Source: Isoetes taiwanensis (Eukaryota > Streptophyta > Lycopodiopsida > Isoetales > Isoetaceae). From it: a stretch of 64,000 nt of DNA. The notes under the pieces are model-generated. The model was not told the origin of the DNA. It saw nothing but the letters and a program-made list of their open reading frames with translations, and searched no databases. The stretch is from assembly GCA_021234155.1 (NCBI GenBank), contig JAJEKV010000052.1, positions 8,479,358-8,543,357 on the forward strand. The letters run 5' to 3'. Positions 1-64,000 of the stretch are shown in pieces. Numbering within the stretch: the first letter of the stretch is position 1; each line of letters begins with the position of its first letter. The position numbers were made by a program, and so were the translations under genes.

Positions 1-1275
1 AACTTATCAACCACCACCATCAGGGCGTCCTTGCCTCTTGCTGTTCTTGGGAGCCCTGTAATGAAGTCCATGCTTATGACCTCCCACTTAGCATTTGCAG
101 CGGCAGCGACTCCAAGGCTCACGGGATTGAAGTGCTCCGCCTTTTTTTTTTTGGCATATCGGCACTCCGCGAATGTACCTTGCAATCTGCTTCTTCATCT
201 TGGGGCAAGTAGCTGCTTCTAATCTTGAAGTATGTCTTCATAAACCACGCATGCCCTGCTATGGGACTATTGTGTGTATCATGGAGGATTAGCTTCCTTA
301 CTCACGAAGATTACGGTACACACAATTTGTTTTATGGTATAGTAAGTTACCCTCCTTCTTATAGTGCCTAAACATCTCCCTTTCCTTATCAGTCCTGGCC
401 TCCTTACAAAGACTTGCCCAAACTTCTTTAAAGTCGGGATCTGTTGGCAAGGTTTCTTCGATCTTCTTTCCATACTCACTTGTGAGCGTTGATATGGCAT
501 TACAGTGCGTCCTCGTCTTCAATGGCTTCCTAGAAAGCGCATCCGCAACTACGTTGAGTTTGTCTGGCTTATAAATTATCTCGAAGTCATATTCTTCGAG
601 GAATTCCATCAACCTCCTTTGCCTCAAATTGAGGAGTGGTTGTGTAAAAATGTATTGGAGGCTTTGATGGTCCGTATCTAGCTGGAACCTTCTCCCAACA
701 GATAGTGCCTCCAAATTTTTAAAGCTCTTACTATAGCCGAAGCTCGATCATCGTCGGGTGGTATTTGCTCTGCCTCATTCATCTTCTTCGAGTCATAGGC
801 CACTACCCTTTCCTCCTGCATGAGGACTGCACCTGTTGCTATCACGCTGGCGTCGTAAGCCACAAGCTTATATTTGGTTGGGTGCGGCAAGACTAGGGAC
901 CGTATTTGTTGTCAAAGCTTCTTTCGTCCCAAACGCTGTATGGGCCTTCTTTTGCCAATGACTTGCCCAATCCTTTATCTTTCCCGCTTTGGTGAGGTCC
1001 CTCAGCGGCGCTGTTACTTTTGCAAAGTTCTTTACAAATTTCCTGTAATATCCTGCTAGGCCGAGGAAGCTTCTCACTTCATGGGTATTCTTCGGTGCCG
1101 GCCAATCAATCACTGCTTCAATCTTCGCAGGGTCCGTGGAAATGCCTTCTGCTGTGATCACATGCCCTAAGTACTCCACCCTTTCTATTGCGAAGTGGCA
1201 CTTGGATAGCTTCGCAAAGAGTTGATGCCTTCTTAGCTTTTCAAGCACCTTTCTTAAGTGCTGGGCACTCTGTGA
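1..1275 (-). mobile_element. Ty3/gypsy pol remnant: RT end, RNase H, integrase start
   Basis: Reading leftward, the fragments follow the Ty3/gypsy order. The 3' part of reverse transcriptase (about 1275-890) shows KCHF, VEYLGH and RSFLGLAGYYRKFV. RNase H (890-298) shows VAYDAS, TDHQSLQY and the family-typical VADALSR. The integrase core starts with MDFITGLP and MVVVDK at about 85-1 and runs off the window. Frame changes near 880 and 700 break the reading frame, so this copy cannot make an intact polyprotein. The RT fragment stops abruptly at about 1275, where the repeat block at 1262-1690 begins; the catalytic YADD part of RT is missing. An LTR and primer site in the same orientation lie at 3800-5250, so this is probably the same element with its front half lost or replaced. 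Confidence 0.9.
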
Positions 1276-1690
1276 GGGGTGGGGCCTTGTTTGGGTCGAG
1301 GATGATGCCAAACATGCAAACTAAGGGTGAAATCCTACTTATCTCGTCGAGATAGGTCGGATTGTGCCCTTGCTTTCTTCATTTGGACAAGTTTTGGCCT
1401 AGATTGAGAATTCGACCACTCACCACGGTCTTGAGGAGCAAATTCGAGAATGGGCGGTTTGGGCGCACTCGCGTGAGGGGTGGGGCTCTATTTGAGTTTG
1501 GGTTGGCCAATTTCTACAATCTAAGGGTCAAATCCTACTAAACACAATGAGTTGAGTCGGATGGTGCCCTTACTTTCTACATTTGGACAAGTCTTGGCAA
1601 AGATCAGTGCTCGACCACTCACCGGCGGTCTTGAGGAGCAAATCCGAGAATGGCCGATTTGGTGCGCGCACTACGTGAGGGGTGGGGCCA
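1262..1690. repeat. Tandem ~200 bp repeat with palindromic module (left block)
   Basis: Two and a fraction copies of a unit of about 200 bp. Each ends in a module of about 75 bp: CCACTCAC, then GAGGAGCAAATTCGAGAATGG, then GGGCGCACT and GTGAGGGGTGGGGC. Modules sit at about 1414-1487 and 1613-1687, and the right half of a third is at 1262-1289. Between modules the copies share 'CTAAGGGT.AAATCCTACT', 'GGAT.GTGCCCTT.CTTTCT' and 'CATTTGGACAAGT.TTGGC'. The two ends of each module are inverted relative to each other (CTCAC against GTGAG), so each could fold as a stem-loop. The RT fragment terminates in the leftmost copy. Confidence 0.85.
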
Positions 1691-1824
1691 AAAACACTGA
1701 GTTTTGCTCCAATTTTGTTCATTCCAAATGCAGAACTTAGTAATACACCCTAATTAAGCATGATTTAACACATTAATTTGACAAAACCATAAATTTGTAT
1801 TTACAAAAATTATTTACAACAGAC

Positions 1825-3094
1825 TTATTGGTCCTCTTTCTTAATGTACTTGGCTAGCCTCATGTCCTTGGGCATGCATGTTACCCTTTTTGCGTGGAGT
1901 GCGCATGCTACCGAGTCTTCAAAGTATTGGACAATCTTCTGCTCGGCTGCTTCCTGTAGCGCGAGTAGCATATCATCAGTTAACCATTTGGTGTTGTCAA
2001 ACTCCTGCAAGATCTCGCGAGTGAGTCTTGCGAAAGGGACTCTCGGTATCAAAAGTCCATAGCTCCTCTGGAAATGCCTAATCTCCCGAGCAGCTCTGGC
2101 AAAATATGAGTCGGCCTTTCTTCTGATCGGCTTCCTCGGAGGTGCTGGTCTCTCAGGGGGCGGCTTCAGTGTGTTCTTCTTGGTTGGCCTGCCTCCTTCG
2201 ACATAGGTGACCCTGTGCTCCTCATAGTACTTTGAGTACTATGAGGACATAGGTGTCACCTATGCCTCCTTCGACATAGGTGACATCTTCATGTACTAGT
2301 TATACTCCTTGAGTTTCTTCCTGTACTCAAGCTCATGCTTGAGTACATAGGACTCCCGCGCAGGCCTTGGCTTCTTCTTGTCCGCTGCCGGGTGCTTCGG
2401 GGACGTCCATCTTGGGTACGGGGGTACCCCTGCTGCTGCCTCCTCCTCTTCATTTCTTGTGTTCGAGGGTCCCGAGCCCTCAGCTAGAGCGGGGACCCTT
2501 ATCCCCTCATCTGACTCAGTGTCAGATGGGGATGGCGGCTTATCGGGCTCTTGCTCCCGAATGACGAATCCTTTGGCTGGGGTCGTCTTTAACTTCCGTC
2601 GGGTGTCTTTAGGCAACTCGGGGGGCTTTCCCCTTGTCTGCCTTCTTCTGCAGGCGCTCCTCCCTGCGCTTCTTGCGCTCCTCCTTCTTCCGTCTCCAAC
2701 GCTCTTCTTTCTCTCGCCGGCGCTCCTCCTTGGTCTTCTTGACCTGTGTTTCTTCATCCTCCCTTTTTCTCTTCCGCTCCTTCTTGTCCAATCTCTTGAG
2801 CTCCCTCTCTAGCTCCCTCCTAAGCTCTTCTACAACTCCCTCTTCCTCCTGGGTTGGTTGGGTCTGGCTGCTCGGGCCCTCCTGATGCTCTGGCTGCTCC
2901 TCCTGAGTATCTTGGGCTCGCTCCTCCTCCAGAGGCTCCTGGACCTCTTCTTGGCCGTCTGTGTTGGCCTCTGCATCCTGTCTCCGCCTGGCTCGCTCTT
3001 GAGCCTGTCTGGCCTTCTGCTGGGCTGCTAGCTCTTGGGCGCTCACGTGATCTGGGGGCATTACGATGCGGGCGGTCTGTTTGGTCTGGGCCAT
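1825..3094 (-). pseudogene. Histone-H3-like protein with very long charged tail insert (interrupted)
   Basis: The start is ATG at 3094 in a good context (AAACATGGCC). The first residues read MAQTKQTAR, matching the canonical H3 start except Arg2 to Gln. A long Gln/Glu/Lys/Arg-rich, probably coiled-coil region follows (about 3060-2620), then a Ser/Pro/acidic stretch with SDTESDEG, then a basic Pro-rich hinge (RPAPPRKPIRRKA). The last ~89 residues (about 2100-1825) align without gaps to the H3 core. Landmarks are REIR, LLI, PF.RL.REI, LALQEAAE, FED, HAKRVT.MPKD and LA. About half the positions are identical by eye. Loop 1 has H3 length, not the longer CENH3 length, although it carries a Trp. 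Breaks: a one-base shift at a C-run near 2620 and three in-frame TAGs (2298-2296, 2262-2260, 2241-2239) in a small rearrangement. Without these it would be roughly 420 residues. Function unknown; nucleosomal incorporation is inference only. Confidence 0.8.
2191..2298. repeat. 73 bp direct duplication with nested palindromes inside the H3-like gene
   Basis: GCCTCCTTCGACATAGGTGA occurs at 2191 and again at 2264, 73 bp apart. Between the copies lie two inverted repeats: a 12 bp arm CCTCATAGTACT with its complement around a 3 nt spacer (about 2219-2245), and CATAGGTG/CACCTATG around one base (about 2248-2264). This patch contains or adjoins all three in-frame stops of the H3-like reading frame, while the frame on either side of it is the same. 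It therefore looks like a late insertion or template-switch event that broke a formerly open gene. Confidence 0.8.
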
Positions 3095-3307
3095 GTTTTG
3101 TATCAACGCAACCCGACTCCTGGCGCCTAAAAATCGTCTTCTGGGACGAGGAGCTGTTTGCTGGAGGAGATACGTGTAAATGAGGAACCCTAATTGTCTA
3201 CTTATAGGTAGGGGGATTTTAGGGTTTGGACCTGCAATTCCATATTATGCCGTTCTAGGGGGCATTAGTGTAGATATGATGGGTACATTAGGTTTATTTA
3301 GCCAAAA

Positions 3308-3615
3308 AGCATCCACCACTCACACAGTGCGTGAGGAGCAAATTCGAGAATGGCGGATTTGGTCTGGGCGCACTCTGTGAGGGGTCACCTCTTTTTGGGT
3401 CTAATTTTCAATTTATAAAGAGTTTCTTAGTGATCTAACATGCAAGACTAGCTAAAATCTAAGGGATAAGCTGAACTACACTATCAGATTAGCTAAATTA
3501 TGCATCTAACTAGGTCAACATGGGTCCACCACTCACACAATGCACGAGAAGCAAATCCGAGCATGGCGGATTTGGTCTGGGCGCACTCTGTGAGGGGTCA
3601 CCTCTTTTTGGCCAA
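3308..3615. repeat. Palindromic module, right block (two copies)
   Basis: Two more copies of the module seen at 1262-1690, here at about 3308-3393 and 3523-3609. They are closer to each other than to the left block: CCACCACTCACACA.TGC at one end, GGCGGATTTGGTCTGGGCGC in the middle, and CACTCTGTGAGGGGTCACC at the other. The ends CTCACACAGTGCG and CGCACTCTGTGAG are near-perfect inverted repeats. The spacer between the copies is about 130 bp and contains CTAAAATCTAAGGGATAAGC, a weak match to the spacer in the left block. Confidence 0.85.
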
Positions 3616-3799
3616 TTTTGGTTGGGTTTTTGCTAAAACTTACTATTAACTTACCATTAACCTATTGACTGCACTAGAAATTGGAATTTTTTTTCCCAAT
3701 TTTCGAGGTTCATGCTTGGGTGGCTATTCCCAAGACTTGAAGTCTACTGTTAGTACTATGGAAAATGGTCAGTGCTCGATCTTGGTCTACCAAGGTCAT

Positions 3800-3811
3800 G
3801 CTCTGATACCA
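3800..3811 (-). promoter_or_regulatory. Primer binding site for initiator Met-tRNA
   Basis: On the - strand this reads TGGTATCAGAGC, complementary to the 3' end of plant initiator Met-tRNA and the usual start site for minus-strand DNA synthesis in plant LTR elements. It lies one base inside the LTR edge (TGTGACGT at 3813 on the + strand). This fixes the element's direction as leftward, the same as the pol fragment at 1-1275. Confidence 0.85.
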
Positions 3812-3812
3812 C

Positions 3813-5250
3813 TGTGACGTCCCCTACTCCTTATACGATGCACACATCGTATCAAAAGGCGGAGCACTTTCCTTGACAGCCAAACTGGCTGGGGCCATCC
3901 ACCTGACTCCACTCCCAGTGGAATGAGCCAACAAGGGAAGAGTGGATGTGTCATTCACCCGTCTCCCTTCGGGTCGACCTATCTGCGGAAGCGTGAATAA
4001 ACATGAGCACATAATAACAATATATCAATACAATCACCTCGAAGGGCAGCAACATCAATATGAACAATATCAACAAATGGGAATCCTACCCAAGGCTCAG
4101 ACTCAAGGGGGTTCGACTGACGGCTTGGGCCTCCAGAAGTCATTGCAGACACAATTCATGGCAAATGGATTTGGCTGGCATAAGAACATAGCTTAGGGTA
4201 GTCCACTCCATCCGCCCCTCCCGTGCACACTTTGCAGAGTAGGTTGAAAAGTATAGGGACCTGACTGTAGCCTGCCGGGTGCATAGCCAAAGGGGCTACT
4301 GCTGGATTGCATCTCCCCAGTCCCGATGAGGCAGGAAAAGAGTCACCTCTCCCCCAGAGGTATCCATGCCCATCACAGGCGGCTAGAGGGCCACTGCCTG
4401 TATTCGACTTGAACCTCATGGAAGGTGACGCATCACCCTAGAGGTGTCGAGCTCATGCCTTGCCCACACTCAGTGACAAGCCATTAAGCCTAGCGCACAT
4501 AAACCCCCGGTAGGCTTTACACACCAGAGGGGTTAAACCGTGATGGGACAAGTTCCTCCTTGTCAACCAGTCTAGTCCCGCCACCCACAACCAGGCAGGC
4601 TCCTGTGCACGGGCCGCATGTAATTGGAAACTAGTAGGCTATCTAGGATCATCTGCTACACAAGCTTTAGGCCTCTACCCCCCTTCCCAATACATGGAGG
4701 TCACAGAGTGAAATACCAACATCATCACAGACTGAAATGAAGAATATCATCTAATCTATCTACCTAAACATCCAGAGTTAGGTTCCTTTGTTAGGGCTTA
4801 TGATCTCGGGATCTGTAAGGCCTCTAAGGCTGATCTAACATGCTAAACCAGCTTATTGCTTTGCCAAAAGGCGGCTTTTACTATGAGAATGACTAATTAC
4901 GGCACTTTCGACCTGCTTCGTGGATCCTCGGAATCGTCCATGCTTCCGATCTTCTTTGAAGATCTTTGCTAATCGAAGATCTATTGTGCAAAGGCGGTTT
5001 TTGGCTTTAACAATGCAATTTGGGTCTTAGCTTGGCCGGAATGGCTCAAGAGAACCCTAAATGCGAGAGAAGGAAAGGAGCTCAAGGGAAACCCTAAATG
5101 CAAAGAGAAGAAAAGGTTTAGGGTTTAAGGGGAAAGCCCTTATATAGAAGCCCTTAGGGTTAGGTTAAACCTTGGCCAAATGGGGTTTAGCCATTTGGCA
5201 ATGGGGTCCATGGGGTTTATAATTGTGTATGTTTATTTAACATGCACAAT
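3813..5250 (-). mobile_element. 5' LTR of the left Ty3/gypsy element
   Basis: The inner edge is set by the primer site and reads CGTCACA on the - strand. The outer edge is not certain: candidates are about 5237-5250 or as far as 5535. Similar blocks occur in the LTR at 53290-54761: CCACTCCATCCGCCCCTCC with GTGCACAC, GCGTGAATA, and CTCTACCCCCC. The two are therefore related LTRs. No gene is visible inside; open frames in it are short and unrelated to known proteins. Confidence 0.65.
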
Positions 5251-5555
5251 ATTCGAGGTTGCCCCCTTAGGTGCAACTCTTGCCCCCTAGGTGCAACCTT
5301 TTACGGCTCTCAAGTACATGTCATTCGTGACATGTACGTGTGTGGACAGCAAGATAATACGTATTCGTTAGGTATATTATCTTTGGAGCGTCTAAATAAG
5401 CATAATATAAAGTGGGCCTTATATCCATTTGGTCGAATTTGCTTATAACAGTACTAAACATGAGTCTTCTAGAAGGTCTCCTTTTATGATTAATTATGGC
5501 TATCAATGCCTAACTCAAGACACGTGGCATAATCCTGTCTCGAATGTCGAGGTCT

Positions 5556-6195
5556 CTTCAATAGTTGCTCACAGATATGCAAAGTTTGGTTGAAGAGGTC
5601 CGTAGATATTTGTTGGCAGCTTGAAGCAGACAAAAGCGTCTTGCAGACAAGCATCGCACATCTCGGAAGTTCCAGGTTGGAGAGTCCGTGTGGCTAAAGA
5701 TCAAGGTCAAGCAAGCCAAGCTCAAGATTTGCAATTGCAAGAAACTGGCACCCCCGATGGGCGGGACCATTCGAGATTATTCAGAGGGTAGGGCCTCAGG
5801 CCTACAAGATCAATCCCCCCCCCGCTCATCTTAAAGACCATAAAGTCTTTCATATGAGCCTTCTAAAAAAGCATATTTCGAATCTAGAGGAAATATTAGA
5901 TACACCCACGCTTCTTGAAATGACGGACGAGCAATTGAAAATTGTTTCAGAGGCTCTTCTTGATCGTGCATACAAGTTGGCTGAGGAAACATCGAGATCC
6001 TGCAATATTTGGTTAAGTGGAAACACTTACTGGCTGAGGATGCCACATGGGTGTTGAAGTTGGATCTCGATAAGACTTATCCGGACTTTATGCGGCAATG
6101 CTAGCGACGTACCATCAACAATACAATCAACCCCAACTCCAGCGATAAGCAAGAAAAGCTTGATCCCGCAGGGGTCATGCATGGAACTGGGGGGT
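5556..6195 (+). mobile_element. Chromovirus integrase C-terminus with chromodomain (fragment)
   Basis: This is the 3' end of a + strand Ty3/gypsy polyprotein. Across frame changes it shows the integrase tail (KFQVGESVWLKIKV, then GPFEIIQRVGPQAYKIN, then VFHMSLLKKHI) and a chromodomain-like end (KWKHLLAEDATW at about 6010-6050). The family uses this domain to read chromatin marks at target sites. Everything upstream of about 5556 is missing, replaced by the LTR of the oppositely oriented element, so one element was cut by the other or by recombination. A frameshift at about 6010 separates KWKH from the preceding frame. Confidence 0.85.
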
Positions 6196-6198
6196 AGA

Positions 6199-6512
6199 TG
6201 CATCTTAGGTAGGGTGGGCATATAAATGGTAAGACGCATTCATCCTAGCGATAATGAGAACATAGCCATTCCTTATGCCGCGATGAATTGCAAGACTTAG
6301 GCATGATAGGATATCCTTTTTTTTTTCATTTTGTTTTGAAAAGGGAGTGGTCCCTTCAACCACAATCTTAATTATTATATAATGTACTAATGTACTGTAA
6401 TTCTGCAGGCCAATAGTGTGTACTAGGCGTCTGTAGTCTCGCTCAAGGCTATAAGAGGTTCGCTTGCTTAATTTCGGTATTCTCAATTGGTGCAAGATTG
6501 GAGCTCGCATCA
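6199..6512 (+). mobile_element. Probable 3' LTR of the chromovirus fragment
   Basis: It begins with TG directly after a purine-rich tract (ACTGGGGGGTAGA, 6186-6198) downstream of the integrase end, and a plausible CA terminus is at 6511-6512 after GAGCTCGCAT. The second LTR is not in the window, so the boundaries rest on these signals alone. The next 500 bases (6513-7060) are AT-rich with direct-repeat-like GAAATCCTATTTAAAT stretches and hold no gene I can support. Confidence 0.45.
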
Positions 6513-7061
6513 TAGGAATTATCTCAGGAAGATAATTCATTGGCTTTTGTGTTGAAAAGCCATTCGATTCTTTTGAAAAGAATCAAGAGGAAGCCAGACT
6601 TTCTGATTAGTTCTCTGGGAGACTAATCCCAACGGTCGTGGGGAGCTCTGGGAGTTCATGGTGTGGGCGATAGACTGTTGGCCCTTCCCCATTATTTGGG
6701 AAGCTGCATAATTACTGCGTGACATCATTTTTGGCATCAGATTCCAGGGATTTGTACGAGCTCTGAAAGTTATGAGATTGCAAGATCTTTGGGAAATCTC
6801 TTATTTTTAAGAGATAGTTGTGATTTTAGATTTTAGAATTAGATTCTAAAAAAATCTAAACACAGTGTTGTGAATCTATTTTTTGGGAAAATCTAGATTG
6901 AACTCTATAAATAAGATTCTTGAAATTTAAATATGGATTGGAAATCCTATTTAAATAAAAACCTTAAGAGTTACTTTGCCATTATAGATTTGTAGGAATC
7001 TAGACTTTAATGGCTTATATTGATGCATCAGTATAAGCCTAGACAGAGAGGGCACATTGGT

Positions 7062-7560
7062 TCAGACGATAGAAAGTCTATATCTACTTACACATGTGCG
7101 CCCTAAAGTGGGACTTGAAGGCTCTTGCAAAGATTTTAAATTTGCACCTGCCCCTTTCAAGCCATGGGATCTCGCATAGCCCTTCCGCCAAATTCTGGCT
7201 GACTTATTGAGGTTGGTAGTGGCCACCTTGCCTATGTCTCTTTCAGTCATGCCGTAAGACTTTCCAAACTTGCCCATCTCATCCAACCAGGATTGAGCAT
7301 CCACTCCCGAACAAGAAGTACCTGAGAACTGGGCGAGTTTGCAATTCTTCCATATACTTGTTATGGCCAAGTCCACTGTCTTTTGATAGTCTTTCTTTTG
7401 CATGGTCGCGATCAGAAGCAGCAGAGTCTGAAGAGTCAGAAGAGTCGGCAGAGTCTGAAGAGTCAGAAGAGTCGGATGAGTCTGAACCGCTATCTGATAA
7501 TGAGGATCTGCGAGCACGTTTTGTGCGAATTGGCGTGACTGGTGCATGGGTTTAATGCTC
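7062..7560 (-). mobile_element. Retrotransposon gag fragment
   Basis: The - strand frame contains KLAQFSGTSC, DAQSWLDEMGKFGKSYGMTERD and KSARIWRKG. This is the usual pattern at the start of Ty3/gypsy Gag ('fsG...p..Wl..me.yf'). Upstream, at about 7500-7415 in another frame, is a run of Ser-Asp repeats (SDSSDSSDSADSSDSSDSAA) encoded by a 15-30 bp tandem repeat. A frameshift at about 7400 separates the two parts. No protease or pol follows, so this is an isolated piece. The serine-acidic repeat also gives an open frame on the opposite strand, which I treat as a shadow. Confidence 0.6.
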
Positions 7561-7631
7561 CAAGGAGGTATATCCCTGGGAATATTCCCAAATCCTAGAG
7601 CTGAGAATGCACTAGAGCACCCATCCACCAT

Positions 7632-9473
7632 AATATATACATGAGGATTTGGTGAGTATGAAACAAACTTAGGGGATTATTTATCAAACAAGTGGATGCT
7701 CATAGGCTTTTATGTTATTCAAATTATTCCGAATTTAAATAGCATGGACTAGTCCCTCAAAAGTGATAGCCCTAGGCTTAAATTATTCCACATCTAAAAT
7801 TGCTCATAGGCTTAAAATATTCCACATCTAAAATGACATCTACTGAATCTATAACTTTATTTACAACTCCCTTGCTTTAAAGTCTCATACAATGTCGGGT
7901 TTGAAGATCTAAAATGGCATTCATGTAATAATAAAATCCATATGCAACTTTCTTTTATAACTTCCTTGTTATTTAAAGCCTTCGTACAAGATTGAGTTTG
8001 AAGAGACCTCATTTTTTAATGTCTTGAAGCATATGATGAAGTAATATAATACTATTGTACCACAATATTCAAACCACATGCACATCAACAAGGAATACAA
8101 TGTTATAAAAAAGGCAACAATATTAGTTAATGGTCCCTCATGTAGATCCTTTGTTTGGTAATTTGAAGCCATTAATTGTTTTATGGTCAAATTGAGACTC
8201 TAGAATCAGAAGATTGGCATGGGGTAAAGCTCAAAGACAAATATCACCCCAATCATAAGTCACTCTCTTACATCATAGCAGAGTCAGACATGACATTTGG
8301 AAGAATTCACATGTAGCACTGTAAGCTGAAGATTATCCTATAAGGGTGAATAAAAGTGCAATTAAACATCGAGAGTGGGCCAGATGAAGGAAAGAGAGGT
8401 GGTTTGATGATGTTGTTTAGCGGTTTGATCGTGTTTTCTGGTCACGAGTTGGGTGCTTCACACCGAACTTCTCAAAAACTACGCGGAGGGTGATTATTTG
8501 AATTGTGTGGGGGGGTTTGTGTGATGTGGAGGAGTGTAAGGCACGTCTGGTGATGAAAAGGTGAAGAATGTATGTGTAATGGAAAGGTTCTCCGGAAGGT
8601 GGGGTTGCTTAAGATACAAGGAAAATCAACAGAAGAAGAAGAAGAAGCAATTTATGTCATGGTTCAAAATTTGAAAAAACTAAATCAACGAAGAAGATAG
8701 TAAGAAGATAGTAGATGGTATTTTAACGACGACGAGAAACCGTAGGTTATAGGACAATTTACAACACACCCCGTATGTTCTTTGTATGTTCTTTGTTCTA
8801 AAAAATTTAGAAAACTAGGGTTATTCTCGAACCACGTTAGCCGGTCAAAACTACCTCCCTTCGCCGGTCAGACCGTGACGGGCTGACGGGCCCTTGACGG
8901 GCGCAAAAAAAATATCGAAAGAAAGTTCAAAGAGCGTGGTATCTTTTTCTTTTTAATTTTGTAGAAGAGGAAGCTCGTCGTGGATGGCTGAAACCGCCGG
9001 ATCCCCTGCTTCGCCATAGCCAAACCTTCTTTCCCATTTTGCTTATTTTCCTTCCCTGCCATAACTTATTTTTTTCTCTAGTTTATTTATCGATTCATGT
9101 TCCTCTCCCTTTGTCTGTTGCCCAGGAAGATTTTTTGAACTCTTCCCTTTGCAGCTTATTTGCTTTGCAATAAGCTTTCCGTTTTGTGACTCTGCATCTC
9201 CCTCCCGGGCTTCCCGTCGTTCTCAGATTTGATAATGCAGGTATTTTCATAACAGCAGTGGAAAGTTCATTGCGAATGCTCGAAAATTTAGATTTGGGCA
9301 TGTCCTGTTTAATGATTAATCTGCTCTCAGCAAGCGGTTCATCTTGGGTAGAGCTCTGAATTCGCATTTTTTTTTTCAATCACAGATTCTGCTACCGGTT
9401 TTGCATCTTCAAGGAGGATTGAGTTTTGGCAGGGACTTAGAATAGATTGAAAATAGTTTGAAAAGGGTAAAGA
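7632..9473. other. Intergenic and 5' region of the ABCB gene
   Basis: No coding region recognised. A 29 bp sequence (TAGGCTTAAA.TATTCCACATC with flanks) is tandemly repeated at about 7772-7800 and 7806-7834. A short GAA microsatellite lies at about 8630-8646. The last few hundred bases before 9474 are pyrimidine-rich and presumably contain the ABCB promoter and 5' untranslated region. I see no convincing TATA box at a fixed distance. Confidence 0.5.
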
Positions 9474-12400
9474 ATGGGCACAGTAGCCGAAGAAAGGCCT
9501 GTAGAAATGGCAAAGATGGAAAAAAAAGAAGATGCAGATTCAAAGGAAAAAGATACAAGCAAATACGCAGTGCCGTTCCACAAATTATTCTCATTTGCAG
9601 ATCCGTTGGATGCGTTGTTTATGTTTGTCGGAACAGTAGGGGCTATTGGAAACGGAATTTCTTTGCCTTTAATGACAGTAGTTTTTGGTCAGCTCACAAA
9701 TGCATTTGGCCAAAATACTGACGACGTGAACAAGCTTGTCGAACAGGTTAACAAGGTACTTATCAAATTTGTCTATTCTGGCAGTATCAGAATTCAGAAC
9801 CTCTGTCTTCGTTATTAAACTTGTTCAATTTGCCATGCTCCTCTCTGTTTCAAAATTGAACTTGTCCTTGTCTCGATTCACAGGTGGCTCTGAAATTCGT
9901 ATACCTTGGAATCGGAGCAGCGGTGGCATCATTTTGTGGTCAGTTCATTTCTGTACTTATCCTGCAGCACGCTTTTGCTTTATCAATTTTTAAATAGCAC
10001 CTGTTATAGCTACCCGTGGATTCTAACGATGTAAAGGTCTTTCTAAGTCTTTGAGACCCCTGATTTCCTTATATATTATTTTCTGAATACTCCATATCTG
10101 TCAGTAGAAACGCCGGACAGGCCAATCCAAGCAATTTTATGTAAACTATTGTCGGTATCGTGGGTTATGCAGTTGTCCATACTTACAAGCCATTTTTTCT
10201 TTTTAGTTAACATTTGTCAGTTTGTATTATTATGATCTTGCAGAGATTGCATTTTGGATGAGCACTGGAGAAAGGCAAGCTGCTCGCATTAGAGGGCTTT
10301 ATTTAAAAGCCATTCTACGGCAGGATGTCGTTTTCTTTGATAAAGAAACGAACACGGGCGAGGTTATTGGTAGAATGGCTGGGGATACTATTCTGATTCA
10401 GGATGCCATCGGTGAAAAGGTCTGCCCAAATACTTAATCCTCCTTCTTTTTGATTTGGGCATAGAATTAAAACCATACGACCGTTCTCTGCAATACGGTA
10501 ACATTTCTCGCTGGCAGATTTTGTCTGTTTCGCTCACGAATCTGCTCCTTGCATTACCCAGTGGACCATGGATAGGATTTCGCTTACCCGGTATGGGAAA
10601 CAGGAACGGGCCCATTACGTCCTGTTCTTGTGCACAGAGTACTTGCAACGTTATGACAAAATCGAGAGATTTGTCTATCCTTTTTATGCCAACCAGAATA
10701 TTGCATACGTTCTCTTCTATGCAAAGGAATCAACCGCGTGTTCTTCATTAAGTCAAGGAACTTGAATGCCAAAATTGAAGGCAATCACAACCCACATCAT
10801 GTAACATTGAAAACCCAGGATGTTTAGCGTAAGGATCTCCTTCCAAGATGTAGGATAAGCACTGCCTCTAAACAAAGAACGCACTACCATTTGCTGTTGC
10901 CTGCAATTTTGGCATTCAAACTTCTACTTTCTGAAACGAGGATCTCGGCAGCTTGTTCTGGTTTACGTCTAGCTAGCATGCTTCAGTTGACTTGGAGTTA
11001 AGAGTCTATGTGATACTTTGTTCTTGTTTCCAATTCAAACACATGATTCTCACAACTAAATTCCCGTTTTATTCAGGTTGGCAAGTTCATACAGATGATG
11101 TCAACATTTATTGGTGGTTTCATAATAGCCTTCATAAAAGGTTGGAAGCTTACCCTGGTTATGCTAGCAGTGATGCCTCCACTGGTAGCCGCCGGAGGTA
11201 CAATGGCCTTTCTTATTTCAAAGATGGCAAGTCGAGGACAACTTGCATATGCAGAGGCGAACACCATTGTTGAGCAAGTAGTTGGTGGCATTAGAACAGT
11301 ATGTAAAAATATGCTTCACCTCATCCACATTGTAATTTAATGATTCTATTCAGCTGCCTGACAAAGTCATTTCTATAATCAAGGTTGCATCTTTTACGGG
11401 CGAAAAGAAGGCTGTTGAGGATTATGACAAGTCATTAAGTAAGGCGTACAAATCTGGTGTGTACCAGGGCTTAGCTTCTGGTCTGGGATTGGGCTCTGCA
11501 CTTCTGATAATGTTCAGCAGCTATGCATTAGCCCTTTGGTATGGATCAAAATTGATTTTGAATCAGGGCTATTCTGGTGGAGCAGTTCTCAATGTGATCT
11601 TTGCAGTCCTTATGGGGGGCATGTGAGTTTTTACAAATGTTTAGGTTGTTATTTCAGGAGAAATATCTCCCTTCAAGGTTTGAGAGTTGGCGTCTCATGT
11701 GTGCATTTATCATTTTCAGGTCACTTGGTCAGACTTCGCCATATGTCAGCGCATTTGCTGCAGGGCGTGCTGCTGCATATAAGATGTTTGAAGTAATCAA
11801 TCGTCAACCTGATATAGATTCTTCTGATCCAAAGGGATTGACTCCTGAGATATCTGGTGACATTGAACTCCGGAATGTTGATTTTACATACCCAGCACGA
11901 CCAGATGTGCAAATATTCAGAAACTTCTCCTTGTCAATTCCCAGTGGTTTAACCGTTGCACTTGTGGGAGAGAGTGGTAGTGGAAAATCAACAGTCATCA
12001 GTTTAATTGAACGGTTTTATGATCCTCAAGCTGGTCAAGTCTTGGTAGATGGTACGGACATAAGGTTGTTCCAGTTAAAATGGTGGAGATATCAAGTGGG
12101 TCTTGTGAGTCAGGAGCCTGTGCTTTTCGGTACCACTATCAGGGAAAACATTGCATATGGTAGAGATGGTGCAACAACGGAGGAAATAAACACAGCAGCT
12201 TACCTTGCCAATGCAACTAAATTTATTGGAAGAATGCCAGACGTAAGAAGGCATCTGATTTATCTATACACCAGAGTTTGTAATGTAGTTTGATATTCTG
12301 CTGTTTCAATTTTAGGGCTTTGATACACAAGTTGGGGAGCGTGGAACCCAGTTATCTGGAGGTCAAAAACAGAGGATAGCAATTGCAAGGGCAATTTTAA

Positions 12401-15131
12401 AGAATCCTAAAATACTTCTGCTTGATGAAGCAACAAGTGCATTAGATGCTGAGTCTGAACGCGTTGTCCAGGAAGCACTTGACCGAATTATGGTTGGTCG
12501 CACCACAATTGTGGTTGCTCATAGGCTTTCAACCATTCGAAATGTGGATTCTATTGCCGTGGTACAGCGTGGTAGTATTGTGGAAATGGGTGAGTTGCAG
12601 TAAACTTATCCTTCTTAAAGTCGAACTATGCCATGTCCTTATATATTGGTGTTATTCTTGCAGGTAAACACATTGATTTGTTACAAAATCTTAATGGTGC
12701 TTATTCTCAGCTTATAAAACTTCAAGAAATGCACGAAGATAACTCGAAAAAGCTAGCTGCACAGGTCGACCCTGATGAAATTATTTTACAAGAACCTCCT
12801 CGTCTAAGTAGAGTTAGCAGCAAGAATTCTTCTGGGCGAAGATCCCTACGTTTTAGTAGAAACTCACTAAGCCTTCCTAGATCATCCAGTGCACGTGCTG
12901 AAGACAATTTTCCAGTAATAGATGCAGAGAAGGGTTTAATGGACCCAGAACCAGAAGCATCTTTTGTCCGGCTTGCAGCATTGAATAAAAAAGAAAGTCC
13001 CATTTTTGTGTTGGGTTCTTTGGCAGCTGTGGGTAATGGTGTTATCTTTCCTATTTTTGGTCTACTTTTCTCAGGGATGATTGGCACATTCTTTGAGACA
13101 AACCGTCACAAATTACGCAAAGATGCAAACTTCTGGTCAATCATGTTTGTAGTCCTTGCAGGAGCAAGTTTCATTGTAGCTCCTTCACAAATCTATTGCT
13201 TCAATCTTGTTGGTCAACGGCTTATTCGTCGTATTCGACGGTTGACTTTTGACAAAGTTGTTCGCCAAGAAATTGGTTGGTTTGATGAGCAAGAGAACTC
13301 AAGGTTTGTATTAATCAAAGAGTATTTTTTACACCTCTATTACTTAGCTAATGGAACAATATTTGCGGTTTTTCTCAGTGGAGCTATAAGTGCAAGACTT
13401 TCAACAGATGCTGCACATGTGCGTAGTATGGTTGGGGATACTCTTTCTCTTGCCGTGCAAAACATAGCAACGATTGTTGCTGGTTTAACGATTGCATACA
13501 CTGCTAATTGGCAGCTGGCTACAATCATGATAGCACTGGTTCCACTTCTTGGTATCCAAGGTTTTATGCAAATGAAGTTAATGACAGGCTTCTCATCTGA
13601 TGCAAAGGTGGTTATCATGATTTGTCATTATTCATAGAGTCTACAATATCATGCCATTGAAACTGCCTTAGACACCCATTGAAGTTCTTAATATCATGCT
13701 CATGTGTTGTGTTGTTTGTTGCAGACCATGTATGAGGAAGCTACTAGAGTTGCTAATGATGCAGTAGGAAGCATTCGCACAGTTGCTTCCTTTTGCATGG
13801 AAGAGAAAATGATTTGCCTTTACAAGGAGAAGTGTAGTCTTCCAATGCGAAATGGTATTCGTGATGGTATTATTAGCGGAATAGGCCTTGCAGCATCAAA
13901 CTTTGTTCTCTTTGGTTCTTATGGCCTCAGTTTCTGGTACGGTGCCCGTCTTGTCAAACAAGGCAAAACAACGTTCCGAAAGGTTTTCAGGGTATGAACT
14001 ATCTTCTTGTTGCTCATAAACTTAATGAAATCCATGTGATGGCTTAGTGTGATCTGCAATATATCTATAGTTCTTGAATGCATTTATCATTTGGATGTTT
14101 TTGCTGACTGTCTAAAACCTGAAATGGCATTATCAGGTCTTTTTTGCTATTACTATGAGTGCGTTAGGTGTTTCACAAACAGCTGGATTGGCTCCTGATT
14201 TTTCAAAGGTCAAAGGAGCTGTTAAGTCAGTGTTTTCAGTGCTTGATCGTGAATCAAGAATAGACCCAGCTGCTAAGGAAGGTTCAAAATTACCTTCAGT
14301 CAAAGGTGACATTGATTTTCAACATGTGAGTTTCAGGTATCCAAGCCGACCTGATGTACAGATCTTTCGGGATCTTTGCTTGACAGTGGCTGCCGGAAAG
14401 GTCAGTTCATCTAAATATATTTCTTTTCTAATTTCCCACCTTCATGTGTTATTGATTGTTGTGCCTGGTATTTTGTTGAATGACAGACAGTAGCATTAGT
14501 AGGAGAAAGTGGAAGTGGGAAATCCACAGTAGTTTCACTTTTAGAACGTTTCTACGATCCTGATTCGGGTCGTATTCTGATTGATGGGGTTGACATTAGA
14601 AAGTTTCAAGTCAAGTGGCTTCGTCAACAGATTGGACTTGTGAGTCAAGAACCCTTACTGTTTAATGGGACCATACGGTCAAATATTGCTTATGGAAGGG
14701 AAGGCATTGTTACTGATGAAGAAGTGAAAGCAGCTGCAAAGGATGCAAATGCTCATAAATTCATAGCCTCTCTTCCTGATGAATATAGCACTGAAGTTGG
14801 TGAAAGAGGCATACAACTTTCTGGCGGACAAAAACAGCGCATAGCAATAGCCAGAGCTATCATAAAAGACCCAAAAATCTTGTTGTTGGATGAAGCTACC
14901 AGTGCCCTAGATGCAGAATCTGAACATATTGTGCAGGAGGCATTAGACCGTGTTATGGTGAACAGAACAACTGTGGTTGTTGCTCATCGACTTTCAACAA
15001 TTGTAAATGCAGACATGATAGCAGTTGTGAAGAATGGGGTCATTGTGGAGAAGGGAAAACACACAGAGCTCATGAGCATCAGGGATGGTGCATATTCATC
15101 TCTTGTGAAGCTGCATTTAAGCTCATCATAG
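9474..15131 (+). CDS. Full-size ABCB (MDR/PGP-type) ABC transporter, 12 coding exons
   Basis: Exons: 9474-9755, 9884-9938, 10244-10419, 11077-11298, 11384-11622, 11720-12242, 12316-12589, 12664-13303, 13379-13607, 13725-13991, 14137-14400, 14487-15131. All introns are GT-AG, and the phases join to 1271 codons plus TAG, the normal length for plant ABCBs. The order is TMD1, NBD1, acidic/Ser-rich linker, TMD2, NBD2. NBD1 has Walker [10 protein letters not shown] (about residue 408), LSGGQKQR (512) and [12 protein letters not shown] (D near 536). NBD2 has the same motifs near 1063, 1168 and 1191, each followed by VAHRLST, so both ATP sites look competent. [22 protein letters not shown] and [24 protein letters not shown] place it near the ABCB4/21 group, which includes plasma-membrane auxin transporters. 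Substrate is not readable from sequence. The 657 bp intron 3 is the longest and holds nothing recognisable. Confidence 0.95.
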
Positions 15132-17795
15132 TCTATCCATAATCGTGTACAGCTTTATTACATAGTGGAATCTATTTGGCAAAAGCAGTATAGCCAGACA
15201 AGAATCACCAGTATAGGTGGCCCATCTGTTAGCACAGTTTTCTGGAATACAGTGACAAGCATACGAGCACGCCAAAAGCAGATTCTGTATGAATATTCTA
15301 GCTTACTGAAGACTGTTTCTCAGGTGACTGCATGAAATATGTAAGCATTGTTTTCCCTGGTGAAGAAAGGAAGGCAAAACGTACTCCAGGATCGATATGG
15401 TACCTAGTTATTACAATTCATCGATTTCAAGTGTAACTTCTCGATAATATTAACAGCCAAGTTGCGGATGGCATTGGTTTTGTATCTCTTCTATTAGAAA
15501 TGAATTGAGTCCATCAAATCACAAATTTACTTTGAACTGTTGGTAATAGACACAGCCTAAGAAAATGCATCTCAAGAAACAAAGGGACTCGCTTCCTTAT
15601 AGCAAACATTGCTTCTTTGGCTCAAATTATGGTTTGTGTTGTAAAGCTTTTTGTGACATTTCTTCTGCAAAACAGCTCCCGATTGGATAGCGGCTTCAAT
15701 GTCTAAATGTCCTTTTAAGTTTTTATTTATTTATTTATTTTTTTGCTTCAAATAGATATATATTGGAGGGACAGCCGGAAACCTTTAGAAGTTGGATATT
15801 GTAAGTTTCTTAACCAAGAAGTTGGAATCTTTACCAGAAATGTTTATAAAAAAGTTCATGGAAATATGGAAAATTTCCTTCCATGACTCAATAGGAAATT
15901 TCTCATTTTCAATAGAAAAAACCCCGACGTTTGCCCCACGCCAGCACACACAATGAGACTTGCACTCACCGGCATCACCCATACAACATTGGAAACGTGC
16001 ATGCATGTCATGTGGGAATCAACAATTCAAGAACACAAGTCAAGTGTGATAAGCCTAGTCAAAAGATGTAATTTTCTTCTTGATTTTGATAGGCCAAATA
16101 AATTCTCCTTCTTTACACCAACCTGCATTACATCACGTGGAATCTGCTAAATTTGTCTTCACACGAACACACTACAATCACACATTACTCAAATCACATG
16201 TGTCAAAGAGCATGAAGTCATGTATATAGGATGTGGAATAGGAATAGGACTACAAATTATGAGAACATAATTCTCTACCTAAGCCATGTAGGTGCACCAT
16301 GGAGGAAGAAGCGAAAGAAGAAGAATAAGTTTTACATGGACATGACATACAATAACATACACCAAAAATAACAAAAGTTTTCTTACATGCATGCGTCTTC
16401 TTTTGACTCTTTTGATATTAGAATACCCTTCATCTTGAATGACATGACCATAATCTTAGTCTTGCTTGTGACATAATTTATTCAGATCATACAATTGCGT
16501 GCTAGTTGGAATATGAATCGCTTCCCTTTTTTGTGTTATTTTTTCTAACAAGGGGGTGACTGCCTCCATATTTTATTGATATCAAAATTGTAGTATATAT
16601 AGAGTCGAGCTCTGGAAAAAGAAGCACTTGTCAAAGTCGTGCTTGAATGCCTAGACTCTAGCAACCTGTAATGGCCAAATAAGATTGAATTAAATTGATT
16701 CAAATCAAGAATAATACAAAGAATATAGTAATATCATTACCATGTAAGATTAAAAAACTTCCCACCTCAAAAAGTTTTTGAGGGACGTAAGATGCTAGAA
16801 CGACACCTCCGGTGTCTGTAAAAGCACATGTATGGGCTTGAGTTAACCTAGAAAAAGCAACATATTTGACAACACTCACATTTTAGATTCCTTTGGATCA
16901 TTATCTCATCTTCTTGTCTTGATTCTGGACTTGTATGCACTGTGTGAATAGCAACATGGGTTGAATAGGCATTCCACAAGTAGATTTAAAAACAGATGTG
17001 CACGCAGACCTTGAATCAAAGTAGGTTGATTTGTTTGTTGTAATAAGTTATCTTAATCATGTCAATACTAGAAGCAAGTATGCATGTGCTACTTCAATCA
17101 AATGAGCTTTGCATTGTCATTCATCTGTTCACACAGATATTACTAAGCAATACACATATATTACTAAGCAATCGATTTTGGTAGCCAACTCTAGTATTTT
17201 TCCTTCCAATAACCCTTCAATGTTTTGTTGACCATGGTGAGTGTATATATCAAGTTTGGCAAGTGTGCGTCCCCCATATTTGCAATCTTTTGGCAGTAAA
17301 ATATATTGTAGTACGTTGAAGAGGCACAAACCCTTACAACATTACTAGATTGCAAAAGGTCTTACTCTTGTCGAGAAGTTCATGAAGAGGCTAGATAAGC
17401 AGCTGGAAGGATTTGCTGGTTGAAGGTTTAAGCATGATATTTTTGTTTCTATTTTATGTTTCCACTGATCTAAATATGAACCGATCTAAGTATTTAAACT
17501 GATCCAAGTTTTTGTCTCCAGTTAATTTTTGACATCACAAAACTGATGTAACCTTTTGGAAACCAAGTTATGGCAAACACATTTTTGAAATCTTCCTTAA
17601 TTATGTTATTGCTTCTTCAAATGTTTTGTTTGTAACCAATTGCAATCTGTAAAGTGATTATTTTGTTTTATATCGGCAATCTGCACTCTGAGAACCATTT
17701 TATTATCTAATGAATGAGATCCAGCTATTGAGATCTAGTTGTTTTTAATTAGTTGCAATCTATTAAATGAATGAAAACCAATTAATATCACAATT
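15132..17795. other. Intergenic, 3' of ABCB
   Basis: Presumed 3' untranslated region followed by AT-rich sequence. A short TTTA microsatellite lies at about 15721-15742 and a GAA-rich patch at about 16303-16328. The open frames are short and show no family features. Nothing else supported. Confidence 0.5.
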
Positions 17796-17825
17796 AGAAT
17801 AGAATAGAATAGAATAGAATAGAAT
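17796..17825. repeat. (AGAAT)6 microsatellite
   Basis: Six exact copies of AGAAT, followed directly by the LINE remnant. The same pentanucleotide repeat occurs in both copies of the large duplication (47354-47393 and 61176-61225). Confidence 0.95.
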
Positions 17826-17829
17826 ATAC

Positions 17830-19050
17830 ATTAATGTCCCTTGTGCCGCGAGGCCCCTGGACTTGTGTAGCATGGGCGAGCTCCCGAAAAAGGGCGCTAC
17901 TAGCACATCACGCTGTTATGATGTAGCCTTTTCCGAAGGCTGACTTTTTTCTATTAATACCAGCATCCCGCTTTACCTCGGCTTCGTGGCCGTGCAGTGA
18001 TGCGTCGTTATCAATCAGCTTTTAACTGAACAATTTGTATGGGGTTTTATGACCCGCTTTTGTACGGATCATATTAGGAACCCTCTTTCACTATGTACTT
18101 CTCTATGTCTGGTCATCATTCTCGGATCGGCGTCACGCTAAATCCGGCGATTACGTTATTGTCATCGAATGTAGACCGGTTCCCCCATCTTATGTTTTAC
18201 GTATTTGTCTCCTCGATGTCTCCATAAATCGGGCAATCGTTAATTATGTGATTCTCATCCTCTACTCTCCCTTTGTCCACGCATTCGCATATCTGTCCTC
18301 CTTGTCTATTCCTCTCCCACTGTCTTTTTCGATTCTTAGATCATGACTTCCCATCCTGAATCTAGCCAGGGTGTCTCTTCTAGTTTTTCCCAGTATGTTA
18401 TCCCGATACATCTGGTGTCTTATTTGACTGGGTTGAAAACTTGCATGAGAGCGGTTCTTGGGCCCGTGTGTGCCTTTGCGCCCACGTTCTTGTGGCTCAA
18501 TGCGCCACTCCTCATTCATTCCACCGCCCTTCCTTTATTAGGTCGCTCAAGTTTAATCCCATTTCTCGGTCCGGTTGCCACATCTTTAAACCATCCCTTT
18601 GCTTTTGTGAGGATGTGTGATTTTCTTGATTCGGTGATTGCAATCCGGACAATTTCCCTTGAATGTCTCTGCATTGTCCCCGATCGGTACCTTATGGTTC
18701 TCACCCATGCTCTCACCTCCATTGGTTTTTGCCCTGTTTCGAGGATCATGATTGTCAGTGGCGTATTTGTCCTTACTTTAAATTCCTGTCTGTGCCACTG
18801 CCTAAGGATTCCCTCCTGCTTTCCCCATTTTCTATCTGTGATCTCGTTCGTATCCAAACCGCTAGATTTTTCCTTTCAACCGTTGAGGAATCAAGGGTGT
18901 GCCTCTCTTTCTCGATCTTAAAAATATACGCATCTCTACTTTCTCTGATTTCTCCGTCTTCTATTCCGTTCTTTACGATGACCATGGTGGCGTGAAATAG
19001 CCACCTCCCCGTCCAAGACCTCCTTCAATTGCTCTCTGCTCCAATTCCCC
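17830..19050 (-). mobile_element. LINE 3' fragment (C-terminal part of ORF2)
   Basis: On the - strand, about 18450-18200 reads RRDTLARFRMGSHDLRIE. One frame over it continues as GRVEDENHIINDCPIYGD and a stop near 18200. This 'LaRfR.GsH.L..E' to 'vEDE.H.i..CP.Y' pattern is the cysteine/histidine end of plant LINE ORF2 proteins. The upstream part (18857-18516) is open but has no clear RT motif. The element is 5'-truncated and frameshifted. A 192-codon + strand frame across it is its antisense shadow. Confidence 0.7.
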
Positions 19051-19302
19051 ATCCAAGAAGTGCATTTGCAGGTTGCACTTCTTACGCATTCGGCCGGCTT
19101 GTCTACTTTGTCCTGTTATTTCATTACATTTATTTCATTGGCCGGAAGAAGAAAAAAACGGGATCATAATATTGGTGAGATCACTATGTATACCCAACTC
19201 TTTATACACCTTTTTTTGCCAATCTTTGAATTGGATGACTCAACTTTCAAGTAGATCTCCGGTATTTGCTATAATTGGTATTCGTTTTTGTTCACATTGA
19301 AT

Positions 19303-19540
19303 CTTGATGGGGCTAAGCCACTCTAACGACTTGTGGTTTGATAGGAGGCCCGACGAGGCATAGCCGCTCTAGCAGTCCTATATATTGACGTAAGTTGATG
19401 GGGCCAAGCCACTCTAACAACTTACGTTTGGCACCGGGGATAGAACCACACCGTCATGCCCAAGGTCATACGTGCCACTCTAACAGCATACACTAGGTTA
19501 GACGGGGCAAAGCCACTCTAACCATCCTAGCGAGTCAAGT
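19303..19540. repeat. Array of five stem-loop units with GCCACTCTAAC core
   Basis: Five imperfect units share GGGGC.AAGCCACTCTAAC or a variant (19308, 19350, 19398, 19470, 19503, approximate). In several units the flanks are complementary although different from unit to unit: GTAAGTTG with CAACTTAC in the third, ATAGGA with TCCTAT in the second, and CTAGG and GGTTAG with CTAACC and CCTAG in the fifth. The core is conserved while the stems vary. Confidence 0.65.
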
Positions 19541-20995
19541 ATTGTCAGCATGTAAGTATCCATCAGCATTACAACTTCTGAAATATTTTGTCCTTTACTA
19601 CATACATATTATGGTACTAGCATCTTTAAACTAGCAGCATACCCACACTCTATTATCTAGCTCTGACAGACACTCAGCCTAGCACTTAAGCTTATATGTC
19701 AGATTAGACCAGCCATCATCATATGCACTAGGCAACGAACTACAACAGCCGCAATGCATATAGCAGATCCCACTTTCCATATGACTTGACTTGTCTAAGG
19801 CAGATAAACAATGACTATATGCATCTATGCAATGAAGGTACATGTATGCAGCAATAGACAAGACCTGATCCATGCATGTCACTTCCTAACCTATACTAAG
19901 AATACTACAAAACTAGAAAATGCATCTGCTATAAGCCAGCAAAACTATGAGTCAGAACACAAGAAGAGCAAACAACAAGAAGAGCAAACAACTTATATAC
20001 ATATACATTGTGTCCTTTCATGCTGGCTGTTATTCTGTGGTGGACAAATTTTTGTTGTTCTCGTGGTGGTTTCGAGTTTATAGTGGTCCGGATTACCAGT
20101 TGGTGGGTCCAGCCCTCGCTATCCTGGTGTACGGCGGAGGCTGAGCCTCTCTGTCCCGTAACTTATTCCGTCCACCTTTTACTCAAATGAATTTGCCTTG
20201 CCTATGCAGCCCCTAGCCTCTGCTGTATTTCCTAATTCGTTGCTCTTCCAAAATCTGCCATAGCTATCATGTTCCTAGCCTGATGCTCCTATGACCGTGC
20301 TTGACATAAAAGTCTCAACAGCAGCACAAGCATATATTGTTTCTAAACATATGTCTCTAGCCTAATGCTCCTAAGACCTTGCTTGACATAAAAGCCTCAA
20401 TAGCGGTGCATAATAAAAGAGTACAATCTACAATCAGAATTGTACAAGGACCCCTAAGCATAGAACAAATCCAATAAATGTTTCAATGTTCAAAATACCT
20501 GGGCAACGCGCTCAAATGTGATATCCTTGAGTTATATAGGCGTCCGCAAACTGATATCAGCAAAAACATTGCTTCCCTTGAGTGGAAGGCACTGCCCTGG
20601 TTCTCCAAAACTAGGCTGCAACACCCTGTTTGCTATTGAATGCTTTTGAAATGCTCCCGATATTATACTGATCCCCAAATAGCTGTCAATATTGCACAAT
20701 TTATATGCTCTGATATCAAGTTACCACCGCATTTACTTGCAGCCATTATCAAGCTGCCTTATCTTTAACCCTGCTCATATTTGTTCATCTGCCAAGAATA
20801 CCGAGAAAATCTATCTCTGCTATATTTGAGTATATCATTTTTGCAAACATTTTTCAGGGGACACTTCATAGACCACAAAGTCATGACTATCACATCTGGA
20901 GTTATCACCCAGTTACCACTATGTTGCTCTTTATCCAGTTAATGCCAATCTATAATTTATAGCTTAAGAAACAAAACCTCCTCCCAATTTATCCA
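19541..20995. other. Intergenic with one 82 bp-period direct repeat
   Basis: No gene supported. CTAGCCTGATGCTCCTATGAC plus about 30 further bases (20273 onward) recurs with few changes at 20355 onward, including GCTTGACATAAAAG. The rest is AT-rich and unremarkable. Confidence 0.5.
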
Positions 20996-22607
20996 TTATA
21001 CCATGTACATGTACAGGGGTGCTGTTTTGAACAGCTTAGTAAGGGAATGCCATTTGCACTTTCTGGAAATACTTCTGCATTTACAAGTTCTGCAAATATT
21101 TCTGAAAGCATTACTTAGAAAATGCTCCACAGGACTTTGCATTAGAAGTAGAGTCAAAACCTGCCTTCTTCTGCAAAGACTTGGATTCAATGATATGATC
21201 TGCACCAACAAATCATGTTTTCTCAGCTGGGAGCAATGCTCCACTTTTATGTGTGCCACAATACCTGTGAGAGCCCCCATTGATGAGGCAACCAATGCGC
21301 ATGATGGAACACATTCTTTTATTCTTTTGAGCTCCGGCCAAACTTCTGGACATAAAACAAGTGTAGTATAATGTCCTTCCAAAAGAACTGCCATCCCGTC
21401 CATGATACAAGAAAATGCTGGCGCTATGCTTGCTACCTTTGTCGATTGATGCATGCTAGCTAAGGGTCCACTATACTTGTGAAGCCATTTACTTAAGTAA
21501 CTTAACAACTTAATTGCTTCATTTGTCTCTAGCTGACGGACTACAGATGACAAAACTGCCTCATCTTGTTTGACTGATACAAGATAATGAATGCATATTT
21601 CTGAGGCAGAAAAATCATCATATGCATGGGCCAGTTTAATAGCAGTACATAAGCTAGCTTCTAAAACTTTCTTCTTTAGATTAAACAAATGAAGTGATGC
21701 TTCTGATACTAATACTAAAACTTCTGATCCGAACCAGCACCTTGTGCATCTACTATAGACTTACATTTCTCCAACTCTTTTTGGTCATTGCCTAACTGAT
21801 GGATTGCAAACAAATTCTCAACTTTCAACCTCTGCCTCACCTCTTTGATTTTACTCTGCCACTTTGCACTGCTGCATAGAAAAAAGTTGCAGCATTTCTA
21901 GCTTTTGGATCAATCCGCCGAGGTAATGCGTCCCCATATGATCCCCATTATCTTCAGAATTCCCCATTATTATGGAACCAATTCATATCTCAAATCTGCA
22001 AATGAATGAAACATTTCTATTTTCAAATGAATGAGATCCAAATATAATAAATTGGATCTACTTATGTGTTGTAGTTTGACATGAATAATAATTGTGTTAG
22101 TATGAGCAACAAGATTATGTTAGTAAAATATTCATTTGGTACTATTTCTTCGATAACAACTTGGTGCAGCCACATCATCCATTATGCTATCAGCATATAG
22201 ATTACTCTTGTGCTCTAAAACTTGGTCTAGAAAATGATCATGAACATCCATTTGAGTTCATATCTGTTCTCATTTATATGCAGCATATCAAAGCAACATG
22301 ACATGACCAAGTGGCTATAAGCATGGCATTCTGGTGCATCCTCAAGCAATTCATATTCACTTCCTCCCAAGAACTTGTAATACTTACTCGACAACACTAC
22401 TTCTCTTCTTGCAAATTTAGCCCCCCGTGCAACTTTAAAAGCCTTTTCCACAATGCGCTTAGTCTTACTGCATTTGATAATATAGAAGTCCACTTTCTCC
22501 TTGTTGTTGGCCGCAGATGGTACTATAAAATTATCCCCAATGTCAACTACATCAGATAGCCATTCATGATGTCCTTCACAGATAGGAACTTGTAGAGTTT
22601 CTAGCAC
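20996..22607 (-). pseudogene. Unrecognised degenerate gene, helical C-terminal region
   Basis: Pieces on one strand seem to belong together. 22607-22227 contains EWLSDVVDIGDNFIVPS, RRE and SSKYYKFLGGSEYELLEDAPE. 21900-21740 contains SKIKEVRQRLKVENLFAIHQLG. From 21715 to about 20996 comes a Leu-rich helical stretch with IHYLVSVKQDEAVLSSVVRQL and LLSYLSKWLHKYSGPL. A one-base shift near 21740 and stops between the pieces interrupt it. The last piece reminds me of helical C-terminal regions of plant nucleolar WD-repeat proteins, but I cannot name the family. No start exon was found. Introns could account for some gaps, so an intact spliced gene is not excluded. The LINE at 22900 onward lies immediately upstream of its 5' end. 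Confidence 0.4.
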
Positions 22608-22899
22608 GTCTCCGCACCATGACTTAGTTCAGAATAAACCCAGGATCCTATTTTTCTTTTGTTTATGCACTTCCCGAACTTTATTGCCCAACAATTTTGA
22701 CAAAAACAGCTGCAATCCATATGAGCTACCTGAGTAGAGTCATTGGGATGAATAGGCCTGATACAAAATGGAACTTTCACGATCCTATTAATGTCTTACA
22801 ATCATGACTATCATTTCTATCAACCTCATTGATAGCTATCTCCTAAAAAAACCTGTAAGAAATAATCTTTAATTATATGCATCATACTAGTTGCCATAC

Positions 22900-25800
22900 C
22901 TGTACTTTTCTCTCCTTCAATTTCACAATCTTATTTAGAATGTAAAATGCAAAAAACAACTGCATCATGTTCTTATTTAGAATGTCGTCTTGCACATAGA
23001 TGCAAAAAATGCCTCTCTCCATTTCGCCATAGCCAGAATTGGAGAAAATGTGTAGCAAAGAAACTCATGAAATTTATGCTGTGAAAAGCACCAAAACTGC
23101 CAAATCTAATTTCAAATTTCAGGTAACTACTGCAGCTCTGCCCCGTACAGGAGAACCGGCTCGACCAAGGCCCTAAACAGGTGTGACTGATGACACCAGG
23201 CATACAGCTCTGCCTTGTGGCTGTTGTTCTACATGGCATATAAGCTTCCCACCCTATTGTGACATGCAATCTGATGGAAGCATCCCATTGTGTGATAGCA
23301 AAAAACTCAATCCCCAAATACTTGTAGGTCGGAGCCACCCCCATGTTTTGCCCTTGGTAAGTGAAGGAGAGAGGCCTTGGCTGACGGGAGGATGAAACAA
23401 GCTAGTTTTGGCCAAGTTATAACTCGCATGCCAGTGAACCGGCAAAAAGTATCTAGAGCATCCAGGTGACTTTGCATGTCTTCTGGAGTGTGGGCCAAGA
23501 GGTTCACATCATCAGCATATATGAATTGCCAAATTATATGGTGCATGAGTTGAGCGCCCATCCCTCCATGCTCAACAAGCCAATCTTCCAGCTGATCAAT
23601 ATAAAGGCCAAAGAGCATCGGGGAGAGGGGGCAATTCTAGCGCACCCCAATACTACTGACAACAGGTTGTCTTGGTGGTGTGAGATAGTTTGAGCATATC
23701 TTATATAACCTGTATATTACATTTTGCAAGTTGATAGGGGTCCCTGGCTGCCTCAATCTATCCCACAACTTGTCCCAGGGTACTGTGTCAAAAGCCTCTG
23801 CGAAATCCACAAAACAACAGTATAGGTTTTGCCTGTGATACCTACTATCCTCAATCCATATTCTCAGGGTAAAAACATGGCCAATTGTGGAATGTTTAGG
23901 CTGAAAGCACCCGTTTTAGAGCATGCATCTCTGCGTGTTCTGCCTATATCATCATCTGCTTCTCAAGGATGCCAGCCAACAATTTTGCAAAGAGGAAGCA
24001 GACCATGATTGTGCGATAGTTGGCTGGGCAGTGAGGATCACCTGCCTTGTGTATGGAAACAACTCTACTAGTGGTTCAATGTGGAGGGGAATCCTTCTTG
24101 CAATGCTCCATTGAACAATGCCATGAGGAAAGGCACAATTGGAGGCCCAGCCTATTTGAGAAGCTCTGCCTGATGCCATGCAAATCTGCTGCCTTCCCAT
24201 TAGCGAGGCGTTGTAGGCCCATTATGACATCTCCTTCTGTAATGACCAGTGCTAGGCCCATCTACGAGGGTACTGTTGCTCGACCCTCTAGTGGATCATA
24301 AAGCCGCTGCAAGTATTGCACCTATTGGTCTGAGATGATGTTCCACGTAGATTGTGTAGGCTTGCTCAATACCTTTCTTCAGAATGTCTGGGGTGACGAT
24401 CCAGGAGATAGAACATCTGTTGCTAGTATCTTGCGAGGTATCTGGCTTTCTTGGCCTTGGGAAGGAGCAGTATTCGTTGAAGGTATGTGGACGCAAGGCG
24501 GGGTCAGTGACTCGTCGGAGCCAGCATTTGAACTCCCCTAAATTCCTTATCAAACCACCGGGGAAGGTGGTAGCTCCCAAGGGCCTTTGTGAGCAGCCCC
24601 TCCCAAAGCATATGTTGTGGCCGTCTAAAGCAATTGAATCAAAACTGGGCAGTCTACTGGTGCAGTGTGGGAAGCTTCAGTCCAGATCATGCTCAACTAT
24701 CTGGGCATAGGTTTCTGCATAGTCCCAGTCCAGGTGCAGTTGTCGCACACGGGGTGTTGAGGCAATGGACACGCAGGCCACCTGCCAATCTATATGGGAG
24801 AAAAGGGGTTGGTCGTCCGAGTCTATTTCCTTGTCCCGACTGTCTGTTCCAATACCAAAATGGGTAATCAGATGCAGGTCTTGTTCCTCTGCCAGTACAT
24901 AATCCATAACATTGGAGCTGCCCCCTGGTTCTCATGTCTACAGGTGCAGCGGCTGGAGGATGGCCATTGTGCTAGCCCATTGCAAATGATCAAGTCAAAG
25001 ATGCTGCATAGCAACAGCAATTGCCTGCTATAGCATGTAACATGGTTGTTATCTGATATCCTTGGCCAAGTCATCTCTGCAGGGTTTAGTTGCAACACAT
25101 CCTCTATCAAGGGTTCAAATTCTGGGACCTGCTCGGCCCTCGTGCATGCATTAAAGTCTCTGAGCAACATGATCGTGCTCAATTATTTGTGTTGTTGTAT
25201 GTCATCATATAGATCGATATAGGGCTCCAATCTATCCACATCCGAATGAATGTTATAGAAGTTGCTCTCGGCATGTGGAAAGTAGCATCCTGCCACAAGA
25301 AGGAGGTTGCTGCTGCCATGTTGCGCGCATATCCACAAGTCGTGATTGTGTCTATCTATCTTGTGCAAAGAGATTGCCTGCACCAAGGTTGTGCGATAGT
25401 AGCAGGCGATCCCCCCTCCCCCCATGTCCACGCTTTCCTGTGCACTCATTGAACACCGAGAAATGTAGATAGCTTGGGAGGTCTGACAGTCTGTGCCTAG
25501 CATGTTTTCAAATTTCCATGAGGAAAATGAGACCTATATCTGATGAAATGGAGTTGAGGCTCTCTCTTGGGAAGCCTGGTAGTTCTAAGATACCATACGG
25601 AGGCACAATTTCTATTTGTCAGCATTAGATGTAGATGGGCGAGGGGTTGTGGTGGCAGCAGGGGGAGTAGTGTGTGGTGTCTGAGTGGGAATTGTTGGAA
25701 CAGCTAGAGCAATGGGAGCAGGAGAGGTGGAAGGAACTGGCAGAGGAGAATGCACTAGCACAGATGGGGGGGTGGTTACAACAACTCCTTGGGTAACAAA

Positions 25801-25999
25801 GGGCCTCTGATGTGGCAGTAGCATGATGCAGCACATATGTGACCTCAGCAGGTGTCGGTCTAAAAATTTGCAACTTGCCTCGGACCAGTCCTACGGCCCC
25901 TTCGGCAATGGATGTTCCTGAGCCAACTCTTACCAGCAAGACTCATGTTGCATCGGGGTGAGATCCTGTTCAACATATAGGGTGGTGCCTTTCAATCAT
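22900..25999 (-). mobile_element. LINE ORF2: endonuclease and reverse transcriptase (degraded)
   Basis: Reading leftward there is first a Pro/Thr-rich linker (25840-25612). The endonuclease follows (25503-24870), with GGGIACYYR, LLRDFNA and LFDLIICNG. Reverse transcriptase is at about 24580-23300, with KGIEQAYTIYVEHHLRPI, the fingers/palm region, and FIYADDVNLLAHTPEDM at about 23515. The YADD catalytic pair is intact, but the frame breaks at least five times. Such elements copy themselves by target-primed reverse transcription. The 3' end is near 22900 without a clear poly(A) run. The coiled-coil ORF at 31375-30300 is probably its ORF1, separated by a later DNA-transposon insertion. Confidence 0.85.
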
Positions 26000-26001
26000 T
26001 A

Positions 26002-29000
26002 GGGCGGATTTGGGGTCTGAAAATGGCCTCCTATCAGCCATTCCACGTCATATTTCCGCTCCTTTTTTCCCATGCCACCTAGGATACAAAATCTCATCAT
26101 TACAGATTTACTTGGAATATTCTCGGGAATAAGGGGATTAGCATTCATGCGCCATATGTATTTAATTTCATTTGGTTGTCGGACGGTGATGCAACATGTG
26201 CGCTTCTAAAAAGCCACTTGCATTATAGCATACCTGTAACTCATGGCGGTGCCTCTTGGTTTGTCAGATACCAAGCGTGCGTGTCACCGATTCTTGCGCT
26301 ATTTTCATTTAGAGGCCATGGCCATACAAGCTTCCCGCCTTCCACATTTCAAAATTTGAATGTGTAGCAAGCTTTGTATCGGACTTTCATTCTTGGTATT
26401 GGCGAGTTCTGCGCGCCTTATGGGTGGTTCACATGGAGAAGTTTAGGCCCTCCGTGAGTTCATGAGTGAAAAGATCGATTAAAAAATTCAATTTGCATCA
26501 TTTTCACGCAAGTTGGATCTTGCAAGGGCTGATTTTCCAAAAGCGGGGCTGAATTTTTTTGCCTCGGCCCAAGTTCAAGCCGGGTTTTAAACCCGGTAGC
26601 CAGCGATTAAGATCCATGTGAACCGGCGTGATTAACGGGATCTTTACTTCATCCCAATATGGGCTTTCCGCCCCCTACAATTGAAATTTGAATTTGCTTA
26701 ATGTATAAAAGCATGGATTGTAGGAGAATGGACTTTTCGATTTCCATATGCACGTTGCAAATTTCAAAACGAGGTTAGTACGGACGTTCGGCTCACACGG
26801 CGAATTGTCTTTGGGGCATACAAATTGTACACCTTCATTTGGCCGTGCGATCCACGCATGATATGGAAGCTCCAAATGATATGTGGATAAGGATCCAACC
26901 GACTCGAATATGCTCCGGTCTTCAATCAAAAAAAGAGGTCTAAAAATAAGAACTTAGACCTCGGCGTATTGTGTCTTTGCGGGCTCAAAAAGTGTTGACA
27001 TCCGGGCGGATGGCGGTTTATATCCATTGGATCCGTTGAGTGGCAAGAAACCGTCATTTCGGGGACGTTTCAAGTTTAGTTCGATTTTGTGGTGGCGGTA
27101 ACTCGGCCTCCTAGGATATTGTGAGAGATTGAGAGAGGATGAAGGCATTGAATCGAATACGGTTCCTTGAGATGAGCCGCCCAGATAAGGAAGGGGAAAT
27201 GTCCGTGAAGATGCTAATAAATGACATTATACTTTGCAATGTGAAGGGTTTATACATTCTTGAAGTACAAAGGTTATGGTGTTTGTGTTTAGATACCGCT
27301 AATACAAGAAGGCTTTGACTACCTTTAACAATAGATTCCTTTAAAACTCTATTGCTATTTAAATTATAGCAAAAATGAGTCTTGAAACTCTTTAAGTAGT
27401 AGAAGAACTCTTTGACTAGTTATCCATTTGATGACCATTTTTTAAGAAAATATGATATGTGACATTCTTATATGCAAACATTCATAAAATTTATGAACAT
27501 TGAAGGTCAAAGCCATCCTTGTTTAAAGAGGATCATATGATGCTAAATCTTCATCTTGTGTAAGTAATTGCATATAAGAAATTAAGCTTGGTGTGATCCT
27601 TGCGTAATAAAGTAAATAGAAACACAAATATTCAACTTACAACTTACTTAGCGTAAAACAAATAGTATTTTAATAAACCAACACTTTATATACTAACACT
27701 TTACACTTTAAATAAGATATTTCTTTCTTTCCTTTTACTTGAAAGCTTTTTTTTTTTTTTCAAGATGGATCACACCAAGTTTAATAATACATATGCAAAA
27801 AAAAAGGGACACACTAAATTGCATGGTGTGATCCACTTTCTTATTTGTTGTCAAATTAAAATTAAACACAAGTACTCATTCCTATTTGTATCTAAAATGC
27901 TTTACCACTCTTAAGTACATAAGTCATTATCCCTTTTCAAAGAGCATAATATTTTTCAAGAAGGATCACACCAAGCGAATAGTACATATGCAACAAAATG
28001 AACACACTAAATTCAAGATCGTGTGATCCACTTTCTTATTTGTTGTCAAATTAAAATTAAACACAAGTACCCCTTCTCATTTAATGCTTTACCACCCCAA
28101 GTGCATAAAGTTATTAGTCCTTTTCAAAGAGCATTTTCAAAGAGCATATCTTTTTTTTTAAGAAGGATCACATCAAGCATCCTATTTGCATCTAAAATAC
28201 TTTACCAACTCTAGTAGTACATAAAGTTATTAGCCCTTTTCAAAAAAGCAAACACTTTATCAATAAATGAGCACGTCACATATCCACACTTAACTTCAAA
28301 TAAGACACATATATATTTCTTTTATTAAAAGATAATCAAAGTAATTTTACTATAGGAAGTCATGTTTTTCCAAAAAGATCACACCAAGCGAATTTTGTAT
28401 AAGCTAAAAGGTTGGAATATACTAAATTCGCATGGTGTGATCCACTTTCTTGTTTGTTGTCAATAGATAATAACACCAAGTCCCTCATCAATAGTCTCTC
28501 ATTTGCATATAAAATATGTATCATTCCAAGTTATATTATGTTTTATGAACTAAACTTTTTCAAAGAGGGTCCCAAAGCAAAATACAAACACATAATCAAT
28601 AAGCCAACACTTTACCAACAACCAAAGCTTTATTAAATAAGATTTTTATGTTATTTTATCAAACCTAACAATGTTTCCATATGTGACACTTTGAGTTAAG
28701 CTGATCCAAAGGCTCATGAAAGCGACATTTTATACAATATGTCTTTGGAGCTTTTTGTGTCGTGGCATTAGTAAACACCTCTAATGGAGCAAATATTTTG
28801 TAACTCATTTTTTCAACAACCCTGGATGCACGTCTTATCAAACATTTCTTCATTGCAAGGACACCATTCTCATAAGGCTTGCACAATTCGCTTAAACGAG
28901 GTCATGGGACGACTTTCAAGCTCGGCCCCACAATTTACTAGCGTAAAACTAGATGCCCATTGCCCCTGAATGTATATCTTGGAAAAGCATGTCTCTTATG

Positions 29001-30092
29001 TCCATATGTTAGACAACAACGATGCCAGTAATGCTTTTCCCTAGTCCCAAATCCCCGACATCTGATAAATATAGCCCAAAGAAAAATATTTGATTCAGTG
29101 AGTGAATATAAATCAAGAAGAGGGAAGAAAAAAGAAGCAAGGATCACATGACGCGAAATCTCACTACACATTTACAAAGTGCATATGCATTTTCGCATGG
29201 TGTGATCCATGTATTATTGAGGGTGCAAATTTGCAAATATCCTCCTCTTCAAACCCCTTCCCCCCCTCCCTTCCCTTGCAATATACTATCCATAGCATTT
29301 ATTTTGAACCCTATAGTTCTACCTATTCATTGCGTATGAATGTCGCTCCGGCGATGTAACTCCATAGTCATCCTTCGTTAAGGATAGCATTCTCACCCAC
29401 AAGCCTATGGATAGATATCCTTCCACCGTCATGCCTTTATTGTTTTGTAAGTGATGAACTGCAGAAGCAATGTAGGAGTACTAGGAGCAATGATGGATGC
29501 AAATAGAGATACGGATCGGTCGTTGAATTGTAAGAATGAATGGCAGGGAGCAATACGATGAATGGGAAGAGCTGAAAATTAGGAAAACTTCAGAATGAAA
29601 ATTTGGGTAGTAAAAACATGGCATGTAACGTACGTTTGCTTGTCCGCACATCGTCTCGCCGTTGTTGCTTAACTCTATGCTCGCCCATAAAAACACGGAC
29701 ACTATTGGAGACTTGGATTCCAAATGAAGAGCTGGGTTATGAGAGGATGCAATGAAGCGGCGCTTAATGTGAACAATGGAAATCTTGGTGCCAAAATTTG
29801 AAAAAGTGGTTGGCGCATGTGGGCATGTGCACAGTAGGCGGGAAAAGTAGCCATTATTTTGGTCCGCGATACGATTTTCGAAAAATGCGGGCCATTAATG
29901 TGGTTGCAATGAATGCAGAAACATGTCCTATGAAATTTCGCCATGTGGATGCCAAGTAAGCCTGCTCCTCTTTCTACTTGCCAACTAATACTGACTTTGG
30001 AAAAAAATGCGCAAACATCATTGGTCGCGAGAAACATGACGTGGAATTCTGGCATCCAAGATAAGGGCCATTTTGAGACCCCAAATCCGCCC
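26002..30092. mobile_element. Non-autonomous DNA transposon (~4.1 kb) with 27 bp terminal inverted repeats
   Basis: The left end GGGCGGATTTGGGGTCTGAA continues to AATGGCC. The right end (30066-30092) is its inverse, with 26 of 27 positions matching by eye. A further inverted block, TTCCACGTCAT, lies about 20 bp inside each end. TA flanks both ends (26000-26001 and 30093-30094), which would fit a TA target duplication, but complementarity extends through CATTA/TAATG, so the exact edge and superfamily are open. No 8 or 9 bp target duplication is visible. The interior is AT-rich and holds no transposase-like frame, so mobility would need a partner elsewhere. It sits inside a LINE. Confidence 0.75.
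27520..29215. repeat. Array of paired inverted GGATCACACCA motifs inside the DNA transposon
   Basis: GGATCACACCAAG-type sequences on the + strand occur at about 27763, 27963, 28165 (variant), 28377 (GATCACACC) and 29141 (variant). Most are followed 45-70 bp later by the inverse, TGGTGTGATCC or a near match (27826, 28020, 28434, 29200; also 27587). The sequence after the inverse is itself conserved: ACTTTCTT.TTTGTTGTCAA (27836, 28030, 28442). Each pair can fold as a hairpin with an AT-rich loop containing ACATATGCA. Confidence 0.8.
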
Positions 30093-30299
30093 TAATGTGC
30101 CCGCACTGATGCAATATTGCCTCTTGTGCTCGTGTCTCTGCAACTATGAATGTGACAATGCATGGGTGGTCAGGCGTTGAGCACCAAAACGACTTGCCCA
30201 TACAATGTGCATTGGTGTCTGATATGTCATGCGAGAGAGGACCTGATCCTGGAGGCGCTTAGTGAGAAGATGCTCTTCTATCTCTTCTGGGTGTCTACG

Positions 30300-31375
30300 C
30301 ATCATTACATTGTAGCATTTCCAGCCTAGCTCTTATTGCTCATTGAGCCTCGGAGAAATATCGGTTGTCTCAACTGGTAGTATTTGCTGGCTAGGAGGTG
30401 CGGGCTGTGCGCGGCAAGGAGGGTATGGTGGTCGAGGTGGAGCAGCTGCTGTTTGTCTGGGATAGTTGGCAGAAGTAGTCCTCCACTCTTGAAGCTGGGA
30501 GCTCAGCTCTTGCTGGAGCATTTTTTCCTTGCCAACTCGTGTATACGATAATTGTTCATGAATCTCGGCATGGGGGCCTTTACCTTACTAGGCAACGACT
30601 GCCCATAACTCATGTCCTGAACAATAGAGCTATATTCTAGCCGCTGTAGTCAGGAGTTAACTGCAGTATCCCTTAGGGATGTTTGTCTCGAGCATGCTTA
30701 CCCTGTCCTTAAAGGCCTGGAGCTCCAATGGCCGCCTCGACTGTCCTTTGAATGGTAGTGGTTTCACCTGCTTCTGACTGTATGCGGGAGATAGCGGCAT
30801 TCATGTCCTCCACAAAACGGTCCCTATCCTGTGCCATGTTGTCAAAGGTGGCAGATAGGATGTCTACACGGGCTTGGAGATCAGCAAAGCACATCTTTTC
30901 TTGCTGCCTTTCAAATAGCTCCAAGCTTATACCATCCTCAAGTTATTGTATGCAGGTCTCCATTCTCGCGGCCCGTTGCTTCTCTGTCGCTAACTGCTTT
31001 TTGAACACCTGGAATATTGAGGATGTCACCTGTTCTTCGAGACTCGCAATCCTAGCTGCATTACCCTCAACAATCGCTTTTATTTGCCCCCAATTTTTCG
31101 TGCATGCCTGGTGTGTTGCTGCATCATGGCTGCAGCTCCTTCGGCATGGAAGAGGCTTCTTCCCTGCTCTTACTGTTGGGTCTGGGCTGCTTGTGTGGGG
31201 GGCCGTGTGTTTGCTCCTCCCAGTCAAGCTTGTCAGGCGACTGGGTCTGGGCATGGGTCTGGGTTTCAGACTGGGCTATGGTTGAGGCTTGATGGGTATA
31301 GCCATCAGAATCCCAGCCCTGGGACATGGGGAGGCGACCGGGTTTCCATGGGTGCCTGGAGGAGAGTGTAGACAA
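30300..31375 (-). mobile_element. Probable LINE ORF1: coiled-coil protein
   Basis: The - strand frames contain a polar Gln/Ser/Pro-rich N-terminus (31375-31130) and a coiled-coil region (31100-30709) with AARIASLEEQV, KKQLATEKQRAARMETCIQ and LQARVDILSATFDNMAQDRD. A Pro-rich C-terminus follows (30521-30333). A stop near 30940 and frame changes break it. Its place upstream of the endonuclease/RT remnant, same orientation and separated only by the 26002-30092 transposon, suggests ORF1 of that LINE. I see no zinc knuckle. A retrotransposon gag is the alternative. Confidence 0.5.
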
Positions 31376-31379
31376 GTAC

Positions 31380-31640
31380 TAGAGAGAGTGTAGGCAAGGA
31401 GTAAGGGAAAAAGAGAGTTTCAAAAGGCAAGGAGGCTATAGAGAGAAAGTGGCAAGGAAGCCTAAAGAGAGGAAGTGGGGTGCTAGAGAGAGAAAGTGAC
31501 AAGGTTCTCAAAACCAATAAGGAAGTGGGGCAATTGTCCTAGAGAGAGAAAGCGGCAAGGTGCTAAAGAAGCAATAAGGAAGTGGGGCAATTGGTTTAGG
31601 GAGAGAAAGTGGCAAGATGCTAGAGGGAGGGAGGGAGGGA
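31380..31640. repeat. GA-rich tandem repeat (~57 bp unit)
   Basis: Three units of 56-57 bp share AATAAGGAAGTGGGGCAATT and TAG.GAGAGAAAG.GGCAAG (about 31440-31615), ending in a GGGA microsatellite (31622-31645). It lies just upstream of the coiled-coil ORF and may be the 5' untranslated region or promoter of that LINE, since LINE 5' regions often carry tandem monomers. Confidence 0.7.
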
Positions 31641-31739
31641 GAGAGATATATGAAATGAGATTGTATTATTACGTTTGTGAGACTGCCAGGTCTATAAGAC
31701 GTTCAAACCAGTACATTGTCATGTATAAAAAAGATCATC

Positions 31740-34310
31740 TAATGCATCATCAATAGTAATACATTAACCCCTCCCCTCTCTTCCTCATCAATTTTCTTTA
31801 CATCCATTATTTCTGGACATTCCTCTTTGTAATCCAAGATGTCAAGTATATATACCCCCAAGTATATATAACCCAATTGGACACCTGGAAGATCAAAGAA
31901 ATCAACAAGTGCATAAGCATGTGTACCATGTTTAATGCGGAAATCAATATACGCTGGACGATGAAGAAGCATATGTGCTTCATCTTCAAGTGCCCTAGTA
32001 TCACACAACTTGCATGATCCAAGCTCATGTGGGATATCGTTCCACCTGCCTAGCTCGACCCCTAACCTATGCGAGCTCAATCTCATTCTACATATAGCTT
32101 TTCTATATCTAACCGAGATATTTTCCTGAAGGTACTTGCCTCCTTTTAGCCTACGGTTGATGTGACTTCTATAAAACTCCTTAACTGCACCTTCTCTTTA
32201 GCACACGCGAGTGACATTTCTCCTGACCCATCCCTGTATATCATCCTTATGCATCCCCAAATCATCCGTGTATATCCCTCTACTTCCAGACATTTCACAT
32301 TCCACTAGTAGCATATCATAAGGCGTTTGCATCTTGATGCCAAGTTCCATCGAAAAAATCTTTTCTATACTTTCTCAAATTTTTTCCATCTATCCAATGC
32401 CAAACCTGGCCCCAAACCTCACAACCATACAACACAACTGATTGCACTAAAGTGATATACAACTGTCCTTCATATTAAAATTCGATATATCTGCTTTTCT
32501 ACACCTGCGTTGCATGGCATAGAGGGCTTTAAGCCCACCATCTGTTTTTTGCTCGGCTGCCAAGTTCCAGTTTGAGCTTTTGTCTACAATTAAGCCAAGA
32601 TATTTATAGTTCTCCACCAGCTCACAGGTTCCCCTTTATACAACACTTTTACATGGTCTACTTTATTAGCCCCAAACGGGACTATTTTGGTCTTAGCTAT
32701 ATTTACCTTCGTGCTTTTTGCATCACAAAAGTGGCCCAAAACATTTAGATGTCTCTGTAAACCCGCTACACTCTTGGACAATAGCACAACATCATCAGCA
32801 TATAATAATAATAATAAAAGAACACACCCATTCAGAGTTGTTCCATCATCACCATTTTGCTTAATCCACTCTTCTAATTGATCTACGAAAAGACCAAAAA
32901 GCGTAGGTGATAACGGGCAGCCTTGCTTAACCCCCACATTACTCTCAACATACTCCTCACTAGCGTACGGAAACATGAGCCGAATCAAAACCTTATCATA
33001 AAGCCTCGCAACTGCTTGTCTATATGCAAGTGGTACCTCAAGAGCTATCATTCTGTCCCACAAATGAACTCTTCCTACCATATCAAAGGCTTTTGGAAAG
33101 TCTACAAATAATGCATATAACGGCTTCCTCTTCCCAACCACAACGTCCATCATTGCTCTCATTGTTACACCGTGGTCAGTTGTTGACTTCTTAACCCTGA
33201 ATCCTGCCTGTCCTTTTGCCATCACATTATTAGCTTCAGCCCATGCACTAATTTTAGTGTTCAATATGGTGGAAAAGGGCTTGGCATAGAAGCTACATAT
33301 CATAATCATACAGTAATTATTGGGATCAGATTCATCACCTGCCTTGTGAAGAGGAATGGCCCTATTAATTTGCCATGTATACGGAAAACCTTCTCGCAAG
33401 ACAGCATTGAACAGTTTTAATAGGACTTCTACCACTTTATCTCCTGCTCATTTGAACATTTCAGCCATAAGCCCTCTGCATCGACAGCCTTACCATTAGA
33501 CAACTTTTGTAGCCCATTAGATATGTTCTCAAGGAGAAGCACAACTCTTCTCGATGCATATCGCCCATTGATGTGTCAATACCATTTACGTGGTACAATT
33601 TTTTAATATGCCCCATCAAAGTACTAACCTCAATAGATGTGCTTTTTTTTGAGATGGTTTCAGTCTATTCCAGAACTTTTTGGGGTAAGCAATTAACTCC
33701 CTTACCATTTGCTCATGTTTCCTATGCAAATATGCTCTTTTCTTCCCCTTGACCATCCTAATATACGCTTTTCTAGCTCGAGCTTTTGCATCCCTTTTTG
33801 CCAATCTAAACTTCTCCCTTTGCAATCTGCACTCTCAGCCAAAGCAACCATTGCATGGCAGCCCTGTTCGTTGCCTATTTGAGATGAAACATGTATTGGC
33901 TGACTCCAAACCATCTGAGTAAGAGCATGACTAATGTCTTCCGCACCAACTAGCCATGAAATGGTGGAAATTAGTTTATCACAACAATCTTTGTACTTTT
34001 CAGATTTGTCATACCTCATAATAGGTTTAAGGGATGGTTGTGGCACAGCATCATGGACAGGCATGCCTGCAATACGAAGGACAATAAATAAAGGTTCATG
34101 GTCAGACTCAATATTGTCCTTTCCGATAGAAAAACTAGCCACGTTGTGCAAAACAGGGACTGGCCAAAACATAGGCTATCACACTCGCTTCTCTACAATG
34201 TAAGTGCTCCTGTTCGTGGAAATTTGGTCGTCCCATTGTAGATGACCAAATTTAAGGCGCTGTAAAAAGCCAGAACATGATTACCCTAGGGAGAGGGTCA
34301 ACATATGTTG
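31740..34310 (-). mobile_element. Second LINE: endonuclease end, RT and C-terminal region (5'-truncated)
   Basis: Going leftward, about 34290-34090 holds the endonuclease end (LNLVIYNGT, then SDHEPL). A basic linker follows (33825-33616). The RT domain is open from 33435 to 32590, with KGQAGFRVKKSTTDH, LFVDFPKAFD, GVKQGCPLSPTLFGLFVDQLEEW and LYADDVVLLSKSVAGLQ, so YADD is intact. The C-terminal region (32086-31740) has MRLSSHRLGVELGRWNDIP and CDTRALEDEAHMLL. It belongs to the same broad clade as the LINE at 22900-25999. The 5' end stops where the copia LTR begins (34329). Several frame breaks make it inactive. Confidence 0.9.
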
Positions 34311-34328
34311 TCTTCCGAATGTCTGTTC

Positions 34329-37300
34329 TGTTAGAATTTTGAAGTTAGTCATCACATGTTCAAGTATGTGACAGTGAAGAAAGGTTGCTGAAGGATCTAG
34401 AAAAGTGAGCCTGCTACACTTGACAATGCACAAGGGATTGATGCTAGATTTATAGTATCATACATATGCATATGTCTACATGGTGGAAAGGAGTCTATTG
34501 CAATCTCAATAGGGATAAACATAAAAAGGAAATGCTATCTAGGTCTATTCCTGACCATTGTTATTTTTCTTCAATTTCTATTATTAATTGAGAAGGATGA
34601 GGCCTATTATTTGGAGCCAAAGATAACGTTGAAACAGACACGATTGCATCAACCGAATGCCGCTTCCCAGTCGGCCAGAATGATGCCTATAAATAAATCT
34701 AAGAAGTAGATAGATGGTGATGATTTTTTATCAAGGTGAACCGATCGGTTGATTACTGTCTTGGGTCAGATATCTGAGTTGTTTGTTCAATGCTATCATG
34801 CAAAGTTAGCCTAAACATCTTTGATTGAATCTTATTGCATCTAACTTTTTAGTCACTTATATCTTGCATTGGTATCAGAGCAGGAAGTTGTCAAGCCGAT
34901 TTGGTGCAAGCCTTTTAAGCAGTGTAGAAGTTTTCAAGCGAGGGTCTGGTTTCCAGGTGTGGAAAGATTCTATCAAGCACATTTTGGAAGTTGAGGAATT
35001 ATGGGATCTGGTAGATTTAAAGAGTGAAGAAACTTAAAATGAGTTAAATGCAATTAGCAGGTCAGAAAGTTCTGTCAATGTTGCTAATATTGCTGACATA
35101 GGTGAAGTAAGTGTTGCACGAGCAGTGATGAGTGTTGGAGTAGGAAGGTCTGCATATGCCAGACTCAAAGAGGCTTAGTGGGTTATTACATGCAAGGTAA
35201 GTCCGACTATTCGGCTTAAGCTTAGAAAAAAAACATCTATAGACAAATGTGGAAATTTCTACTTAAGCAGTTCGAAGAAAAAACATCATCTCAGATTGAT
35301 TTACTGGAAAAGGAGTTGAAAGACTTGAAACTGTAGGAAGACGTAGATGTTTCATAATTTTTTAATAACTTTGACAATATCATAGCCGATCTGTCTGGAG
35401 CAGGAGTAAATGTTTCTGAGAGGAGTCAAGTACTCCAGATATCTAGCGCTATTGTTGAAAATGACCAATTAGCACTTTTCATTCGGAATATGATCAATAC
35501 CCACGTTGAGGTAGGGACTATACTTAGAACAGAATATGAATAGAAAAGGATAATAAAGGGAGGAGAAGAGTCAACAGATGTACTCTACGCTGGTAAGGCA
35601 AACAAAAGAAACTGATATTATTGCCATGAGGCAGGTCACTTTAAAAGTGACTGCCGTAAGCTCAACAATGACCAGGGCTGCTTCAACTGTGGTGGCAAGG
35701 ACCACATAGCAGCAAAGTGTTCCTCTTCAAAGGATTATGGAAGAGGAAAAGGGAAATACCTTAGAGGTGGAAGAAACCACGCAAACAGAGGTTGAGGAGG
35801 AAGGAAGCCAGCCACTGTCAATCTTGCACAAGAAAAAGGATCAAGAGGAGAAAGAAGTTGAAGATGAAAATGAGGTAAACTGTGCATTTGCTATTCTAGA
35901 TAAAGATGTTGAAGCTAACTCAGTATATGACACATTTGTAGTTGATATTGGAGTTGAGAGATCAGTAGTTCAATCTATTGATTTGCTCAAGGATTTAAAG
36001 CGAGCAAAATCTACGAAAATCCAAGTTTGAAATGGAGATTTGCAGTCGATTGAAGGGGTTGGTCTGCTGCAACTCTTTGATCTTCAAGGAAATGTAATTG
36101 ATATTGAAAATGTTCTGATATTGAAAATGTTTTGAGCATCTTGTGACAATTCCTAATAGATGTAGTTCATCTTACAGAAGAGGAAATACTAGAAATGGAA
36201 AGGACACCATAAGGGCATTGGTTGGATGCCTACTGTATCTTGCAAATATTTCTCGCCTGGTATAGCATACATAGTGAATGTCTTGAGTAGAAGGTGTCAT
36301 AATCCAAGTAAAGAACATTGGCAGGCAGGTAAAAGAGTCTTGAAATATCTAAAGGGAACTGCAGAGTATAGAATCACCTTTGATAATAATAACTTAAAGC
36401 TCCATGCATACAGTGATTCAGACTGGGGAGGGGATTTAAGCACGCATAAATCCACATCAAGATATGTTGTATTTCTAGGTGGAGGGCCAATTGCCTTTAG
36501 AATAAAAAAACAAAAGGCTATTGCCACGTCCTCGGCTGAGGCTGAATATGCAGTATCTTCATTAGTAGCAAAAGAGGTTGTATGGTTAAGAAGACTCCTA
36601 GATGAACTGCACTGTTATCAGACAGAACCTACCAAGATCATGACAGACAGTCAAAGCTGCATAGCAATTGTAAAGAATCTTGCAGATCATGAGAGAACGA
36701 AACATATAGAACTCAATATCCACTTCATCAGGGATCTAACATGGAAAAAATACATCCAAATGGAATACATAAACAATGCAAGACAAATATCTGATGTGTT
36801 CACAAAAGCATTGGCAAAAAACAAATTTGTAGAATTCAGGAATGACCTTAATGTTACAGAGATATATGATGAAGGAGGAATTTTGAATTTTGAAGTTAGT
36901 CATCGCATATTCAAGTCTGTGACACTGAAGAAAGATTGTTGAAGGATCTATGAAGGTGAGCCTGCTACACTTGACAATGCACAAGGGATTGATGTTCGAT
37001 TTATAGTATCATGCATATACATATGTCTAGATGGTGGAAAGGAGTACTGCAACCTCAATAGGGATAAACATAAAAAGGAAACGCTATCTAGGTCTATTCC
37101 TGACCATTGTAATTTTTATTCAATTGCTATTATTAACTGAGAAATATGAGGCCTATTATTTGGAGACAAAGATAACGTTGAAGCAGACACGATTGTATCA
37201 ATCGAATGCCGATTCCCCGTCTGCCGGAATGATGCCTATAAATAAATCTAAGAAGTAGATAGACGGTGACGGTTTTTTATCAAGGTAAACCAGTCAGTTG

Positions 37301-37359
37301 ATTACAGGCTTGGGTCGGATATCTGAGTTGTTTGTTCAACACTATCGTGCAAAGTTAGC
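34329..37359 (+). mobile_element. Ty1/copia element with integrase and RT deleted
   Basis: The left LTR (34329-34868, 540 bp) starts TGTTAGAATTTTGAAG and ends in CA. The right LTR begins at 36884 after a purine tract (GAAGGAGGA) and matches well to about 37359, then is truncated. The primer site TGGTATCAGAGC is at 34870-34881. The interior has a gag start (WKDSIKHILEVEELWDLV) and two CCHC knuckles at 35617-35710, the first Cys replaced by a TGA stop. A protease remnant follows (VVDIGVERSVVQS), with the expected active-site triad degraded. From 36130 the sequence jumps to the end of RT and RNase H (36226-36870: VLKYLKGTAEYR, YSDSDWGGD, ATSSAEAEYA, IADVFTKAL-like). Integrase and RT core are absent. 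Confidence 0.92.
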
Positions 37360-40170
37360 ATTGCTGCAGTAATTTGATCATTCCCATTGCTACATTGCTC
37401 ATAGAGCAAGAAAACCCTTAGTATATGGTCAAAAAGATCTAGACAAATACCCATTTTGAAAATGTACAGGCTTAAAATATTGCAAAATGTGATTAAAAAA
37501 ACCACCCCTTTCCATATATTTTCGTACGAAAGCACTCCAAGAATAACCCATTCCCTATAACTCAGATGGTTCATATGGGATTCCAAGATGAACCCTCTTG
37601 GGATTCAAAAGAGATAATGTGGTCATAATGCAAGACACTCGATCACCCAGAGATTCTTTTGAGATAAAAATACCCTCCCGTCCAATAACAGAACAAGCCA
37701 CCAAATTTTCTAAGTACCTGAAATGTTCATTCTGGTCGATCTGAAGGACGACAGTATCCCCATATCGCCCGCCAGATGGGACATCCCTGATGTCTCTGAG
37801 TACATGGGTTGATGAGGTTTCCCATGTATTTTTATGCCTTTGGTATTTAAATATAGGGTTTCCAATATTGCTTGATGAATTTGAGCATATTTTACAATAT
37901 CCTTCCCCTTGACCAATGGCCAAGATATAGCCATAAAATGATTTAGCTATAAAGCAATAATACAAAATGGAGACGACCTTCAACTAAAAAAGAATAAATA
38001 CAAAATAGAGGATCAGGAGGATCCCATGTATCCAATCTTCCAGAGAAAGATTCTTGTGTGATGTCTTCCTTTTCCTTATGCTTAGTCCTCTAGAACAAGG
38101 ATTGAGTATATAGATGAGGATGATTCGACTAAGACGTGCTAGGGCTCGTCAATAGCTAAAGCAGTTGCTATCAACAACAAGTCTAACCATGTCCCTTTGT
38201 TCGGTTCATAGAGGGCTGGAAGTCTTCTACGCTAGGATCTTCTTCGCTTGTGAACCTACGAATATCTCAGTGGTTTCCTCTTGATCATGATTCGGGTTAT
38301 TGAATAGGTCCTCTGAAACTGCTTGTTGGTGTTGCGGGTAGAGCTCGAGCACTTTTCATCTAACTCTTAGATTGGCTCTAATGATGGCATTCCATATAAG
38401 TCCAAACATATTTGCATTATATCCCTTAGTGTCACCTGGTGCATTAGGGTCTTTCTAATGACGTCAACGTAAGTGGATGAACATTCCGTCTATTTCTTGA
38501 TCCATTCTTAAGCAGAATGACAAATCGCCTCAACAAATCTGTAGAATCTGGTAAGAGCTTACCTTGACATCGTAGAACAGAATGGGCTCAACCATTCTTG
38601 CTTCCCCCTGATCTGCAGAATCTGGTCGCGCCTACACGGCGCTCTCAGATTCTGCAGGTCATGGGGAAGCAAGAATGGCTTCCCCCATTCCATTCTACAT
38701 CACATATAGAGTGGCCTCCATCTCGTTTGTGATGAAGTTAGTCACCGCAGCAAACTGCTAGATCTTGCAAAGTGACTCTCGAGACTTCCACAAACTCTGG
38801 GATATAGAAATGGCCGAGGAACAGGTATGTCAAGTTTTTGTAGACAGCAGTGATGCTTTTAGTGGCGAATATTCGCAAAAGATGGATTTTTAGGGATTTT
38901 TTAAAGTTTCCCACGAATGTTTAGTAGGTTATGTATCACATTTTTTAGTAGAACATTCGCCCTGAGTTGATATGAAGCTGTCCTTCCAAGAAGAAATTTG
39001 CCATGTAATTGAACCTAGGACAAGAACGCATTCGCCCTCAATTTTTTATAGCTTCTTGCGACTAAACATCTAGTATTTGTTCTGATTCATATCAACACTA
39101 GCTTTTGAGCATCACAAGATTGTCTATAAGTTATTCCTTGAAACTTGTATGACTTGATAGAGTTTTCTGTGTTGCATTTGTAGGTAATGTATTTCATGGA
39201 ATCAATTTGGTTTTAGAACGGAATAATGACCTAGAAATGCTAGATTTCCACCATAAGTCTTCTATTTTTGTGCCTTGAATTCAAACCCATTTCTTCTTTG
39301 AGTAGATAAGAAGAAATGGATTATTCAACATATTCGCTATTAAAACTAGTTTTATTCTTCTTTACATTCGCCAACCATTCTATATAAATTGCATTGAAAG
39401 AATAAATAAAAGCATCCACCACTTAAAATGGCTCGTTCTGGTGGGCTAGTACCTTGTATCTTCTTTAGATCCTTCCTAACCCAGAAACCCACCTCTATAT
39501 CAGGTATAGATCCTTCGTAGAACCCAAAAACCCATCTCTACATCAGGAATCCTAATCAGTGAACCTTAGCCAGTGAAAGCCAATGAATGTTAGGCGTATG
39601 TGACTAGAGTATAGCTTAAGAGTGAGGTATTGTTATGTTCTATGGATTGAGTCTACAATATTTGCACCTCTTATGCTTGGGAAAGGGGTAGAGACCTAGA
39701 AGCCTTAGATGACATGCTCCTAGTTAATTCCTCTTTAATTCCCAGTAATTCGGCATTGCATAAGAGCTCACTTGGTTATGGAAATATCATTCAATGAAAG
39801 AGAAATCATAGGTTAGTAGTCATTTGTCCTCACCCATTTGCAGTCAGTCCGTTCTTATGCCCGGCGCAGCAGCGCAGTCCTCCTTATGGCCGGGACGGCA
39901 TGGCCTGGCACCACAGTCTAATACAAAATTGCACTACATATGTTTCAATTAATTATTGTTAAGTGTTTTCTTTGGCATTTAATGTGCAGGATAACCTTAA
40001 TGCCAAAGACACGCAAGATTTAACTTCACCAAAACATAAAAGCAGCCATCAAAGCAAGCTGCCATGCTTTCAAAGAAGAGAAAAGAAACAAAGTTGTACT
40101 AAAGCCATCATTAGTGAGATGGATTTTCTATTTCGAGCCAAGATTATTATACATCAAAATTCTCAAAGCC
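37360..40170. other. Intergenic; one unrecognised open stretch and one hairpin
   Basis: A - strand frame at 37983-37555 (containing HVLRDIRDVPSGGRYGDTVV and SLLNPKRVHLGIPYEPSEL) continues one frame over to about 37370 (ALYEQCSNGNDQITAAM). It may be a gene or transposon fragment, but I do not recognise it. 38040-39950 holds no supported gene apart from the hairpin listed separately. Confidence 0.4.
38592..38678. repeat. Long hairpin: 33 bp arms, 21 nt loop
   Basis: The left arm (38592-38624) starts CCATTCTTGCTTCCCC, and the right arm (38646-38678) ends GGGGAAGCAAGAATGG. 31 of 33 positions pair by eye. Weaker pairing extends outward with bulges (AGAATGGG on the left, CCCATTCCATTCT on the right). 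Such a fold is compatible with a miRNA precursor or a very small inverted-repeat transposon. The strand cannot be told from sequence. Confidence 0.8.
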
Positions 40171-43100
40171 TCAAGGATTCAGAAGATTCGAGAAACTCAA
40201 ACTTGTGGCAACAAGCAATGCAATTCCTGTGGCTAAGCTTAACCAGGCGAGTGCTGAATCTGCAACCAAATAATTGCAAAGTCCATAAGATAATTCTAAG
40301 CAAGCACATATGATGCAAACACAAACTTACTCTTCCGAAGCCGTTGAACTTCAGATGTCAAAATTTCCGAAGCACTTGTCTCCGATCCCTTTCTCCCGTT
40401 CTTATTTTGAAACTGTTCTACACTAGACTTACTGTCAGAAAATTCTGGATAAAAAAAGCTCTCATTTACTCGTCCCTGATCATCCGCAGCCGCTGTTATG
40501 GCAGCAAATAGCGTAGTTAAAAAGGCATCTGCCCTTCCCTCTCCTTGATAAAACCTGTTTCCTTTTTCGTTGAAAAACCTTGTGTCTTGGTCTTGGTCTT
40601 TTTCTTCATCTGAATCTGATACAAGCGGCATGTCCTCTTTTCTTTCCTCATCCTCATCTTCAACATATGCTTTATAAGTGAGCCTTAACATCACCTCTCC
40701 TGCAAATCGTTTTTGAACTGGTCCCCATCCACCTTTAAGAGTGATTATTTTATCAACCGGCACTGTGTCCTGTAGCTTGCCTAACTCTACCTGCTCAAAA
40801 ACCCATGGCAAAACAATGCAATTATTTCTCCCAGTCGACGATTCAAACATAGCGCACACAACGGCATCCATAATATTCTTACCTCTCCATAGCCTACGGT
40901 GAATGTGGTAAATCCAACCCTATCTCGAATGCGTACTGATAACTTTTGTGCTTTGGGATCAGTCACTAGTAGCTGGAAATCCTGTCCGCAACAATAACCA
41001 ACATATGCTACTTATCAGAATAGATAACCATAAAAAAAAGTTGGCACTATTTCTAAGCCAGGTTGATTTTTCTAAAGTACATTACACTATTTGTAAATGC
41101 TTAGCTTTTGAATGATTTCATTACCAATATGTACACCCATAAAAGCATTGAAAAAGAACGTTTCATAAGGGATGAGACAAAAGAATATGTTTAACCTTAC
41201 TTGATTCCATATTGGAGCTCCAGGAGGACCAATTATTGAAGTTTGGCTGTTTTTCTTGCTTCGAATGACTTGGTCACCTAGCATGAGTATAACATATGGA
41301 TCTGATTTACCTGCAAAAATAAATGTCTTAACACATTTAAAGCACAACGGCTAAGGTACCATGTGTAATAACCCGATTTATAATAAAATCTTAAGCTTGC
41401 AACATTTCTTGTATAGTTCCACGTCATCAGCAGGATGTTCTTTCATTCTTTCATAATGTACATATAAATAAAGGAGAGCGATACAAACATACCAACTGGA
41501 AAGTAGTCAATTTTACGTGCATCCACCAATGTCACAGACAGTTCACCAGAGAAGTCCTTGTTACCATCCATGTAGCCATCCTTGAAATCCTTTGAAATGG
41601 GTCCAGCTGGTCTCCCATTCATAAAATTCAACACGATCTTATTTGGGCGAGCAAATAATCGAGGAAGGTCTTCAGTAAGCAGCTTTGTCAAGAATCTGGA
41701 AAGAATGTAAACTCCTCAGAACATAAGGGTTTTGATGTCAGGAACGTATAAGTCTACAAAAAATTCTGAACATAGTGTTTATAGCATAGTAAGAGTTGGC
41801 AAAGTTGATTCTGGAAAGATAGAAATAGTTTAAAGGACATGGCAATGCTGAGTTCGATATTCCATCTGCCTTTAATGGTTCCTTTTGCTAGTATAACTAT
41901 CAGCACATGCTTTCCAAATATCAGCTCCTTGCAATGAAATAAAATGTACATCTTTAAAAGTATTCCATCTGTGCATAGGTTCTATCCTAAGCCTATGATC
42001 ATGTTGTCTAAATATCTACAATGCAAATGGAAGTGCCTGGCTGGAGGCACAATAATAGAACTTGATGTACACCTACCCTCACATATTCTGCATGATACTG
42101 AGGAAATTTTCTCCCATCTTGTCTTTTCCATTGGCTGGTATGCATTTCAAAAAGATATGGCTCACTAGACCTCTATCTGTATGATATATCCAAGTAAATT
42201 CTTCTAAAACAGGTTTTCATACATTTTTTTTTATTTGCCCCTTTTGCTACTCTCATGCATCCCTTGATCACTCTAAGCCACACCAGAGATCGTATAAATA
42301 AAGCAGAACTGAAACTGTTAGAATGGAACACTGTTCTCTCATAAAATCATATGGCTATACAGAAATGAGATTTCCTGCTAAAATATAATGACATCCGGAA
42401 GAACAAAAAAGCTAAGTGCTGCAAAGTGAGTATTTTTACACTTCCCTAATCCTGAAGCAAGCATACTTCTCCAAACTTAAAGCAAAAAGTAATATTTTTC
42501 CATTCCGCTATTTCTACATTTTTTATTTGACATGTTAATCTTTTCATGGCCCTAATCCTGAAGCGAGCAATGACCCTCTAAAGTTATCCAAACCAAAGAT
42601 AACAAAATAATTTCCGATTCTGATATTCCTACATTTTTCATTCGACATGTTAATTACAAGCATATTTTACTTACTTTGAAATGAATGGGATTGCTGATGC
42701 AGCAGAGATGTTCATGCAGATGAAACAAGAACATGTTAGAAAATATGTAAACTACATATATGAAGGGATAATAACATAACATACACATGAGATTGAAGAG
42801 CCCAAACGGTGCTAAGCCCAGAGTGATTTTGGGCAAAGAAACAAAGGCCCAAGTAGCTGTTCCGACCCATGGCTGTGTAGGTATCAAGCGTAATTTTACC
42901 CAAAGTTCTCCATCCACATCCAAGCCTCGAACACCAATAGGTATAACTAAAGGCATGAATCCAACCTTAAGAGAAATAAAAAGCAGCATGCGGGCACCCC
43001 CAGTGTATCTCAAACCAATGTGGTACCTATAAAATGGTCATGCTCATGATTAGTGTTAAGAGCGTTTAAATCCATTATTGAATCAGATAACATACTGAAG

Positions 43101-44096
43101 ATCATTAACACGACGAGAAGTCCTTCGCTCAACAGTGCGTACTGATATTGGCTCATCTCCAAGATAAAAATGCTTTATTTGCACTCTCCTCACATAAGAA
43201 GGTTTTTGAAGGTTGTCAATGATAGGTTGAAGAAGGCCTACAAGCCAGTTTTCCAAGCCACGACGATAAACCTTCCAAAGCTTACCAAGTACCATGTTCA
43301 CCCATTCTACTGATTCTTTTCTTCTCAGATCTCTTTTCAAGAAAAACGAAAATGCTGATGGTGCTTGGAAAAAAATGGGTGACTCTGTATTTTCCAAAAG
43401 TTGCCTCTCTGTGGAAAATGCTCTCTCTCTGGTTTTAGCTTTCATGTTGTTCCACCATCTCTCAAAAACCACCCCGGTCAATAGGAATGCTCCAAACATG
43501 GCAACAAATGTGCCTATTAAAACGGGAAGAGCAGGTGGTGCAGAAAATGCATCTGAAGGTAATGGCAAGTCTTTCCATGTTGACAAAGTCCTGCTGAAAA
43601 AGGTTACTGGCTTTTGCTTTGTAATTTCCAATTTGGGCACCTGATATTCAGAACCCGAAGAAGACTGGTGTGTTGATTCTCCAGTTTCAATACGACTTTC
43701 CTCGAAATTAATGCTTTTTGATGTGGGTATGAAGTAGTTTGCTGATCTAACAGTGTGCTCTACAACTGCAGTCCTTGCCTTCTGAATATTCTCAGACGAT
43801 TTTGAGCCCCAACTACTTCCACAGAAACAGTTAAACTGCCCAGAGCCAGTAATTCTTCCTGGAATTGCTATCGTTATACTGAAGTGACTATGATTGAAAC
43901 CAAAGGCAGAAGACAATGCTCTTGTCTGAATATAATGCTTCTCCAGGTTGGAAAATGCAGAGCATCCCACCCATCTGTAAGTAGCTAATTCTTCTATTTC
44001 TTTCTCAGAACATTTGCCGAGCTTGTAAGAAAGCTTCAAAGTAGATGGGGAGTACACTAATGATATAGCCGATCCTGATAATAGATAAAGAACCAT
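40171..44096 (-). CDS. SMP- and C2-domain membrane-contact-site protein, NTMC2T5-like, 8 coding exons
   Basis: Exons, high to low: 44096-43096, 43026-42785, 42693-42675, 41695-41493, 41310-41201, 40981-40883, 40790-40331, 40259-40171. GT-AG throughout, and the phases sum to 740 codons plus TGA. A TAG lies directly before the ATG, fixing the start. An N-terminal region of about 190 residues, possibly a plastid-targeting leader, precedes a transmembrane helix (about 190-212, PALPVLIGTFVAMFGAFLL). Then come an SMP lipid-transfer domain from VEWVNMVLGKLW to about residue 440 (LRYTGGARMLL, GELWVKLRLIP, WAFVSLPKI), the conserved LLTEDLPRLF, a C2 domain (about 470-600, GELSVTLVDARK, KSDPYVILMLGDQVIR) and an acidic tail. 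The last exon adds a hydrophobic helix (LAWLSLATGIALLVA). It resembles Arabidopsis At1g50260/At3g19830. By family, it would tether membranes and move lipids. Confidence 0.92.
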
Positions 44097-44106
44097 CTAT
44101 GGGCTC

Positions 44107-44290
44107 CTGCATGACCAAAAAAAGGATAAGAATAAAGGGAAAGAATAACCATTTTACCAAAACGATCGATTAGTGGAAGAATAATTTTTAGAAATTAGAT
44201 CGAATTAAACATTTCTAAATCTCCAAAAGAGAGCTTCATCTTTTGTGAAAAGAAATATGGAAACGAAAAAGGGCAAAGCATGTTATACCT
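44107..44290 (-). other. Probable 5' untranslated intron of the NTMC2T5-like gene
   Basis: On the - strand, CTTTTGAG/GTATAAC near 44288 looks like a donor. TTTTTTTGGTCATGCAG ending near 44107 looks like an acceptor, 10 bases before the ATG. No in-frame coding continues upstream, so this would be an intron in the leader. Inference from splice signals only. Confidence 0.4.
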
Positions 44291-44807
44291 CAAAAGGATG
44301 ATGCTGCTGCCGAAACATAACTCAGTCACTAGCGCCACTTGTAGAAGCACAAAATTCTGCGCTCAAAAATCAGGAAGCTTCAAGATTATATAAAGAAACA
44401 TGGACGCGCATGAATGTGCTATTCAACTACTATACACAAGCAGGTACTCGTAAGGTTTGGGATTTGTAAGGCGTTGAACTGGAGATAGGCTGCTTGTACT
44501 CAGGCCAATAGTTCTCGAACGCGTAAAGGCACTCGCTGGTGATCACGGGACCCACACACTGCCGACATCAAGAAATAGTAGAATTGGGAATATGCTTGTA
44601 GAATGTCTGTGAAGGAGACGCCCACATTTTTCCCTGGCTACGTGGCAAACCTTGATCTTGCCACGTCCATCAATTCGCATGTAAAACAAGGCTGGCCTGG
44701 CTGGGTGACGTTACTACAGTCAAATTAGGCCCCAAAGAAAATCGAGCATCACCTTGATATAATGAGAAGTTACTATAGGGGCCCTATTGCAAGCCGTAGA
44801 GAAGGTT

Positions 44808-44901
44808 AATTCCTCCTTCCAGCGGGGCGGGTTCTGTAGAACAATTTGTGAGGCTCGAAGATTGAGCAGGTTATTCTACAGACCCGTGAGAGGGAGGGAA
44901 T
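44808..44901. repeat. Imperfect hairpin upstream of the NTMC2T5-like gene
   Basis: The left arm (44808-44844) runs from ATTCCTCC to GGGTTCTGTAGAACAA. The right arm (44871-44901) reads TTATTCTACAGACCCG and then GAGGGAGGGAAT. The inner 15 pairs and the outer ends match well, with mismatches and a size difference in the middle. The loop is about 26 nt. It is roughly 700 bp upstream of the start codon. Confidence 0.65.
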
Positions 44902-45465
44902 GATCCCTTTAAATCAGGAGTCGAGGAATCCGGCATCAACCTATCCGCAATATAAAAAACCAGCTTCGCCATCAACGGGCATGAGATTGCGATAATCTTC
45001 TGCTCCAATTGTTCTTCAATTTAACTCCTCCATATCTAATGGCCAGGAGCGGTGGGATCTTAGTAAATTTTGAAATCCCTAATTTAAGGGAAAATAGAAG
45101 CCATGTATAAAACGATTGAGGTGATTGAATTCCTGATGTCTTTTGTTTTTTGGTCAAAAGGGGCTGGTGATGGCGCTTATGATCATGGAAAAAATTAGTG
45201 GCTATTAATAGCCAAATGGCGATTTTTTAGGGGGTCTAGACAATTTTTGCGGCGAATTTTATGAAGAGAGATTTCTTTAAAAAAAATAAAAAATAGCCAT
45301 AGCTAAAACAAGTACTCCATTATTTTTCTAGGATTAGCCAAACTATTTTCCCCCTTTTCCTTATAGAAAAAGGGATTAGCCTTTCTTTATATTACAGTAA
45401 TTACATATTAAATCATTAATAGCCAAACCAAAATGAATTACTATTATAGACTTTTACATATCCCC
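44902..45465. other. AT-rich intergenic
   Basis: No gene seen. Short repeats of ATAGCCAAA and related words are scattered through 45190-45430. The large duplication begins at about 45466. Confidence 0.5.
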
Positions 45466-47353
45466 ACCTACCATCATCAATGATAGTAGTTTTTCAAACT
45501 ATGCATTTCTATTACATATACCATATATGCATCTTCAAAAAGGAATTGTAAGAGATGGCCAATCTCTTTCTAGATGCCCCAGTTAGTTCTATAAGATCTT
45601 CCCTCAAGGGTTAAAGATAAATGCAATTTGATCACCATATCTAGAAGGTGTTATTGCATTGAATGTTGTTCAGATCATGGATATTATAAGCTATGTTGTG
45701 AGCTTTTGTTAAAAGTTTTTTAATATTATTATATATTTCTTGATTGTTGATTATAATTTGTAATTGCAGTACATATAGCTAAAGCTACAAAATTTACATT
45801 TTTTTGCTTTTTCCAGTTAGAAAAAATAATCAAGTGAAAGTGTATAGTACTTAATTCAAAAGTTTCGCCAAGTCCAAGTACATACAAATGTATGGTAATA
45901 ATAAATTTAGCCAAATGTATATCATAAAGTACTGTAAAATTTTCAAAAATAGCCAAACTATTTTTTATGGAAAAATATATAGCATGCTTAATTTTTTCCC
46001 TACTTATGATTTCAGCCCCGTTCGTTTGGTCATAACTTTTTATTCAATTGTCAGATCTAGATGATTTTGAGCTCTTTGGAAAGCTCGTTGTGTGCCCTTT
46101 CTATTATACATGATTTCTATGGTGATTATACTGTTTTAGTAGAAAATAAATCGTCTAGCAGTTTCGGCCCTTTATTGGTTTGGCTACAATCTTCTTTTAT
46201 CTATAACTCGTGGGCCTGGTGGCAGTTTTAGGCACGTTAGCGCTCATTGGAAAGCTCGTGGAGCATTCTTTTCAATGGCGCTTAAATTTATCAGAAGCTA
46301 TTCTTTGCTCTAAAATCTCCGCCCCTTTCAATGGAGATGGCAAAAGCAACTCGCATTCCTTCCAAGCGCTCCTCTAGTAATTCTAATGGGATACAGGGTG
46401 CTGGAGGAAGGGAATATGCTTTAAATTATTCAAAGACTAGTGTTCGAGATGCACACAAACTGGCTCGTGAGGGTGCTCTTTCTCCTCGTGAGTATTTGCT
46501 ATCATAAGTAGCGTTTAAAATTGAGGGGCAGAGAGGCAGGCTTCTGTGCACACTACAATAGAAAGGGTGTTTTTCGTCGGGTATAGCATCAAACAAATTG
46601 ACGCTATATGTATTCTCAAAGGCCCACCAAATGTCACGAGGTTGATGCTAAAAGTCATATACTTTGATGTCGCATGGGCGTCATCCTTTGCGTCAAGTAG
46701 TGTATCGTGGCTACATAATGCAAAAATGACATAACGACTACATTCGAAGCAATTGCATGTCATGTTTGTGTCGAGCTTATATCCAAATTATTCAATAATT
46801 GCCGCATACTTTCTATCATATTAGTCTCGACACCATGACTACATTTGTGGCAATTGCATGGCATGTAATCGTGTCATATTTTCTATCATATTAGTCTTGA
46901 TTATGCAACTAAATGATTACATCATATTGGCATCCTTATCTTGTATAGGTTGACATCCTTTGCGTCATATTTGTAACTCTCTTACAACATGTTTTATATC
47001 CTTTTTTATGCAACTTATAACGAGCCTATTTTATTTCGCAACATGATTGTGACCTTTATTTATATAGTTATGACAAATTTTGTAATGTTTGAGCAACAAA
47101 ATTTCGTCAAAATTTAGGTCTTTTGTGATATATACATGTCAATTTTTATGAATACATATGATACCATTGGCAAATTTGTGTCCAAATCACAAAGTCTCTT
47201 TGTGGCAATTTTACTTCCAATTTTTGTCATTTTCTCTCTACATCAATAGGCGTTTTTTTTTTAAGACAAATTAGTATTTAGATGTTTTTTTTTTTTGGTG
47301 TTCATATATGCAAAATTGGTTTGGTTTGAGTCTATGATTGCATCATGCATAGT

Positions 47354-47393
47354 AGAATAGAATAGAATAGAATAGAATAGAATAGAATAGAAT
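47354..47393. repeat. (AGAAT)8 microsatellite in duplication copy 1
   Basis: Eight exact AGAAT units. The equivalent tract in copy 2 has ten. Confidence 0.95.
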
Positions 47394-48544
47394 GAACAAA
47401 GGAAGAAAAAATGATTTAAGTAATTGCCGCGGTAATGATAGAAAGCTCAATCCCAATCAAATTACTTGATAAAGTAAGGAACATTACTTAAATTTCGAAT
47501 GAAAGATCATTCTACATTTAAAAGTACTCTTAATATAAACAAGGTCTTTGCTTGGAGGGGTTACCCTCAGGTGGTGGGAGGTTGAGGTGGCTTAAATCAT
47601 ACTTGAAAGTTATGTTTTATAATTAATCAAAATTGCTATTTTAGAACATTGTCATTTTGTGAAGATGATGGTACCCATTTGCATCACTAACTCCTCCTTA
47701 GATGTTGAGCTCCTCTTGGACTAGGATCCAAGCCCCGGACACATGGACATTGGGGTTTTGGAGTGTAACGTATTAGTGCAATGGTGCTCGATATGGAACA
47801 AGGATGGCGTGAAGCATAAGGAGAGAATGGAAATACATGTTTTGTGAAGTGACTTAAATCATAGTTCAAAGTCATGTTTTGACAATGCGATTCAAGTTGC
47901 TACTTAGACAATAGAGTCAATAAGTAAGTCCTTTCTTTGGGAAAATCTGTAATCATAGGTCCAAAATAACATCTCTTTGGGGCATAAATGATAGGACAAC
48001 AATGCTCCTAATGAAGGTGTCCTTAATTATCTTCTAAAATTTTTTCTTGAGCTGTCCTTTTAAAGGCTAGATGCTTTGAAAGCATCTTTTCAAAGCTTTG
48101 TGAGATCATTTGTTGAAGGCAATAATAGTGCATAACATGGTGTGCATGGTAGGGTGCATGTTGGGGTTGAACTCAAGGTGCAAATGTTGTTGAGTTCAAA
48201 GGTGCAAATGTTACCTTTTTGTTATATAGATATGTGAGACATCTAGTGATTATTTATGCAAAGCTGAATTCAAGGTGCAAAAGTTACCTTTGTGAGACAT
48301 CTCATAATTGTTCATGGCATCAAGGTTTGGATTTTTAGTAAATCATTCTAAACACTTACCTATTCAGTCCATTTGGCATGGCCCTACAATAGAAAGGGTT
48401 AGTTTATTTCTAGTCTTCATTTGGTCTATATAAAAGGTCGTCTTGTTTGTCTAGTCATTTTGTGCTCCAAGTGGGCAAGTTTTTCTTAATATAGAAGACA
48501 AATGTTTTAGAAGTTCCTTGGTTATTCTCTAGGTTGCCTGCACA

Positions 48545-48856
48545 TTATTGAATAAAAAATCGTTGTAAGAAATGGAAGAGAGACGTCAATATTTGGATGG
48601 ATTGTTGCATCTGCTCAAACATATCAAAGAAATCTCTCATTGCCTGAATTATGAAATATTCCATTGCTGGATCTCCATGTTCGAAATCACGTAAGCTTTT
48701 TGTAGATATGGGCTCTTCTAACATAGCAAATGGCGAGATGTGCTCCCCTTCTTTTGTCTGCAATGGCAATACACATAAAACATATGCATTAGAAATAAAA
48801 AACGAATCACACTGATGGGAAAAAAAAGCATGCATTACAAATCTAAAGCGGGGCAA
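48545..48856 (-). other. Unrecognised open stretch conserved in both duplicate copies
   Basis: This - strand frame contains QTKEGEHISPFAMLEEPIS and FDMFEQMQQSIQILTSLF. The equivalent in copy 2 (62664-62371) keeps both ends but is shifted in the middle (KSLQDFVNIGDPGNG against KSLRDFEHGDPAMEY). A sequence like CTTACAG/GATTTCGTG could be a splice acceptor in copy 2, so this may be two exons of a lost gene. No family recognised. Confidence 0.3.
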
Positions 48857-49327
48857 TCGCCAAGCGGATCAAAGGAAGATTTCAAACCTCATATTCTATA
48901 TTATGGCAATGTGTGATGCATTGTTTTTCGGATCTTAGTCAAGCTACTTTCAATTCTATTGCTTCTAATAGTTAAGCACGTCCGGATAATGCCTCTCGGA
49001 TAATGCATCTGTCAATACATAAAGAACATGATCATAATGTCAAGGATCACTGACATTTGCATATGCAAGCAGACTTTTATATACCAGAAACCTCGAAAAT
49101 CCATTTGCGCATATCTTTATTCCATTTAGCATATCTTTATGTCCTACAATAGAACACATGAATCAACTTTAATTTCAATAAAGCAAACCCTCATTTGTAA
49201 GCTAGAGAACTATAAATTATAAGCATTCATAAAACAATTCATAGAGGCAAAACAAATGAAACTGAATATTTTAAGCTCCAAATGTTAGGTGAGTTGCGCT
49301 TGATCTTTCGTTATTGTTTTCTTTACA

Positions 49328-49660
49328 TCACGGTGGTCTTGGTGCCACTAACTTGGTACTTGGTTTGGTTGATGCCTTACTTGATAGTGTTCCATTTGTA
49401 GCAATCACAGGTCAGGTCCCTCGGCGGATGATTGGAAGTGATGCATTTCAGGAAACTCCTATTTTAGAGGTCACAAGATCTATTACTAAACATAAGTTTT
49501 TGTAATGTGTGATATAGAGAGGCTTTTACTTAAGCGTCATCTGGCGGTTGGTTCCTAAGGATGTACTTATCGATATTCCTAAAGATGTGCAACAACAATT
49601 TGCTATTCACGAGGTGTCTTGGAATACTATGATTGCGAGAGTATGCAAAATCACGAGCGA
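49328..49660 (+). pseudogene. Acetolactate synthase-like fragment, copy 1
   Basis: One frame reads GLGATNLV, then [20 protein letters not shown] and [19 protein letters not shown] plus ITKH. This is the conserved N-terminal domain segment of acetolactate (acetohydroxyacid) synthase, first enzyme of branched-chain amino-acid synthesis, normally in plastids. After a stop and a shift it continues with KDVLIDIPKDVQQQFAI, skipping about 20 residues including the usual SGR.GPV. The sequence then stops matching the enzyme and reads VSWNTMI, a phrase typical of PPR repeats. The thiamine-diphosphate-binding C-terminal domain and the N-terminus are absent. It is a fragment, not a working gene. Confidence 0.8.
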
Positions 49661-50169
49661 CTCGAGACCAACCTATTTTTAGATTATCTGCTTTCTTGCC
49701 TCTCTTTTTTTAACAAATGCAACCGGTATGGAACATTTAAAGCAATCTGAAAAACTTCCATGCTTCGCTCTCTACGTATATAGCTAAATCCTTTGCGGCA
49801 TCTAGTCCATGAAGCCCTAATGAATTACGCAAAACCCTTCTTAAAATCAAGAAGGGCTTGTGCTTCATCACCTTACGCTTGGCGACATTTATTGGTTTGG
49901 CGGCGATGAAAATATTTAAGCAAATTACACCCAAGATATGTAAGCTCATCCTTCTAAATGGGGATAAATGAATTGTTGAAAGCAACCATCTAACCTTTAT
50001 TAATCCGACTTCTTGCTAAAAACCAACCCAAATAGTCGATTACATTTGCTTAGAATTATTTGCATCTATTGGCGATTTGTTGCAATCCTGCCTTGGTGGC
50101 TTATGCAACATCAAATCCACCATATCTATTTGCAAACCCTTCCTAAATGCGCCCATTTCCTAGTGCGTC

Positions 50170-53100
50170 ATAGCCGGGCTTGCTCTTGTCCCACCTTGCC
50201 ATCTAAGCGTAACCGCGAAGCGAGTATCGGTAAAGAAGCGGTTTATTCTGCGCCGTACTGTTGCCCAGAATCCGCACGCATGCTAAAACCTGTTCTTTGT
50301 GGCTGTGCAACGCCCCCTAATCTTGCACTCTAATGCTTGGCGGTGCCCGGTTAGCAGTTCCCACCGGCCCGCTTGCGGCAACAATGGCGGTAGAGAGTTT
50401 CTGGGTAGAAGAGTAGGTTTGGAATGATCCGCGGCATATCTTAGGTATATTCGGCATATACCCCTAGGATATGCCAAAAGCCCCCATAAACAAGGTTTGC
50501 CTAGGGAGCAACAAAAATTTTGTCAAAATAAGTCCAATAGTTTTAGTTTCAAACAATTTCTATAGTACATAATTTTCATTCGGATAATGGTCCTTAGTAG
50601 GAGGCGAACCTTTATCGATGGGCTCATTGTACTCTTAGGTCTTCGCTAACCTATGTAAAAAAAGAGAACAAAGAACTAAAGTTCAATTCTCAAAATTTAT
50701 TCAATTTGCCATGCAAAGAACATAAAAGCTAGAATAGAAACTAAACTCCTAGTTGAAACAAATATGAGGTATTACTATTTCAATCTTTTGCTCAAGAACA
50801 TTCTTGAAAATAAGTTCTTTGGAACACATTGAAACTAAATTTTGTAATATGTATGAAGACAACAAAGGTATCGAGGGGCGTGTTATACAAGTGCTGGAAG
50901 TGAAAGTGAATAGGGAGAATATAGTAAATAAATTGAGGGAGCATAATATTTGAATTCTAAGAGCAAGGCATCTGATTTAGAAACATCACTTCATGCATTA
51001 GATACAAAGAACCTAGAGTTCGGACTTAGAGGCAAAAGGTAGTAGATTTCAGATTTTAAGCAGAACCAAAAGGTAGTATCTGTCTCGCCTTTCGACTTGT
51101 TTATGTATACATGCTATTCTGTTTACAAATTCCCTAGCGGAATCTAGCTATCTTAAGATGTTCAAATTTGGCCGGATATATGCCTTCTTCCTTTTTCATG
51201 GAAAAATGTCGAGTAAATCCGGTGAAGCCAAGCCACGCAGAGTTTTGAGCTAGTTGTGATAGTAAATGTGATGGTATATATCTTTGTCATATAAATTCGT
51301 GACATATTCATTTGGTCACTTATACATTTTATTTTGCCACGAATCATGGCCACTTGCCAATTTTACGGCATTTTAACAATTAAATCTAATACAAACAATG
51401 GTCACAATGTTGTGAAATAAATAGTACATCTAAAGCTTCGGATATTCAAATTCCAAAAGATGTCTTTCTCACAAACTATGTGCTAGAAAGGGCATTTGCA
51501 ATCTTTGGGATAGGACACATGCATGATTGATGGAAATCACGTGAGGCGGTATACATATGGAGAAATCGAAATGATTTGCGTCGTCTACTAGTTTGGTAAA
51601 ATAGAATTTAGAAGGGAGATGTTGTAATGTTGCATCTTCATGGTGTCGAATTGTATTGGCATTTCTTGGCATTCTTTGCTATGGGAGCACTTGCTACCTG
51701 CAAATTAAGTTCTATCGCCTCTTATGTGGCAAAACAAGTTCATGACTCCAAAGCAAAACTTGTCATTACAAATCTAACTGTGTTGAAATACGAGAGAGGC
51801 GTGGTCCTTTGCATCTTTGCCATTATTCCACATATACTCTTTCAATTGATTTCCTCGGTTCTCTTAGAGTAGAGGTGCCACTTTATTAGTATGCCAAAGT
51901 TTGAAGTTGTAGAAAGCGTTGGAACTCATTGAAGCTTACAAAATCATGATTGCACCATTTGTGCCTCCCATTATATTGTAATTGCAAAAATCTGTTGTCC
52001 TCAACTATAATTTGTCAAAAACATTAGAATAGTACTCGGGGAAAGGCGACTCCTTTAAATTTGGAGGATGCATTTGTGAAATGCTTTATTGTACAATTCT
52101 TGGCGGGTAAAGGTTCGATTTGCAAACCTATCCGTTCAACTTTGTTAGTGCATGATTCTATGTTGATAGTAGATATGCGAAGGAGATTGAGCACAACCGG
52201 ATACAAACACCGGGATATATACACCCATAGAAAAATGCCCTATGGTTATAATAAATGTCCTATGGCTGATTGCTCAAGGTCCAATAAATCACGATGGGTA
52301 TAGTAGCCATTCACAGTGCAATGAGGATGGCGATTATGAGCTACAAGTGGAGGCATGCAAATATGCAGTTTCGAGATGGTATTTGGATATTAGCATAAGC
52401 TAAACAATGTCATTGGGAATCAATTAGACTTCATCTGCGAAGCAACAATTCAGTTCTCTATACTGAAGTTGCAATATCACATTAACACAACCGTTGCCCT
52501 TTACAAGGACTCTATCGGGAATACAACATAAGCTCCAATTTTGCGAGTACATAATTTGGAAGAGAAAAAGTAAAAAATGTTTTACTAGAGGTCAAAATGT
52601 AAATTGCTGCTCAAGATTAGAAATGCATATTATTGGAATAGTATAAGAGTTTATACTGCTTTAGATCATATGAATGTAGAACATATATAGAATCTTGATG
52701 CTTGGTATGGAGAATCCTTTTTTGCAAATGAAAGATTCATCTCTTGAAGAGGTAAGCACTCATCAAGAACCAAGTTGACAGGGGAGGTAAGCTTGTCCAC
52801 TTTTTTGGAACAAGATCAATAAAAGACCATGATCCGAATTGACTATACTAGATACTTGGAAGTAGATGATGTGAAGAGAACTTACAATGCCAAAACCACG
52901 TGAATTACATAACACAAAGAGATAACAACCATTACGATCTCGATTAAAGACAAAACCTGGATTCTCTTGTGTGACTTTGCATTTTGCATCGGTGGGAACA
53001 TATTCTAGCCATATGGCGTATGCATTATGCTTATTAGAAGGTGCTTTAGAGCTGATCTTAAAAGGACCTATGTGAACGATGCTTTGCCTTGTAGTCCAAG

Positions 53101-53289
53101 AAGACACCCATAAAGCATGGGATGGGCATTCTTTCGGCGGGACAATGGAAACAACGAGGAGAATGTAGTGATGAGGCATTAAACTCTTTGGCATTCCTAT
53201 GGGTATACATATTTCTACTGTGGCGGCTCTGAACATATCGGCCTTCGGGTGTATACATATGGAACTTTCCCCTCCCATGGTAACCATCT
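50170..53289. other. Intergenic between duplication copy 1 and gypsy LTR
   Basis: 50170-50480 is noticeably richer in G+C (GCGTAACCGCGAAGCGAG) than its surroundings and has no recognisable gene. 50500-53280 is AT-rich with only short frames lacking family features. Nothing else supported. Confidence 0.5.
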
Positions 53290-54761
53290 AGCCATGGCTT
53301 GAGGGCCCTCCAGTCTAACTTCCGGGACCTTCAATGGGCTCTATGCCAGCGGAGCGTGAATACAAGGTTAGCACCGAAGCATAATCATATCATAGAAATA
53401 CCACCATGAAGGGTGGCATCCATGTGATAACAACAAAGAAAGGCGCGCAATACTAGAGAAAACACCCAAAACCGTGGTGGTTCTACCCGGCTCCGGACTC
53501 CGGTGTGGATTGATGACTGGGTCTCAAGAGAATCGGCCAGGTCTCTTGGCATGGCGTTAGGCTGACGGCATAGAACATCGGCTAGGGTTTGTCCACTCCA
53601 TCCGCCCCTCCGGTGCACACTGCCGGATGAGTGAATCATGCTATGGCATCCCTATAAGCCTTCAGGAGATCACGAGACTCAAGGTATCATCCTTCCGAGC
53701 CTACTCTGAGGTTTCATGAAGACACTGTCCAGGCCGGCAGTCGAGAACGTCCCCTTCCAGGGATGTAAGCGGTTCCATGGGTGAACCAGAGAATACGATG
53801 CTTGTCCAACCCGCGCATCCATACAGGCCGTACTCCTACAAATCTACTCAAGTATAGGGTGCCCCATGCGGGTCACACCCTCCCGCACCAGTGTGAGACC
53901 CATGCACCCGACCCTCGTGACTGGAAGCTACTGGGGCCTAGCCCCTTTGTAGAGTCGGGGGGCCTTGTATGTTAGGTGCAAGACCCACCCCACTTCACCC
54001 TTTGCGTCCCTTCCACGGTGCTAAGCAATCCCATAGCATCCATGATTTCGGTGGTCTCTTGTTACCTGAGCGCCATGAAATGCTGGAAATTAAAGGAGCT
54101 ACTAGGAGCATACTAAAGTATATGTACGAAGGTCTCTACCCCCCTCTAATCCACACTTTCACAGTCTAATAGAGATGCTTTCATAGATTCATCCATCCAT
54201 AATAAAACATAATCCATAGTGAAATGTAATCCTAAATACCAAGAAGGGTTAATCCTAAGCTTAAAAGAGCAACTTGGGAGAAGACTCAAAGAACTTGGCT
54301 AGCGCTATAGAGATATCAACTAGATTATCTACTAACTTGAGTTTCGACGATCCATTATCATGAAACCTCCATCTCCGATAACACGGGTGTTCGACTAACA
54401 ACTTCAACAGCGGGGTGTTCAACCATGATTCCGGGTACTTAATTTCAATTTGCTCCTCCTCTGGCTCGATTTTGGGGTCAAATGGGATAGTGATCCCACC
54501 TTGATGGCCCAAGTTAGCATTCCCATGCTGGCCAATCCGAATTTGGCGGGTGTACCTTCCCAAGTAATCAATTAACAATTAAACCAATTAGATATTAATT
54601 CCTTAATTATGGGTAAGCAACCTTTAATAATTAATTTAAGATAGCTAAATTAATCCTTTTAGGTCAACCCCTAGGTTACAATACCCCATGGTGGCGTGCC
54701 TTTCTTGGGTGGCGTGTTGGTGTATTGCTCATTATCTGGTATAAATGCTTGGAATGTCACA
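53290..54761 (-). mobile_element. 3' LTR of the right Ty3/gypsy relic
   Basis: The outer boundary at 54761 is well marked. On the - strand the purine tract AAGGAGGGGAGAA (54774-54762) is followed directly by TGTGACATTCC, the expected plus-strand primer and LTR start. The lower edge is estimated at about 53290 from the last similarity to the LTR at 3813-5250 (GCGTGAATA near 53356, CCACTCCATCCGCCCCTCC near 53592). No gene inside. Confidence 0.7.
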
Positions 54762-57700
54762 TTCTCCCCTCCTTAGAAATAATTGTCCCTCGACATTAGG
54801 GTTGAATCAAAACATATAGGAAATTATATTATGAAGGAAGGTAATTCCTCATTTTAGAAGGTAATAACATTAAAACTTAAAGTTTAAAAGCGGTTTAAGC
54901 AGAGTTGCATTTTGACATCTTATCACAAGAAGGTTCAAGGACCAAAGTCCGATATCAAACATCGAGTAACAAAAGGTAACACATGTAGGCAAGATAAAAG
55001 CTGGAAAAGTCCGGACCATCGGGAAGCCTCTATACATGGAAGTAGTCCGCGTACTACTCATGACACACACATGTGAACTATCGATATATATAGATAAGAT
55101 AAATGAGTTTGTGGTTGAAAGGGACCACCTACATATAAGAAATAAAAAGAAAAACCTATCTATAAGGGAACCTATCATACCCTATAGTTGTGAATTCATT
55201 TCGCAGTAAGGAATGGTCAAAGTTCCCCATTATAGCCCGAATGAAACCGCGACCTATTAACTACATGCTTTCCGAGCTTGAATTGGCCGGTCAAATAGAT
55301 GTTGACAATACACCATGTCCTAGAGAACAGCCAGTGATCTCATCATGGGTAACTATTATTAAACACGATGCATCTACCTCTCTCTTTGCATGATTCTCAA
55401 TGAATCAAGCCTTCAAGCTTCTTTGCCGAGGGCGGGGTTAATAGCATCATTGATGGTGCGTGGTGAGATTGGCATGAAGTTCCGGATAGTGCTTCTCAAG
55501 GGTCTATCTTCGTATTACCCATGGCATCCTCGGTGGTAAGTGTTTCCACTTGACCAAATTATTGCAGCATTTGACTCCGCCGATCTGCTTATAGGCTCGA
55601 TCAAAGAAGAGCTTGACACTATATCTAGATGCTCTTCTATCATTTCAAGAGGTTGGGTTGTATCAAGATCTCCTGCGGATGCAGGTTGTGTTGTTTGAAG
55701 ACTCCATTGAAGACCTTGTGGATCTTCAAAGCGGTGCTTAATTCAAAAGCGGTATGCACGATTTCTCCAACACCACGTTCAATAATTTTGAGCGGCCAGC
55801 CATCGGAGTGCCCGGCTTCTTTGCGATTACCAATCTTAAGCAGCTTGTTTTACTTTAATCTTCGTAAGCGGTTAAGCCCTGGAAGACTGCATTGGGGTTA
55901 CGTCTTATACGCTACACTCTTACGGCCCCATTTGCGTGCAATAATAGCTCACGAACCTCTTCACCCAAAGCTTGCATTTCCAAAGAGGAGTTGTTGAGAA
56001 ACCTCCCACCTTAGAAGCGAGGGTTATACCGTAATACGGAAGTAAGGCATTGATAACATAATTTATCATAAAGGGAGACATTAGGAACACTCACGGGCAC
56101 CATCTTTGTTATAGAGCAAATTGACGGATAAATATAGTCGACCCATTGTGATTGCTTACACTCCCACACATAACCGTAACGCCTTATCCTCTATAATACG
56201 ATTGGTGCGGCTCTATCGACCATCCGTCGGGGATGATATCTTTGTACTCATAGCAGCTTGGTTTGGATGGTTGAAAATCTTTCAAAATGCACTTACAAAT
56301 TTGGGATCCCGTGGGATACAATAACTCGTGGCATTAGTGCGATCTAAAGATCTCCTTTGCAAATGGCAAAGGTGCTCCGAAGAAGCTGCTTATCCATTGA
56401 TGCGACATGGCGAAAATGAGCCATTTTGACAATTTGTCAACCACTACCATCAATCCGTATCCCGCGGAGAGTTCGTGGAAGGCCCGATGAAATCCATGGT
56501 TATCACTTCCCCTTAGGCGTTGGGCATCCGGAGGTTGCAACTCTCCTGGAGTCCTTAATTGCTCAGTCTTGGTTTGTTGACACCTTGACACTGCTTAATG
56601 TACCGCAATGTCGCTTTCATGGGGGCCGGGAAATAAGGCGGTGGGTTTCATAGAGCTTTGCGTATCCCTATACTCATTTTGTTATTGTGTGTCATGGAGA
56701 ATTGGCTGCATTACTCTGAAGTCGCGGTACACACAACTTATCCTTGTATTATAACATATATGCCCTCGCTTATATGAGCGGAGGCTTCCGTTCTTTTTAT
56801 GCGGCTTCTTCGCCAGCCATTATCCCACACCCCTCGCGGAACTGGATCGTGGCCAAATGCTGCTCTATACGTTTTCAGAACTCACTGGTGAGTGTGGAAA
56901 TCGCGTTCCCTAATGGGTTAGGGTTGCAAGGGATGGCGTGACAAAGCGCATCCGCCGACCACATTATTTCCCGGGCTTATACATAATCTCAAAATCATAC
57001 TCTCAAAATTCATCCATCTTCTCGGCGGAGGTTGAGATTAAATTTAGGTGGATGAATATGAGAACTTCGATGATACGTATCAAGTTGAAATCTTCTACCA
57101 AAAAGGTAGTGTCTCCATATGCAGGCGGACAATGGCTAACAACTCGATCATGGGTAGGGTATGTTTATTGGTGTCATTCATTTTCTTTGAATCGCAGGCA
57201 ACTAACCCTATCCTCTGGCGTTAAGGACTCCACTTGCGTTAGCAATCTTCACGGGCATCGTTGCTACTAATTTATCCTTTTTAGGGATCGGGCAATGTGA
57301 GGACTTTGAGTGTGATGTTAAAGCATCCTTAAGCTTCGAAAACTTCCTGGACCTTTGCTTTCCAATGCTCAATCAATCCCTTCACTTTTTCGTGCTTGCT
57401 GTAAGATCGATTGTTGCCAATCCTAAGAAACCGGACCTCTGAAACATTAAAACACGGAATGGGGCTATCTTTCTTTGAATCGATGCCAATTCCTTCTGCT
57501 GAAATGGCTTATGTCAAATGATCTACCCAGAATTGGCAAACTTGCACTTGAGAACTTGGCAAAATTTGGTGGCGATCTTAGCTTTGTAGAGACCAACCGA
57601 AGATGTTTCTCATGCTCCTCGAGGTCTTACTATAGATGAGAATGTCGTCGAAAATAACAACAAAAATCATCAAGTATTATCCGGAAGACATCATTCATGT

Positions 57701-58500
57701 CGCATGAAAGTTGAGTAGTTAATCAAAGGCACATAAATAAATTCATAATGCCCATATCTCATGCGAAAGGCAGTTATGAATGTCCTCCTCTTTAATTCTT
57801 ATCGATGATATCAGATAAATGATCAATCTTTGAAGTACACGGCCCCTGCAATTTGGTCCATAAGATCGTGCAGCCCAAGGCAAAGAAACATGGAATTTTT
57901 GATGGTATGCTTATTGAAATTTTGCGGCAATAGTCAATACACATCCTCAAGCCATCCTTCTTCTTAACAAAAGGATAGAAGGGAGGACCAAAGAAACACT
58001 AAGTAGAATGAAGCCTAGGTTTAATAGCTCTGAAGTTGCTTCTTGGCTGTGGCTGCCCAATTGAGGAGGACTCATGCGATTACCAGACTTGTTGGTGAGC
58101 TTAGTACACGGTTCTATAAAGCACTCTCCCATTACGCTCCTGCGAGCGGAGAGTTTAGGACAAATCTGGAAAGAGAGATCACTAAATTCAGAAGTTGGGT
58201 ATTTTACAGCGAAATGCATGAGCTTCACTATACGTTTAGCATAGGAGCTCAATGGAGGCCGTCGATGTATAAGTAGCGCCTACGTGTAGCTGCCCATGGC
58301 GCTGATGGACATAGGCGCATAATGGGGTTTAATGGATCACCTTTATAGTTCGCGGGCTCCATTAAGGCTGGTGAAGTGGCACTCCAGCTTTTCGCGGTGC
58401 GATGTGGCTGCGGGATGCCAGGGAATTCCCGTACCAACAATCGGATCATATTTACCAATATCCATTATTTCGGCACCGCGCCAAAGCGAGTGCACACTGG
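54762..58500 (-). mobile_element. Right Ty3/gypsy relic: integrase and RT fragments
   Basis: The integrase region (56760-56334) contains MVVVDKLSKWL, and the start of RT (about 57990-57890) reads FGPPFYPFVKKKDGLRMCIDY across frames, the family-typical beginning of the RT palm. The text around 56425-56760 resembles 1-360 of the window on the same strand, so both elements belong to related families. Frameshifts occur every few dozen codons. 58500-59300 upstream should hold protease and gag, but I find no recognisable motif. The sequence there is unusually rich in CGG-containing words. Confidence 0.8.
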
Positions 58501-61175
58501 CGGTACATTTTAAAGGTTAATCTGCGGCCATGAGTATATTACAGTTTTCCAGAACAGGAGTTGGCGGGGTTTGGTCGGGACCTCAAAGTCGCCGAGTACA
58601 GTACGGGCCATTCTGGGAGAGCAAATTATGTGTACTTCCATTATCCGCCAAAATTATATGAGGAAACGTCTGCACTTGATCTATGGGTGAATACATGGCG
58701 GAGTTGACTTTTCGGCATTACCCGGGACTCTATGGTACACCAGGATAAAGAGCCGCCGCGTGAGATATACTTTCGGGGAGCCTCCTCCTCGGCAATTGGT
58801 GTAGACTTCGAGATCGTCCCAATCGGGGAATTGACCACTTGTAGTAGGCGTCTAGCGTGAAACATAAGAACAGTGCATAAATTACCAGACGCCTCCCACA
58901 TGCTTCTCACTTGAGCTGCTCGAACCTCTTTGGAAGCAGGCGTAGGGGTTAGAACTTCGCTACCCACGTGTTGGGTTTGGCCGGGCATGTTGAGAGGTGA
59001 CTTTTCTTTTCACGGCGTGGATTTAGAGTTCTCGCGAGAGGGCCGGTTCGGTGAGCGGCCGCTATGTAAAGGTGTTAATGCGAGCGTGGCGCAAGGTAGA
59101 GGCGAGAGTGCTGGCGGTTTTAGGTGGTGCGTCCTCTTCAAAGGCTCAATACCTTAGCCTCAGCCTACGGCAACTGATTTCGGGTCCTATAGCCCTTAAC
59201 CATTCGTTTAATTGATGGGGCCAACCCTTCAATATAGCCCTCCGCCCTCTTTTCATTCATTCTGGCACATACAACCCTCAAGCACATGAATTAGCAATAC
59301 ATGACCTACCATCATCAATGATAGTAGTTTTCAAACTATGCATTTCTATTACATATATCATATATGCATCTTCAAAAAGGAATTGTAAGAGATGGCAAAT
59401 CTTTTTATAGATGCCCCAGTTAGTTCCATAACATCTTCCCTCAAGGGTTAAAGAAAAATACAATTTGATCACCATATCTAGACGGTGTTATTGCATTGAA
59501 TGTTGTTCAGATCATGGATATTATAAGCTATGTTGTGAGCTTTTGTTAAAAGTTTTTTAATATTATTATATATTTCTTGATTGTTGATTATAATTTGTAA
59601 TTGCAGTACATATAGCTAAAGCTACAGAATTTACATTTTTTGCTTTTTCCAGTTAGAAAAAATAATCAAGTGAAAGTGTATAGTACTTAATTCAAAAGTT
59701 TCGCCAAGTCCAAGTACATACAAATGTATGGTAATAATAACTTTAGCCAAATGTATATCATAAAGTACTGTAAAATTTTCAAAAATAGCCAAACTATTTT
59801 TTATGGAAAAATATATAGCATGCTTAATTTTTTCCCTGCTTATGATTTCAGCCCCGTTCGTTTGGTCATAACTTTTTATTCAATTGTCAGATCTAGATGA
59901 TTTTGAGCTCTTTGGAAGCTTCGTTGTGTGCCCTTTCTATTATACATGATTTCTATGGTGATTATCTTTGTTTTAGTAGAAATAAATCGTCTAGCGGTTT
60001 CGGCCCTTTATTGGTTTTGGCTACAATCTTCTTTTTATCTATAACTTTCGTGGGGCACAGTGGCGGTTTTTAGGCACGTTAGCGCTCATTGGAAAGCTCG
60101 TGGAGCATTCTTTTCAATGGCGCTTAAATTTATCAGAAGCTATTCTTTGCTCTAAAATCTCCGCCCCTTTCAATGGAGATGGCAAAAGCAACTCGCATTC
60201 CTTCCAAGCGCTCCTCTAGTAATTCTAATGGGATCACGTCTTTGGAGGAAGGGAATATGCTTTAAATTATTCAAAGACTAGTGTTCGAGATGCACACAAA
60301 CTGGCTCGTGAGGGTGCTCTTTCTCCTCGTGAGTATTTGCTATCATAAGTAAGCGTTTAAAATTGAGGGCAGAGGGGCTTACATTTTACAATAGAAAGGG
60401 TGTTTTTAAATCGGGTATAGCATCAAACAAATTGGCGCTATATGTATTCTCAAAGGCCACCAAATGTCAAGGTTGATGCTAAAAGTCATATACTTTGATG
60501 TCGATGGCGTCATCCTTTATATCAAGTAGTGTATCGTGGCTACATAATGCAAAAATGACATAATCGACTACATTGAAGCAATTGCATGTCATGTTTGTGT
60601 CGAGCTTATATCCAAATTATTCAATAATTGCCGCATACTTTCTATCATATTAGTCTCGACACCATGACTACATTTGTGGCAATTGCATGGCATGTAATCG
60701 TGTCATATTTTCTATCATATTAGTCTTGATTATGCAACTAAATGATTACATCATATTGGCATCCTTATCTTGTATAGGTTGACATCCTTTGCGTCATATT
60801 TGTAACTCTCTTACAACATGTTTTATATCCTTTTTTATGCAACTTATAACGAGCCTATTTTATTTCGCAACATGATTGTGACCTTTATTTATATAGTTAT
60901 GACAAATTTTGTAATGTTTGAGCAACAAAATTTCGTCAAAATTTAGGTCTTTTGTGATATATACATGTCAATTTTTATGAATACATATGATACCATTGGC
61001 AAATTTGTGTCCAAATCACAAGTCTCTTTGTGGCAATTTTACTTCCAATTTTTGTCATTTTTCTCTCTACATCAATAGACGTTTTTTTAAGACAAATTAG
61101 TATTTAGATGTTTTTTTTGGTGTTCATATATGCAAAATTGGTTTGGTTTGAGTCTATGATTGCATCATGCATAGT

Positions 61176-61225
61176 AGAATAGAATAGAATAGAATAGAAT
61201 AGAATAGAATAGAATAGAATAGAAT
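61176..61225. repeat. (AGAAT)10 microsatellite in duplication copy 2
   Basis: Ten exact AGAAT units, two more than in copy 1. Confidence 0.95.
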
Positions 61226-63162
61226 GAACAAAGGAAGAAAAAATGATTTAAGTAATTGCACGAGTAATGATAGAAAGCTCAATCCCAATCAAATTACTTG
61301 ATAAAGTAAGGAACATTACTTAAATTTCGAATGAAAGATCATTCTACATTTAAAGTACTCTTAATATAAACAAGGTGCTGCGCACGGAGGGTTGCCCTCC
61401 GTGGCCGGAGGTTGAGGTGGCTTAAATCATACTTGAAAGTTATGTTTTTATAATTAATCAAAATTGCTATTTTAGAACATTGTCATTTTGTGAAGATGAT
61501 GGTACCCATTTGCATCACTAACTCCTCCTTAGATGTTGAGCTCCTCTTGGACTAGGATCCAACTGGACACATGGACATTGGGGTTTGAGTGTAACGTATT
61601 GGTCTGTGGTGCTCGATATGGAACAAGGATGGCAGAAGCATAAGGAGAGAATGGAAATACATGTTTTGTGAAGTGACTTAAATCATAGTTCAAAGTCATG
61701 TTTTGACAATCGATTCAAGTTGCTACTTAGACAATAGAGTCAATAAGTCGTCCTTCTTTGGGAAAATCCTCAGATCATAACAGTCCAAGAAATAACATCT
61801 CTTTCAGGCATAAATGATAGGACAACAATGCTCCTAACTGAGAAGGTGTCCTTAATTATCTTCTAAGAATTTTTCTTGAACTGTCCTTTTAAGGCTAGAT
61901 GCTTTGAAAGCATCTTTCAAAGCTTTTGTGAGATCATTTGTTGAAGGCAATAATAGTGCATAACATGGTGTGCATGGTAGGGTGCATGTTGGGGTTGAAC
62001 TCAAGGTGCAAATGTTGTTGAGTTCAAGGTGCAAATGTTACCTTTTTTGTTATATAGATATGTGAGACATCTAGTGATTATTTATGCAAAGCTGAATTCA
62101 AGGTGCAAAAGTTACCTTGTGTGAGACATCTCATAATTGTTCATGGCATCAAGGTTTGGATTTTAGTAAATCATTCTAAACACTTACCTATTCAGTCCAT
62201 TTGGCATGGCCTACAATAGAAAGGTTAGTTTATTTCTAGTCTTCATTTGGTCTATATAAAAGGTCGTCTTGTTTGTCTAGTCATTTTGTGCTCCAAGTGG
62301 GCGAAGTTTTCTTAATATAGAAGACAAATGTTTTAGAAGTTCCTTGGTTATTCTCTAGGTTGCCTGCACATTATTGAATAAAAAATCGTTGTAAGAAATG
62401 GAAGAGAGACGTCAATATTTGGATGGATTGTTGCATCTGCTCAAACATATCAAAGAGAAATCTCTCATTGCCTGAATTATGAAATATTCCATTGCCTGGA
62501 TCTCCTATGTTCACGAAATCCTGTAAGCTTTTTGTAGATATGGGCTCTTCTAACATAGCAAATGGCGAGATGTGCTCCCCTTCTTTTGTCTGCAATGGCA
62601 ATACACATAAAACATATGCATTAGAAATAAAAAACGAATCACACTGATGGGAAAAAAAAAGCATGCATTACAAATCTAAAGCAGGCAATCTGCCAAACAG
62701 ATCAAAAGGAAGATTTCAAACCTCATATTCTATATTATGGCAATGTGTGATGCATTGTTTTTCAGATCTTGAGTCGCAAGCTACTTTCAATTCTATTGCT
62801 TCTAATAGTTAAGCCTGTCAGATAATGCCTCTCAGATAATGCATCTGTCAATACATAAAGAACATGATCATAATGTCAAGGATCACTGACATTTGCATAT
62901 GCAAGCAGACTTTTATATACCAGAAACCTCGAAAATCCATTTGCGCATATCTTTATTCCATTTGCGCATATCTTTATGTCCTACAATAGAACACATGAAT
63001 CCAACTTTAATTTCCAATAAAGCAAACCCTCTGTTGTAAGCTAGAGAACTATAAATTATAAGCATTCATAAAACAATTCATAGAGGCAAAACAAATGAAA
63101 CCTGAATATTTTCGCTCCAAATGTTCGTGAGTTGCACTTGATCTTTGCGTTATTGTTTAGCT

Positions 63163-63560
63163 ACATCTGGTGGTCTTGGTGCCACTAACTTGGTAACTGG
63201 TTTGGTTGATGCCTTACTTGATAGTGTTCCATTTGTAGCAATCACAGGTCAGGTCCCTCGGCGGATGATTGGAAGTGATGCATTTCAGGAAACTCCTATT
63301 TTAGAGGTCACAAGATCTATTACTAAACATAAGTTTTGTAATGTGTGATATGAGAGGCTTTTTACTTAGCGTCATCTGGCAGACTGGTTCCTAAGGATGT
63401 ACTTATCGATATTCCTAAAGATGTGCAACAACAATTTGCTATTCCTGAGGTGTCTTGGAATACTATGATTGCAGAGTATGCAAAATGCGAACGGCTCAGA
63501 CCAACCTATTTTAGATTATCTGCTCTGCCTCTACTGTTTTTAACAAATGCAACCAGGTAT
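63163..63560 (+). pseudogene. Acetolactate synthase-like fragment, copy 2
   Basis: Same content as the copy at 49328, slightly better preserved at the 5' edge ([29 protein letters not shown] is the family norm). It is open through ITKHKFCNV, then a stop; VLIDIPKDVQQQFAIPE follows in another frame at about 63399-63450. Downstream reads VSWNTMIAEYAKCERL, which fits PPR phrasing better than the enzyme. The nearby sequence has no splice signals that would clearly join the two halves. Non-functional fragment. Confidence 0.8.
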
Positions 63561-64000
63561 GGAACATTTAGAATGCAGTCTGAAGAGCTTCCATGCTTTC
63601 TCTCTAACCAGATAGCTAAATCCTTTAAAACATCTAGTCCATGAAGCCCTAATGGTGTTTGGGGCTGCAAACCCTTCTTAAAATCAAAGAAGGGCTTGTG
63701 CTTCATCCGGCCCGCTGGACGACATTTATTGGTTTCTAACGATGAAAATATTTAAGCAAATTACACCAAGATATGTTAGCTCATCCTTCCTAATGGGGAT
63801 AAATGAATTGTTCGGAAAGCAACCATCTAACCTTATTAATCCGACTTCTTGCTAAAACCAACCCAAATAGTCCTGGTTTGTTGCGAATTGTTGCATCTGG
63901 CTGATTTGTTGCACGAAATCCTGCCTTGGTGGCTTATGCAACATCAAATCCACCATATCTATTTGCAAACCCTTCCTCACATGCGCCATTTCCTAGTCGT

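Follow-up and report, generated by a model that had tools for sequence, protein, structure and literature searches.

Histone H3-like (H3L) genes carried by mobile elements are known from fungi, namely from the hAT DNA transposons of Pyrenophora tritici-repentis (PMC3538342) and Pseudocercospora fijiensis (PMC6710886). For the latter, the consulted part of the account infers the capture of a transcript or a retrocopy and gives a 136-aa H3 as the product of the source gene (PMC6710886).

Outside mobile elements, the nearest parallels to the gene described here are CSE4 and plant CENH3 proteins. In CSE4 of Candida theae (P0010, 419 aa), about 300 residues precede a C-terminal H3 fold, but this arm starts with MADQP instead of an H3 start and loop 1 is longer than that of H3. 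The initial annotation of our locus named no known counterpart of its layout among H3 variants and CENH3 proteins; as CSE4 shows, an arm of about 300 residues ahead of an H3 fold does occur. The nearest group with respect to the fold, albeit weakly, is plant CENH3, represented by a Syzygium protein identified by name (P0161) and by Ceratopteris and Riccia proteins assigned by reading of their folds (P0158 and P0002, respectively). P0161 begins with MARTKQTA, close to the H3-type start of our gene, but all three proteins have arms of fewer than about 110 residues, against about 300, and a longer loop 1.

Here we describe an H3-like gene from the lycophyte Isoetes taiwanensis, situated in a window (the whole stretch of DNA analysed) of 64,000 nucleotides. 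In our preferred reading it resembles the fungal H3L genes in being an H3-derived coding sequence borne by a mobile element. However, the fungal carriers are DNA transposons with terminal inverted repeats, whereas the present gene lies in a Ty3/gypsy remnant; furthermore, the consulted portions of the fungal reports mention no long insert between tail and fold. A partial literature search, covering few subscription papers and no preprints, recovered no report of a retrotransposon encoding an H3 protein with a long insert, and the word "histone" has 0 occurrences in the accessible text of the review PMC6431247.

Anatomy and coherence of the gene

The gene occupies positions 3094-1825 of the minus strand as three open pieces, in which an H3-type start is followed by about 300 charged and Pro-rich residues and then by an ungapped H3 fold. 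Piece A (2609-3094) opens with MAQTKQTARIVMPP. Its start, MAQTKQTAR (3094-3068), agrees with H3 at 8 of 9 residues and leads into a charged, coiled-coil-like insert; where H3 has K9, the window copy carries I. Piece B (2296-2633), delimited by a codon-position model within an open frame spanning 2808-2296, continues the insert as acidic, Pro-rich sequence. Piece C (1825-2238) shares the frame of B and comprises, ahead of the H3 fold (approximately 1834-2094), a short stretch rich in Pro and Lys; it ends in a stop. A candidate TATA-like word lies upstream of the start codon at 3198-3206 on the same strand, and the entire reading covers 1.27 kb with no recognised intron.

As had been proposed, the copy is interrupted. 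The codon-position model, trained on 3094-2820 together with piece C, favours the frame of A down to approximately 2633-2555 and the frame of B afterwards. This, taken together with the frame shared by B and C, indicates that the interruption consists of a single frame change and a single stretch with in-frame stops (2239-2295, minus strand) between B and C. The latter overlaps a local direct and inverted repeat, and the copy, with these two lesions beside a local rearrangement, is dead as read. The rearranged segment, at 2190-2284 within the gene, combines a local direct repeat with an overlapping 80% inverted repeat and resembles a template-switch scar.

Codon statistics support the reading of the three pieces as one gene. 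In addition to the frame preferences, third-position GC is 0.59-0.69 in pieces A, B and C, as against 0.49-0.51 in three frames of the neighbouring pol and 0.30-0.35 in four open frames from two other genes of the window. The start was evaluated against 20000 plain shuffles of 1825-4200, read in the three frames of the minus strand: TKQTAR occurred 6 times, and MA.TKQ (or M..TKQTAR) 4 times, per 20000 shuffles. The length of the open frames was dropped as evidence, given that 12 of 300 dinucleotide shuffles contained a run of at least 161 codons at equal composition. That same figure, along with the low complexity of the region, is what can be said for a chance neighbourhood of an H3 pseudogene fragment and unrelated charged reading frames. 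This explanation nevertheless appears highly improbable in view of the codon statistics joining the pieces, the rarity of the start motif among the shuffles, and the intact proteins elsewhere that show an identical order. The charged region is thus not the contribution of an unrelated neighbour, the circumstance under which the fusion would have been an artefact of the locus.

The H3 fold

The fold aligns without gaps to H3, with 47 of 87 residues identical (E 3e-25 in the search of the window), and matches the Pfam Histone profile (PF00125) with E 2.1e-23, scoring 83.3 bits where the cut-off is 26.4; piece C is the only one of the gene pieces with a Pfam match. A convincing H3 match was obtained at one place only within the window. 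The H3-type histone fold is complete and places the protein in the histone H3 family. All 60 matches listed from a PDB sequence search with the fold are H3-named. The structural model of piece C (mean pLDDT 73) contains helices at residues 45-60, 66-80, 88-119 and 123-136, and yielded 71 Foldseek matches in the PDB at E ≤0.001, the best 50 of which all come from nucleosome or histone structures and score modestly (at the top, E 1.2e-4, query TM 0.45 and rmsd 7.7).

Retention was scored at what we take to be the H3-H3' bundle, DNA-contact and core positions of the fold. The window fold retains 9 of the 11 bundle positions. By contrast with canonical H3, its arm measures about 300 instead of about 40 residues and 9 of 23 DNA-contact positions are kept; for comparison, P0001 keeps 15, P0063 17 and P0222 19 of the 23. 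The loop-1 arginine is lost in the gapless register. At the core positions the window fold retains 19 of 34, below the six comparison proteins (21-30), which may represent drift rather than function.

Retrotransposon remnants around the gene

The gene sits between a likely primer-binding site (PBS) with an adjoining LTR edge, both recognised by word match and eye, and a gypsy pol, all in one orientation. Upstream, at 3800-3811 on the minus strand, lies the word TGGTATCAGAGC, presumably the usual primer-binding word for the initiator Met tRNA. Immediately beyond is an LTR candidate (3813-5400, minus strand), whose near edge is defined by a TG beside the PBS word and whose far edge was placed by eye; no second LTR was seen within the window. 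Beyond the end of the gene, on the same strand and in several frames, follow a Ty3/gypsy reverse transcriptase reduced to its rear part (RT; 868-1264), the RNase H (298-911, in two frames, 678-911 and 298-747) and the integrase zinc-binding domain (119-301; E 7.9e-5, under the curated cut-off) of the same pol. The RT piece aligns to the RT/RNase H chain of Ty3 (E 7e-18) from residue 224 of 478 onwards, so that about 220 front residues are absent, and the match stops near a repeat edge at 1265. Two of the Pfam matches in this pol score under the curated cut-offs, namely RVT_1 with 18.3 bits and Integrase_H2C2, the zinc-binding domain, with 23.1 bits. Among ten further open frames, drawn from the stretch between PBS and pol and from the LTR candidate beside it, none matched Pfam at E 0.1; hence gag, protease and the RT front are unrecognised between PBS and pol. 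The gene is flanked by direct repeats on both sides, with about 200-base spacing beyond its end (1265-1690) and 213-base spacing upstream (3303-3619), the two sets being 80-85% alike in matched stretches.

Several other segments of the window are of related or contrasting character. An integrase C-terminal end (5698-6057, plus strand; SH3_Tf2-1, E 8e-13) belongs to another, oppositely oriented gypsy element adjoining the LTR candidate. A second gypsy remnant at 53567-57236 resembles both the pol segment at 268-835 and part of the LTR candidate, and a reverse transcriptase of non-LTR type, as judged by eye, occupies 32590-33447 on the minus strand (RVT_1, E 1.2e-24). A gene for an ABCB-type transporter is represented by open frames at 11598-15131 on the plus strand, with an ABC_tran match (E 1.8e-33) at 14484-15131; an ABCB-like frame scores 166 bits with animal P-gp and a nearly equal 159.5 bits with a protein named ABC transporter B family member 19.

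These surroundings agree with the suggestion of the initial annotation that the protein might be element-encoded. We tentatively favour an interpretation that still falls a little short of probable: a mobile element carried a gene for a long-tailed H3-like protein, and the locus preserves a decayed copy of that gene. The carrier would probably have been a non-autonomous derivative of Ty3/gypsy type, with the gene and the repeats on either side of it occupying the place of gag, protease and the RT front. The similarity of the direct repeats on either side, the end of the RT match at the repeat edge near 1265 and the TATA-like word at 3206 could alternatively point to an element of another type, such as a DNA transposon, or else a tandem-repeat unit that brings its own promoter, which landed in or beside an unrelated gypsy remnant. 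We consider this unlikely: the RT front does not resume across the gene, where instead the PBS and LTR edge are encountered and the flanking frames tried lack Pfam matches, and no terminal inverted repeat bounding the gene unit was reported in 1-8000.

A family of intact long-tailed H3 proteins

A protein search queried with the fold region of the read-through sequence (search 1) yielded 44 matches among 331 candidates. The top match, P0001, is an unnamed protein of 348 residues that starts with MVKTKQTARK and ends in a C-terminal H3 fold. P0001 used in turn as a query (search 2) produced 6573 matches among 7939 scored candidates, the best 120 of which were listed, and a search with piece C (search 3) gave 86 matches among 120 candidates, headed by a CENH3-like Ceratopteris richardii protein of 147 residues (55%). 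Delimited by a profile of its insert, an unnamed family that we label TE1, with P0001, P0063 and P0095 as examples, accounts for at least 93 members (93 of the 157 matches listed from searches 1 and 2), whereas none of the 86 proteins of search 3 belongs to it by the same profile. The listed TE1 proteins are unnamed, come from "ena" contigs and group into 90%-clusters that contain as many as 41 members. Their order is H3 start, about 250 residues, H3 fold; at least 42 of the 93 listed members display both start and fold by pattern, with 251-264 residues between them. Given that this large set of intact, unnamed proteins shares the order, the odd layout of the window gene is real and recurrent.

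Conservation within TE1 is uneven along the protein. In an alignment that imposed no start pattern, counted over those listed members that reach the respective columns, 63 of 64 retain K4, all 67 of 67 retain R8 and 64 of 67 retain K9, and the T6 and A7 columns vary. Averaged over alignment columns in 33 members, the majority residue has a share of 0.64 at 10-75, 0.86 at 76-130, 0.74 at 131-245 and, within the fold, 0.91; the insert includes a conserved middle block, GMDPSFI.YYREHGMTPYLMESLMTKRGWT. This pattern suggests selection; as the open-frame list favours intact members, it is to be read as a hint of selection instead of a test. By their copy number and the absence of names, TE1 proteins may themselves be element-borne. 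Their predicted structure (mean pLDDT 39) was unusable.

The initial annotation had directed attention to intact relatives of the interrupted copy, and in this respect the outcome was mixed: TE1 supplies uninterrupted proteins of the same order, but neither a close relative nor a second copy of the window gene appeared in searches 1 and 3 or in the viral contig scan. No relative was recovered from viral contigs scanned with P0001, P0222, piece C and the TE1 alignment A2 (which covers 45 of the 93 members or near members), nor from genome contigs scanned with A2. A viral structure library gave nothing at E 0.001, its top two entries being viral H2A-like proteins (4.4e-3 and 6.1e-3). A homology between the inserts of TE1 and the window gene had been suggested by eye (KYYxEH, YVEGG) and is unsupported by the profile: the scores of three parts of the window insert were reached by 237, 22 and 132 of 300 shuffles each. 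Thus, with an insert that shows no detectable kinship to that of the window gene, TE1 is an analogue and no proven relative, and the long-tailed H3 layout, as far as the sequences suggest, probably arose more than once.

Other unusual H3-like proteins were encountered in these searches. P0027 and P0043 carry MAKTKQTPRKQTGG 87 residues ahead of the fold and have a longer loop 1. P0009, P0202 and P0222 are long H3 fusions that share a QY[ST]GPCL insert and in which no H3 start was seen; P0217 is a short piece with a fold similar to theirs. In P0002 of Riccia sorocarpa a CENH3-like fold is joined to a choline monooxygenase, probably through a gene-model fusion.

Affinities of the fold

Two TE1 members share 70-71 of 88 fold residues with H3, against 47 of 88 for the window gene, and TE1 falls inside the H3 group in a 49-row fold tree. 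The window row, which is long-branched in the fold trees, joins the Riccia and Ceratopteris proteins in the 49-row tree, a placement that carries a long-branch warning, and groups weakly with plant CENH3 in a 42-row tree (84/59). Constraining it in the latter tree to the H3 group is disfavoured (p-AU 0.026); with TE1 the p-AU is 0.081. When the Riccia row is removed, its nearest neighbours by path are Auxenochlorella P0169 and the Ceratopteris protein. In contrast, its loop 1 has the length seen in H3 (gapless) and not that of CENH3, with gaps needed against P0158, P0161 and P0002. The fold may therefore be CENH3-derived rather than H3-derived, but the trees point that way weakly. With TE1 derived from H3 and the window copy perhaps from CENH3, their common layout would be a product of convergence.

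An affinity with CENH3 bears on a further explanation, namely that the transcript of a long-armed host CENH3 or divergent H3 variant was copied into, or retrocopied beside, a retrotransposon and has decayed since, with no service to the element. We regard such passive capture as a serious possibility, if less than probable. It accords with the weak grouping of the fold, with the best named match being a short CENH3-like Ceratopteris protein, and with the occurrence of a MARTKQTA start in some plant CENH3 (P0161), as well as with the intron-free aspect of the 1.27 kb reading, its broken frame and the failure to find further copies in searches 1 and 3 or the viral contig scan. A precedent exists in the capture of H3 transcripts by fungal transposable elements, in the part of that account consulted (PMC6710886). 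Conversely, the H3 length of loop 1 and the uniformly H3-named PDB sequence matches do not favour a CENH3 source, and no host protein with such an arm emerged from searches 1 and 3. The repeats on both sides of the gene and the lack, by eye, of a poly(A) trace 3' of the stop codon also speak against it.

Possible function and evolutionary implications

Under the preferred reading of an element-borne gene, which would have moved as a part of the element, the protein can be assigned a putative role. Its H3 fold would pair with host H4 and, given that the H3-H3' bundle residues are kept, also with itself, with a weaker grip on DNA. The long charged arm, whose tip imitates the H3 tail around K4, might thereby be brought into chromatin or to histone chaperones. 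The element could gain from this in that its own DNA would be packaged or marked, or in that host readers and writers of the H3 tail would be tied up during silencing. Overall, the interpretation of the initial annotation is partly supported by these results.

A broader and rather doubtful extension of this scenario is that elements in large eukaryotic genomes repeatedly evolved long-armed histones, which enter chromatin with H4 and whose imitation tail helps the element to evade or redirect silencing, or else targets its integration. The window gene would then be a dead, CENH3-leaning member of this class and TE1 a living and diversified one.

The element-borne H3 genes described in fungi are amplified copies of a housekeeping gene. 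TE1, in turn, retains K4, R8, K9, the middle block and the fold in members that, among the matches listed, are only 55% identical to the query over the whole length, which suggests a selectable role. If elements do make the TE1 proteins, these would represent a histone serving the element instead of the host, and tail mimicry and co-assembly with H4 on the part of elements would become directly testable.
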